A stretch of 44,053 nucleotides of DNA from Coriobacteriia bacterium (GTDB taxonomy: Bacteria > Actinomycetota > Coriobacteriia > Anaerosomatales > PALSA-660), in assembly GCA_025361445.1 (NCBI GenBank), contig JANYLP010000015.1, positions 1 through 44,053 on the forward strand, written 5' to 3'. The notes under the pieces are model-generated. The model was not told the DNA's origin and did not search any database. It saw nothing but the letters and a program-made list of their open reading frames with translations. A program made the translations under genes and the position numbers. Positions 1 through 44,053 of the stretch are shown here, piece after piece. Numbering within the stretch: the stretch's first letter is position 1; each line of letters starts with the position of its first letter.

Positions 1-1013
1 CCCGGCGGGAGGGCATCGACGACGTAGGTGTTGTAGGCGCTCTGGGTCTGCAGATCAGCCAGCGTCAGCTTCACCTTGCCGTGCAGCGCGTACTGAACCG
101 TGGAGTCGAGCTGCAACCGCATGTGGATCGCGAGTCGGTTGTAGATGACCGACGCGACCTTCGGCCTGTCCGCCGGAACCGATGCCTCACGCTCGATGAT
201 CGAGGCGATCGTGAGGGCGTCGTGCGATGTGAGCCCCTTCGATTCGGCGTACGAGTAGTCGAGCGACGCGGTCTCCTCGCCGTACTGCGCGAGCATCACG
301 TTGATGACCCCCGTGGCCGTGGTGCCCTCCTTGACCGTATACGTCTTCGGAAAGAGGTAGCCCTCGAGCGAAGGGGTCTTGTTCTCGGCGAGGAACGCAT
401 AGTGGAACTGCTTCGCACCGGTGGTGGCGAGGTTGATGAAGGCGTCGGCCGGGATGCCGAGCTTGTCCTCGAGCCGCGCGGCGGTTCGTTCGATGCCCCA
501 TCCCTCAGGGATCGTGAACGTGACCGTCGGGTCCGCGGGGGGACCCTGCTGCAGCCGGCGGATGACCGACTCGTAGTCGGAGCCGGTCACGAACGCGTAG
601 GTGCCCGCCTTGATGTCACCGGTCGCACCCATGAGCTGAGCCTGGACCCGGAACATTGTCGCGTTAGCGACGACGCCCGCCCCGGACAGCTGCGAGGCGA
701 CCTTGTCGCCGGACGACCCGTCTGCGATGACCACAGTGACGGACTTGCCCGCAAGGATGCCCGCGGCGTCGGGGCTGTAGAGCGTCGACCACGCCGCATA
801 CACGATCACGCCGACGATCAGCACGAGAAGGCCGAGCGCTATCCACAGCCGGCGCATGCGCGCCTGCGCGGAGGCAGGGATTGCCCGAGCCGGGCGACGC
901 GGAACTGAGGACCGGGGCGCGGTGCGACGCAGTGGGGACGGCCGCAGCGGCTCGTCCTCCACCTCCGGTACGTCCGTGATCTCGGGCTCGCTCAGTCGGT
1001 CGTCATCGGTCAT
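1..1013 (-). CDS. mltG: Endolytic murein transglycosylase MltG (YceG family), 3' end cut by window edge
   Basis: Reading the minus strand from ATG at 1013, about 337 residues are visible and no stop is reached before base 1. The protein has a charged cytoplasmic N-terminus, one membrane segment (around residues 55-75, WIALGLLVLIVGVIVYAAW) and an extracytoplasmic YceG domain. The segment IASIIEREASVP carries the family's catalytic glutamate, and the reading ends in the conserved SAYNTYVVDALPPG. MltG cleaves nascent peptidoglycan glycan strands at the membrane and sets chain length. The gene follows ruvX by 5 bases, with GGAG about 10 bases before the ATG, so it should be the last visible gene of an alaS-ruvX-mltG operon. 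Identity is firm; only the C-terminus is missing. Confidence 0.92.
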   Translation of the reverse strand, partial: MTDDDRLSEPEITDVPEVEDEPLRPSPLRRTAPRSSVPRRPARAIPASAQARMRRLWIALGLLVLIVGVIVYAAWSTLYSPDAAGILAGKSVTVVIADGSSGDKVASQLSGAGVVANATMFRVQAQLMGATGDIKAGTYAFVTGSDYESVIRRLQQGPPADPTVTFTIPEGWGIERTAARLEDKLGIPADAFINLATTGAKQFHYAFLAENKTPSLEGYLFPKTYTVKEGTTATGVINVMLAQYGEETASLDYSYAESKGLTSHDALTIASIIEREASVPADRPKVASVIYNRLAIHMRLQLDSTVQYALHGKVKLTLADLQTQSAYNTYVVDALPP

Positions 1014-1018
1014 GTGGG

Positions 1019-1441
1019 TCAGTCTCCGTGGCCGTGATCCGCTTCCAGGTAGCTTTGCAGCAGCACCGACGCGGCGACCATGTCGACCGCGCCGCGCCGC
1101 GCTCGTGCATCCGCGCCGGCGGCCGCCATCGCCCGCTCGGCTTCGGCACTCGTGAACCGCTCGTCATGGTAAGCGACGACTATGCCGAGAGGCTCGATAA
1201 GTCGCCGCACTGTTGCCCGAACGGTAGCTGCCTGTGGGCCTTCATCGCCGGCGAGCGTCAGTGGCAGGCCCACGACGATCTCGCCCGGCTCGTAGTCCTC
1301 GACGAGCCGGCGCAGCGGCCCGGCATCGCGCGCGAGGGCACGCGCGTCCAGCACCGTGAGCGGCGTTGCGACCGTTCCGGTCGGGTCGGAGACGGCGACG
1401 CCGATCCTGCGCTCGCCGATGTCGAGCCCGAGGCGGCGCAT
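1019..1441 (-). CDS. ruvX: RuvX/YqgF family Holliday junction resolvase-like / pre-16S rRNA nuclease
   Basis: This is a 140-residue RNase H-fold protein of the usual family length. It opens with GLDIGERRIGVAVSDPTG, the first acidic residue of the fold. It also has VVGLPLTLAGDEGPQA, DERFTS and VDMVAASVLLQSYL, all standard YqgF motifs. In E. coli the family is implicated in maturing the 5' end of 16S rRNA; the resolvase label is historical. Start ATG 1441 has AGGGG six bases upstream. It sits 9 bases after alaS and 5 before mltG, an arrangement common in Gram-positive bacteria. Confidence 0.93.
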   Translation of the reverse strand: MRRLGLDIGERRIGVAVSDPTGTVATPLTVLDARALARDAGPLRRLVEDYEPGEIVVGLPLTLAGDEGPQAATVRATVRRLIEPLGIVVAYHDERFTSAEAERAMAAAGADARARRGAVDMVAASVLLQSYLEADHGHGD

Positions 1442-1450
1442 GACGGTCCC

Positions 1451-4072
1451 CTATCCCGCGACCAGCGCGCGAGCCGCCGCGAGCGCGGCTTCCACGCCGC
1501 TCGCATCGTCGCCGCCACCCTGTGCCATCGCTGGCTTGCCTCCGCCACGACCGCCCACGTGCGGAGCCATCGCCTTCACGATCGCTCCGGCGTCGAAGCC
1601 GGCCGCGATCGCTTCGGGAGAACCGGCCGCGAGCAGGAGCACGCGGCCCTCGGCGACGGCGGCAAGAACGACCGCGTCCACCGTTCGCCGCAGGACGTCC
1701 GACCATTCGCGCAGGTCGTCGACACTCTCCATCTCGGGAACGAGACCGACAGCGACCTTGTGACCTGCCGCTGAGGTGACGGTCGGGAACTCGTCGAATG
1801 ACGCGCCACCCTGAGCGCGCTTCTTCGCGTCTGCGATGACCTTCTCGAGTTCACGAACGCGCTTCAGCGTCGCGGTCACGCGATCGGCGACCTCGCTCGG
1901 ACGGCTCTTGAACGCGTCGGCCGCAGCGACGAGCACGACCTCCTCCTCGCGCAGGTACTCCAGCGCGTCAAAGCTCGTGATCGCCTCTATGCGGCGCAGG
2001 TTCGAGCCGACCGACCCCTCGCTCGTGACCTTGAGCAGGCCGATCTCGGTCGTGCGCGTGACGTGCGTTCCGCCGCACAGCTCGTGGCTGAAGTTCCCGA
2101 CCTCGAGCACGCGGACGATCTCGCCGTACTTCTCGCCGAACAGAGCGGTCACACCGGACTCCCGGGCGGCCTGCAGAGTCGTCTCGTAGGCCCGCACCGG
2201 ATGGTCTTCCATGATCTTGGCGTTCACGAGCCGCTCCACCTTCGCGAGCTGCTCGGCGCTGACGGCCTCGAAGTGCGTGAAGTCGAACCTGAGGCGCTCG
2301 GGGCTGACGAAGCTGCCCGACTGCTTCACGTGGTCGCCGAGCACGAGCCGGAGCGCCCAGTGCAGCAGGTGGGTCGCCGTGTGGTTTCGGCGGATGCGCT
2401 CGCGGCGCAGGTGATAGATCTTGGCGTGGACCTGCTCGCCCACGGCCAGCGAGCCCGACTCCAGCAGGCCCCGGTGCGAGACGAGTCCGGCGAGCGGGAG
2501 CTTCGTGTCCTCGACGAGGAATGCGCCGTCCGAAGCGACGAGCTCGCCGGTGTCCCCGACCTGACCGCCCTGCTCTCCGTAGAACGTGGTGGTGTCGAGC
2601 ACGACATCGGCGACCTGCCCGGCATCGATGCGCTCGACTGCCGCACCATCCACAAGGATCGCGAGCACTCGGGCGGTCGCCTCGTCGACTTCGTAGCCGA
2701 GGAAATCGGTCCGGCCGCTGGCGCGCGCGATGTCGTCGAACGAGGATCCGATGTTCCACGACTCATCCTTGACCGCCGAACGCGCGCGATGTCGCTGCGC
2801 GGCCATGTCCGCCTCGAACGCGGTCATGTCGACGTGCAGACCGGCCTCTGCGGCGATCTCGGACGTGAGCTCGATCGGGAACCCGTACGTGTCGTGCAGC
2901 GTGAACGCGACCGAGCCGTCGAGCGCATTGCCGTGTATGGAGCCCTTCGTCCGATCGATCTCGGCCTCGAGCAGGACGAGCCCCTGGCGCAGTGTCGCGC
3001 CGAACCGCTGCTCTTCCGAGAGCACGATGCGGGTGATGAACGAGTGGTGCTCGACGATCTCCGGGTACGCGGGACCCATGAGCTCCACGACGACGTCGAT
3101 CAGCGTACCGAGGAATGGGTCATCGACACCAAGAAGGCGACCGTGGCGCACAGCACGACGCAGGATGCGCCTCAGCACGTAGCCCCGGCCCTCGTTCGCG
3201 GGAAGGATGCCGTCAGCGATCATGAACGCGACCGCGCGGGCGTGGTCCGCCAGGATACGAAGGGATGTATCGACCCTCTCCCCTTCCGCACCGTACACAC
3301 GACCCGTGATCTCCTGCGCCTTCGCCATGATCGTCTTTAGAACGTCCGTCTCGTAGTTGCTCGTGACGCCCTGCAGGATGCCGGCGATGCGCTCGAGGCC
3401 CATGCCCGTATCGATGTTCTGCTTCGGCAGCGGGGTCATGGTGCCGTCTTCGGCCCGGTCGTACTGCATGAACACGAGGTTCCAGTACTCGAGATACCGG
3501 TCGCAGTCGCAGCCGATGGCGCAATCGGGGCTGCCGCAGCCGACCTCGGGGCCCTGGTCGTAGTAGAGCTCGGAGCAGGGGCCGCACGGCCCGGTGGGGC
3601 CGGCCGCCCAGAAGTTGTCCTTGGCGCCCATGCGCACTATGCGGTCCTGCGGCACGCCGACGACGTCACGCCAGATGCGCTCGGCATCGTCGTCGTCCTC
3701 GAAGATCGTGAACCACAGCCGGGTCGGGTCGAGGCCCAGGACGTCGACGGAGTACTCGTACGCCCAGGTGCAGGCCTCGGTCTTGAAGTAATCGCCGAAT
3801 CTGAAATTCCCGAGCATTTCGAAGAACGAGTGGTGCCGCCCCGTGGTCCCGATGATGTCGATGTCGGTGGTACGGACGCACTTCTGCACCGTGGTCGCTC
3901 GAGTGAAGCCGAGGTCGCGCACACCGAGGAATACCGGCTTGAACTGCACCATGCCGGCGCTCGTCATCAGCAAGGAGGGATCGTCGGGTACGAGCGACGA
4001 GGACGGCCAGCGGCGGCAGCCCTTGCTCTCGAAGAAGGACAGGTAGCTCTCGCGGATCTCGGCGGAGTTCAC
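1451..4072 (-). CDS. alaS: Alanine-tRNA ligase
   Basis: This is a full-length AlaRS (873 residues) that charges tRNA-Ala in the cytoplasm. The class II catalytic core is N-terminal, with the signature GRHHSFFEMLGNFRFGDYFK near residues 78-97. The editing domain carries the zinc-type motif HTATH and the downstream CGGTH, and a C-Ala domain ends in a glycine-rich stretch (HVGGRGGGKP). The start is GTG at 4072; the ribosome site before it is weak. A TAGAAT box at 4154-4159 and a leader hairpin at 4106-4133 lie upstream, so it probably has its own promoter and reads into ruvX and mltG. Confidence 0.97.
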   Translation of the reverse strand: MNSAEIRESYLSFFESKGCRRWPSSSLVPDDPSLLMTSAGMVQFKPVFLGVRDLGFTRATTVQKCVRTTDIDIIGTTGRHHSFFEMLGNFRFGDYFKTEACTWAYEYSVDVLGLDPTRLWFTIFEDDDDAERIWRDVVGVPQDRIVRMGAKDNFWAAGPTGPCGPCSELYYDQGPEVGCGSPDCAIGCDCDRYLEYWNLVFMQYDRAEDGTMTPLPKQNIDTGMGLERIAGILQGVTSNYETDVLKTIMAKAQEITGRVYGAEGERVDTSLRILADHARAVAFMIADGILPANEGRGYVLRRILRRAVRHGRLLGVDDPFLGTLIDVVVELMGPAYPEIVEHHSFITRIVLSEEQRFGATLRQGLVLLEAEIDRTKGSIHGNALDGSVAFTLHDTYGFPIELTSEIAAEAGLHVDMTAFEADMAAQRHRARSAVKDESWNIGSSFDDIARASGRTDFLGYEVDEATARVLAILVDGAAVERIDAGQVADVVLDTTTFYGEQGGQVGDTGELVASDGAFLVEDTKLPLAGLVSHRGLLESGSLAVGEQVHAKIYHLRRERIRRNHTATHLLHWALRLVLGDHVKQSGSFVSPERLRFDFTHFEAVSAEQLAKVERLVNAKIMEDHPVRAYETTLQAARESGVTALFGEKYGEIVRVLEVGNFSHELCGGTHVTRTTEIGLLKVTSEGSVGSNLRRIEAITSFDALEYLREEEVVLVAAADAFKSRPSEVADRVTATLKRVRELEKVIADAKKRAQGGASFDEFPTVTSAAGHKVAVGLVPEMESVDDLREWSDVLRRTVDAVVLAAVAEGRVLLLAAGSPEAIAAGFDAGAIVKAMAPHVGGRGGGKPAMAQGGGDDASGVEAALAAARALVAG

Positions 4073-4105
4073 TTGCGGCGCCTGCGTCTCTTCCGGTGGT
4101 TGTCA

Positions 4106-4133
4106 GCACTCGCGCGCGTGCGTACGCGAGTGC
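4106..4133 (-). promoter_or_regulatory. Hairpin in the alaS leader, made of alternating purine-pyrimidine sequence
   Basis: Bases 4106-4114 (gcactcgcg) pair perfectly with 4125-4133 (cgcgagtgc) around a 10-base loop. The tract continues to about 4142 as nearly strict alternating purine-pyrimidine sequence. It lies between the putative -10 box and the alaS start, so it would form in the 5' untranslated RNA. It could act on translation or attenuation, or be a Z-DNA-prone element; no U-tract follows, so a classical terminator is unlikely. Confidence 0.45.
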
Positions 4134-4153
4134 ATACGTGCGCTTACCCTCGG

Positions 4154-4159
4154 ATTCTA
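4154..4159 (-). promoter_or_regulatory. Putative -10 box for alaS
   Basis: On the minus strand the sequence reads TAGAAT within ACGGTAGAATCCGA. Almost the same string (ACGGTAGAATCCGA) precedes tgt at 25006-25011, which supports it as a promoter. No convincing -35 hexamer is visible. It implies a leader of roughly 75 bases before alaS. Confidence 0.5.
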
Positions 4160-4197
4160 CCGTGAGCGGGGCGCTGCGGCGATACTCGCGGACGCGC

Positions 4198-5409
4198 TCA
4201 GCCGTCGCGCCCGCTCGGCTCGCCGGAGCCATCAGATGCGAGGTCGTCATCCGGCTTCGCGCGGTCGAGCGACGCGCTGTCATCCTCGGTGTCCTGCTTG
4301 GAAGCGCGGAAGATCACGCCGTCCTCGTCGGTCAGGGGATGGTCGGTCGACTTCTCGTACCGGTAGAGGAGCATGCCCTTGGCGACGGCCGCGACCGGCA
4401 CCGAGAACACCATCCCCGCCATCCCGAACAGCGCGGTTCCGAGCAGCAGCGACGAGAGAACGATGAGCGGGTGCAGATCGACGCTTTCCGACATGATCCG
4501 TGGCGCGAACACGAAGCCGTTGATGTTCGATGCGGCCCATGCCACGAGGAACGCCCACAGCGCCATCCACGGCCCGAGGATCAGCCCGGCGGCGCCTGCG
4601 ATCACCCAACTGATTGTCGACCCGACGTAGGGCACCGGGTTGAGTAGTCCGCCGAGCACGCCGATCAGGACCGCATACGGCACGTTCAGCAACATGAGAC
4701 CGACCGTCATGAGTACGCCGACGATGACCGACTGGATCAGCGTCCCGGTGAGCCACCCGCCGACCACGCGCGTGGTCGTCCGCAGCGCATGCGCGAGCTC
4801 CTCGCGCGACTTCTCCCCCGCTATCGCGAACACCTCGCGCTCCAGACGCGGCAGGTCGGCGAGGGCGTAGAAGGCGATCATCAGTGCGATCGTCACGTTG
4901 AAGAAGACGGCCATGACCCAGCCGCCCGCGTTGAGCGCGAATTGTGCGGCGCCGGTGGAGAGCGATCCGGAAGCCGCGAGCAGCTGGTCCTTGAGCGCCA
5001 CCGTCGCGGTCCGCAGCCACGCGGAGTCCGGGGTGGTCTGCTTCAGCATGACGTTGTCCTGCCACCAGTTGTACGACTGGGTGACGTAGCCTCCCGCTGC
5101 CTGGACGAACTGGACGATCTGGGCGTAAACGGGAGGGATGATGACCATCAGCATGATGGCGATGACCACGAGAGAGCCGAGATAGACGACGATCACCGAA
5201 GCCGTGCGACCGATCTTCTGCCCGACGAACTCGACCGGACCTTCGAGCAGAAGCACGATCAGTAGGCCCAGAGTGAGCGGGAGCAATGCGAAGGAAATGG
5301 CCGACAGCAGCCATATCCCCGCGAAGACCAGAACGACGATGCCGACGACGGTCCACACCCGGATCCCGGCGAGCGTCCAGCGTGCCTTGGAGTGCTCGTT
5401 CGAGGCCAT
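4198..5409 (-). CDS. AI-2E family transporter (YdbI/PerM-type permease)
   Basis: The gene encodes a 403-residue polytopic membrane protein. Hydrophobic segments near the N-terminus (for example VVGIVVLVFAGIWLLSAISF) are followed by an amphipathic middle region. The C-terminal core has the family signatures GGLLNPVPYVGSTISW and FAPRIMSESVDLHPLIV. The tail is acidic and hydrophilic. The ATG at 5409 starts 2 bases after the sigma-factor stop; a longer open frame upstream is antisense to nothing useful and overlaps the sigma gene, so I reject it. The substrate is unknown: the family name comes from AI-2 export in E. coli, and relatives are Na+/H+ antiporters. Co-transcription with a stress-type sigma factor suggests an envelope or osmotic role. 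Confidence 0.88.
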   Translation of the reverse strand: MASNEHSKARWTLAGIRVWTVVGIVVLVFAGIWLLSAISFALLPLTLGLLIVLLLEGPVEFVGQKIGRTASVIVVYLGSLVVIAIMLMVIIPPVYAQIVQFVQAAGGYVTQSYNWWQDNVMLKQTTPDSAWLRTATVALKDQLLAASGSLSTGAAQFALNAGGWVMAVFFNVTIALMIAFYALADLPRLEREVFAIAGEKSREELAHALRTTTRVVGGWLTGTLIQSVIVGVLMTVGLMLLNVPYAVLIGVLGGLLNPVPYVGSTISWVIAGAAGLILGPWMALWAFLVAWAASNINGFVFAPRIMSESVDLHPLIVLSSLLLGTALFGMAGMVFSVPVAAVAKGMLLYRYEKSTDHPLTDEDGVIFRASKQDTEDDSASLDRAKPDDDLASDGSGEPSGRDG

Positions 5410-5411
5410 GA

Positions 5412-6212
5412 TCAGTAGCTCCCCTCGGGCACGATGCCTTGACGAAGTGTTCGCAGCGTCCGTCGCAGCAGACGCGATACCTGCATCTGCGAGATACCCA
5501 ACTTCTCCGCGATCTCGGTCTGGGTCAGTCCCTCGAAGAACCGCAGATAGAGCACACGCTGCTCCTGCGGCCCGACGGCCTTGAGTGCGGCTGTCAGGAC
5601 CGCGCGGTCGTCGACCACGCTCAGCAGCTTGTCGTCGTGGCCGATGTACTCGAGTATCGAGAACGACTCGGAACCGTCGCTGGTCCGGTCCGTCTCCAGT
5701 GAGACGAAGTTGTACGCGTCGAACGTCTCGAACGCCTCGAGGACGTCGTCGGGAGTCACACCGAGGTACTCGGCTATCTCGGGCACCATGGGCGAACGCT
5801 GCAGCTTGGACGTCAGCGCGTCGACGGCCTGATTGACCTTGAACGAGAGTTCCTGGAGCCGCCTCGGGACCTTGACGGCCCAACCCTTGTCGCGGAAGTG
5901 GCGCTTGATCTCCCCCACGATCGTGGGCGTCGCGTAGGTCGTGAACTCGACCTCACGCTCGATGTCGAAGCGGTCGACCGCCTTGATCAGCCCGATCGTG
6001 CCGACCTGGATGAGGTCGTCCACCGGCTCGCCGCGGTTGCGGAAGCGGCTCGCAAGGTACTTCACGAGGTTCAGGTACATCTCGACGAGCTCGTCGCGTG
6101 CGGCCTCGTCCCCGTTGAGGCGGTAGGCGACGAACAGCTCGTGAGTGAGCTGCTTGTCCCACACGAGCCTCCGGGAAGGCCGGGTGGTGCGTCGTCGGGG
6201 CGTGATCGCCAC
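5412..6212 (-). CDS. RNA polymerase sigma factor, SigB/SigF (group 3) family
   Basis: This is a 266-residue sigma-70 family protein. Region 2 includes DLIQVGTIGLIKAVDRFD and the -10-reading segment FTTYATPTIVGEIKRHFRD. Region 3 includes VPEIAEYLGVTPDDVLEA, and region 4 has the helix-turn-helix LTQTEIAEKLGISQMQVSRL. Lack of region 1.1 and overall similarity place it with the SigB/SigF/WhiG general-stress or developmental factors. It lies 5 bases after the RsbW-like gene, the classic anti-sigma-then-sigma arrangement, and 2 bases before the permease. Its regulon cannot be read from the window. Confidence 0.93.
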   Translation of the reverse strand: MAITPRRRTTRPSRRLVWDKQLTHELFVAYRLNGDEAARDELVEMYLNLVKYLASRFRNRGEPVDDLIQVGTIGLIKAVDRFDIEREVEFTTYATPTIVGEIKRHFRDKGWAVKVPRRLQELSFKVNQAVDALTSKLQRSPMVPEIAEYLGVTPDDVLEAFETFDAYNFVSLETDRTSDGSESFSILEYIGHDDKLLSVVDDRAVLTAALKAVGPQEQRVLYLRFFEGLTQTEIAEKLGISQMQVSRLLRRTLRTLRQGIVPEGSY

Positions 6213-6217
6213 TCCCG

Positions 6218-6595
6218 CTACACCGTTCTCTTCACCAGTCGGATGTGGCAGGAGTCGTCGTCAGAGACTAGTTCGAACTCGTCACAGATCGATTCGAGGA
6301 TGTAGCGCGAGTAGCGTTCGCCGCGGTCCGGCCCGTCATCGTCACACGAAGGAAGAAGAGGACCGACCTCAAGGACCACGAAGCCCGCGCCCACATCGAA
6401 CGTGAAGGTCACGTTCGGTCCCATGATGTGCTCCGACGCGAAGACGAACGCTTCTTCGACGGCCAGCCGGACATCCTCGATGCCTTCGATATCCATCCCG
6501 GCTCGTGACGCCAGTTCGGCAGCGGTCATCCGCACCGTGCGAGCGAACTCGCCCAGCGCGGGCACCGTCAGAACCACTCTGTCTGCGTCGGCCAT
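6218..6595 (-). CDS. RsbW/SpoIIAB-like anti-sigma factor with a degenerate ATP site
   Basis: This 125-residue protein has the size and pattern of the GHKL-type anti-sigma kinase RsbW. An N-terminal strand reads RVVLTVPALGEFARTVR, a helix DVRLAVEEAFVFASEH, and the C-terminal part ILESICDEFELVSDDDSCHI. In the helix the position of the metal-binding Asn of the N-box (E-A-x-x-N-A-x-x-H) is Phe52. The DxGxG box is replaced by EVGPL. Both are departures from a working kinase. ATG 6595 is chosen because GGGAGG lies 7 bases upstream; an upstream ATG at 6625 lacks this. It should bind the sigma factor encoded next to it, but may not phosphorylate an anti-anti-sigma partner, and none is in the window. 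Confidence 0.82.
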   Translation of the reverse strand: MADADRVVLTVPALGEFARTVRMTAAELASRAGMDIEGIEDVRLAVEEAFVFASEHIMGPNVTFTFDVGAGFVVLEVGPLLPSCDDDGPDRGERYSRYILESICDEFELVSDDDSCHIRLVKRTV

Positions 6596-6665
6596 CGAAA
6601 GCCTCCCGATCGTGGGTTCGTGCACGTGCGCCGAGCAGTGCGTAGGTCGGGCCCCGAGAAGCCCG

Positions 6666-7019
6666 CTACTTCCGGAACAGGGTCCGCAGGAAGGTCAGCG
6701 CGCCCTCAGCCAAGCCGGTCATGGCCGCCACCGGCGCGTCCACGAGCCCCTGCGCGGCGCGAGTCGTGCTGGTCACGCGGTCGGATACCTCTTCGATCTG
6801 CGAGACGACCCCATTGATGCGCTTGAGTTCCAGGTCGACCGAGTCGAGTGTGGACTCGGCGCGCTCGATAAGTGGCGGCAACGTCTTCTGCAAGTCGTCG
6901 GAGAGTGTCCGGACGGAGCGCGCCGTTGCGACAAGCTCGCGCACGCACCAGATCGCAAAACCGACGAAGATGATGAGCGCCGTATAGAGCGCGATGACAA
7001 GGCCCGCCTGAACGTCCAT
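6666..7019 (-). CDS. DUF948 membrane-anchored protein
   Basis: The protein is 117 residues long. One N-terminal membrane segment (about residues 5-25, LVIALYTALIIFVGFAIWCV) is followed by a long helical, probably coiled-coil, stretch with Leu and Ile heptads (TLSDDLQKTLPPLIERAEST). A short hydrophobic tail ends the protein. This is the DUF948 pattern; B. subtilis YtxG, a general-stress protein, belongs to the same family. I prefer ATG 7019, with GGGGGTG about 8 bases upstream, over an in-frame GTG at 7031. It is the first gene of the DUF948-antisigma-sigma-permease group, 70 bases ahead of the anti-sigma gene. Function is unknown. Confidence 0.8.
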   Translation of the reverse strand: MDVQAGLVIALYTALIIFVGFAIWCVRELVATARSVRTLSDDLQKTLPPLIERAESTLDSVDLELKRINGVVSQIEEVSDRVTSTTRAAQGLVDAPVAAMTGLAEGALTFLRTLFRK

Positions 7020-7056
7020 CTTGAGCTGCACCCCCGCTGGTAGGACCGTCGTTCCG

Positions 7057-7062
7057 AGTCTA
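7057..7062 (-). promoter_or_regulatory. Putative -10 box of the DUF948-antisigma-sigma-permease group
   Basis: The minus strand reads TAGACT here, about 38 bases before the DUF948 start and just after the rarA stop. The hexamer is the same as the -10 boxes proposed for ruvC and pdxS. No clear -35 box is seen. Confidence 0.4.
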
Positions 7063-7074
7063 GCAGACCCCTGC

Positions 7075-8391
7075 TCAGGCGCCGGGCTTCGTGCGGCGCT
7101 CGATCATCGCCTTGCGCGCCGTGGCGCGCTCGGCCTCCCAGCCCTTCGAGCCGGCCTTGAAGAAGACACCTTCGGCGAGCCCTTCGGGCAGGTATCGCTG
7201 ATCCACCCAGCCATCCGGGAAGTCATGCGGATAGCGGTACGGGCCGTAGGACTCGGCTCCGGGTCGGTGCCTGTCGCGCAGGTGGTCCGGCACGGAGCGC
7301 GACGGACCCGTGCGCACGTCCTTCAGCGCCGAATCAATCGCGAGATACGACGCGTTGCTCTTGGGAGCGAGCGCGAGGTAGACGGCCGCCTGGGCCAGGT
7401 TGATGCGACACTCGGGCCACCCGATCGACTCCGCTGCCTTGAAGGCGGCCGCGGCGACCTGGATCGCCTGGGGGTCGGCGTTGCCGACGTCCTCACTCGC
7501 GAAGATGAGCATGCGGCGGGCGATGAACTTCGGGTCCTCGCCTCCGTGAACCATGCGGGCGAGGTAGTACACCGCCGCGTCCGGGTCGCTACCCCGCATC
7601 GACTTGATGAAGGCGGAGATCACGTCGTAGTGCGTGTCGCCGCGCTTGTCGTACGTGAGCTGCCGGGCCCCGCCAAGGCGTTCGAGCACGGCGACGTCGA
7701 TCTGCGCGCCCGGGCCAGCCTCGGCCGCCGCCTGTTCGAGGGTGTTGAGCGCCGCGCGCGCGTCCCCGCCTGCACGGAGCACGATCGCGTCCTCGGCCTC
7801 CGGCGCGAGCGGATTCGCCCCGGCAAGGCCGCGCTCGGCATCGGCAAGCGCGCCGCGCACGATCCGACGCACATCCTCGTCCGTCAGCGGGTGCAGCTCG
7901 ACCACACGCGAACGCGAGATGAGCGGCGCGTTGACCTCGAAGAACGGGTTCTCCGTCGTGGCACCGATGAGGATGACGAGCCGATCCTCGACCGCGTGCA
8001 GGAGCGCGTCCTGCTGCGACTTCGAGAAGCGGTGTATCTCGTCGATGAACAGGATCGTGCGCCTGCCCTGGAACGACAGTCGGTCGCGCGCGGTGTCGAT
8101 CGACTTCCTGATGTCCGCTACGCCCGAGCTGACGGCCGAGACCTCGGTGAAGGCGGCGGCCGTCGTGTTCGCGATGACCCTCGCCAGGCTCGTCTTCCCG
8201 CAGCCGGCGGGTCCGTACAGGATCAGTGAGCTGAGTTCGTCCCGCTCGATCGCCGCCCGCAGAGCCGTATCCGGCCCCACCGCCTGCTCCTGCCCGACGA
8301 ATTCGTCCAGCGAACGCGGACGCATCCTCGCCGCGAGTGGTGCTTCGCGAGCGAGGATGCTGTCGGTCGAATCGGAGAAGAGGTCAGTCAC
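7075..8391 (-). CDS. rarA: Replication-associated recombination protein A (RarA/MgsA AAA ATPase)
   Basis: This 438-residue clamp-loader-like ATPase acts at stalled replication forks. Visible motifs are Walker A GPAGCGKTSLA, Walker [12 protein letters not shown], sensor 1 GATTENPFF, and an arginine-bearing SRSRVVELHPL. The C-terminal tetramerisation part includes SMRGSDPDAAVYYLARMV and PYRYPHDFPDGWVDQRYLPE, hallmarks of RarA rather than RuvB or DnaX. The start is GTG 8391 with only a weak ribosome site. It follows the thioredoxin-fold lipoprotein gene by 22 bases and is probably translated from the same message. Confidence 0.95.
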   Translation of the reverse strand: MTDLFSDSTDSILAREAPLAARMRPRSLDEFVGQEQAVGPDTALRAAIERDELSSLILYGPAGCGKTSLARVIANTTAAAFTEVSAVSSGVADIRKSIDTARDRLSFQGRRTILFIDEIHRFSKSQQDALLHAVEDRLVILIGATTENPFFEVNAPLISRSRVVELHPLTDEDVRRIVRGALADAERGLAGANPLAPEAEDAIVLRAGGDARAALNTLEQAAAEAGPGAQIDVAVLERLGGARQLTYDKRGDTHYDVISAFIKSMRGSDPDAAVYYLARMVHGGEDPKFIARRMLIFASEDVGNADPQAIQVAAAAFKAAESIGWPECRINLAQAAVYLALAPKSNASYLAIDSALKDVRTGPSRSVPDHLRDRHRPGAESYGPYRYPHDFPDGWVDQRYLPEGLAEGVFFKAGSKGWEAERATARKAMIERRTKPGA

Positions 8392-8413
8392 GTCGGTGGT
8401 CGTAGCCCCCGTG

Positions 8414-8998
8414 CTACTGGGTGGCGCGCATCACTTCGCGCACGAGGAGGCCGCTGTCGACGATGCCGGCGAACCGGTAGGTGATGCGGCCGTACTGGTC
8501 GACGAAGACGATGTAAGGCGTCGTGCTGATCCGTAGCGACCTCGCGAACAGCGCGATCTTCGCCGTCTCAGAACCGGCGGGTGCCGTCGTATTGGTCGAG
8601 GGAAGACCGACGGTGTAGTCGATGGAGACGAGTTCGATCGCGCCGGTGTACTTCTTGAGAGCCGACGTGATCTCCTTGACCTGGTCCGTCGCGACCTTGG
8701 TGGTCGAGTCGTACCAGAACAGCAGCATCGGCTTCTTCGCCGCGACGTTGGCGAGTACCGAAGCCGGAACGACCGCGGCGTCCTTCGAGAGTGTCTCTCC
8801 CGGCGTCACTGTCTGCGTAGGCGAGTAGATGTCACCAGGAGCTGCAGCACCCGTCTGACCGGTGACAGCCGGCTGATTGGCCCTCGCGACCGGCGCAGGG
8901 GTGGGGCTGGTGGTTGTCGTGGCCGCCGGCGCCCCGCCGCACGCGACAAGTGCTGTGGCGACCATGACGATCATAAGAACTGTGACGACTCTTCGCAT
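8414..8998 (-). CDS. Lipoprotein with a thioredoxin fold lacking the CXXC motif
   Basis: The protein has 194 residues. The signal peptide ends in the lipobox LVAC (Cys20), followed by a Thr/Ala/Pro-rich linker to about residue 85. A thioredoxin-like domain follows: KPMLLFWYDSTT (89-100), IELVSIDYTV, then STTPYIVFVD with the cis-proline at 161. At the place of the WCxxC active site it has YDSTT, and the only cysteine in the protein is the lipobox one. So it cannot be a disulfide oxidoreductase; a binding or chaperone role is likelier. ATG 8998 has GGAGGG seven bases upstream. It precedes rarA and follows a hairpin-rich non-coding stretch. Confidence 0.75.
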   Translation of the reverse strand: MRRVVTVLMIVMVATALVACGGAPAATTTTSPTPAPVARANQPAVTGQTGAAAPGDIYSPTQTVTPGETLSKDAAVVPASVLANVAAKKPMLLFWYDSTTKVATDQVKEITSALKKYTGAIELVSIDYTVGLPSTNTTAPAGSETAKIALFARSLRISTTPYIVFVDQYGRITYRFAGIVDSGLLVREVMRATQ

Positions 8999-9029
8999 GT
9001 AGCTGCCCTCCGCCGGTGCTGCCTAGCCG

Positions 9030-9178
9030 GTCAGGTACTCCCCGCTCCCCACTAACCCCGCCTTGCCGTGCCTCGACTGGTGAACCTGTCTCTAGTGACA
9101 GGGGGGTGTCCGCACCCCGGATTCCGTGCTTCCCCTACGAGGGGGCTTCCGCGTCCGCCGGGCTGATGTAGGACTCCC
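9030..9178 (-). ncRNA. Candidate structured RNA or leader upstream of the lipoprotein gene
   Basis: Three compact hairpins can be drawn by eye. One is 9085-9090 with 9097-9102 (CCTGTC/GACAGG). It is directly abutted by 9103-9108 with 9113-9118 (GGGGTG/CACCCC, four-base loop). The third is 9132-9135 with 9141-9144 (CCCC/GGGG, loop of five). They follow an AT-rich, promoter-like stretch (9181-9210). I matched it by memory to no riboswitch class. The strand is inferred from the neighbours; the hairpins themselves fold on either strand. In B. subtilis the 6S RNA gene bsrA lies next to aspS in the equivalent place, which makes 6S RNA one idea, but I could not draw its long single-hairpin shape. 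Confidence 0.35.
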
Positions 9179-9286
9179 AATTACAAAATACTGGTTCAAC
9201 CGATATGTCGAAGTCACGAGCAAGGCGAAGTCTACTCCATACTAGCGTTCGCTCGAAAGAACCGCCACGCCGCGCACGGCCGTTCG

Positions 9287-9310
9287 GCTGCGCGGTCGCC
9301 TCCGCGCAGC
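9287..9310 (-). terminator. Hairpin just after aspS, possible terminator
   Basis: Bases 9287-9295 (gctgcgcgg) pair perfectly with 9302-9310 (ccgcgcagc) around a six-base loop, starting 6 bases after the aspS stop. There is no U-tract directly behind it, so it is a non-canonical or Rho-assisted terminator, or an mRNA-end stabiliser. Confidence 0.45.
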
Positions 9311-9315
9311 GTCCG

Positions 9316-11085
9316 CTACTGCGTCCGCAGACGCAATTCCCCAAGTTGTGCAGCGCTGACCGCATCGGGCGCACCGGTCAGCGGACACGAGCCGGAACTC
9401 GTCTTCGGGAACGCGATGACGTCGCGGATCGAGGATGCGCCGGCGAGCAGCATGATCAGACGGTCGAGGCCCAGTGCGATGCCACCGTGCGGCGGCGCGC
9501 CATGCTTGAGCGCATCAAGAAGAAACCCGAACCGGCGCTGCGCGTCCTCATCCGTCATGCCCATGAGGCGGAAGACCTTCATCTGCAGCTCGGGATCGTG
9601 GACACGGAGCGTCCCACCGCCGATCTCGAGTCCGTTGATAACCAGGTCGTGCGAGTAGCCGCGCACGGCACCCGGATCGGTGTCGAGCAGAGGCAGGTCC
9701 TCCTCGAACGGACGCATGAACGGGTTGTGCTTGGCGTCCCAGCGCTTGTTCTCCTCGTCCCACTGGAACAGCGGGAAGTCGAGTACCCACAGAGCCGACC
9801 AGCGGGCGCGCGCCAGTTCGAGGTCATCGGCGAGGCGGAGACGCAGCCCGCCGAGCACGTCGTTCGCAACGGCGCGCGCATCGGCGACCATGCAGACCAG
9901 GTCGCCGGGCTCGACTCCGAGCGCGGACCTGAGCGTTGCCATCTCGTCCTCGGTGAAGAACTTGGCGACCGGGCTGCGGACCTCGCCCTCGGTCGTGAAT
10001 GCGACCCACGCGAGGCCCTTTGCACCGGCGTCGAGCACGAACTGGTTCAGGCCGTCGATGCGACTGCGACTCCAGTCGCCCGCACCCTTCGCGTTGATGG
10101 CCTTGATGGCTCCGCCCGCGGCGAGTGCGCCCGCGAAGACCTTGAACTCGGACTCCGCGAATACCGTCGACACGTCGACGAGCTCGAGCCCGAAGCGCGT
10201 GTCCGGACGGTCGCAGCCGTAGCGCTCCATGGCCTCGCTGTAGAGCATGCGCGGCAGCGGGACAGGCAGATCCTGTCCGGCCTCGTGCATGACCTCGTGC
10301 ATGACGTCCTCCATCATGGCGAGGACGTCGTCCTGCTCCACGAAGGACATCTCGATGTCGACCTGCGTGAACTCGGGCTGGCGGTCCGCCCGCAGGTCCT
10401 CGTCGCGGAAGCAGCGTGCGATCTGGTAGTAGCGCTCGACCCCCGCGACCATGAGCAACTGCTTGAACAGCTGCGGTGACTGCGGCAGCGCGTAGAACTC
10501 GCCCGGGCTCATGCGGGACGGCACGAGGAAGTCGCGTGCGCCTTCCGGCGTCGACTTCGTCAGTATCGGCGTCTCCACTTCCATGAAACCGCGATGCTCG
10601 AGCGACTTGCGGAACCGCTGGGTGACGCGGTCGCGGAGCACGAGCGCGGCGAGCACCTCGGGCCGGCGGATGTCGACGTAGCGGTACTTCAGGCGCAGCA
10701 CCTCGTCGACGTCGATCGCGGAATCGACCTCGAACGGCGGCGTGACGGACTCGTTCAGGACCTCCGCCGACGCGATGATGACCTCGACCTCGCCGGTGGC
10801 GAGGTTCGGATTGACCGTTCCGTCGGGACGCGGCCGAACGGTGCCCGTGAGCTTGACGACCCACTCGGTGCGTACGCGCTCCGCGGTCGCGAAGGCGGCG
10901 CCGGAGGCATCGGGGTCGAAGACGCACTGGACGAGTCCGCTGCGATCGCGGATGTCGATGAAGACGAGCCCGCCATGGTCGCGGCGGCGATGGACCCATC
11001 CGGCAAGCGTGACCTGCTCGCCGACGTTCTCGCGGCGGAGGTCGCCGGCTACGTGTGTTCTGATCGAATAGCGTGCGTCGAACAT
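9316..11085 (-). CDS. aspS: Aspartate-tRNA ligase, probably non-discriminating
   Basis: This is a 589-residue bacterial-type AspRS. It has an N-terminal OB-fold anticodon domain ([14 protein letters not shown]), class II motif 2 with [20 protein letters not shown], the GAD insertion domain in the middle, and motif 3 [16 protein letters not shown]. Residue His37 in RRRDHGG corresponds to the position that, in studied bacterial enzymes, is His in AspRS that also charge tRNA-Asn and Leu in strict ones. The protein therefore probably makes Asp-tRNA-Asn for GatCAB. It starts at ATG 11085, directly after the hisS stop, with GGAAGG inside the hisS end, so the two are translationally linked. Confidence 0.96.
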
Positions 11086-12426
11086 CTAGGACCTTCCCTC
11101 GGACGGCGTACCGGAGACGGCGACATCACGCGCCAGGTACCTCTCGAAGAGCGCAGTGCGCACCTGGTCTTCGATCCCGTGCAGCGAGACGCGCCATTCG
11201 TTCTTATCGGTCATGTCGCGAACAGTGACCTCGCCTCTGGCGAGCTCATCCGGCCCCACGAATACGACGAGCAGGGAACCCAGCCGGTCGGCCGCCTTCA
11301 TCTGGGACTTCAGCGAGCGACCCTGATGATCCATCTCGGCGGGCACACCGGCGGAGCGCAACCGTTGCGTGACGGCGAACACCTCTGAGGCGAGTTCGGG
11401 AGCCGCGGATGCCACGAAAACGTCCGCGATCGCGGGCGCCGGGAGATCCACGCCCGCGGAGCGAAGGGCGAGCATGGTGCGCTCGAAGCCGAGCGCGAAG
11501 CCGAGGCCCGGCGTCGGCCGGCCGCCGTACATCTCGAAGAGGCGATCGTAGCGGCCGCCCCCGCCGATAGCGTTCTGGGCGCCCAGGCCCTCTGCCTGCA
11601 CCTCGAACACCGTGCGGGTGTAGTAGTCGAGGCCACGAACGAGCGACGTGTCCTCCTCGTAGGCGATGCCCAGCGCGTCCAGATGCGACTTGACAGCGGC
11701 GTAGTGCACAGCGCAGTCGTCGCACAGGCGGTCCCGAAGCACCGGCGCTCGCTTCATCGTCTCGCGACACGTCAGGTTCTTGCAGTCGAAGGCTCTCAGC
11801 GGGTTCGTGTCCGCGCGCCGGGCGCACTCGTCGCACAGCCCGGCCGCGTTGCCGCGGATGAACGCAGCCACCTCGGAGCGGTACGCGGGGCGACAGACCT
11901 CGTCTCCCATCGTGTTGATCAGTAGACGCATGGCGGACCGTGGGATCCCGGCAGCGGCGAAGAACTCCATGAGAAGCGCGATCGCCTCGGCATCCGCGGT
12001 CGGCTCCCCCATTCCGAGCGACTCGACGCCGATCTGCCAGAACTGGCGGCGACGTCCCGCCTGCGGACGCTCGTAGCGGAACATCGGGCCCGAGTAGTAG
12101 ACCTTGGCGGACTGGCCGTTGGCCGTGAGACCGTTTTCGAGGGCCGCGCGCACGATGGGTGCCGTGCCTTCAGGCCGCAGTGTCAGCGAGGTGGGAGGAG
12201 TGCCCTTGTCGTCGAAGGTGTACATCTCCTTGCCGACGATGTCCGTGGCCTCGCCGATACCGCGGACGAAGACATCGGTGTGCTCGAAGATCGGCGTGTA
12301 GACGGGCTCGTAGCCGTACCTCGCGAAGAGGTCCTGGGCGACGGCCAGCAGATGCTGCCACGCGCGCGCATCGGCGGGGAGCAGATCCGAGGTGCCCTTC
12401 GGGGCGCGGTATTCCGCCTTCGCCAT
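11086..12426 (-). CDS. hisS: Histidine-tRNA ligase
   Basis: This is a 446-residue class II synthetase that charges tRNA-His. It shows PKGTSDLLP at the N-terminus, motif 2 segments LRPEGTAPIVRAALE and PMFRYERPQAGRRRQFWQ, the HisA motif LVRGLDYYTRTVFEVQ, and the GGGRYD glycine loop. A C-terminal anticodon-binding domain (DVFVASAAPE onward) completes it. Cysteine pairs in the insertion (CDECARR, CKNLTC, CDDC) look like the zinc-type insertion of some HisRS. ATG 12426 is the start; a TACACT -10 box lies at 12469-12474. aspS follows immediately. Confidence 0.96.
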   Translation of the reverse strand: MAKAEYRAPKGTSDLLPADARAWQHLLAVAQDLFARYGYEPVYTPIFEHTDVFVRGIGEATDIVGKEMYTFDDKGTPPTSLTLRPEGTAPIVRAALENGLTANGQSAKVYYSGPMFRYERPQAGRRRQFWQIGVESLGMGEPTADAEAIALLMEFFAAAGIPRSAMRLLINTMGDEVCRPAYRSEVAAFIRGNAAGLCDECARRADTNPLRAFDCKNLTCRETMKRAPVLRDRLCDDCAVHYAAVKSHLDALGIAYEEDTSLVRGLDYYTRTVFEVQAEGLGAQNAIGGGGRYDRLFEMYGGRPTPGLGFALGFERTMLALRSAGVDLPAPAIADVFVASAAPELASEVFAVTQRLRSAGVPAEMDHQGRSLKSQMKAADRLGSLLVVFVGPDELARGEVTVRDMTDKNEWRVSLHGIEDQVRTALFERYLARDVAVSGTPSEGRS

Positions 12427-12468
12427 GGTCGGGGTACTGCCTTTCGCGGGACTGGGATTCCGGCTGCG

Positions 12469-12474
12469 AGTGTA
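12469..12474 (-). promoter_or_regulatory. Putative -10 box for hisS-aspS
   Basis: The minus strand reads TACACT in the sequence CTGTTACACTCGC, some 43 bases before the hisS start and after the stop of the preceding PAS gene. The same hexamer precedes queA. The -35 region is not convincing. Confidence 0.45.
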
Positions 12475-12514
12475 ACAGGCACTCCGCGCGCGAGCGCTGG
12501 TCCTGAGAATGCGC

Positions 12515-12979
12515 CTAGGACTCGGTTTTCGCGCCCGGCTCCTCGACCCTGTTCAGCTGGAGAAGGTTCGTCGCGTCGACCGAGACGCACGCGACGCCGA
12601 TGATGACGCCGTCACGCCGCGCCGGACAGTAGGTCACGGAGTAGAGCCTGCGGGACCCGTCGGTGCCGTACCAACTCGCATCCCGGTAAACCTCACCCGC
12701 AAGCGCGTGGTCGATGTTGGCTTGAGCCGTACGTCGATCCTCCTCGAGCATCACCGTGTCGAGCAGACTGTCGCCCACGGCGACCTCGGTGCCGTACAGC
12801 ACGCGCACGGCGACCCGATGGGCTTCGTTGAAGGCCAGATACCGGTACTCACTGTTAACGAAGAACGCGGGGTCGGCGACCGCGTCGAGAAGCGCCTCTT
12901 GGGCGATGCGGTTGATGTCTCCGGAGATGTACATCGCTGCCCGACCCTTCACCTTGCTCCAGCACGGCGTTTCAACCAT
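12515..12979 (-). CDS. Small single-PAS-domain protein
   Basis: The protein has 154 residues and carries one PAS fold and little else. The core reads ALLDAVADPAFFVNSEYRYL, then the helix AFNEAHRVAVRVLYG, and the terminal strands YSVTYCPARRDGVIIGVACV. No kinase, GGDEF or DNA-binding domain is attached. ATG 12979 is preceded by AAGGGTG at 5 bases; an internal ATG at residue 16 is a weaker choice. It lies 49 bases after crcB on the same strand and 88 bases before hisS. It may be a sensor that works by binding a partner; ligand and partner are unknown. Confidence 0.75.
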   Translation of the reverse strand: MVETPCWSKVKGRAAMYISGDINRIAQEALLDAVADPAFFVNSEYRYLAFNEAHRVAVRVLYGTEVAVGDSLLDTVMLEEDRRTAQANIDHALAGEVYRDASWYGTDGSRRLYSVTYCPARRDGVIIGVACVSVDATNLLQLNRVEEPGAKTES

Positions 12980-13028
12980 CCGGTCACCCTTCGAGTATCG
13001 CCCAGATCGACCGACACCGCACGCACTG

Positions 13029-13427
13029 CTACAGCACGGAGCGACCGAGGAAGATGCCGGCCGCCGCAGCCGCAAGACCGACCGCAAGCGAGCCGAGCGA
13101 GTACGCGGCCGCCATCCCGTACGAGCCGCGCAGCATGAGCTCGACCGACTCGAGCGCGAACGTCGAGAACGTCGTGTAGCCGCCGAGGAGTCCCACAGCA
13201 AGGAGCGGGCGCCACCAGCCAGGCCAGCCCAGCCGTGCCGCGGCGACCAGCAGAAGGCCGATCGCGAACGATCCCGTGGCGTTGATGAGGAACGTGTGCC
13301 AGGGGAACGAGGCATCCGCAGTCGGACCCATCAGCCGGCCGATGCCGTACCGAAGCGCGGAACCCGTTGCGCCCCCCGCGGCGACAAGCGCCAGATCGCG
13401 AATCGTCGCGTCCATGACCGCGGTCAC
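13029..13427 (-). CDS. crcB: Fluoride channel FluC (CrcB)
   Basis: A 132-residue protein with four membrane helices and the family motifs GGATGSALRYGIGR, the pore-helix segment FPWHTFLINATGSFAIG, and GLLGGYTTFSTFALE. The last contains the Phe and Ser/Thr residues of the fluoride track. FluC forms dual-topology dimers that let fluoride leave the cytoplasm. The start is taken as GTG 13427, which overlaps the stop of the hydrolase gene by 4 bases (GTGA); ATG 13415 is an alternative. No fluoride riboswitch can precede it because it is embedded in an operon. Confidence 0.93.
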   Translation of the reverse strand: MTAVMDATIRDLALVAAGGATGSALRYGIGRLMGPTADASFPWHTFLINATGSFAIGLLLVAAARLGWPGWWRPLLAVGLLGGYTTFSTFALESVELMLRGSYGMAAAYSLGSLAVGLAAAAAGIFLGRSVL

Positions 13428-14062
13428 CGGGGCCAGAAGTAGTTATGACGGCTCTCGTGCCCGATCGTCGTGTCGGGGCCGTGGCCCGGATGGACGACCG
13501 TGGAGGGCGGCAACGACGCGAGCACGGCGATCGAGGCCCTCAAGGCGCGTGGATCGCCCCCCGGGAAGTCGGTGCGTCCTACGCTTCCGGCGAACAGCGT
13601 GTCCCCCGAAAACAGGTGCTCGTCCCCATCGAACCCGCTCGCCAGGAGACTGACCGAGCCCGGGGTGTGCCCCGGTGTGGCCCAAACCGAAAGGGTCAGA
13701 CCGCCCGCAGTGATGATGTCTCCGTCGGAGAGCAGCCGGTCGGGTGCGGGTGCGGCGAAGTCGAATCCGAACGCCGCTCCCCCGTTGTCCTCCGCGGACA
13801 TGATCGACTCGGCGTCATCCACGTTGACGAGAAGCGGCGCGCCGGTGGCTTTCACGACCTCCGCCGCCGCACCGAGATGGTCGAAATGGCCGTGCGTCAG
13901 CACGACCGCGGCGACCGGTCGGCCCGCGACCGCCTCGAGTACCCGAGCCGGTTCGGCAGCAGGGTCGATCACGACGAGCGGACCGCCCGACACGTCGGAG
14001 ACGATCCAGCAGTTGGTGTCGAGCTCGCCAAGGACGAGTCGCGTGACGGAGAGCGCGGTCAC
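13424..14062 (-). CDS. Metallo-beta-lactamase fold hydrolase, glyoxalase II-like
   Basis: This is a 212-residue MBL-fold protein. The metal motif THGHFDHLG is at residues 56-64, a further His is in ATPGHTPGSVSLL, the bridging Asp is in FSGDTLFAGSVGRTDFPGG, and the last His is in VVHPGHGPDTTIG. The FAGSVGRTDFPGGD signature is that of the YcbL/YqgX-type hydroxyacylglutathione hydrolase-like group. Glutathione is not expected here, so the thiol ester substrate is open. GTG 14062 overlaps the rel stop by 4 bases, and its own stop overlaps crcB, so it is translationally coupled on both sides. A longer frame upstream runs antisense-like through the rel end and is rejected. Confidence 0.88.
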   Translation of the reverse strand: MTALSVTRLVLGELDTNCWIVSDVSGGPLVVIDPAAEPARVLEAVAGRPVAAVVLTHGHFDHLGAAAEVVKATGAPLLVNVDDAESIMSAEDNGGAAFGFDFAAPAPDRLLSDGDIITAGGLTLSVWATPGHTPGSVSLLASGFDGDEHLFSGDTLFAGSVGRTDFPGGDPRALRASIAVLASLPPSTVVHPGHGPDTTIGHESRHNYFWPR

Positions 14063-16263
14063 GAGCGCTGCAAGCCGGGCGAGGGCATCATGCGGTCCGC
14101 CGAGAAGACGCCGTCGAGTCCGCGTACGCGCGCAAGGACGGCACCGAGCTGCTCCATGTTCCCCAGCTCGAACAAGAAGCGCATCGTGGCGATGCCCTGC
14201 CTGTCGGTGGCGATGTTGGCGGACAGCACGCTCACGCCCGCCTCGGCCAGCGCGACGGTTACATCGCGCAGAAGCGCCGTTCGGTCGCGCGCCTCGATGT
14301 AGATCTCCACCTGGTACGTGGTAGCGGCGTCGGTGTCCCACTCGACTTCGATGATGCGCTCCGGACTTGTGAGGAGGTCCTTTGCGTTCGGGCAGTCCTT
14401 CCGATGCACTGACACGCCGCGGCCGCGCGTCACGAAGCCGACGAGCGGGTCGCCGGGCACGGGGTTACAGCATCGAGCGAGGCGTACCAGCAGGTCGTCG
14501 ATCCCCTTGACGCGAACACCCGTGACCGACTTGCGGCGGTTGGATCTGGGAGCGATCATCGGGGTCGCGAGCGTGAACTCGGGCTTCTCCGGTTCGGCGG
14601 GGGCCGCCTCGGTCCCGGCGAGCAGCTTGATGAGCTTGCCCACGACCATCTTGGCGGAGACCTTGCCGGCCCCGATGTGGGCGACCAGATCGTCCGACTC
14701 GGCGAAGTTCATCTCTTTGGCGATCGCCGTGAGAGCCCTGACCCCCGCCGACGATCCGATCGAGAGCCCCTGCTTGCGAAGGATCTTCTGCAAATCGTCC
14801 TTGCCACAGGCAAGGTCATCGGTGCGGCTGGCTTTCGAGAAGAACGTGCGGATCTTGCTTCGCGCGCTCGAGGTGCGCACGATGTTGAGCCAGTCGCGGG
14901 ACGGTCCCGCGGAGCCTTTGTTCGTCATGATCTCGACGCGGTCACCCATCTGCAGCTCGTAGCCGAGCGGCACGATGGACCCGTTGATCTTCGCGCCGAC
15001 GGTGTGGTTGCCGATCTCGGTGTGGATCTGGTAGGCGAAGTCGATGGGAGTCGACCCTTTGCGTAGGCTGACCACATCGCCCTTGGGCGTGAAGACGAAC
15101 ACCTCGTCCTCGAACAGGTCGATCTTGAGCGCCTCCATGAACTCGCGAGGGTCCTTGAGCTCGGTCTGCCACTCGAGCATCTGCCGCAACCAGGCGAGAC
15201 GCTCGTCGAAGCTCTCGTCGCTGCGGCCGCCGTCCTTGTAGCGCCAGTGTGCCGCGATGCCGTACTCCGCGGTGCGGTGCATCTCCTCGGTACGGATCTG
15301 GAGTTCGAGGGGACGGCCCGCGGGGCCGATGACGGTCGTGTGCAGTGATTGGTACATGTTGAACTTCGGCATCGCCACGTAGTCCTTGAAACGCCCCGGC
15401 ACCGGCTTCCAGATGGAGTGGACCGTGCCGAGTGCGCCGTAGCAGTCCTTCACCGAGGCGACGATGATCCGCAGAGCGATCAGGTCGTATATCTCGTTGA
15501 AGTCCTTATCTTTCTGGGACATCTTCTGGTAGATGCTGTAGAAGTGCTTCGGCCGCCCCGAGATCTCGGCGTGGATGCCCACCTCACCAAGTTCCCGAGT
15601 CAGTTCGTCGATGACCTGCTTGAGATACGCCTCACGGGCGGCGCGGCTGTCGGACACGAGACGCTGTATCTGCTGATACTTCTGCGGCTCGAGCACCTTC
15701 ATGCACAGGTCCTCGAGCTCCCACTTGACCTGCTGGATCCCGAGCCGGTGCGCGAGCGGCGCGTAGATCTCCATTGTCTCGATCGCCTTGTCGCGCTGAC
15801 GCGTCGCGTCGAGGAACTCGATCGTCCGCATGTTGTGCAGGCGGTCGGCGAGCTTGATGAGGATGACGCGGATGTCCTTCGCCATGGCGATGAGCATCTT
15901 GCGCAGGTTCTGGGACTGAGCCTCGTCGCGCGAATCGAATTTGATCTTGCCGAGCTTGGTGACGCCGTCCACGAGCGCCGCGACCTCTTCGCCGAACGCG
16001 GCGCGGACCTGCGCGACCGTGACCTTGCTGTCTTCCACCGTGTCGTGGAGCAGGCCCGCTATCAGCGTCTCCATGTCGAGGTGCAGCTCAGCAAGGATGC
16101 CGCATGCTTCGACCGGGTGCGTGATGAACGGCTCGCCGGAGTTGCGCATCTGCCCCTCGTGCGCGGCGGCGGCGAAATCGTAGGCGCGGCGCAGCAGTGC
16201 GATATCCACCGACGGGTTGTAGGCGGAGACGCGCTTCTCGAGCTGCTCCATCGTGAGGGTCAC
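14059..16263 (-). CDS. rel: Bifunctional (p)ppGpp synthetase/hydrolase (Rel)
   Basis: This is a full-length long RSH protein of 734 residues. An N-terminal HD hydrolase domain has LIAGLLHDTVEDSKVT and KLADRLHNMRTIEFLD. The synthetase domain has GRPKHFYSIYQKM and FKDYVAMPKFNMYQSLHTT. Next come TGS (VFVFTPKGDVVSLRKGSTPI), a zinc-finger region with LARCCNPVPGDPLVGF and HRKDCPN, and a C-terminal ACT domain. Both catalytic centres look intact, so it makes and breaks the alarmone. GTG 16263 has GGGAG about 6 bases upstream. A TAGAAT box sits at 16317-16322, so it has its own promoter after the RecJ fusion. Confidence 0.96.
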   Translation of the reverse strand: MTLTMEQLEKRVSAYNPSVDIALLRRAYDFAAAAHEGQMRNSGEPFITHPVEACGILAELHLDMETLIAGLLHDTVEDSKVTVAQVRAAFGEEVAALVDGVTKLGKIKFDSRDEAQSQNLRKMLIAMAKDIRVILIKLADRLHNMRTIEFLDATRQRDKAIETMEIYAPLAHRLGIQQVKWELEDLCMKVLEPQKYQQIQRLVSDSRAAREAYLKQVIDELTRELGEVGIHAEISGRPKHFYSIYQKMSQKDKDFNEIYDLIALRIIVASVKDCYGALGTVHSIWKPVPGRFKDYVAMPKFNMYQSLHTTVIGPAGRPLELQIRTEEMHRTAEYGIAAHWRYKDGGRSDESFDERLAWLRQMLEWQTELKDPREFMEALKIDLFEDEVFVFTPKGDVVSLRKGSTPIDFAYQIHTEIGNHTVGAKINGSIVPLGYELQMGDRVEIMTNKGSAGPSRDWLNIVRTSSARSKIRTFFSKASRTDDLACGKDDLQKILRKQGLSIGSSAGVRALTAIAKEMNFAESDDLVAHIGAGKVSAKMVVGKLIKLLAGTEAAPAEPEKPEFTLATPMIAPRSNRRKSVTGVRVKGIDDLLVRLARCCNPVPGDPLVGFVTRGRGVSVHRKDCPNAKDLLTSPERIIEVEWDTDAATTYQVEIYIEARDRTALLRDVTVALAEAGVSVLSANIATDRQGIATMRFLFELGNMEQLGAVLARVRGLDGVFSADRMMPSPGLQRS

Positions 16264-16316
16264 GAACGCTCCCTTGCGCGCGACGGTCGCGCGCCGCTTG
16301 CGGGGCCGGTGTGAGG

Positions 16317-16322
16317 ATTCTA
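16317..16322 (-). promoter_or_regulatory. Putative -10 box for rel
   Basis: The minus strand reads TAGAAT in the sequence CTGCTAGAATCC, about 53 bases before the rel start and immediately after the stop of the RecJ fusion. It shares its context with the alaS and tgt -10 boxes. Confidence 0.45.
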
Positions 16323-16332
16323 GCAGCGAGCG

Positions 16333-19300
16333 CTACGCCGTAGGCAGGATCGGCCGGTCGAAGGCCGCGAGAAGCTCCTCGGCGCGTGCCGCGAGCACCC
16401 ACGTACGGAACTCCGCGAACTCCTCGGCCTCCTCTACGCCTTCGGCGTATCGGACGGACGAAGTCAGGTCGACTTTCCCGTCGACGGGCAGCAGTGAGAG
16501 GCGTCGGTAGGCGCCTGAACCCTCCCCTGTCACGAGTCCCACTTCACGGAACACGCCGAGGCCCGAGGATGCGCCGCGGTCGGTCATGCGCGACCTCGGG
16601 CGGCGCTTCTTCACCTCTGCAGCGAGCTCTGCGTTCGTGACCTCGACCCAGCCATCCGCGGCGGAGTTGCCCATCGCCCTGAGTGCGGCGTACAGGGCCC
16701 GCAACTCCTCGAGATCGGGTGCGCCCGATTCGAGCACCAGCTCGTTGACCCGGCCGTCGCGCTCGCCGAACAGCAGGTGAACCGTCGCCTGGTCGCCATC
16801 GCGTCCCGCCCGGCCGCACATCTGGTTGAACTCGACCCGGTTGAAGGGCAGGTGGTAGAGAGCGACGTGCCGGACGTCCGGGATATCGACGCCTTCACCG
16901 AACGCACTCGTCGCGACGATCGCCGTGATGTCGCCGGCGCGGAAGGCCCTCTCGACCGCGTGACGGGCTGCACGGGACACGCCACCGTTGTAGAAGGCCA
17001 CGCGCTGTGCGAGATGCGGGCTCGCATCGCGCAGTCGCATGGCGAGCCGCACCGATTCGTCACGGCTGTTCACGTAGACGATGACCTTCTCCCCGCGCGC
17101 GGCGATGGCCGCCAGGTGCCCGGCCTTGTCGGCGAGACCGCGCCGATCGGCCACGCGCAGGTTGTCGCGGCGTGTGTCATCGAGAACGAGCGCGTCGATC
17201 CCGAGCGTACTGCGGATCACGGAGGCGGCGTCGTCGCCCGCGGTGGCGGTCACGGCGCAGACGACGGGGTGCCCGAGCGTCTCCAACGCGTCGCCGAGGC
17301 GCGAGTAGGCGGGGCGGTGGCCGGCACGCGCGAGCCCCACGTGATGCGCCTCATCGACGACGATGAAGCGCACGCGACTGCTCTGGGCGAAACGGGCCGC
17401 ATGGCGTTCGAGGAACTCCGGCGTGGTGAGCAGTACGTCGAGGCCGCCCTCGGCAAGCGCGGCGAAGATCTCGTCGCGGCCGCCGGGAGCCGTCTCGCCG
17501 GTGATCACCTTCACCGCCAGACCGAGGGAAGCGAACGCCTCGGTGAGGTGGAACGCCTGGTCGGCGACGAGCGCGCGCAGCGGATAGACGAACACGCTCG
17601 CCTCCCCGCGCGCGAGTGCGACGCGAGCGGCGTGCGACTGGAACACGAACGACTTGCCGCGGCCGGTGGCCATGACCGCGAGGCACGAACGGCCCGCGGC
17701 GAGGTGTGCCAACGCCTCGACCTGTGCGGGATGAGGGACCCGCTCGCCGATGAGCGCGCGGGTGATCTCGGCATCGCGCTCCGCGGGGTCCAGCGCCGAG
17801 AGCTCTGCGCGCCGGGCCACCCGCGCTTCTGTCTCTCGCTCCGCCTCGTCCTCGGCCCCGGGCCGGGAGAACAGCACGTTGACGCCGCGCGCACCCGCCT
17901 CGTCGCCGCCGGTGACGTCCGTGACGCTGACGTCCCACTCCGCGCCGGAGTCGAGGGCGGGCGCAAGCACCGATGCGAGGCGCCGATTGAGGAAGCCGAT
18001 CTGCTCCCCCGTCGGGGCGAGGACCGCGATCGCGTTGGGGTCGAACTCGTTCTCCGGCTGCCGCACGAGCCGGAGCGGCATCCCCGGCTGCAGGCGCGCC
18101 ACGACATCCTGCCGGCCTTCGAAACTGACGCCGGCCAGCTTTGTGTGGAACGACTCGGCGTCGGCTATCCCCTCGTACTCACCGCGTGCCAGTATCCGGG
18201 CTGCGTCGGCGAAGAGCTCCTCGACCAGTTCCGCCGCCGGAGCGTCCACGGGGGCCTCGTGCACGGCGATGCTGCGCACGACTAGCTGCACCCGCTCCCG
18301 GCCGCGCCACTCGTCCGTCTCGAGCGAGTATGCGAGGTCGACCGCAGCCTCGCGACCAGCCAACGCAGCGGCCTCGGGAACCCGGAACGCGATCGCCGGG
18401 ATCGAGGAGATACCGTCGTACGCCTCGAACTTGAGATGTTCGGCCGCCTTCCCGACGAGGGAGCGCTGGGACATGAACACACCGCGCGTCCCCATGAGCG
18501 GTCGGGCGTTTCCCTGTCCGAACGGTTCGAGAGCGGACAGCGCGACCGACAATCGGCGCGTCGCGTCGTGGAGCGGTAACTCCGCATCGACGACGATGCG
18601 GCTCCCGAATGCCTCCGCGGGCAGCGCGGCGAGCGCGTTCTGCAACCGATCGGCGAACGCTCCCAGCGAAGCGACGGGCAGCGTCGCACCCACCGCGGCC
18701 GCATGTCCACCGAAGCGGGTCAGCAGGTCGGAGCACGCTTGAAGAGCCGCGTGCAGGTCGACCTGGCCGACGCTGCGTCCGCTTCCGCGAGCCTCCCCAT
18801 CCTCGATGCTGAAGATGAGCGCCGGGACGCCGTACCGTCCGGCCACCCGCGACGCCACGATGCCACGCACGCCCTCGTGCCACCCCTCGCCGGCCAGAAC
18901 AAGCACGCGGCAATCGGGCCGCCATGCAACCTCGGCCGCGCGCAGCGCCTCCTCGGACAAGTCGGCCTCCGCAGCCTGGCGCACGGTGTTGTAGCCGTCC
19001 AACGCCGACGCTATCTCCGCGGCGCGGACGGCATCGTCGGTCAACAGCAGTTCCAGCGCTTCGGCCGGATCCGCGATGCGCCCGGCGGCATTGAGCCGCG
19101 GGGCGAGCCCGAACGCGATCCTGTCCGATGTCAGGGTCGCGATGTCGACGCGACCCACGCTGCATAGCGCGGCGATCCCGCGACGCGGCGACGTGCGCGC
19201 TTTGGCGAGGCCGGCTGCCACGAGCGCGCGATTCTCGTCGAGTACCGGAACGATGTCCGCCACCGTTCCGATCGCGGCAAGGTCGGTGAGCTCGAGCCAG

Positions 19301-19962
19301 GCGTCCGGGAACCCGAGCCGCGCGCCCACGGCGGCGATGACCTTCAGGGCGACGCCGGCTCCGGCCAGGCCCGTGAAGGCGTAGGCGCCGAGCTTTGGAT
19401 CGCACACGGGCACGCCATCGGGCAGTCCCTCGCCCGGTTCGTGGTGGTCGGTCACGACGACGTCGACGCCCGCAGCACGGAGCATGCCGACCTCGCGCGC
19501 GCTGCCGATGCCACAGTCAACGGTGATGACGAGACCCGGGTTCATGGTGAGCACTCGGGCCACTGCCGCGTCCGAGAGCCCGTAGCCTTCTTCGAAACGG
19601 TGCGGGACGACCGCGCTCACGGTAGCGCCCATCGCCTCAAGGCCGCGGCAAGCGACCGCGGCCGCCGTCAGGCCATCGACGTCGAAGTCCCCGAACACGA
19701 CGATGGACCGGCCTTCCCGCACGGCAGCAGCGACCGCGTCGGCGCATGCGGGCATGCCGGGCAGCGTCTCGGGGTCGCGCCAGTCTCGCGCGAGGTCCGG
19801 GCTCAGAAAGCGCCGCGCCTCATCGGCCGTGGTGACTCCGCGCAGGGTGAGCACCCGCGCCACCACCGGCTCGAGCCCCGTGGAGGCCGCCAGTGCCGAG
19901 ACCGCGCCCTCGTCAACAGGGGCGCAGCTCCAAAGCGTGGATGAGTGGTGGGGGCTGGACAC
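16333..19962 (-). CDS. recJ: RecJ exonuclease - HIRAN - SF2 helicase fusion protein
   Basis: One uninterrupted frame of 1209 residues joins three modules. Residues 1-~560 are RecJ: GDFDVDGLTA (91-100), VDCGIG (148-153), TDHHEP (171-176), IGTVADIVP (231-239), GWHEGVRGIVASR (360-372), RFGGHAAAVG (416-425) and PFGQGN (480-485). Residues ~605-697 are a HIRAN domain (GVSFEGRQ, RLVRQPENEFDPNAIAVLAP, GFLNRRLA). Residues ~740-1090 are a RecQ-like helicase core: ATGRGKS (765-771), TTPEF, DEAHH (870-874), TATAGD (905-910) and QMCGRAGRDG (1047-1056). The cysteine zinc domain of true RecQ is absent; a winged-helix-like C-terminus follows. The start GTG 19962 lies 8 bases after TAGCAT and has no ribosome site. 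It probably resects DNA ends with its own unwinding motor. Confidence 0.93.
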   Translation of the reverse strand: MSSPHHSSTLWSCAPVDEGAVSALAASTGLEPVVARVLTLRGVTTADEARRFLSPDLARDWRDPETLPGMPACADAVAAAVREGRSIVVFGDFDVDGLTAAAVACRGLEAMGATVSAVVPHRFEEGYGLSDAAVARVLTMNPGLVITVDCGIGSAREVGMLRAAGVDVVVTDHHEPGEGLPDGVPVCDPKLGAYAFTGLAGAGVALKVIAAVGARLGFPDAWLELTDLAAIGTVADIVPVLDENRALVAAGLAKARTSPRRGIAALCSVGRVDIATLTSDRIAFGLAPRLNAAGRIADPAEALELLLTDDAVRAAEIASALDGYNTVRQAAEADLSEEALRAAEVAWRPDCRVLVLAGEGWHEGVRGIVASRVAGRYGVPALIFSIEDGEARGSGRSVGQVDLHAALQACSDLLTRFGGHAAAVGATLPVASLGAFADRLQNALAALPAEAFGSRIVVDAELPLHDATRRLSVALSALEPFGQGNARPLMGTRGVFMSQRSLVGKAAEHLKFEAYDGISSIPAIAFRVPEAAALAGREAAVDLAYSLETDEWRGRERVQLVVRSIAVHEAPVDAPAAELVEELFADAARILARGEYEGIADAESFHTKLAGVSFEGRQDVVARLQPGMPLRLVRQPENEFDPNAIAVLAPTGEQIGFLNRRLASVLAPALDSGAEWDVSVTDVTGGDEAGARGVNVLFSRPGAEDEAERETEARVARRAELSALDPAERDAEITRALIGERVPHPAQVEALAHLAAGRSCLAVMATGRGKSFVFQSHAARVALARGEASVFVYPLRALVADQAFHLTEAFASLGLAVKVITGETAPGGRDEIFAALAEGGLDVLLTTPEFLERHAARFAQSSRVRFIVVDEAHHVGLARAGHRPAYSRLGDALETLGHPVVCAVTATAGDDAASVIRSTLGIDALVLDDTRRDNLRVADRRGLADKAGHLAAIAARGEKVIVYVNSRDESVRLAMRLRDASPHLAQRVAFYNGGVSRAARHAVERAFRAGDITAIVATSAFGEGVDIPDVRHVALYHLPFNRVEFNQMCGRAGRDGDQATVHLLFGERDGRVNELVLESGAPDLEELRALYAALRAMGNSAADGWVEVTNAELAAEVKKRRPRSRMTDRGASSGLGVFREVGLVTGEGSGAYRRLSLLPVDGKVDLTSSVRYAEGVEEAEEFAEFRTWVLAARAEELLAAFDRPILPTA

Positions 19963-19970
19963 GGTTCAGG

Positions 19971-19976
19971 ATGCTA
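19971..19976 (-). promoter_or_regulatory. Putative -10 box giving a leaderless RecJ-fusion transcript
   Basis: The minus strand reads TAGCAT, ending 8 bases before the GTG start at 19962. Transcription normally begins about 7 bases downstream of the -10 box, which would place the start of the RNA at or next to the start codon. No Shine-Dalgarno sequence is present, in agreement. Confidence 0.5.
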
Positions 19977-19981
19977 GCAGA

Positions 19982-20017
19982 CGGGCCCGACACGCTGACG
20001 TTCGCGTGCCGGGCCCG
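19982..20017 (-). terminator. Hairpin between secF and the RecJ fusion, probable terminator
   Basis: Bases 19982-19995 and 20004-20017 form a long GC-rich stem with a single A/C mismatch and an 8-base loop. It lies about 50 bases after the secF stop and directly in front of the putative RecJ-fusion promoter. It has no U-tract, so intrinsic termination would be weak. Confidence 0.5.
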
Positions 20018-20064
20018 ACGGGAGCACCTACCGGCACCGCATCAGCGGCGCGTCGCTTGACGCA

Positions 20065-20964
20065 TCACTTGGCAGCGGCGAACTTCTTTGCGAGCGCCTG
20101 GTAGCGCGGCTCGCGCTCCTTCCACATCGCGTAGAGCGGTGCTGCGACGCCAACCGACGAATATGCGCCGGAGAGCAGTCCGATGGTGAGCGCGAATGCG
20201 AAGTCCTTCAGCGTGTCCTGCCCGAAGATGAGCAGGCACACGACCGGGATCAGCGACGACAGGCCGGTGTTGATCCAGCGCGCGAGCACCTGGTTCAGCG
20301 AGTCGTTGGCCATCGACATGAAGGTCTTTTTGGTCAGGCTCTGGGTGTTCTCACGGATCCGATGGAACACGACGATCGTGTCGTAGAGCGAGTATCCGAG
20401 GATCGTCAGGAGCGCGGCGACCGTGTTCGGCGTCAGCTCCCGTCCCAGCAGGGCATAGAGGCCGAGCGTGATGAGAGCGTCATGCACGAGTGCGACGACG
20501 CCCGTGACGGCCATCTTGTACTCGAACCGGATCGAGACGTAGAGCAGGATCGCGATGATCGACACGGCGAGAGCGAGCATCGCAGCGTTCGTGATCCCGG
20601 CTCCCCACTCGGGCCCGATCGTGCTTACCTGCGTGTCGGCGGCAGCGACGCCGAGGGCGGTGGCCACCTCGGCGGCCTGCCTTCCGGCGACCGTCGCACT
20701 CGGCTCGGTCGAGCGGACGATGAAGCCGGAGCCGATGGTCTGGACGGTCCCGTCGACGATGTTGGCCTTGACGACCGCGTCACGGACCTCCGTGAGTGTC
20801 ACGGCCGTCGAGCCGCTGAGCGTGATCTTGGTGCCGCCCTTGAACTCGTATCCGAGGGTCAGGCCCTTGAATGCGAGCGAACCGATGGCGACCGCCAGAA
20901 CCACGGACGAAGCCAGGAAGAGCCACTTGCGATTGCCCATGAAGTCGATGTAGGGCCTACGCAT
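20065..20964 (-). CDS. secF: Protein translocase subunit SecF
   Basis: This is a 299-residue RND-type partner of SecD that uses the proton gradient to drive late steps of Sec export. It has a first membrane helix (NRKWLFLASSVVLAVAIGSL) and the SecF signature LGYEFKGGTKITLSG. Five more helices are visible, among them NAAMLALAVSIIAILLYVSIRFEYKMA and ILGYSLYDTIVVFHRIRENT. ATG 20964 lies 8 bases inside the secD end with AAGGGCGG upstream, so the pair is coupled. The order yajC-HD gene-secD-secF is on one strand. Confidence 0.95.
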   Translation of the reverse strand: MRRPYIDFMGNRKWLFLASSVVLAVAIGSLAFKGLTLGYEFKGGTKITLSGSTAVTLTEVRDAVVKANIVDGTVQTIGSGFIVRSTEPSATVAGRQAAEVATALGVAAADTQVSTIGPEWGAGITNAAMLALAVSIIAILLYVSIRFEYKMAVTGVVALVHDALITLGLYALLGRELTPNTVAALLTILGYSLYDTIVVFHRIRENTQSLTKKTFMSMANDSLNQVLARWINTGLSSLIPVVCLLIFGQDTLKDFAFALTIGLLSGAYSSVGVAAPLYAMWKEREPRYQALAKKFAAAK

Positions 20965-22576
20965 CTGCGCGACCGCCCTTCACGCCGAAGAAAGCGGGGA
21001 TCTTGGCGACCACGCTCTCCGAGAGAAGGATGACCATCGGGCGCGTGAAGAGCAGCGCGATAGCCATGTCGCACACGATACCGATCATGAGCGTGAGCGC
21101 GAAGCCCTTGACCGTGCCGCTCGCGAACAGGAACAGCGGGATCGCGCTGGCGAACGTCACGGCGTCGGCGTCGAGCGAAGTCAGGATCGCGTGCTTCGAG
21201 CCCGACTTCGCAGCCGTGCGCGGGGTGCGGCCCATCGCGATCTCTTCCTTGTAGCGCTCGAAGATCAGGATCGACGTGTCGGCCGCGAGACCGATCGATA
21301 GCACGATGCCGGCGATACCCGGCAGCGAGAGCGCGTACTGGCCAGCATGGGAGAGCAGCGAGAGCAGACCCAGGTAGACGACCGCGAAGGCACCGAGCGA
21401 GAACCACGAGAGCACGCCGAACCCGCGGTAGTAGATCCCGAGGTAGATGCAGACGATCACGAGCCCGACAAGGGCGGCCAGTATGCCCTTCGCGAGCGCG
21501 TCCTGGCCGAGCGTCGGGCCGACACTCTCGGTCTGAGAAGCCTGCAGGTTGACGGGCAGGGCGCCCGACTTGAGGATCGCAGCGAGCGTCTTGGCCTCGT
21601 CGGCGGTGAAGCTGCCACTGATCTCGGTCTTGCCGTCCGGGATGGAGCTCAGTACCGACGGGGCCGACTTCACGATGCCGTCGAGCACGATCGCGACGCG
21701 CGCCCGGGTTGGTGCCGCCTTGGCGGTCACCTTGGCCCAGATGTCGGTGCCCGCCGGATTGAAGGTCATGTTGACGACGTATCCGGGCTTCAGCTTATCG
21801 CCGCTCGCACCGGCCGAGGCGTCGGTGATGACCTCGCCGGTCATGAAGGCCTTGTAGGTACCGGGGACCATGACGTAGCCATCCTGGATCAGGCCCTGCG
21901 TCGTGGTGTCGAGGCTGGAGACCTCGAGGAACTCGAGCTGACCGGTCGAGCCGAGCGCCTTGAGCGCCGCCTGCGAGTCCTTGACTCCCGGCAGCTGCAC
22001 GAGGATGGCCTTGCTGTCGCTCTCGAGCTGAACGGTGGCCTCCGACACGCCCAGTCCGTTCACGCGGTTGCTCATGATCGTGAGCGCGCGCGACATCGCC
22101 GCAGCATCCGCCGGCTTGGTCGGTGTCAGCGTCACGGACAGTCCACCGCGAAGGTCGAGGCTCTGCGTGATGCTGGGGCGCCCCTCTTCCATCGTGAACT
22201 CCTGCGCGTGCACGGTGAATGTCGTCCCGTACGAGACGAGCGCTTCGCGCACAGGCAGACCGCCAACGAACACCGGCTCCGTCGTGTCGGCGGAAGCAAC
22301 GATGCGCCAGCTTTCACCAGCGGTCGAGGTCGATTCCGTGACCCGCGAGAGCGTGGCCAGCGTCGTCCCGGGCTGCCCTGAAGCGACGACCTCCACTGCG
22401 CCGCCATTGAGCACGATGCTCGCGGCGGACTGTGTGAGCGTGAAGCTCTGCTTCGCGGCCGCGGTCCTCCACGAAACCGTGTCGGACTGCTTGAGTGGCA
22501 GCAGCGAGAAGAGGGATCCGATCAGCAGTACGATCAGGCCCCCGACGGCGAGTAGGTTCTTCTGCCTCGATTTCAT
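20957..22576 (-). CDS. secD: Protein translocase subunit SecD
   Basis: The protein has 539 residues. One N-terminal helix (about 9-28) is followed by a long extracytoplasmic part, then DLRGGLSVTL (141-150) and the P1 domain (SNRVNGLGVSEATVQLESD, ILVQLPGV). The C-terminal five-helix RND part includes GIAGIVLSIGLAADTSILIF and ASGTVKGFALTLMIGI. About 110 residues separate the first helix from DLRGG, longer than in the Bacillus SecDF type but with parallels in E. coli. The usual DANVLIFE motif reads DTSILIFE; the aspartate is kept. ATG 22576 has GGAAGG six bases upstream. Confidence 0.94.
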   Translation of the reverse strand: MKSRQKNLLAVGGLIVLLIGSLFSLLPLKQSDTVSWRTAAAKQSFTLTQSAASIVLNGGAVEVVASGQPGTTLATLSRVTESTSTAGESWRIVASADTTEPVFVGGLPVREALVSYGTTFTVHAQEFTMEEGRPSITQSLDLRGGLSVTLTPTKPADAAAMSRALTIMSNRVNGLGVSEATVQLESDSKAILVQLPGVKDSQAALKALGSTGQLEFLEVSSLDTTTQGLIQDGYVMVPGTYKAFMTGEVITDASAGASGDKLKPGYVVNMTFNPAGTDIWAKVTAKAAPTRARVAIVLDGIVKSAPSVLSSIPDGKTEISGSFTADEAKTLAAILKSGALPVNLQASQTESVGPTLGQDALAKGILAALVGLVIVCIYLGIYYRGFGVLSWFSLGAFAVVYLGLLSLLSHAGQYALSLPGIAGIVLSIGLAADTSILIFERYKEEIAMGRTPRTAAKSGSKHAILTSLDADAVTFASAIPLFLFASGTVKGFALTLMIGIVCDMAIALLFTRPMVILLSESVVAKIPAFFGVKGGRADA

Positions 22577-22685
22577 TCCTTGCCTTCCGCTCGCATTCCT
22601 TCAGCACACGACAACCGCCCCCCTGCTGACCGGCGGCGGCACATCGGGGAGACGATACACCATTGTCCGGACGTTTCGGGCGGCT
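22577..22685 (-). other. Intergenic spacer between the HD gene and secD
   Basis: These 109 bases carry no gene. A TATCGT string on the minus strand could be a weak -10 box for secD-secF, but nothing firm is visible. The gap shows that secD may not depend only on read-through from yajC. Confidence 0.3.
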
Positions 22686-23426
22686 CTAGAGCAGCTTCGT
22701 ACCGTTTATCTCGAGATGGAACGTCGCGTCGAGCACCGAAGCAGCCGCGCGACACATCTGCATGCGGGAGAGGAATATCTCGAAGTACTCCATGACCTGG
22801 CTCGCCGAGGTGTCGATGTCGAGTTCCAGCGTGAGCGTGCGCGCCGCGCCGTCCACGCGCAGGAACGACCGGCTCGCGGCGTGGTTGACGCGGTCGTGGA
22901 TGTCGAACGCCGCGGGATCGGGATTACGCACCCGTGTGTGATGGACGTCGGACTTGTCGGCGATGATCGTCGCGGCCCCTACCGGGTTGGCGGGGGTGCC
23001 GAACTCCTCTTCATGGTTGCCGAGCGCATTCATGATGTGGATGGTCTCGATGGGGTCCATCCCGAGTTCGCGCAGCACCTCGCGCGCGAGCATCGCCGAG
23101 CTGACGCCGTGGTGGTCACGTCCGATGCAGTTGCCGATGTCGTGAGTGAAGCCGGCGATCTCGGCGAGCTCCACCTGGCGCTCCTCGAAGCCCAGCCGCC
23201 GCATGATGTTCCCGGCGATGTGGGAGACCAGGTTCGCGTGACGGAAGCCGTGCTCCGTGTAGCCGATGGCGCCAAGGTACTCGTCGGCGACCTCGATCAT
23301 CGCCTTGACGTCCGGAGAGGCCACCACGTCCGCGATGGTCACGCGGCGCCACACCGTCGGCGACGGTGCGGGCGCGGGCGGCTCGACGTCCCCGGCCGCC
23401 GAGGTGGGGATCCCGGTGTCACTCAT
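22686..23426 (-). CDS. HD-domain phosphohydrolase in the sec operon
   Basis: The protein has 246 residues. After a Pro/Ala-rich N-terminus comes an HD domain with all expected metal ligands: His63 (FRHANLVSHI), His95-Asp96 (AGFTHDIGN), His105/His106 (GRDHHGVSS), His138 (NALGNHEEEF) and Asp157 (IIADKSDVHH). The pattern HDIGN-x-x-x-R-x-x-H resembles HD-GYP and related nucleotide phosphohydrolases, but the GYP triad is not present as such. The C-terminal part (~190-246) looks like a small alpha/beta domain. Its ATG overlaps the yajC stop by 8 bases, so it is translated with yajC and sits between yajC and secD. The substrate is unknown; cyclic dinucleotides or nucleotides are plausible. Confidence 0.82.
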   Translation of the reverse strand: MSDTGIPTSAAGDVEPPAPAPSPTVWRRVTIADVVASPDVKAMIEVADEYLGAIGYTEHGFRHANLVSHIAGNIMRRLGFEERQVELAEIAGFTHDIGNCIGRDHHGVSSAMLAREVLRELGMDPIETIHIMNALGNHEEEFGTPANPVGAATIIADKSDVHHTRVRNPDPAAFDIHDRVNHAASRSFLRVDGAARTLTLELDIDTSASQVMEYFEIFLSRMQMCRAAASVLDATFHLEINGTKLL

Positions 23427-23709
23427 CGACGGGAGCGACGTCCTCGGTCATGCGTTCGATGATGGCGCGCTTCGTGAACTGCCCGACGACACCGGGGGCG
23501 ATCTCGATGTTCAGGACGTCGCCGTCGACGGAGCGCAGCGTGCCGATGAGGCCGCCGGCGGTCATCAGTCGATCACCGGGAGCGAGCGCAGCGAGCATCT
23601 CGGTCGACTTCTTGCGCTGCGTCTGCTGGGGACGGAACCACAGGAAGTAGAACACTCCCCCTATGAGAACCATGTAGACGATGAAGGAGGTGATCTCGGA
23701 ACTGCTCAT
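23419..23709 (-). CDS. yajC: Preprotein translocase subunit YajC
   Basis: The protein has 96 residues, with one N-terminal membrane helix (FIVYMVLIGGVFYFLWFRPQ) followed by QQTQRKKSTEMLAALAPGDR and the conserved MTAGGLIGTL. It is the small partner of SecDF at the SecYEG channel. ATG 23709 has GGGAG upstream. A TATCAT box lies at 23816-23821. It starts the yajC-HD-secD-secF group after tgt. Confidence 0.95.
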   Translation of the reverse strand: MSSSEITSFIVYMVLIGGVFYFLWFRPQQTQRKKSTEMLAALAPGDRLMTAGGLIGTLRSVDGDVLNIEIAPGVVGQFTKRAIIERMTEDVAPVDE

Positions 23710-23815
23710 GAGGAGTGACTCCCGTCGATACGGGCACGAGATCCGAGTCCGCGGGACCCGTGCGATGGTGTCCGGTGCGCGCAACGGCCGCGAGAACAGC
23801 GGTCGGAGCGTTCCG

Positions 23816-23821
23816 ATGATA
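23816..23821 (-). promoter_or_regulatory. Putative -10 box for yajC
   Basis: The minus strand reads TATCAT in the sequence GTGCTATCATCGG, about 107 bases before the yajC start, in the 167-base gap between tgt and yajC. No -35 box stands out. The same hexamer is proposed for the ECF sigma gene. Confidence 0.4.
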
Positions 23822-23830
23822 GCACCGCCA

Positions 23831-23858
23831 CTCGCGCGCTCGTGTGCGCACACGCGAG
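23831..23858 (-). repeat. GC-rich inverted repeat with alternating purine-pyrimidine core after tgt
   Basis: CTCGCG (23831-23836) pairs with CGCGAG (23853-23858) around a core that is itself palindromic (CGTGTGCGCACACG). It lies about 20 bases after the tgt stop and just ahead of the yajC -10 box. It may end tgt transcription; there is no U-tract. Confidence 0.4.
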
Positions 23859-23876
23859 GGCGCGCGCCCGCCATGG

Positions 23877-25097
<1,221 letters not shown>

Positions 25098-25113
25098 TCA
25101 AAGAGAGCGTGGG

Positions 25114-25671
25114 ATGAAGCAGCCCCAGCGTGACGATCCAGAATTGGTTCGGGCGGCGAACGACGGCGACGTCGGCGCGTTCGAAGAGCTCGTTAGAGCG
25201 CACACCGATGCGGTCTACGCGCACGCGTACCGGTTCTTCGGGGACATCAACGCCGCTCAGGACGCGACGCAGGAGGTGTGGATCAAGGTGTATCAGGCGC
25301 TACCGGAGTTTCAGGGTCGCTCAGCGGTCTCGACCTGGCTGTTCCGTATCACCCGGAACACCTGCCTCGACATGCTCCGGGCCGGCCGTCGCGTTGCGAC
25401 GCCGATCGACCCGCTCGACGTGACCGGGGCGGCTTCCGATGACACGGCGGGTGACGCGGGCAGCAGGGTTGACCTTCAGACCGCGCTGCGCGCCATCTCC
25501 CCGGAAGACCGTGACGCCTTCAACGCCGTAGCGCTGTTCGGCCTGCCGTACGCCGACGCCGGGACCGCCCTCGGTGTCCCGGCAGGCACGGTGAAGTCGC
25601 GCGTGTTCCGTGCCCGAAGAGCGCTCATCGCACTACTCTCCCTCGATGCGCAGGGAGGTGTCGCCCGATGA
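25114..25671 (+). CDS. ECF-type RNA polymerase sigma factor
   Basis: The protein has 185 residues, with only regions 2 and 4 of sigma-70. Region 2 includes AFEELVRAHTDAVYAHAYRF and DATQEVWIKVYQALPEFQGR; STWLFRITRNTCLDMLRA completes it. Region 4 includes YADAGTALGVPAGTVKSRVFRARRAL. ATG 25114 is preceded by GAGAG; an in-frame ATG at 25051 overlaps the -10 box and is rejected. The next gene, its anti-sigma factor, overlaps by 4 bases (ATGA). The pair should form a membrane-signal-responsive switch. Confidence 0.93.
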   Translation: MKQPQRDDPELVRAANDGDVGAFEELVRAHTDAVYAHAYRFFGDINAAQDATQEVWIKVYQALPEFQGRSAVSTWLFRITRNTCLDMLRAGRRVATPIDPLDVTGAASDDTAGDAGSRVDLQTALRAISPEDRDAFNAVALFGLPYADAGTALGVPAGTVKSRVFRARRALIALLSLDAQGGVAR

Positions 25672-26756
25672 CCTGCCTCGAAGCACAGGCGCTCTTCTCT
25701 GCCGAACACGATGGTGAGACCGTCTCCGAAGCCGAACTCGCGGCCGCAAGCGCACATTGTGAGGAGTGCGCGGAGTGCTCCGCGTTCGCTGCCGGCATTC
25801 GGTGGCTGGACGAAGCGCAGGTGCCTGCCGCACCCGAGGGTCTCGTTGAGCGGATACTCGCCGCAGTCGCACCCCTTCAGGAAGCGCGCGAAAATGCCAT
25901 AGCGCTTGCCGCCGACGAGGATGAGGTCGCCGGTCTGGGGCTGGAGCTTCCCGTCCCGGAAGAGGATCCTGCGCCCGTCGACTGGCTGGCCGAGTCCCCC
26001 ACCGTTCCCACTCCGACGATCTGGTCCCGCTTCGAGTGGTTCCAGGGTCCGACACGCTGGGCCTCTTTCGGAGCGATCGGCGCGCTTGCGGCGACCGCGC
26101 TCATCGCGTTCGTCGTCACGGGGATCGGCACTCCGCCCAAGACGGCGGACACGACGCTCACCGCGGGTAGCACCAGCGCTGCGCCGGAAGCGTCGTTCGG
26201 TTCTGCCGCACAAAAGGCCGCCCCTGCGGCGAGCGATGGGCGGGTGAACGCGGCCCCCGTACAGGCGCCCGACCTGGTGCTCTACAAGGAGTTCGTCTAC
26301 AGGCCCGGCGCGCTCCTGGCCGATGCCTCCGGTGCGACCCCCACGATCGGGACGCTCACGACCGCATTCGCTTCGGGCAGCGTGCGCACCGCACCGGTGT
26401 ATCGCTCGCCCCTGACCGATGGTTCCATCGTCGTGAAGGGGCCCGACGGGCTTCGCGTCTACGCCCCGGTCGTCCGGATGCGTTCCAGCGTTCGCTACCA
26501 GCTCACCTCGGGAGGTCCGATCGAGAGGTTCGGCGTCTGGCCCATACTGCCGACACGCTTCCCGGTTCCCTCGACAGCTGACGGGACCCCCTCGTTCGTC
26601 GTTGCCGGTACCGACGCGGACAACGTCACGATCTACGCCGCGACGGGCCGCCCCACAAGCGAGGGTTTCGCCGTGGCGCCGGGTACGCCGACGACCGACC
26701 CAGCCGGAGGAAACCCGAACTGGACGTGGTGGGCCCCGGCGCCCGCCAATCCCTAG
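25668..26756 (+). CDS. Zinc-finger (zf-HC2) transmembrane anti-sigma factor
   Basis: The protein has 362 residues. The cytoplasmic N-terminus holds the H-x3-C-x2-C zinc motif SAHCEECAEC (about residues 28-37), the ZAS fold that grips ECF sigma factors. One membrane helix follows (about 145-165, GALAATALIAFVVTGIG). The extracytoplasmic part of about 195 residues is Ala/Thr/Pro-rich at first, then holds strand-rich segments (YKEFVYRPGALLADASGAT, RVYAPVVRMRSSVRYQL) of no family I recognise. The start overlaps the sigma stop by ATGA, typical of coupled sigma/anti-sigma pairs. The signal it senses is unknown. Confidence 0.85.
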   Translation: MTCLEAQALFSAEHDGETVSEAELAAASAHCEECAECSAFAAGIRWLDEAQVPAAPEGLVERILAAVAPLQEARENAIALAADEDEVAGLGLELPVPEEDPAPVDWLAESPTVPTPTIWSRFEWFQGPTRWASFGAIGALAATALIAFVVTGIGTPPKTADTTLTAGSTSAAPEASFGSAAQKAAPAASDGRVNAAPVQAPDLVLYKEFVYRPGALLADASGATPTIGTLTTAFASGSVRTAPVYRSPLTDGSIVVKGPDGLRVYAPVVRMRSSVRYQLTSGGPIERFGVWPILPTRFPVPSTADGTPSFVVAGTDADNVTIYAATGRPTSEGFAVAPGTPTTDPAGGNPNWTWWAPAPANP

Positions 26757-26819
26757 CGGGATCCGCACAACCGACGATCATCGAAACGGCCCCGCGCACC
26801 TGCCCGGAGCCGTTCGGTA

Positions 26820-27854
26820 TCACTCGATGAGCATCGCATCGCCGAAGCTGAGGAACCGGTAGCGCTCGGCGACCGCGAACTCGTATGCCCGCATGATCGC
26901 ATCGCGCCCCGCGAACGCACTGACGAGCATCATCAGAGTCGAGCGCGGGACGTGGAAGTTCGTGATCATCGCGTCGATGGTGCGGAAGCGGTATCCGGGC
27001 AGCACGAAGAGCGAACTTGCGCCTTCGGTGGCGACCACCGCGCCCGCCTCATCGCTGTAGGCCGTCTCAAGGGCCCGAACGGTCGTGGTACCCACCGCGA
27101 TGACTCGGCCTCCGCGCTCTCTGCATTCGGCGATGGCATCGGCCGTGTAGGCCGGCACCCGGAAGTGTTCGGTATGGATGTGGTGGTCCTCGGCGCGATC
27201 CTCGGTGACGGGCCGGAACGTATCGAGTCCCACGTCGAGTTCGACGCGCGCGAGATGGGTGCCGCGTTCGACGATGGAGTCGAGCAGCTCGCTCGTGAAG
27301 TGCAGGCCTGCAGTGGGTGCGGCCGCGCTGCGCTCGTCCGTGGAGAACACCGTCTGATAGAGCTCCGGATCGGCAAGCGGGCGCGTGATGTAGGGCGGGA
27401 GCGGTACCTCGCCCAACCGATGCAGCACGTCTGTGAAACGCTCGCTCCCCGCATCGAACTGGACGACGCGCACGCCCGAGTCCTCGGCGACGTCGACGAC
27501 GAGCCCGGCAAGCTCACCGGTGCCGAAGACGATCCGGGCGCCGGGGCGCAGCTTCCGGCCGGGACGCACCAGGCACTCCCACGTATCGCTCCCGCGGTCC
27601 TTGAGCAGCAGGACCTCGACCGCAGCGCCGCCATCCTGTTTGACCCCCCGCAGCCGGGCCGGCATGACCCGGGTCTCGTTCACGACGAGGAGGTCGCCGC
27701 GTCGGAAGTGATCGGCGATGCCGGAGAACACCTCGTGCGAGACCGCGCCGCTCGAGCGCTGGAGCACGAGCAGGCGACAGCTGTCACGCGGCTCGGCAGG
27801 GCTCTGCGCGATCAGCCCGGTCGGGAGCTCGTAGTCGAAGTCGTCCGTAAGCAC
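26820..27854 (-). CDS. queA: S-adenosylmethionine:tRNA ribosyltransferase-isomerase QueA
   Basis: This 344-residue enzyme transfers the ribosyl part of SAM to preQ1-tRNA to give epoxyqueuosine. Family motifs visible are YELPTGLIAQSPAEPRDSCR, VVNETRVMPARL, PLPPYITRPL, SAAAPTAGLHFT, LDVGLDTFRPV and ITNFHVPRSTLMMLVSAFAG. The start is GTG 27854; the ribosome site (AAGGGAAG) is about 10 bases away. A TACACT box lies at 27899-27904. It is isolated between plus-strand genes on both sides. Confidence 0.96.
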   Translation of the reverse strand: MLTDDFDYELPTGLIAQSPAEPRDSCRLLVLQRSSGAVSHEVFSGIADHFRRGDLLVVNETRVMPARLRGVKQDGGAAVEVLLLKDRGSDTWECLVRPGRKLRPGARIVFGTGELAGLVVDVAEDSGVRVVQFDAGSERFTDVLHRLGEVPLPPYITRPLADPELYQTVFSTDERSAAAPTAGLHFTSELLDSIVERGTHLARVELDVGLDTFRPVTEDRAEDHHIHTEHFRVPAYTADAIAECRERGGRVIAVGTTTVRALETAYSDEAGAVVATEGASSLFVLPGYRFRTIDAMITNFHVPRSTLMMLVSAFAGRDAIMRAYEFAVAERYRFLSFGDAMLIE

Positions 27855-27898
27855 CTTTGCTGCTTCCCTTCGCGTGCCGTGTCGGCGTTCCGCGCCCG

Positions 27899-27904
27899 AG
27901 TGTA
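27899..27904 (-). promoter_or_regulatory. Putative -10 box for queA
   Basis: The minus strand reads TACACT in CGGCTACACTCGG, 44 bases before the queA start. The same hexamer is proposed for hisS. No preQ1 riboswitch-like sequence was recognised in the short leader. Confidence 0.45.
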
Positions 27905-27961
27905 GCCGAGCGCAACGCGACCGATGGGCTCGGCTCTCTGTCGCAGATACGCCTCATCGGG

Positions 27962-27967
27962 TACCAT
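27962..27967 (+). promoter_or_regulatory. Putative -10 box for the PHP gene
   Basis: TACCAT ends 10 bases before the ATG at 27978 and no ribosome-binding sequence lies between, so the message would have no leader or a very short one. The hexamer is a weaker match than those of tgt and alaS. Confidence 0.35.
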
Positions 27968-27977
27968 GTGCCGCGCC

Positions 27978-28763
27978 ATGGTAAACGAGGCTTGGTCCCC
28001 AGCGGACCTCCACATACACACAACGGCGTCCGACGGCGTCGCCACCCCCTCCGAGGTCCTCGACTGGGTGTGCGAGCGAACCGATCTCAAGGTCATCGCC
28101 ATCGCCGATCACAACACCAACGTGGGCGCGATCGAGGCTTCCCGTCTCGCCATCGAACGCGGACTTCCGATCGAAGTCGTCATCGCACAGGAAGTCGAAA
28201 GCGCTGAGGGCCACATCCTCGGCCTGTGGACCCCCGAAATCATCAGTCCGGCGATGAGCGCCGCCGATACCGTCGCGGCGATACACGCCCAGGGCGGACT
28301 CGCGGTCGCCGCCCACCCGTTCGCGCCGCGCCTGTGGTCTCGTGCGGGGCTGGACCGTGGAAACCGGACCATCTACGGCAGCGTCGACTACGACGCCATC
28401 GAAGTCGCCAACTCCACGCCGTTGCTCTTCGTCGCGAACTTCCTCGCGCAGCTCTACCAGCATTCGCGCAGCGACCGTTTCGCGTGCACGGGTGGGAGCG
28501 ACGCACACATCCTCAACGTGATCGGCTCATCGCGGACCTACTTCGCGGGCGAGACCGCTGCCGATCTCCGCGTGGCGATCGAGGAACGCACGTCTCGCGT
28601 CTCGCGTCCCGGTTACAGCCCTATGCGCCAGATGCGCTATGCGCGCAACGTGCCGCACATCATGGCGCGCGACCGCGAGCGCAAGGCCCGCGAGGTCGAG
28701 GCGGGCATCCGGGAACCGAAACCCGAGAGGCGAGAGACACGCGCCGAGAGGCGCAAACGCTAG
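27978..28763 (+). CDS. PHP-domain phosphoesterase
   Basis: The protein has 261 residues and is of the PHP fold, which binds a trinuclear metal site. Ligand motifs are in order: DLHIHTTASDG near residues 10-20, AIADHN, IAQEVESAEGHIL, VAAHPFAPR, and TGGSDAHILN. The C-terminal tail is highly basic. Relatives include nucleoside 3',5'-bisphosphate phosphatases and RNase AM; the exact substrate cannot be read. ATG 27978 is used because the metal motif starts ten residues later; ATG 27966 is possible. Its end overlaps queH tail to tail by 4 bases. Confidence 0.85.
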   Translation: MVNEAWSPADLHIHTTASDGVATPSEVLDWVCERTDLKVIAIADHNTNVGAIEASRLAIERGLPIEVVIAQEVESAEGHILGLWTPEIISPAMSAADTVAAIHAQGGLAVAAHPFAPRLWSRAGLDRGNRTIYGSVDYDAIEVANSTPLLFVANFLAQLYQHSRSDRFACTGGSDAHILNVIGSSRTYFAGETAADLRVAIEERTSRVSRPGYSPMRQMRYARNVPHIMARDRERKAREVEAGIREPKPERRETRAERRKR

Positions 28764-29311
28764 CGCTTCCGCCGGGCCTCGCGGGCTTCGATCGCTTCCG
28801 TCTCCGAGTACCTGCACCCGCAGTAGTTCTGACGGTACATGCCGAGTTCCCTGCTGCGGCGCGTGGCTTCCCTGTAGCGATCGCGGAAGTCGGTCACCAC
28901 GAACGCGACACCCACCTCGGCGCACACATCCTCGCCGACCTCCCGGATTGAATCGGGGTCCTGATACGGGCTGACCGCGAGCGTCGTCGCGACGGCGTCA
29001 TACCCGAGTTCGGTAGCGTGACGCGCGGCCGCTCCCAGGCGCACGCGGAAGCAGGCGCGACAACGCTCGCCGCTCTCGCGATCGAGGCCCGCCACCGCGG
29101 CCTCCCACGCGTCCGTGTCGTAGTCGAGCTCGTCGACCACGACACCGTTCTCGGCGGCGTACGCGAGCAGCGTGTCACGCCTGCGCTCGTACTCCGCGCG
29201 CGGGTGGATGTTCGGGTTCGCGTAAACGACGCGCACCTCATGCTCGGCAGCCAGGGCGTCGTACGGCTCGAGCAGACAGGGACCGCAGCATGCGTGGAGG
29301 AGCAGCTTCAT
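28760..29311 (-). CDS. queH: Epoxyqueuosine reductase QueH
   Basis: The 183-residue QueH (formerly DUF208) protein carries out the last step to queuosine without cobalamin. The Fe-S and iron ligands are in place: HACCGPC (Cys8, 9, 12), ERCRACF (Cys84, 87) and NYCGC (Cys164, 166). The C-terminus is basic. ATG 29311 has GAGG six bases upstream. It ends the fhs-folD-UPF0016-queH group. With tgt and queA it gives all tRNA-side steps of queuosine synthesis; preQ1-making genes are not in the window, so preQ1 may be made elsewhere or salvaged. Confidence 0.93.
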   Translation of the reverse strand: MKLLLHACCGPCLLEPYDALAAEHEVRVVYANPNIHPRAEYERRRDTLLAYAAENGVVVDELDYDTDAWEAAVAGLDRESGERCRACFRVRLGAAARHATELGYDAVATTLAVSPYQDPDSIREVGEDVCAEVGVAFVVTDFRDRYREATRRSRELGMYRQNYCGCRYSETEAIEAREARRKR

Positions 29312-29348
29312 CAGTTACCTCATGTGCCGGCGACACGGCGCGCGGGAC

Positions 29349-30014
29349 TCATGCGCTGCCAACGAACGCCGCAACCAGCGAGGCGACGCCGAATAGGATG
29401 AAGATCACACCGGAGATGCGGGTGATCAGGCGCTCAGGTAGCTTCTTCCCGAGCACCGAACCCACGATGATCGCGACTCCATCGGCGATCATCATCCCGA
29501 CGGTCGACCCGAGCCATACTCCCCAGAAGGTGTCGCCACTCGTGAGGCCCTGAGCAGTCAGTCCGATCGACTTCAGGGCGCCTGCGATGGCCGGACCGGC
29601 GGAGCCGAACGTCCGAAGGACCGCAGCGGGATCAGCTGCGATGGTCATCGTCATGATCTGCGTCTTGTCGCCGAGCTCTGCGAGGAAGAATGCGATGCCG
29701 ACGGTGACTATCGGTCCGAACTTCGAGGTCCGTGCTCCGTCGTCGTCATCCTTGTCACCGCGCAGCGTCCAGATGCCGAAGCCGATGAACAGCAACCCCG
29801 TGACTATCGAGAGCCACAGCTTGGGGATCACATCGCCGATCAGCTGTCCGGCGACGGTAGAAAGCAGGTGGATGGCCAGCGTCGCGACAAAGATCCCCAC
29901 GAGCACCTGCCATGCCTTATAGCGGCACGCGAGCGCCAGCGCGAGCAGCTGCGTCTTGTCGCCGAGCTCCGCAAGCGTGATGAGGATCGTCGCTACCACG
30001 AACGCGTACAGCAC
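29349..30014 (-). CDS. UPF0016/GDT1 (TMEM165) family cation exporter
   Basis: The protein has 221 residues and about six or seven membrane helices in two inverted halves, each holding the family motif E-x-G-D-K-T: TLAELGDKTQLLALALA and FLAELGDKTQIMTMTIA. Members export Mn2+ or Ca2+ in exchange for protons (MneA of Vibrio cholerae, Gdt1 of yeast). GTG 30014 has AAGGAG five bases upstream. A yybP-ykoY manganese riboswitch, which often controls such genes, has no room here, since folD ends 49 bases upstream. Confidence 0.9.
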   Translation of the reverse strand: MLYAFVVATILITLAELGDKTQLLALALACRYKAWQVLVGIFVATLAIHLLSTVAGQLIGDVIPKLWLSIVTGLLFIGFGIWTLRGDKDDDDGARTSKFGPIVTVGIAFFLAELGDKTQIMTMTIAADPAAVLRTFGSAGPAIAGALKSIGLTAQGLTSGDTFWGVWLGSTVGMMIADGVAIIVGSVLGKKLPERLITRISGVIFILFGVASLVAAFVGSA

Positions 30015-30062
30015 TCGTGCTCCTTGGTCGCCTCGGTCAGTGCCTCGATACGTGCGAGAGTC

Positions 30063-30911
30063 CTATGCGGTCTGTATCTCCGCAGCGGCCGCCGTGTTCG
30101 ACATAAGCATCGCCCGCGTCATGGGACCTACTCCACCGGGCACCGGTGTGATCGCCGAACAGATAGGCGCCACGGCCGCGAAGTCGACGTCGCCGACCAT
30201 TCCCGCGTCCGTGCGGTTGATGCCGACGTCGATAACGACGGCACCCTCGCGCACGTACTGCGCACCGATCATCATCGGACGACCGATCGCGGCCACCAGG
30301 ATGTCCGCCTCACGGCACACGCCCGGGAGATCGACCGTGCGGGAGTGACAGTAGGTGACCGTGCAATCACGCTCGAGCAACATGAGCCCCATCGGCTTGC
30401 CGACGAGCAGCGAGCGACCGATCACGACGGCGCGCTTGCCTTTAAGCTCGATACCGTAATGGTCGAGCATGCGCATTACCCCCCAAGGCGTGCAGGCGCG
30501 GTGACCCGGAAGACCACGCATCAGGCGACCGAGGTTCTCCTGATGGAAGCCGTCGACATCCTTCACGGGCGAGACGCGCGCTACGACGGCCTCGACGTCG
30601 AGATGCCGCGGGAAGGGCTGCTGAACCAGGATTCCGTGCACGTGCGGATCGGCGTTGAACCCGTCGATGACGTCGTGCAGGTCGGCTTGCGAGATATCGG
30701 CAGACAGGCGCGAGTCGAAGCTGCGGATGCCGATCCTCTCGCAGTCGCGTTCCTTCATCTTCACGTAGGACTGCGAAGCCGGGTCATCTCCGACGAGCAC
30801 GACGGCGAGACCCGGTATCACCCCACGGGCCCGAAGCGAAGCGACGCGTGCCGCGGTCTCTATCTCGACCGCTGCAGAGACCGTCTTGCCATCGATGATC
30901 ATGGGCGTCAT
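30063..30911 (-). CDS. folD: Bifunctional methylene-THF dehydrogenase / methenyl-THF cyclohydrolase
   Basis: This 282-residue enzyme interconverts methylene-, methenyl- and formyl-tetrahydrofolate. Motifs: [17 protein letters not shown] (Tyr and Lys of the active site), [18 protein letters not shown], the NAD(P) loop [13 protein letters not shown], and [15 protein letters not shown] 30911 has AAGGA 11 bases away; ATG 30902 is an alternative. It follows fhs by 55 bases. Together they carry formate to the methylene level, as in anaerobes with a methyl branch or for purine and serine supply. Confidence 0.95.
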
Positions 30912-30966
30912 GAGGATGAAGGTCCTTCGTGCGCAGGGAAAGGACGGAGCACTCGCAGGGTAACCG

Positions 30967-32661
30967 CTAGAAGAGGCCGACGATGTTGCCGTCGGCGTCG
31001 ATGTCCACCTGCTCACCCGCGGGACGACTCGGCAGACCGGGCATCGTCATGATGTCACCGCACAGCGCGTAGAGGAACCCCGCACCGGCGGACAATCGGA
31101 TGTCGCGCACCGGCAGAGTCCACCCGCGAGGTCTACCCTTGCGGTCCGCGTCGTGGCTGAGCGACAGGTGCGTCTTCGCCATGCAGACCGGAAGGTGTCC
31201 GAAGCCCATCTCGACGAAGCGCGTGAGCGAGCGGATCGCCTCCTTGGAGAACTCCACGCCGTCCGCGCCGTAGACCCCGCGGGCGATCGACTCGACCTTC
31301 GCCTCGACCGGGTCCTCGTCAGCGTATGTCAGCGTCAGCTGCGAAGAGACTGTGCACGCGCAGGCGACCGCTTCGGCGAGCTCGATGCCGCCGTCGGCAC
31401 CGTCCGTATGCATCGTATGTGAGACGGCCCGGATGGCGCCGGCTTGCAGTGCCGCGGCCTTGATCAGGTCGTGCTCGGCGTTGGTGTCCGACGGGAATCT
31501 GTTCACGGCGACCACGACCGGGACACCGAAGCTCGCGACGTTCTCGATCTGCTTGACCAGGTTCGGCATGCCCTCCCGGACCGCCTCCAGGTCCTCGTAC
31601 GCCAGCCGCGGATCGAGCGGTTTGCCCGGCTGCACCTCGTAGTGGCCGGAGTGAGCCTTGAGCGCCCTGACCGTGCACACGAGCACCGCGCAGTCAGGCG
31701 CCAGGCCGCTCGTCCGGCACTTGATGTTGCAGAACTTCTCGAAGCCCATGTCCGCGCCGAAGCCGGCCTCGGTCACCGTGTAGTCGGCCAACTTGAGCGC
31801 GATGCGATCGGCGATGATCGAGGAGTTGCCATGTGCGATGTTGCCGAACGGGCCCGCATGGACGAAGACCGGGCCGCCGTCCATGTTCTGGAGCAGGTTC
31901 GGCATGATCGCCTCGCGCATCAGAACGGTCATCGCGCCCGCGACCTTCAGTCCCTCGGTCGTGACCGGCTTCCCCGACCGATCGGTGCCCACGACTATGC
32001 GCCCTATACGCGAGCGCAGATCTTGGAGGTCATCGGCAAGCGCCAGTACCGCCATCAGCTCGCTCGCGGATGTGATCTCGAAGCCCGTCTCGCGCGGAAC
32101 ACCACCGAACCGCCCCCCGAGTCCGATGACCACATCGCGAAGTGCGCGGTCCGAGATGTCGAGAACCCGCCGCCACGTGACCGCGTACGGATCGAGATCG
32201 ATCGCGGACCGGTGGTGCAGCGCGTTGTCGATGAAAGCTGCGCACAAGTCGTGTGCGGTGGTCACGGCGTGCGCATCACCGGTGAGATGCAGGTTCAGGT
32301 CGGTCATCGGCAGCACCTGCGAGTACCCACCGCCGGCCGCGCCGCCCTTGATGCCGAAGACCGGCCCCAGTGACGGCTGCCGGATGCACGTGAAGGCGCT
32401 TCGCCCGGTCCTCGCAAGCGCCTGACCCAGGCCCACCGTGGTGAGCGTCTTGCCTTCGCCGAGAGGCGTAGGCGTCATCGCCGTCACGACCACGTACTTG
32501 CCATCGGGCCGAGCAGCGAGGCTCTCCCCGATCGACAACCGGACTTTCGCCTTGTAGACCCCATATGGCTCGATGAACTGCGCGGCGATGCCCGCGCTGT
32601 CAGCGACCTCTGTGATCGGCAGGAGTTCCGCCCGCTGGGCGATCTCGACATCTGAAAGCAC
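30967..32661 (-). CDS. fhs: Formate-tetrahydrofolate ligase
   Basis: This 564-residue enzyme makes 10-formyl-THF from formate, ATP and THF. It has the ATP loop [52 protein letters not shown] and [20 protein letters not shown]. The GTG at 32661 is chosen over the GTG at 32676 because GGAAGGG lies 6 bases before it and it matches where the family begins (LSDVEIAQ). A TAGAAT box at 32725-32730 would drive it. It heads the fhs-folD-UPF0016-queH group, opposite the superoxide reductase gene. Confidence 0.96.
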
Positions 32662-32724
32662 GTTGTTCCCTTCCACTATCTATGGCCGCGCTCGGCGTAC
32701 AGACGACGCCGTGGCCCGCGTGGC

Positions 32725-32730
32725 ATTCTA
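32725..32730 (-). promoter_or_regulatory. Putative -10 box for fhs
   Basis: The minus strand reads TAGAAT in AAGATAGAATGCC, 63 bases before the fhs start. It lies back to back with the superoxide reductase promoter region. I saw no THF riboswitch in the leader. Confidence 0.5.
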
Positions 32731-32773
32731 TCTTGGTCCGCACAAGGCAACATGCGTCGTGCCGTGCCGGGTT

Positions 32774-32790
32774 CGGGTAGACAATACCCG
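32774..32790 (+). promoter_or_regulatory. Inverted repeat in the superoxide reductase promoter, possible operator
   Basis: CGGGTA (32774-32779) and TACCCG (32785-32790) flank GACAA. The repeat covers the best -10 candidates (TAGACA or GACAAT at about 32778-32785), about 45 bases before the start. A repressor site is plausible; a short hairpin at the 5' end of the RNA is the alternative. Confidence 0.4.
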
Positions 32791-32836
32791 TACGCGAACG
32801 ACCTTGGATTCGATTCCTCTTCTGTCAGGAGATCTC

Positions 32837-33175
32837 ATGGCCGATGCCCCGCTCATCACGCTCGTCGGCGATTTCGCCGCGGCAAGCGATTTCGAGAAGA
32901 AGCACACACCCTTCATCACGCTGGCGCCACAGGGCGAGGGAGTCCTCGTCAACATCGAGGTCGGGCACGAAGTGCCGCACCCCAACGGGACCGACCACTA
33001 CATCACGTTCATCGAGCTATACGCGGGGATGGTTCCGATCGCGCGACTGGACGTCTCCCCCATCGTCACCCGACCACGCTTCTGCGTGCCGGTCGACCTT
33101 CCCGCCGGCACAGTTCTGCGCGCCGTATCGCACTGCAACCTTCACGGATGGTGGGCGTTCGAGGCCACGCTGTAG
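32837..33175 (+). CDS. Superoxide reductase, one-iron neelaredoxin type
   Basis: This 112-residue protein reduces superoxide to peroxide without releasing oxygen, as found in anaerobes. All five ligands of the Fe(His4Cys) centre are visible: His23 (FEKKHTPFI, with the catalytic Lys22), His48 and His54 (VPHPNGTDHYITF), Cys100 and His103 (CNLHGWW). The N-terminal rubredoxin-like desulforedoxin domain of desulfoferrodoxin is absent. ATG 32837 has AGGAG five bases upstream. A longer frame upstream overlaps the fhs start and is rejected. It is a single-gene unit ending at a hairpin terminator. Confidence 0.94.
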   Translation: MADAPLITLVGDFAAASDFEKKHTPFITLAPQGEGVLVNIEVGHEVPHPNGTDHYITFIELYAGMVPIARLDVSPIVTRPRFCVPVDLPAGTVLRAVSHCNLHGWWAFEATL

Positions 33176-33196
33176 TAGACCGTTCGCGAACAGGAA

Positions 33197-33230
33197 GAGA
33201 GGGCGCCTGCCGGGTGGTGGGCGCCCTCTC
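33197..33230 (-). terminator. Hairpin between superoxide reductase and ruvB, probably shared terminator
   Basis: GAGAGGGCGCC (33197-33207) pairs perfectly with GGCGCCCTCTC (33220-33230), loop of 12. It lies in the 73-base gap of two convergent genes. On the minus strand it is followed by TTCCTGTTC, a modest U-rich tail, so it should end ruvCAB; it can also stop the opposite transcript. Confidence 0.7.
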
Positions 33231-33248
33231 GATGTGCGCGATGTCCGG

Positions 33249-34322
33249 CTAGAACAGACCGCCCTGACCCTCCGCGGCACCCCCGGGAAGCTTGAGCCCG
33301 AGGTGCTCATAGGCGCGCGGGGTCGCCTGGCGGCCCTTGGGCGTACGCATGATGAACCCGAGCTGGAGCAGGAACGGCTCGTAGACATCCTCGAGCGTGT
33401 CCGGCTCCTCACCCACGGAGGCGGCGAGTGTCCCGAGGCCGACAGGCTTGCCCGAGAACTTCGTCGTCAGCGTCTCGAGTATCCGCACATCCATCTTGTC
33501 GAGACCGAGATGATCGACTTCGAAGAAGGCCAGCGCCTCGGCCGCGATGTCTTCCGTCACATGACCGCTGTGGCGGACCTGTGCGTAGTCGCGCACCCGC
33601 TTGAGCAGGCGGTTAGCCAGGCGTGGCGTCCCGCGGCCTCGACGTGCGATCTCGGCCGCTCCCGCCTCATCGATCTGCACACCGAGGATCCCGGCAGAAC
33701 GTCGAACGATCGCCTCGAGATCCTCGGTCGCATAGTAGTCGAGGCGGAACGACATCCCGAACCGGTCGCGCAGAGGGCCGGTGAGCAAGCCCGTCCGGGT
33801 CGTGGCACCGACGAGCGTGAACCGCGGGATGTCGAGCCGCAGCGAGCGGGCGGCGGGGCCCTTGCCGATGACGACGTCAAGGACGAAGTCCTCCATGGCC
33901 GGGTAGAGGACCTCTTCCACCGAGTGGTTCAGCCGGTGTATCTCATCGATGAACAGCACGTCGCGCTCTTCGAGGTTCGTGAGTATCGCCGCGAGGTCGC
34001 CGGGCCGCTCGATCGCGGGGCCGCTGGTCGTGCGCATCGTCACGCCGAGCTCGTTGGCGATGACGCCCGCGAGCGTCGTCTTGCCCAGCCCGGGAGGGCC
34101 GGAGAGCAGCACGTGGTCGAGCGGCTCGTTGCGGCCCGACGCCGCCTCGATCAGCACGGAAAGCGACTCCTTGACCTTCGCCTGCCCGAGGTACTCCGAG
34201 ATGCGCTTGGGCCGCAGCGAGCGGTCGATCTCAAGATCGTCGGTCGTGTAGCGGGCCGAAACCAGGCGCTCGTCGGCGTCCCCCTCGCCCGCGGTCCACT
34301 CCGATGAGACGGGTTCGGTCAT
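33249..34322 (-). CDS. ruvB: Holliday junction branch migration ATPase RuvB
   Basis: This 357-residue AAA+ motor drives branch migration with RuvA. Motifs: [18 protein letters not shown], Walker [16 protein letters not shown], Walker [12 protein letters not shown], sensor 1 [20 protein letters not shown] (with the arginine finger region), and the winged-helix part [16 protein letters not shown] and [20 protein letters not shown]. Its ATG shares one base with the ruvA stop, so the two are coupled. Confidence 0.97.
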
Positions 34323-34903
34323 CAGCGGCCTCCCAAAGCCTTGAGGGCCAGCCGGAGCAACTGCTCCGCGGTCGCACCCTCATCTGCATCGCGCAGCGCC
34401 GCTGCCGCCTCGACAGCGGTGAAGCCCATGGACAGAAGCGCGTCGCGCGCCTCAGCGACGGCCGCTGCGCGCGGACCGCGTGCTCCTGCGGCCAGGTCCG
34501 GCAGATCGAGCTTGTCCTTGAGCTCCAGCGCGAGGCGCTGGGCCGTCTTCTTGCCCACGCCCGGCACGCTTGAGAGCACGGCGACGTCATCCGACGCGAC
34601 CGCCGATCGCAAGGCGTCCGGCCGCAGGGCCGAGAGCACGGCGAGCGCCACCTTCGGTCCGACCCCGCTCACTCCGATCAGGGTCTCGAAGAGCACGCGC
34701 TCGTCGTCGTTCTCGAACCCGTAGAGCGTGAGCTCGTCCTCACGCACGTGGAGGTACGTATGGACAGTGACGCTGTCACCCTCCGCGGGGAGCGACGACA
34801 GCGACCGCGTCGACATGAGCAGTCGGTAGCCGACTCCACCGACATCCAGAAGAGCCGAACCGGCGCTCTTTCCCGCGACCCTGCCGGTCAGAAACGCGAT
34901 CAC
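34322..34903 (-). CDS. ruvA: Holliday junction branch migration protein RuvA
   Basis: The protein has 193 residues and the three RuvA domains. The OB fold reads [12 protein letters not shown] and [17 protein letters not shown]. The helix-hairpin-helix pair is [20 protein letters not shown] and [22 protein letters not shown] flexible linker precedes domain III ([19 protein letters not shown]), which regulates RuvB. The GTG at 34903 overlaps the ruvC stop by 4 bases (GTGA). Confidence 0.97.
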
Positions 34904-35409
34904 GACGCCTCCTTTCCGCGCGAGCGAGCGCGCGCGATCCGCTGGTTCGCATGACAGATCGCGGCCGCGAGGGCGTCCGCGGCGTGGTCGGGCTTGGGAT
35001 CGTGGTCGAGCGCGAGGATCGTTCGCACCATGTACGTGACCTGCGCCTTGTCAGCGGAACCGGAGCCGACGACGGCAAGCTTGATCTCACCGGGGCCGTA
35101 CTCGCCCACAGTGAGTGCGGCATCGGCGACAGCAACCAGAGCCGCGCCGCGGGCCTGGCCCGTAGCCATCGCGGTCGCGACGTTGCGGTTGAAGTAGATG
35201 TTCTCGAGCGCAGCCTCGGATGGCCGGTGACGCACGATCACGTCGGTCAGGCCGTCGCGCACCGTCTTGCATCGACGCGCCAGGTCATCCTGGGAGTTGC
35301 TCCGGATGCATCCGTACGCCAGACAGCGGAACCGCGGGCCATCGACTTCCACGACCCCCCACCCCGTGTTCGCGAGGCCGGGGTCGATCCCGAGTATCAC
35401 CACAGGCAC
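34900..35409 (-). CDS. ruvC: Holliday junction endodeoxyribonuclease RuvC
   Basis: This 169-residue resolvase has catalytic residues Asp9 (ILGIDPGLANTG), Glu69 (AALENIYFNRN), and His142 with Asp145 (KPDHAADALAAAICH). The His-x-x-Asp pair is the Thermus-type version rather than the Asp-Asp of E. coli. The GTG at 35409 starts 4 bases after GGGGGAG; the frame extends to 35442 but those codons overlap the LexA site. It leads ruvC-ruvA-ruvB and is controlled by the operator-promoter at 35436-35478. Confidence 0.96.
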   Translation of the reverse strand: MPVVILGIDPGLANTGWGVVEVDGPRFRCLAYGCIRSNSQDDLARRCKTVRDGLTDVIVRHRPSEAALENIYFNRNVATAMATGQARGAALVAVADAALTVGEYGPGEIKLAVVGSGSADKAQVTYMVRTILALDHDPKPDHAADALAAAICHANQRIARARSRGKEAS

Positions 35410-35435
35410 GAGACTCCCCCGCAGACGTCGGCAAT

Positions 35436-35449
35436 CGAACATATGTTCA
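35436..35449 (-). promoter_or_regulatory. LexA (SOS) box in front of ruvCAB
   Basis: The 14 bases CGAACATATGTTCA contain the perfect dyad GAAC-N4-GTTC, the LexA box of Gram-positive and actinobacterial type. It lies between the -10 box and the expected transcription start of ruvC, where bound LexA would block RNA polymerase. I saw no second copy elsewhere in the window. Confidence 0.8.
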
Positions 35450-35478
35450 GTCTACGGCACGGCACCGACACAAAGCAA
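35449..35478 (-). promoter_or_regulatory. ruvC promoter
   Basis: On the minus strand TTGCTT (35478-35473) and TAGACT (35454-35449) are separated by 18 bases. The -10 abuts the LexA box by one base. The leader would be about 33 bases. The -35 lies in the tail of the yebC terminator, so the two units are packed together. Confidence 0.6.
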
Positions 35479-35479
35479 A

Positions 35480-35512
35480 GCGAAGGGCGCCCGTCGCACG
35501 GGCGCCCTTCGC
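35480..35512 (-). terminator. Rho-independent terminator after yebC
   Basis: A perfect 15-base-pair stem (35480-35494 with 35498-35512, GCGAAGGGCGCCCGT and its complement) with a 3-base loop is followed on the minus strand by TTTGCTTTGT. It starts 24 bases after the yebC stop and separates pdxST-yebC from ruvCAB. Confidence 0.85.
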
Positions 35513-35535
35513 GCACACCGGAATACGGTCGAGGA

Positions 35536-36294
35536 TCAGTCGGCGTCGAGCGCTGCTGCGATCTCCTCTGTCATCTCCATGTTGTGGTAGACCTCCTGGA
35601 CGTCGTCGCTGTCCTCGAGGTTGTCGATGAGCCGCATGACCTTGCGCACCGTCTCGAGCTTCACCGCGACCGGCGTCAGAGCGCGCATCGACCACTCGGC
35701 GCCCTCCACTTCGATCCCGGCCGCCTCGAGCGCGTTCTTCACGCTCATGAGATCGTTCGCCGCCGTCACGACGATGAACTCCTCGTCGTTGTCCTCGAGA
35801 TCCTCCCCGCCGGCCTCCATGACCGCCATGAGGAGTTCTTCTTCGTCCGGAGCGCCGGCCTTGGCGACCACGATCTCACCGCGGCGCTCGAACTGGAACG
35901 CGACGGATCCGGTCGCACCGAGCGAACCGCCAGCGCGCGTGAACGCAGCACGGACGTCAGCGGCGGTGCGGTTACGGTTGTCCGTCAGCGCTTCCACGTA
36001 GATGGCCGTTCCGCCGGAGCCGTAGCCCTCGTAGATGACCTCTTCGTAGTTCGCGCCGGCGCTGGCGCTGAATGCCTTGTCGATCGCGGTCTGGATCTTG
36101 TCTTTCGGAAGCGAATAGCCCTTCGCCTTCACGATGGCGGCGGCCAGTGAGGCGTTGTTCTCAGGCTTGGGGTCGCCGCCGGTCTTCGCGGCGACGGTGA
36201 TGATGCGCGCGAGCTTGCTGAAGAGTTTGGATCGCTTGGCATCCACAGCACCCTTGCGGTGCTTGGTGGTCGCCCACTTGGAGTGTCCCGACAT
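35536..36294 (-). CDS. yebC: YebC/PmpR family protein (TACO1-type)
   Basis: The protein has 252 residues, the usual family length, beginning MSGHSKWATTKHRKGAVDAK. Further signatures are LPKDKIQTAIDKAFSAS, YEEVIYEGYGSGGTAIYVEA, TRAGGSLGATGSVAFQFER and NLEDSDDVQEVYHN. The family was named as transcription regulators, while recent work links members to relief of ribosome stalling at proline stretches. ATG 36294 is chosen by homology; the frame runs on to 36360 through the leader hairpin. yebC-ruvC-ruvA-ruvB order is widely conserved. Confidence 0.95.
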   Translation of the reverse strand: MSGHSKWATTKHRKGAVDAKRSKLFSKLARIITVAAKTGGDPKPENNASLAAAIVKAKGYSLPKDKIQTAIDKAFSASAGANYEEVIYEGYGSGGTAIYVEALTDNRNRTAADVRAAFTRAGGSLGATGSVAFQFERRGEIVVAKAGAPDEEELLMAVMEAGGEDLEDNDEEFIVVTAANDLMSVKNALEAAGIEVEGAEWSMRALTPVAVKLETVRKVMRLIDNLEDSDDVQEVYHNMEMTEEIAAALDAD

Positions 36295-36321
36295 GCGCGG
36301 CGCCTCTCTCTCTTCTTCGAA

Positions 36322-36341
36322 CGCGCGCATGCGTGCGCGCG
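36322..36341 (-). repeat. Perfect GC inverted repeat in the yebC leader
   Basis: CGCGCGCA and TGCGCGCG flank TGCG, giving a 20-base alternating purine-pyrimidine palindrome between the putative -10 box and the yebC start. It can form a stable RNA hairpin or Z-DNA; compare the alaS leader. Confidence 0.45.
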
Positions 36342-36359
36342 GGAGGATGACCGTCGACA

Positions 36360-36365
36360 AGGATA
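36360..36365 (-). promoter_or_regulatory. Putative -10 box for yebC
   Basis: The minus strand reads TATCCT in GGGTATCCTTGTCG, 66 bases before the yebC start and 51 after the pdxT stop. The match is moderate and read-through from pdxST is equally possible. Confidence 0.35.
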
Positions 36366-36415
36366 CCCGAACGCGAGCGATGAGGCGGCGCGAGACGCTC
36401 GGTGAGCCGCGGCGA

Positions 36416-37003
36416 CTACGCCCGGGGCGATCCCACGACCTGCTCGACGAACAGCCGGTGTATCCGGGGATCCCCGGTCAGTTCGGGATGGAACGTGGTC
36501 GCCATCAGATCGCCCTCGCGCGCGGCGACGATGCGTCCGGCATGCCGCGCGAGAGCCTCGACGCCTTCTCCGACGCTCTCGATCCACGGTGCGCGGATGA
36601 ACACACCCGTGTAGGGACCGCCCGAAAGCCCGGAGACGTCCAGCCCGACTTCGAACGACTCGGACTGCCGGCCGTAGGCGTTACGCCGAACGGCGATGTC
36701 CATGAGCCCGAGAGTCCGCTGCCCCGGAAGCGCATCCAGCACGCTGCGCGCGAGCAGTATCGCCCCGGCACACGTTCCCCAGATCGCCATTCCCTCTTCG
36801 TGGCGGCGCGCCACGGCCTCGTAGAAGCCGTATGTCTCCATCAACTTGCCGATGGCGGTCGACTCCCCGCCGGGGATGACGAGACCGTCGCAGCCGTCCA
36901 GTTGCTCGGGCAACCGGACCGCGAGCGCAGTCACACCCAGCGCCTCGAGAGAGACGATGTGCTCGCGAAAGGCTCCCTGCAGCGCGAGGACGCCGACCTT
37001 CAC
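36416..37003 (-). CDS. pdxT: Pyridoxal 5'-phosphate synthase glutaminase subunit PdxT
   Basis: This 195-residue class I amidotransferase frees ammonia from glutamine for PdxS. It has VGVLALQGAFREH, the oxyanion-site LVIPGGESTAIGKLM, the nucleophile cysteine in IWGTCAGAILLAR, and the His-Glu of the triad in TTFHPELTGDPRIH. GTG 37003 lies one base after the pdxS stop, so the two subunits are translated together. Confidence 0.96.
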   Translation of the reverse strand: MKVGVLALQGAFREHIVSLEALGVTALAVRLPEQLDGCDGLVIPGGESTAIGKLMETYGFYEAVARRHEEGMAIWGTCAGAILLARSVLDALPGQRTLGLMDIAVRRNAYGRQSESFEVGLDVSGLSGGPYTGVFIRAPWIESVGEGVEALARHAGRIVAAREGDLMATTFHPELTGDPRIHRLFVEQVVGSPRA

Positions 37004-37004
37004 G

Positions 37005-37895
37005 CTACCAGCCACGCTCCTGCATACGCTCGGCGGGCGGGATGTCGGAGATGTTGATGCCGACCATGGCCTCGCCGAGGTTGCGGGAGACGCGCGCGAT
37101 GATCTCAGCATCCTCGAAGTGCGTCGTGGCCTCGACGATCGCCTTGGCGCGCTTGGACGGGTCGCCGCTCTTGAAGATGCCGCTCCCGACGAAGACGCCG
37201 TCGCAGCCGAGCTGCATCATGAGAGCCGCATCGGCGGGGGTCGCGATCCCACCGGCGGAGAAGTTCACGACCGGCAGCTTCCGGTTCTCGGCGACCCACT
37301 TCACGAGATCGTACGGAGCCTGAAGGTCCTTGGCCGCAGCGAAGAGTTGCTCGGGACGCAACCCGGAGAGCCAGGAGATCTCATCGGTGACGGCACGGAT
37401 GTGCCGGACCGCTTCGACGACGTTGCCCGTGCCGGGCTCGCCCTTGGTGCGGACCATCGAAGCACCCTCACCGATCCGGCGCAGCGCCTCGCCAAGATTG
37501 CGGCATCCGCACACGAACGGGACGGTGAAGTCCCACTTGTTCACGTGGTGCTCTTCGTCGGCCGGGGTCAGCACCTCGGACTCGTCGATGTAATCGACGC
37601 CGAGCGACTGCAGTATCTGGGCCTCAACGAAGTGGCCTATGCGGCACTTCGCCATGACGGGAATGGAGACGGCGCCCACGATCGCCTCGGTGATGGTCGG
37701 GTCGGCCATGCGGGCAACGCCGCCGGACGCGCGGATGTCGGCCGGCACGCGCTCCAGGGCCATTACGGCTACGGCGCCCGCATCCTCGGCGATCTTGGCC
37801 TGTTCGACGTTGACGACGTCCATGATGACGCCGCCCTTGAGCATCTCGGCGAGGCCGGTCTTCACCCGCAGGGTCCCGGTGGTGGCGTCACTCAT
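37005..37895 (-). CDS. pdxS: Pyridoxal 5'-phosphate synthase subunit PdxS
   Basis: The protein has 296 residues and is a TIM barrel that builds vitamin B6 from ribose 5-phosphate, glyceraldehyde 3-phosphate and ammonia. Motifs: [58 protein letters not shown], the second active lysine in [13 protein letters not shown], and the typical end MQERGW. ATG 37895 has GGAG about 10 bases upstream; an upstream in-frame ATG at 37952 is not supported. The promoter is at 37985-38013. Confidence 0.97.
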
Positions 37896-37984
37896 GATTC
37901 TGGATCTCCTTCGTGACTGGTCGCTTCCAACGCGGCGTTCGCGTCCGATCACGGCCAGGTCGCTGTCGGGCGAATGGATATGTC

Positions 37985-38013
37985 AGTCTAGCGCCCGCCT
38001 CCCGCCACAACAA
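37985..38013 (-). promoter_or_regulatory. pdxS promoter
   Basis: On the minus strand TTGTTG (38013-38008) and TAGACT (37990-37985) are 17 bases apart. The leader would be about 83 bases. No MocR/PdxR gene is next to it, and no operator was recognised. Confidence 0.55.
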
Positions 38014-38058
38014 CCGCCGCGCGGACCCCGAACCGCACCAAAGGACGCGGGAAGCGCG

Positions 38059-39096
38059 CTACTTCGACGAGATCGCCTGCGTGGTCGAGATGACCTGGAT
38101 CCACGTGTTGCCGGGATCGAGCTTGATCGTGGAACCGTCCGCCGCCACGAAACGCGGGGGCGCATCCGTCCCCGCCGTCCACGTGCCGTCCACGCGCTGG
38201 CCGCCGATGAACACCGCGGCCTTCCCGGTTCCTGCGAGCTTGATGTCGACCACGTTGTGCTTGTCGCCCGGCCACGGCGTGATCTTGGCCCAGATCACGA
38301 CCAGATTGCGAGCGGTGAGCTGCTTCCCCGAGACCGCGTCCTTGTGGGCCTTACCGTTGATCGACCGCGCGTAGGTGCGCAGCGCGGTGTCATAGCGCCA
38401 CGTGACCGTGTCCATTCCCGACATCGGAACGGTCACGAGCTTCACGGTCGGAGTCGCCGTCTGTGACGCGGGAGCGAAGTCGAAACCCATCACGGTCTCG
38501 GTCGCCGCATATCCGCGCTTGCTCACGGCGAACCCGCGGAGCTTGGTGATGTCCAGATACATGTTGTGCGGTGCGGCGCGGTCCTTCGATCGCGAGTACG
38601 ACGCAGGATTGAAGAACTGGTCCATGTCGTTGTACTTCGTCTTGTCCGACGCGAGGATCGTGCGCACCGACTGCGGACCGCCAACGTGGGCCAGGATCGA
38701 GTGGTACTGCTGGATCAGGAACAGGTCCGGCGGGCGGCAGGAACGGACGGGACCGACGACCGGCGGGACCTGCGACTGGAACAGCGCATGGAACCGGGTG
38801 ATGCCGCCCTCGGCGATCACCTCGTAGACGACGTCGGCCTTGTCGAGCCCGGTCTGGGGACGCGCCGCAGGCGAGTTCTCGATCTTGACCGAAGCCACTC
38901 GGATCGACACTGCCTCAGCGGACGGCGCGGGAAGACCGGTCAACGGCCACTTGAGCGTGCCGGCGGGCTGCGGGACCGTGCGTTCCGCTGTGGCGGTCGG
39001 CCAGACGGCCTCAACGGTCTTCGGCGCCTCGCACCCGGCGAGAAGCACGAGTGCGAGAAGGGCTGAGAGTGTGGTCGCGATGACGCGGCGGCTCAT
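38059..39096 (-). CDS. DUF3048 domain lipoprotein
   Basis: The protein has 345 residues. The signal peptide SALLALVLLAGC ends in the lipobox LAGC at about residue 19. The secreted domain contains VASVKIENSPAARPQTGLDKAD, VYEVIAEGGITRFHALFQSQ and VGPVRSCRPPDLFL, the DUF3048 (YerB) pattern. The C-terminal half includes DKHNVVDIKLAGTGKAAVFIG. YerB in Bacillus is a sporulation- or envelope-linked lipoprotein of unknown role. ATG 39096 is placed by the signal peptide; the GGAGG lies rather far (13 bases). It follows lgt, the enzyme that lipidates such proteins. Confidence 0.88.
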   Translation of the reverse strand: MSRRVIATTLSALLALVLLAGCEAPKTVEAVWPTATAERTVPQPAGTLKWPLTGLPAPSAEAVSIRVASVKIENSPAARPQTGLDKADVVYEVIAEGGITRFHALFQSQVPPVVGPVRSCRPPDLFLIQQYHSILAHVGGPQSVRTILASDKTKYNDMDQFFNPASYSRSKDRAAPHNMYLDITKLRGFAVSKRGYAATETVMGFDFAPASQTATPTVKLVTVPMSGMDTVTWRYDTALRTYARSINGKAHKDAVSGKQLTARNLVVIWAKITPWPGDKHNVVDIKLAGTGKAAVFIGGQRVDGTWTAGTDAPPRFVAADGSTIKLDPGNTWIQVISTTQAISSK

Positions 39097-39151
39097 GATG
39101 GCTTGGTCGCCTCCGGAAGAGTCGGGGTTTTCCGCAGGATAGCACGCACGC

Positions 39152-40000
39152 CTACGCTCGTACGGCGGCCTTGCGCATGCGGGATTCCGCGCGGGTCGCC
39201 CGCACGATGAGCCAGACGCCGACGACGACCATCGGCACGCTGAGCACCATACCCATGGTGACGTCGCCCGAATGCATGCCGAACTGGCTCGCCAGCGGTC
39301 TGAAGAACTCAACGAGCTGCTGATCCGGCTCACGGAAGAACTCGACGAAGATGCGGAAGATGCCGTAGAGCGTGAGCATCCATCCCACGAGGAGACCGTC
39401 CACGCGCCGCTTGCGCGCCAGGTAGAGCATCACGAGGAAGATCACGAGCCCCTCGAGGCCTGCCTCATACAGCTGCGACGGATGGCGCGCGCCGGGGCCG
39501 GCTCCGGGGAAGCCGGTGACGCCCCAGGCCACATCCGTCGTTCTCCCCCACAGCTCGCCGTTGACGAAGTTGGCCAGGCGACCGAAGAAGATGCCGATGG
39601 GCGCGCCGACCGCGCCGAGGTCGCACATCGTCAGGAACGAGACCTTGTAACGCCGCGCGAACCAGACGCCCGCGAGGAGTATCCCGACAAGCCCCCCGTG
39701 GAACGACATGCCGCCGTCCCATACCGCGAAGACTTTCAGGGGGTCGGCGAAGTACTTCCCCACGCCGTAGACGAGCACGTAGCCGAGTCGACCGCCGACG
39801 ATCACGCCGGCGACCGCAACGAGTACGGCGGTCATGAGCTTCTCGGGGCCGAGCCCCAACTTCCAGCGCTTGTCGAGGATCCCGGCCACCCACCATGCGG
39901 CCAGGAAGGCGACGACGTAGGCGAGGCCGTACCAGCGCACCGCGAGCGGCCCCAGCGTGAAGGCGATCGGGTCGATGTTCGGGTAGGCGAACGACGCCAT
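39152..40000 (-). CDS. lgt: Prolipoprotein diacylglyceryl transferase Lgt
   Basis: This 282-residue membrane enzyme attaches diacylglycerol to lipobox cysteines. Conserved residues lie in GGMSFHGGLVG (His101), the Lgt signature GRLANFVNGELWGR (140-153), and HPSQLYEAGLEGL. Seven membrane helices are expected. At least two lipoproteins in the window, the DUF3048 and thioredoxin-fold ones, are its likely clients. It starts 27 bases after lemA and ends 55 before the DUF3048 gene. Confidence 0.96.
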   Translation of the reverse strand: MASFAYPNIDPIAFTLGPLAVRWYGLAYVVAFLAAWWVAGILDKRWKLGLGPEKLMTAVLVAVAGVIVGGRLGYVLVYGVGKYFADPLKVFAVWDGGMSFHGGLVGILLAGVWFARRYKVSFLTMCDLGAVGAPIGIFFGRLANFVNGELWGRTTDVAWGVTGFPGAGPGARHPSQLYEAGLEGLVIFLVMLYLARKRRVDGLLVGWMLTLYGIFRIFVEFFREPDQQLVEFFRPLASQFGMHSGDVTMGMVLSVPMVVVGVWLIVRATRAESRMRKAAVRA

Positions 40001-40027
40001 CGCAGATGACCCTTCGGTCCGACGCGG

Positions 40028-40588
40028 CTAGAGAGTGACGGTGACCGGTTCGGAGGCGCTGGCCTCGATCTCGAAGTACGTGCGCTCCTCGAAGCCGAAG
40101 GCGCCGGCGATGAGGTTGGCGGGGAACTGCTGGACCGCCATGTTGAGAGTCATCACGGCGTCGTTGAAGAACTGGCGCGCGTAGGCGATCTTGCCCTCGG
40201 TGTCGACGAGCTGCGACTGGAGCGCGAGGAACGACGCATTGGCCTTCAGGTCCGGGTACGCCTCCGCCACCGCGAACAGGGACCGCAGAGTCGCCGTCAG
40301 GTGGTTCTCGGCGACCGTCCTGCCCTCGACGCCCGTGGCGTCCATGGCGGCCGCGCGCGCGGCGGTGACCTGCTCGAGCGTCTCGCGCTCGTGCGCGGCG
40401 TAGCCCTTGACCGTGGCGACGAGATTCGGGACAAGGTCGTAGCGGCGCTTGAGCTGGACGTCGATCTGCGCCCACGCGTTCTCGCACCGATTGCGCAGCG
40501 TGACGAGGCGGTTGTACGTCAGGGCCAGGAACGCCGTCCCCGCGAGGACGATGATCAGCGCACTGACGACTACAAGAGTCAGATCCAT
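40028..40588 (-). CDS. lemA: LemA family protein
   Basis: The protein has 186 residues, with one N-terminal helix (LTLVVVSALIIVLAGTAFLAL) and a helical bundle with NRLVTLRNRCENAWAQIDVQ, RRYDLVPNLVATVKGYAAHE, and the end signature AVQQFPANLIAGAFGFEERTYF. The role is unknown; members are membrane-anchored with the bundle outside. ATG 40588 is placed by homology, with GGAGG about 10 bases upstream. A very long frame runs upstream through the rhomboid gene antisense and is discarded. Confidence 0.92.
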   Translation of the reverse strand: MDLTLVVVSALIIVLAGTAFLALTYNRLVTLRNRCENAWAQIDVQLKRRYDLVPNLVATVKGYAAHERETLEQVTAARAAAMDATGVEGRTVAENHLTATLRSLFAVAEAYPDLKANASFLALQSQLVDTEGKIAYARQFFNDAVMTLNMAVQQFPANLIAGAFGFEERTYFEIEASASEPVTVTL

Positions 40589-40662
40589 GAGAACGTGACC
40601 TCCTGGGTCGCTTCCTGGCGGGATCGAAGAGGAGCGCGGGCCACTCGGGCGCTCGGCGCGAC

Positions 40663-40668
40663 TAGGAT
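40663..40668 (+). promoter_or_regulatory. Putative -10 box for the rhomboid gene
   Basis: TAGGAT in GCGACTAGGATACACTT, immediately followed by a second candidate TACACT (40668-40673), lies about 60 bases before the start in the divergent gap with lemA. No -35 is clear. Confidence 0.4.
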
Positions 40669-40726
40669 ACACTTCCCCCCGACCTTGAGAGACGCCCGCC
40701 GCGCGCAGCGGCGAGAAGAGGCCCGT

Positions 40727-41431
40727 GTGTTCCCACTGAAAGACGAGAACCCGACCTCGCGCACCGTCCTCGTGACGTGGCTCATCCTCGCGGCGAACGT
40801 GGCCGCCTTCCTGTGGGAGCTGTGGCTCCGGGCCAACGGAGGGGAAGCGGCACTGGCCGCCTTCATCCGGCAGTGGGCGTTCGACCCTTCGGCGCTCGCG
40901 GCATCGCCTCTGTCGCCCGGCGTGTGGCTCACCGTCCTGAGCTCGATGTTCCTGCACTCCGGATGGGTGCACATCGGCGGGAACATGCTCTATCTCGCCA
41001 TCTTCGCGAACAACATCGAGGACCGCCTCGGCCCGCTGCGCTTCCTCGCGTTCTACCTCGCGTGCGGCGTCGCGGCCGCACTCGCCCAGGCAGCGGGGTC
41101 GGGTTTCGCGCCCACTCCCATGCTCGGCGCTTCGGGCGCTGTCGCCGGCGTCCTTGGCGCCTATCTGTTGCTCTTCCCTCGAGCTCGTATCCTCACAGCC
41201 ATCTGGGTGTTCGTCTTCGTGGAGCTCGCCCGCCTGCCGGCCTGGATGCTGATCGGGCTGTGGTTCCTGATACAGCTCGGTTCCGGGCTTGCGACGATCG
41301 GGCCCGCAGCGAGCGCGGGCGGCGGCGTCGCGTACCTTGCGCATGTCGGCGGGTTCCTCGCGGGCATGGCGCTCATCGCCCCCGCGTGGCTGAGCGCGAG
41401 ACAGCGAGGCCGCTTCATCGCGTGGCGATGA
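40727..41431 (+). CDS. Rhomboid family intramembrane serine protease
   Basis: The protein has 234 residues and about six membrane helices. The catalytic dyad is Ser136 in MLGASGAVAGVLGAYL (GxSG) and His206 in VAYLAHVGGFLAG. The L1 loop HSGWVHIGGNMLYL is also typical. It cleaves membrane proteins within the bilayer; targets are unknown. GTG 40727 has AGAAGAGG before it; a longer frame upstream crosses lemA antisense. azlC follows 21 bases after it on the same strand. Confidence 0.93.
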   Translation: MFPLKDENPTSRTVLVTWLILAANVAAFLWELWLRANGGEAALAAFIRQWAFDPSALAASPLSPGVWLTVLSSMFLHSGWVHIGGNMLYLAIFANNIEDRLGPLRFLAFYLACGVAAALAQAAGSGFAPTPMLGASGAVAGVLGAYLLLFPRARILTAIWVFVFVELARLPAWMLIGLWFLIQLGSGLATIGPAASAGGGVAYLAHVGGFLAGMALIAPAWLSARQRGRFIAWR

Positions 41432-41452
41432 TGGCATGGTATCTTCTCGCGC

Positions 41453-42151
41453 ATGTCTGAGACGCACCCGGATATGACCGTACCCGCGCCCACAGCGAGC
41501 TTCGCTCGCGGCGTGAAGCTGGGTATGCCCGTCTTCCTCGGCTACATGGCCCTCGGCGCGGCCTTCGGGCTCATGGCGGTCTCGGCCGGCTTCTCGGTGC
41601 TGCAGGCCACCGCCTGCTCCGCGCTCGTCATCGCCGGTGCGGGCCAGTACCTCGCCATCCGCATGATCCCCGCAGGGGACCTCGCCGCGACTCTGCTCGC
41701 AACGGGCGTCGTCAACATGCGCTATCTGTTGTTCTCTGCCACGATGGCGCCGTATCTGCGAGGAGTGCCGCGCTGGCACCAGGGTCTGCTCGCATTCACC
41801 CTCACGGACGAAACCTTCGCCATCAACGCCGCCGATGCGCGAGCGGGCCGGGCCGACCGGTTCTCGATGCTCGGCGTGGGAGCCATCTCATGGCTCGGCT
41901 GGACACTCGGCACGTTGACCGGCTCGCTCGCGGGCAGCGCGATCGGTGACCCGAAGTCGTGGGGCGTGGAGTTCGCGCTGCCGGCCATGTTCATCGCACT
42001 TCTCATCGGTCAGCTGACCGGACGTCGCGAGATCCTCGCCGCCGGGCTTGCAGCGGTCGTCGCGCTGGCCTTGTCGCTCGTCGTCCCGCGGGACTGGGCG
42101 CTGGTCGCGGCAGCGGTAGTCGTGGCGACCGTTCTGACGGCGGTTCGGTGA
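41453..42151 (+). CDS. azlC: Branched-chain amino acid exporter large subunit AzlC
   Basis: The protein has 232 residues and multiple membrane helices, with GMPVFLGYMALGAAFGLMAV, IAGAGQYLAIRM, TGVVNMRYLLFSATMAPYLR and FTLTDETFAI, the AzlC signatures. With AzlD it exports branched-chain amino acids or analogues. ATG 41453 is used; no strong ribosome site is seen and it is close to the rhomboid stop. Its stop overlaps the azlD start by one base. Confidence 0.93.
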   Translation: MSETHPDMTVPAPTASFARGVKLGMPVFLGYMALGAAFGLMAVSAGFSVLQATACSALVIAGAGQYLAIRMIPAGDLAATLLATGVVNMRYLLFSATMAPYLRGVPRWHQGLLAFTLTDETFAINAADARAGRADRFSMLGVGAISWLGWTLGTLTGSLAGSAIGDPKSWGVEFALPAMFIALLIGQLTGRREILAAGLAAVVALALSLVVPRDWALVAAAVVVATVLTAVR

Positions 42152-42477
42152 TGGATCCCACTCTGGTCTGGGGACTCATCGCAGGCATGGCGATCACGAA
42201 CATCGTGGTTCGTGCGATGCCGATCGCCGTGATGTCCCGCTTCGAGTTGCCGGAAACGGTCAGGCGCTGGCTCTCCTACGTGCCCGTTTCGGTCATGGCG
42301 GCGATGGTCGCGCTCGAGGTGGTCAAGCCGGGCGACCGGTGGCAGATCACGCTCGCGAACCCCTATCTGCTCGCCGCGATCCCCACCGCGCTCGTCTATC
42401 GGTTCACGCGCAGCTTCCTCGGAGCGACCGTTGCCGGCATCGCCTCGTTTCTGGCGTTTCGATACCTGCTCGGGTAG
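42151..42477 (+). CDS. azlD: Branched-chain amino acid exporter small subunit AzlD
   Basis: The protein has 108 residues with three or four helices. It has ITNIVVRAMPIAVMSR, ELPETVRRWLSYVPVSVMAA and PYLLAAIPTALVYRFTRS, the AzlD pattern. TGATG overlap with azlC shows the pair is translated together. Its stop TAG is part of the next gene's putative -10 box. Confidence 0.92.
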   Translation: MDPTLVWGLIAGMAITNIVVRAMPIAVMSRFELPETVRRWLSYVPVSVMAAMVALEVVKPGDRWQITLANPYLLAAIPTALVYRFTRSFLGATVAGIASFLAFRYLLG

Positions 42478-42480
42478 GAT
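42475..42480 (+). promoter_or_regulatory. Putative -10 box for the DUF1015 gene
   Basis: TAGGAT at the azlD stop codon lies about 62 bases before the DUF1015 start. It resembles the rhomboid box. Evidence is the hexamer only. Confidence 0.3.
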
Positions 42481-42541
42481 TCGGGCACACTGAGGCGCCC
42501 GCGCGCCCTGCCGCTGGAAACCGAAGAGACGAAGAGGCATC

Positions 42542-43843
42542 GTGACTCGAATCCTGCCGTTCCGCGCCGTCCGCTACCTCCGACCGGACGGAAGCGACCT
42601 CTCATCGGTCGTGGCTCCGCCCTACGACGTGATCACGCCGGACGAGCGTGAGACGCTCCTTACGCGGGACGCGCACAACGTCGTCGCCCTTGAGCTGCCC
42701 GAGGGTTCGAAGGATCCGTCGGAGCCGGGGAATCGATACGAGACGGGTGCCCTGCGCTGGCGCGAGTGGATCGCGGGTGATGTTCTCGCCTTCGATGCCG
42801 CACCGGCCGTGTACGTCGCCGAGCAGCGGTTCATCGTTGAGGGACGGGAGGTCGCGCGGCGCGGATTCGTGGCAGCGGTCGGACTCGAGCCGTTCTCTGC
42901 GGGGGTCGTCCTTCCCCACGAGCGCACGCTTCCCAAGGCCCTCGACGACCGCCTGAGGCTGACGCGTTCCACGGCCGCCAACCTGAGCCAGGTCTTCGGG
43001 TTGTTCTCGGATCCGGGCCGGCAGACCGATGCGCTCTTCTCCGCGGCGATGGAGCAGCCGCCGCTCGCGACAGCGGAACTGGACGGCGTCACGTCGACAC
43101 TTTGGGCGCTTCGCGATCCCGCCGCCCACGCGGAGCTCGCCGCGTTCCTCGCCCAGCGGCCCGTCTACATCGCCGACGGACACCATCGCTACACCACCGC
43201 GCTCGCCTACCGAGACGAACGGCGAGCGGCAGAAGGAGAGCAGGCATCGCCGGACGCGGCCTTTGAGACGGTCATGATGGCGCTCGTGAACATGGACGAC
43301 CCGGGCCTCGTCGTGCTGCCGACCCATCGCGTGGCGGATGCGCCCGGCGGATTCCATCCGGATGCCTTCTGGTCCGCCCTCGCGGGACGCTTCGAGCTCG
43401 CCGACCTGCCCGACGGCGAACACGCCACTGCCGCTCTCGCGGCCGCGGCCGACCGTCCGAGCTACATCATCCGTACCAAGGACGGCACCACGCGACTCGC
43501 CCGCCTGCGCTCCGACGTCGACTTGTCGGAGGCGTATCCCGCCGAGTCTTCGAAGGCGTGGCGGACGCTCGACGTGGCAACGCTGCAGGAGCTCATCCTC
43601 TCGCCGCTGCTCGACATCCACCCGGACCGTCCCGCCACGCTCGAGCGGGTCAGCTTCGTCAAGGACGCCCACGCCGCCCTGGCCCTCGCGGGACAGCACG
43701 ACGTCGCGTTCGTGCTCAACGCGACGAGGATGGAGCAGGTGGCCGCGGTCGCTCTGCGTGGCGAGACGATGCCGCAGAAGTCGACCTACTTCTATCCGAA
43801 GTTGACGTCGGGACTGCTCTTCAAGTCGCTCGATACCCTCTAG
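42542..43843 (+). CDS. DUF1015 family protein
   Basis: The protein has 433 residues and is soluble. It begins RILPFRAVRYL and has SSVVAPPYDVITPDER, the Pro-Pro-Tyr-Asp motif of the family, then GVVLPHERTLPKALDDRL, VYIADGHHRYTTALAY and FVKDAHAALALAGQHDVAF. The ADGHHRYTTA motif is the most conserved part and looks like a metal or phosphate site, but no activity is established to my knowledge. GTG 42542 has AAGAGG a few bases upstream. Its end overlaps the minus-strand gene at the window edge by 4 bases. Confidence 0.9.
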   Translation: MTRILPFRAVRYLRPDGSDLSSVVAPPYDVITPDERETLLTRDAHNVVALELPEGSKDPSEPGNRYETGALRWREWIAGDVLAFDAAPAVYVAEQRFIVEGREVARRGFVAAVGLEPFSAGVVLPHERTLPKALDDRLRLTRSTAANLSQVFGLFSDPGRQTDALFSAAMEQPPLATAELDGVTSTLWALRDPAAHAELAAFLAQRPVYIADGHHRYTTALAYRDERRAAEGEQASPDAAFETVMMALVNMDDPGLVVLPTHRVADAPGGFHPDAFWSALAGRFELADLPDGEHATAALAAAADRPSYIIRTKDGTTRLARLRSDVDLSEAYPAESSKAWRTLDVATLQELILSPLLDIHPDRPATLERVSFVKDAHAALALAGQHDVAFVLNATRMEQVAAVALRGETMPQKSTYFYPKLTSGLLFKSLDTL

Positions 43844-44053
43844 GCGGGCGTCACCGGCCCGGCCTTCGGGCCGCGGCGCGGAGTACCCACACCCTCTACG
43901 GAGCGCGTGACCATTCGCGGACACACCGAACCGATGCGACACTCGCCGCAGCGCGGCCTCGCGGGATGGCACCACTGCCGACCGATGAGCCATGTGGGCA
44001 GATCGAGTCTGCCGGGCGATACGGGCAGCGCTCGGGCCGCGGCCCGAGCGACC
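43840..44053 (-). CDS. C-terminus of an endonuclease III-like HhH-GPD Fe-S protein, cut by window edge
   Basis: On the minus strand a frame enters from the right edge and ends at TAG 43842-43840 after about 70 residues. It reads LPTWLIGRQWCHPARPRCG and continues ECRIGSVCP. The spacing C-x6-C-x2-C-x5-C is the [4Fe-4S] loop of endonuclease III/MutY-type DNA glycosylases. A tail of about 25 residues follows, unlike the short end of E. coli Nth. The catalytic part lies outside, so Nth, MutY-like or another HhH-GPD member cannot be separated. It meets the DUF1015 gene tail to tail. Confidence 0.75.
   Translation of the reverse strand, partial: VARAAARALPVSPGRLDLPTWLIGRQWCHPARPRCGECRIGSVCPRMVTRSVEGVGTPRRGPKAGPVTPA

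Follow-up and report, generated by a model that had tools for sequence, protein, structure and literature searches.

Gene content of the locus

The window (the whole 44,053-nucleotide stretch of Coriobacteriia DNA that was analysed) carries, on its minus strand, a gene whose product combines RecJ, a HIRAN domain and a RecQ-like helicase in a single protein. Translation of the minus strand of 16333-19962 gives one open frame of 1209 residues without interruption, and the plus strand of the same interval contains several stops. The initial annotation, which was silent on strand, had described just such a 1209-residue protein, and both the single frame and the Pfam domains within it bear this out. 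The features of the locus are as follows.

14059..16263, minus strand: relA/spoT, downstream neighbour (TIGR00691, 815 bits)
16333..19962, minus strand: recJ-HIRAN-helicase fusion gene, 1209 aa, GTG start, defined by its single frame and its domains
19267..19704, minus strand: DHH domain, residues 87-232 (Pfam PF01368)
Residues 91-97, 147-151, 172-174 and 236: RecJ motifs I (GDFDVDG), II (TVDCG), III (DHH) and IV (D236)
18631..18909, minus strand: DHHA1 domain, residues 352-444 (Pfam PF02272), with GSGRS at 393-397 and GGH at 418-420
18274..18591, minus strand: RecJ_OB domain, residues 458-563 (Pfam PF17768)
17944..18153, minus strand: HIRAN domain, residues 604-673, probably extending to about 697 (Pfam PF08797)
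17227..17730, minus strand: SF2 helicase domain 1, residues 745-912 (Pfam PF00270, DEAD), with MATGRGKS at 764-771 and DEAHH at 870-874
16795..17103, minus strand: SF2 helicase domain 2, residues 954-1056 (Pfam PF00271, Helicase_C), with motif V at 1017-1031 and motif VI (QMCGRAGRDG) at 1047-1056
16336..16746, minus strand: C-terminal winged-helix-like domain, residues 1073-1209, without zinc cysteines and homologous to other Actinomycetota RecJ tails
20065..20964, minus strand: secF, upstream neighbour (TIGR00966, 285 bits)
20957..22576, minus strand: secD, context (TIGR01129, 326 bits)

Further upstream, a 246-residue minus-strand frame (22686-23426) lies between secD and the yajC frame and matches no NCBIfam model at E 1e-10. 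In the 440-residue yajC frame itself (23419-24741, minus strand), the YajC match covers only residues 352-430, and the upstream part of this frame is unassigned and may reflect a wrong start or an overlapping gene.

The fusion gene comes after secF, as had been noted initially, and this arrangement is widely conserved. RelA follows the fusion in all 70 loci with a long enough contig, and SecF precedes it in 47 of the 73 loci with enough upstream sequence. The same secD-secF-recJ-relA order is also found with short RecJs (L149, L150), in the genome G007 discussed below (L147) and in Paenibacillus (L166). The fusion is the sole RecJ of the source genome; none of the other DHH frames reaches the recJ model, and the frame on C69 lies between the infB and truB regions, which is the gene order of NrnA. 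The earlier proposal that the fusion had replaced the ancestral gene is contradicted by these observations, and replacement of recJ by an unrelated gene is ruled out by synteny and by the presence of one RecJ per genome. Because gene order is common to fused and short RecJs, the fusion is the ancestral recJ extended in place. The best explanation is that the ancestral recJ gained a HIRAN and RecQ-like helicase module at its original locus, with decay or loss of this module afterwards in several lineages.

A RecJ nuclease joined to a HIRAN domain and a RecQ-like motor

All of the expected domains (DHH, DHHA1, RecJ_OB, HIRAN, DEAD and Helicase_C) score above the Pfam gathering cut-offs. The protein scores 454 bits against the NCBIfam recJ model (TIGR00644, cut-off 397) and thus belongs to that family. 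In Deinococcus radiodurans RecJ, the metal ligands are Asp79, Asp81, Asp83, Asp135, His159 and Asp223, and His397 is the general acid (PMC4846377). Alignment to the structure 5f54 places D92, D94, D96, D149, H173, D236 and H420 of the fusion at these positions, and all seven residues are invariant across 30 homologues sharing 45-71% identity with the window protein. Accordingly, the DHH-DHHA1-OB core and all catalytic residues are shared with bacterial RecJ (TIGR00644; 5f54 from D. radiodurans, 8y30 from S. aureus and 2zxo from T. thermophilus), and the RecJ part is predicted to be a complete 5'-3' single-strand exonuclease. What sets the fusion apart from these proteins is about 640 additional residues, namely the HIRAN domain, an intact helicase and the winged-helix-like domain.

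The HIRAN match (E 1e-12, 47.8 bits against a cut-off of 24.7) establishes membership of that family, and in phmmer searches the domain matches the HIRAN structures of HLTF (E 8e-4). Two aromatic residues of HLTF HIRAN, Tyr72 and Tyr93, stack on DNA (PMC4666394). The fusion shares with HLTF the N-x-(F/Y)-D-x-N-A-I segment in which Tyr93 lies, with Phe at the Tyr93 position. The fusion HIRAN further differs from that of HLTF in being joined to a RecQ-like rather than an Snf2 motor and in being often lost. It is absent from 27 of 83 fusion proteins, and a form without HIRAN occurs naturally in Collinsella. The fewest changes that account for this on a tree built without the HIRAN columns (a quick tree, no bootstrap) number five, with well-supported branches forcing at least four. 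Since the outgroup fusions have HIRAN, the simplest history comprises about five losses, in which HIRAN was optional and the helicase was kept nearly always. HIRAN is therefore not essential to the machine. The initial annotation had HIRAN placing the 3' end; such a role is possible, but the repeated loss rules out that the domain is an indispensable part.

The helicase motifs are complete (SF2 motifs I to VI, including MATGRGKS, DEAHH, TATA, motif V and QMCGRAGRDG), and K770, D870, E871, R1051 and R1054 are invariant in the same 30 homologues. RecQ is the nearest kin of this motor by both sequence and Foldseek, and the RecQ models match it below their cut-off (recQ_fam 151-154 against 219.8 bits). 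The RecQ zinc site is absent, as no Cys occurs after residue 1049, in agreement with the initial description of full SF2 motifs without the zinc cysteines. The aromatic-rich loop after DEAH is also changed compared to RecQ of known structure, the aromatics of RecQ being missing. With the zinc module absent and the loop lacking these aromatics, the efficiency and polarity of unwinding are uncertain. Judged from sequence, the helicase part is a RecQ-like SF2 motor, but it is not a RecQ by the curated family test.

No Pfam family matched the last 137 residues. A structural model of residues 905-1209 (mean pLDDT 90) has RecQ structures ranking first in Foldseek, the top match being RECQ1 D2-Zn-WH over 290 columns, but at TM 0.42 and rmsd 9.5. 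For the model of residues 10-1209 (mean pLDDT 88, pTM 0.73), RecJ structures come first among the PDB neighbours, followed by RecQ-family helicases. The RecQ family (E. coli RecQ, WRN, BLM, RECQL4/5) provides the helicase core closest in sequence and fold, and the domain after domain 2 may correspond to its winged helix. The fusion departs from it in its score below the recQ cut-off, its lack of zinc cysteines, its changed loop and its covalently attached RecJ.

Distribution of the fusion and of separate RecQ

The fusion occurs throughout Coriobacteriia and in three other families of Actinomycetota. The fusion model matches in 244 of 248 Coriobacteriia genomes, a count that includes RecJ-only and fragmentary matches and for which not every frame is listed; matches are present in all 221 genomes that are at least 90% complete, and the four genomes without one are 59-82% complete. 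In a second sample, 37 of 38 Coriobacteriia encode their single RecJ within a frame 1111-1284 residues long. The lone exception is G007, whose 568-residue RecJ is directly followed by RelA/SpoT (L147:1429-5439), the HIRAN-helicase half being cleanly absent. In this genus, G091 is RecJ-only as well, and two sister genomes retain the fusion. Among 396 genomes sampled from the phylum, the only fused frames outside Coriobacteriia were in the families f29, f91 and f82, and all seven of these carry HIRAN; other Actinomycetota RecJs are either about 550-620 residues long or about 800-940 residues long with a tail. Two overlapping frames take the place of the single one in Atopobium minutum (L052:6001-9689) and in one uncultured Coriobacteriales (L054:4186-7823). 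These splits lie at different points (about residues 394 and 497) and are frameshifts, which could be either sequencing errors or real.

Whether recQ is also present as a separate gene had been raised as a check. The source genome encodes a free-standing 421-residue RecQ that has zinc cysteines and lies beside xseA (L127:1611-2876, minus strand), which rules out the loss of recQ from this genome. At this length the protein has no room for a winged helix or HRDC. Only 5 of 21 fusion-bearing genomes, the source genome included, have a separate RecQ above the family cut-off, and no other RecQ reaching it was found in the remaining 16. A second RecQ-family helicase above the cut-off occurs in another genome, within a 1195-residue frame (G013:C7:8034-9182). 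A fusion that supplies its own helicase thus fits most lineages, though not necessarily the source genome. The two genomes of the G007 genus without the HIRAN-helicase part also have no RecQ above the cut-off, so the coupling of nuclease and helicase is not indispensable.

RecJ tails of other Gram-positive bacteria

The tails of about 300 residues on the 800-940-residue RecJs of other Actinomycetota matched no Pfam family (five tested). Profile-profile comparison with the fused region aligned them at 98.7% probability over 242 columns, spanning first helicase domain 2 and then the C-terminal domain, and column-shuffled and reversed controls gave less than 3%. Against single parts (hhalign), the tails scored 93% with domain 2 and 97% with the C-terminal domain, and profile comparison with helicase domain 1 or HIRAN gave nothing. 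Two of the tails were also matched by a plain helicase HMM, at domain 2 (E 4e-5 and 9e-5); 700 shuffles gave no match. The catalytic helicase motifs are gone from these tails. These comparisons argue strongly that the Actinomycetota tails are a decayed helicase domain 2 followed by the same C-terminal domain.

RecJ of Bacilli also carries a tail. The Paenibacillus RecJ tail is PF10141 (ssDNA-exonuc_C), and this tail is also present in 8y30, the RecJ structure from S. aureus. PF10141, present on Bacilli RecJ such as those of S. aureus and B. subtilis, occupies the same place after RecJ_OB as the fused module, and the recJ genes of other Gram-positives lie at the same site beside secDF and relA. 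The PF10141 tail differs from the fused module in having about 200 residues, no helicase domain 1 and no catalytic motifs. PF10141 also matches one tail among the Paenibacillus-grouped Actinomycetota, in the right place (E 1.3e-4). In the RecJ-core tree, Paenibacillus groups with most of the remaining tailed Actinomycetota (support 95/74, moderate), and the tails of family f69 group with the f29, f91 and f82 fusions (support 86/91, moderate). When the fused region was compared directly with the Paenibacillus tail, the score was 86%, mostly from the C-terminal domain. PF10141 has no match in the window protein or the source genome, so the link runs through the Actinomycetota tail intermediates, via which PF10141 is distantly homologous to helicase domain 2 and the C-terminal domain. 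The tail profile found no useful match in the PDB, the 8y30 tail was not among the top 50 Foldseek matches of the 905-1209 model, and a search of viral contigs for a Bacilli recJ found nothing. With moderate confidence, the PF10141 tail of Bacilli RecJ is probably likewise a decayed helicase domain 2 with its C-terminal domain.

Taken further, we lean slightly towards an ancient RecJ-helicase fusion in Gram-positives, in which the Bacilli PF10141 and Actinomycetota tails would be fossils of a RecQ-like motor (domain 2 and the winged-helix-like domain, without ATPase motifs) that is intact in Coriobacteriia. The helicase module could have been gained either once or more than once.

Proposed function and alternatives

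In well-studied bacteria, RecJ and RecQ are separate proteins, and they form the textbook pair of the RecF pathway. RecJ can start only from a free 5' single strand; at blunt ends or 3' overhangs it depends on a helicase such as RecQ, whose 3'-5' unwinding opens them, and no direct contact between RecJ and RecQ of D. radiodurans was found (PMC4846377). The inability of RecJ to attack such ends without a helicase defines a need that the fusion would meet, and we consider it probable that the protein is a single-chain DNA resection enzyme. At a DNA end or the edge of a gap, the helicase would, like RecQ, track 3'-5' along the 3'-ended strand and peel off the complementary strand, whose 5' end would pass to the RecJ site of the same molecule. 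RecJ would then degrade the displaced 5' strand, leaving a 3' single strand for RecA, and HIRAN, where present, may help capture the 3' end or junction. With helicase and nuclease both moving inward in one chain, an end could be resected without recruiting a helicase. RecBCD and AddAB also join helicase and nuclease in one resection machine, and by analogy the fusion may work in the same manner; it differs from them in being built from unrelated nuclease and helicase families in a single chain. The initial annotation had envisaged a self-contained resection or fork-processing machine. Independence from a separate RecQ remains the best inference given the 16 genomes above, yet the source genome does have a RecQ.

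Fork processing is a less likely main role. According to this explanation, the HIRAN-helicase part would act on stalled forks and flaps in the manner of HLTF or RecQ, RecJ would then trim nascent 5' ends or gaps, and other enzymes would resect double-strand ends. The match to HLTF HIRAN structures is consistent with it, as HLTF HIRAN drives fork remodelling (PMC4666394), and so is an AddA-like frame of 1178 residues in the source genome, which scores below the family cut-off. But about five losses of HIRAN left the helicase in place, and the motor is RecQ-like and not Snf2-like.

More doubtful still is a role of the helicase part as a DNA-dependent ATPase or clamp, which would leave the duplex closed and would position or regulate RecJ. 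Such a part could explain the missing zinc module, the changed aromatic-rich loop and the persistence of the related Actinomycetota tails despite loss of their catalytic motifs. SF2 motifs I to VI are nevertheless all there, and the key helicase residues, which do not vary within the class or outside it, point to selection on catalysis. Finally, an assembly or sequencing artefact joining two neighbouring genes is ruled out by the same single frame in dozens of independent contigs from unrelated assemblies, cultured strains included.

Single-chain resection is the preferred explanation. No description of a RecJ-helicase fusion was found in the open-licence papers searched, and an earlier account elsewhere is possible. 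As a natural fusion kept across a class, the protein offers one polypeptide in which the hand-over of the 5' end from helicase to nuclease could be studied by structure and point mutations. The tail link, in turn, proposes an origin and a testable fold for the domain of unknown function on Bacillus and Staphylococcus RecJ.

Follow-up and report, generated by a model that had tools for sequence, protein, structure and literature searches.

RESULTS

The ruvCAB locus and its upstream region

The window, that is, the whole stretch of 44,053 nucleotides analyzed here, belongs to the genome assembly of an uncultured Coriobacteriia bacterium, which comprises 1.57 Mb in 115 contigs and is 91% complete. 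On its minus strand, family models identified ruvC (34900..35409), ruvA (34322..34903) and ruvB (33249..34322), and the three reading frames overlap. The ruvC gene opens with a GTG at 35409, a second GTG at 35403 being the position common to most relatives, and a Shine-Dalgarno-like GGGGGAG is present in the sequence at 35414..35420 (minus strand). The upstream neighbor on the same strand, yebC (35536..36294, family model), is ended by an intrinsic terminator (35480..35512, minus strand) with a 15-pair stem, 12 pairs of which are G-C, followed by TTTGCTTTGT. The first-pass annotation of this DNA had stated that a strong terminator cuts yebC off from ruvCAB. This genome does show the pattern; among 55 genomes of the order, however, only 3 had a perfect stem of at least 8 pairs, indicating that the separation from yebC has not been conserved.

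Between the terminator and ruvC, the minus strand carries a -10 hexamer, TAGACT (35449..35454), which adjoins a LexA operator core, GAACATATGTTC (35437..35448). The core lies inside a 16-base LexA site, CTGAACATATGTTCGA (35435-35450), and the last two bases of TAGACT are outer bases of this site as well. The GAAC-N4-GTTC dyad overlaps the ruvC promoter, as in a LexA-repressed SOS promoter, and its axis falls between 35442 and 35443. The predicted transcription start is the A at 35442 (minus strand), beside the dyad axis; being the seventh base after the -10, it lies at a distance common for start sites. Further upstream, in the T-rich tail of the terminator, is TTGCTT (35473..35478, minus strand), a weak -35-like hexamer that matches TTGACA at 3 of 6 positions. 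Both the letters and the spacing recorded earlier, namely the dyad beside TAGACT with TTGCTT 18 bases upstream, before ruvC, were confirmed on the minus strand. The main upstream element, however, is probably another than TTGCTT, which had been taken as the -35: its match is weak, a consensus scan of 35300-36500 reported no sigma-70-type promoter, and the -26 element described below fits better.

The LexA box had also been called perfect, which holds for the 12-base core only. Measured against CGAAC-N4-GTTCG, the site has T for C on the promoter side and retains G on the other, and it equals the string CGAACRNNYGTTCG bar one outer position. The same T for C was found in all 55 box-bearing genomes of the order. 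The outer C and G are preferred and not strictly defining, since functional sites are known that deviate from them (PMC9380542, in part).

Conservation of the LexA box before ruvC

By its letters alone, the core is within what chance may produce. The 12-mer occurs twice in the window compared to 0.67 expected, a count reached by 19 of 100 shuffles, and 25 times in the genome compared to 20 for the reversed pattern, most of the 25 lying within coding frames or before genes left unnamed. The other GAAC-N4-GTTC in the window (5841-5852) lies within open frames and is probably a chance match. It is conservation that makes the ruvC site significant, and it was on conservation, not on the 12-mer count, that a chance origin of the core was rejected.

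The order set comprised 61 genomes, 56 of which had a ruvC match, the genome of the window included. In 55 of the 56, an exact GAAC-N4-GTTC precedes the aligned start of ruvC by 16 to 45 bases, compared to no exact hit and one with a single mismatch for the reversed-pattern control. The sole exception (L082, genome G032) lacks a LexA box; its ruvC starts about 10 bases after the yebC stop, leaving no room for a promoter. In a sample of the phylum, ruvC was matched in 145 of 149 genomes, and 143 were examined after removal of two already counted. The exact core was present in 51 and the core with at most one mismatch in 77, compared to 0 and 3 for the reversed control; among these 143, two genomes (G199, counted among the 51, and G177) were placed by extrapolation, the ruvC start having been missed, and two further genomes had fewer than 100 bases upstream. 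Within the same class but outside the order (n = 10), the core was exact in six genomes and had GTTT for GTTC in four.

All 55 ruvC sites of the order read CT-GAAC-RTAY-GTTC-GR, with the center ATAT in 39, ATAC in 10 and GTAT in 6. By comparison, the recA boxes of 31 same-order genomes had eight different centers (RTAY in 7 of 31), and the 57 exact lexA boxes had 23 centers (RTAY in 12 of the boxes, by hand count from the list), indicating that the center before ruvC is more constrained than LexA binding would seem to require. In 52 of the 55, the last base of the -10 pattern TANNNT directly adjoins the core, whereas in the remaining three, all of one genus, it lies 6 bases further upstream. 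Considered together with the distance to the predicted start site, the tight center suggests that RTAY also serves as an initiator. However, the box letters CT and RTAY persist in the genus with the displaced -10 although the promoter has moved, which counts against these letters being kept for promoter reasons. The abutment of -10 and box recurs far from the order: in three genomes outside the class (L249, L259 and L276, family label f26), TAGACTGAAC-N4-GTTCGA stands before ruvC, with no TGTC upstream.

LexA-type sites before lexA, recA and other genes

The genome encodes both LexA and RecA. Its lexA promoter carries the same core three times in exact form, and the recA promoter also carries the core; the absence of lexA, or a different dyad before lexA and recA, which the first-pass annotation had named as evidence against its assignment, is not what this genome holds. 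The genome scan that it had proposed returned exactly five exact CGAACRNNYGTTCG sites, all in front of SOS-type genes: lexA (two sites), recA, a DUF6504-DnaE-type pair and, at a distance of 29 bases, a UvrD/PcrA-like helicase. At L018:2733-6500 (contig C82), CGAACATATGTTCG precedes the genes for the DUF6504 protein and the DnaE-type polymerase. Neither the error-prone model nor the best alpha-subunit model gives this polymerase a score above its cut-off; we regard it as a putative error-prone polymerase, and the pair is likely an SOS mutagenesis cassette.

Across the order there were 59 lexA and 57 recA matches, and 31 promoters of each (those of the best-scoring 30 matches and of the window's genome) were examined. 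In this selection, the exact core was present in 31 of 31 lexA and 31 of 31 recA promoters, and every one of the 31 lexA promoters also had one box with GTTTG for GTTCG. The TTG of this box is the beginning of a -35-like hexamer, which TANNNT follows at a distance of 17-18 bases. The lexA and ruvC promoters are alike in that the departure from box symmetry falls on a promoter letter. One lexA promoter (L017:3218-3334, contig C11) shows four LexA-like boxes, the third being the GTTTG box and overlapping a -35-like TTGCAC. Elsewhere, at L034:2337-2368 (contig C56, C56:5846), a perfect inverted repeat of 32 bases that contains a LexA-like core precedes a 103-residue frame, for which the family-model search gave no match; a RecA-independent promoter-like motif lies 6 bases upstream of the repeat. 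Overall, we regard LexA control of ruvCAB as well supported, and a LexA site before ruvC is ordinary, as known for actinobacteria.

A PafBC-type motif upstream of the -10

Eight bases before the -10 lies TGTCGGTG (35463..35470, minus strand), which has the form of the -26 element of a RecA-independent (PafBC-type) promoter. The combined string TGTCGGTG-N8-TAGACT (35470-35449) matches exactly the mycobacterial RecA-independent promoter (RecA-NDp) motif, TGTCRgtg-N8-TAnnnT, reportedly described by Gamulin in 2004. In the genome of the window, TGTCRGNG-N8-TANNNT occurs 11 times, compared to once for the reversed control. The genes shortly downstream include ruvC, dnaX, priA and tilS, and at least two of the 11 motifs have no convincing gene start nearby. 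The motifs before dnaX, priA and tilS lie at L400, L401 and L392, and that of priA recurs in several relatives. In 41 genomes, TGTCRGTG-N8-TANNNT was found 141 times, compared to 10 times for the reversed control.

Before recA, the looser TGTCR-N11-TANNNT was present in 26 of the 31 selected promoters (best-scoring 30 and own genome), and in 18 of these it preceded the LexA box by 77-78 bases; one of the five without it has only 76 bases upstream. The recA promoter of the window's genome reads TGTCAGTC-N8-TACGGT. Before ruvC, the looser motif was found in 16 of 56 genomes, compared to a mean of 0.1 and a maximum of 1 in 100 shuffles, which kept base composition only. The stricter TGTCRGTG-N8-TANNNT occurred in 5 of the 56, compared to a shuffle mean of 0.01, four of the five being among the eight members of the window's family. 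When at least four of the five TGTCR letters were scored by offset, -22 had hits in 20 of 55 promoters and -28 in five, and no other offset from -45 to -9 exceeded six. The -28 peak includes the three promoters with a displaced -10, in which TGTCR has moved with the -10. Unless some protein requires both elements, such a fixed spacing between TGTCR and -10 is difficult to account for.

A TTTAC-like -35 (at least four of five letters at -29) was present in 24 of the 55 ruvC promoters: six had both TGTCR and the TTTAC-like -35, ten had TGTCR alone, eighteen had the -35 alone, and 21 had neither by these criteria. In 40 of the order's 56 ruvC promoters even the loose PafBC motif is missing, and many of these have a TTTAC-like -35 instead, indicating that the PafBC arm is not universal.

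Candidate PafBC genes

A WYL domain match was found in 58 of the 61 order genomes, and, judging by the coordinates, most genomes have two neighboring matches about 960 bases apart. In the sister genome G003 the pair is complete, with a PafB-like gene followed by a gene matching the PafC HTH model. The window's genome has a whole pafB and shows one WYL match only; pafC begins on the end of pafB, and contig C8 ends 40 codons into it. For both the PafB-like protein of this genome and the PafC-like protein of G003, the best solved-structure match was PafBC (6sj9), and an NCBIfam search gave no match for either.

DISCUSSION

A ruvCAB promoter with two probable damage inputs

From the layout and conservation observed at this site, we consider it probable that 35435-35470 is one promoter with two DNA-damage inputs, driving ruvC-ruvA-ruvB, activated by PafBC and repressed by LexA; binding, activation, cleavage and start base are modeled on mycobacteria and on the SOS response in general. 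RNA polymerase would use TAGACT as the -10, and PafBC would read TGTCGGTG as a -26 element instead of a -35. A LexA dimer would sit on GAACATATGTTC, touching the end of the -10 and centered on the predicted start base, so that bound LexA would block polymerase. After damage, single-stranded DNA would activate PafBC and, via RecA, would make LexA cleave itself, and both events would yield more RuvCAB. Besides LexA, a second damage input very probably acts on this promoter. The earlier description of ruvCAB as SOS-induced as one unit is retained in part: the overlapping frames and the LexA control agree with it, whereas SOS as the single control is not supported, SOS induction being at best half of the control. 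A tentative extension, toward which we lean less than against, is a fused two-signal gate in which the PafBC-type -10 runs into the LexA operator with the start base at the dyad axis, RTAY is fixed as operator and initiator together, both alarms are needed to reach full output, and the joining of -10 and operator goes back as far as the order itself.

The plainest alternative is that LexA acts alone on an ordinary sigma-70-type promoter, TTGCTT-N18-TAGACT, and that TGTCGGTG arose by chance. We judge this unlikely. Although the LexA box (55 of 56) is far better conserved than TGTCR (16 of 56), 40 of 56 relatives do without the PafBC motif at ruvC, and a rightly placed TTTAC-like -35 is seen in 24 of 55, chance does not explain why TGTCRGTG-N8-TANNNT, with an expectation near zero (0.01 of 56), appears in 5 of 56, nor its enrichment of 141 over 10 genome-wide; TTGCTT, moreover, has only three of the six letters of TTGACA, and no consensus promoter was reported there.

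The opposite possibility, that PafBC alone matters and the LexA box is a relic, seems very improbable to us. A relic would drift, whereas the core and the RTAY center hold in all 55 box-bearing genomes, more strictly than in the recA and lexA boxes. According to excerpts of PMC8151990, RuvA, RuvB and RuvC are absent from a Mycobacterium tuberculosis recA deletion and RuvC is also lost on pafBC knock-down, so both arms seem to matter there; on the other side, the title of Dawson 2010, listed among the references of the same paper, speaks of an induction of M. tuberculosis ruvC that is RecA-independent despite an appropriately placed SOS box, which would suggest a relic in that species, and the match of the present site is weakened by the outer T that replaces C in one half. 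Least credible, and close to negligible, is that the dyad arose as a palindrome by chance or belongs to something else, for example a leaderless start codon. Matches to the 12-mer are not scarce within the window, and the ATG at 35442 does open a 180-residue frame into ruvC; yet 55 of 56 genomes keep the core, the 10 whose center is ATAC have lost the ATG, and the distance from box to start (16 to 45 bases) does not vary in steps of three. A leaderless ATG inside the box was rejected, since no single conserved frame runs from the inner ATG into ruvC.

Comparison with known systems

SOS control of ruvC in actinobacteria and a two-alarm scheme in mycobacteria are already known. To these, our analysis adds a LexA site that hardly varies across an entire order of Coriobacteriia and that overlies a promoter of the PafBC type. 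An SOS box is no proof of SOS-only control. If PafBC works in these bacteria, the second damage response would extend to a class for which no report was found in the open-licence literature. A search of that literature for LexA with Coriobacteri-/Coriobacteriia returned no paper, the parts consulted of the PafBC papers PMC8223512 and PMC6789036, the latter on PafBC structure, do not mention 'Coriobacteri', and the part consulted of the human-gut SOS meta-regulon paper PMC3998124 gave no ruv match.

As excerpted, PMC9380542 gives the LexA motif of Streptomyces venezuelae as tCGAAC-N4-GNNCGa and places ruvC and ruvA in the core regulon; an actinobacterial lexA motif is also treated in PMC2248561, likewise seen in part. 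The system described here resembles the actinobacterial LexA regulon of S. venezuelae and M. tuberculosis both in its motif and in its targets, lexA, recA, ruvC/ruvA and a dnaE2-type polymerase (PMC9380542, in part). It differs from S. venezuelae, whose ruvC box, as listed in the same excerpts, departs from the consensus, whereas here a perfect palindromic core is kept order-wide.

Double control has a precedent in M. tuberculosis ruvC. Genes of mycobacteria that combine an SOS box with a RecA-independent signal have been reported (PMC8223512, in part), and mycobacterial recA has two promoters, P1 (PafBC) and P2 (LexA), according to a portion of PMC5656591. Like such dual genes, ruvC combines the RecA-NDp layout with a LexA box; unlike them, it belongs to the class Coriobacteriia, and its -10 and LexA core abut, whereas recA keeps the two signals apart. 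Excerpts of PMC11804915 and PMC10609372 describe PafBC as reading a -26 element and being activated by single-stranded DNA. The ruvC promoter has the composition expected from sigma adaptation by PafBC, a -26 element plus a -10 with no ordinary -35 needed (same excerpts), and, unlike in those studies, it is known here from sequence alone.
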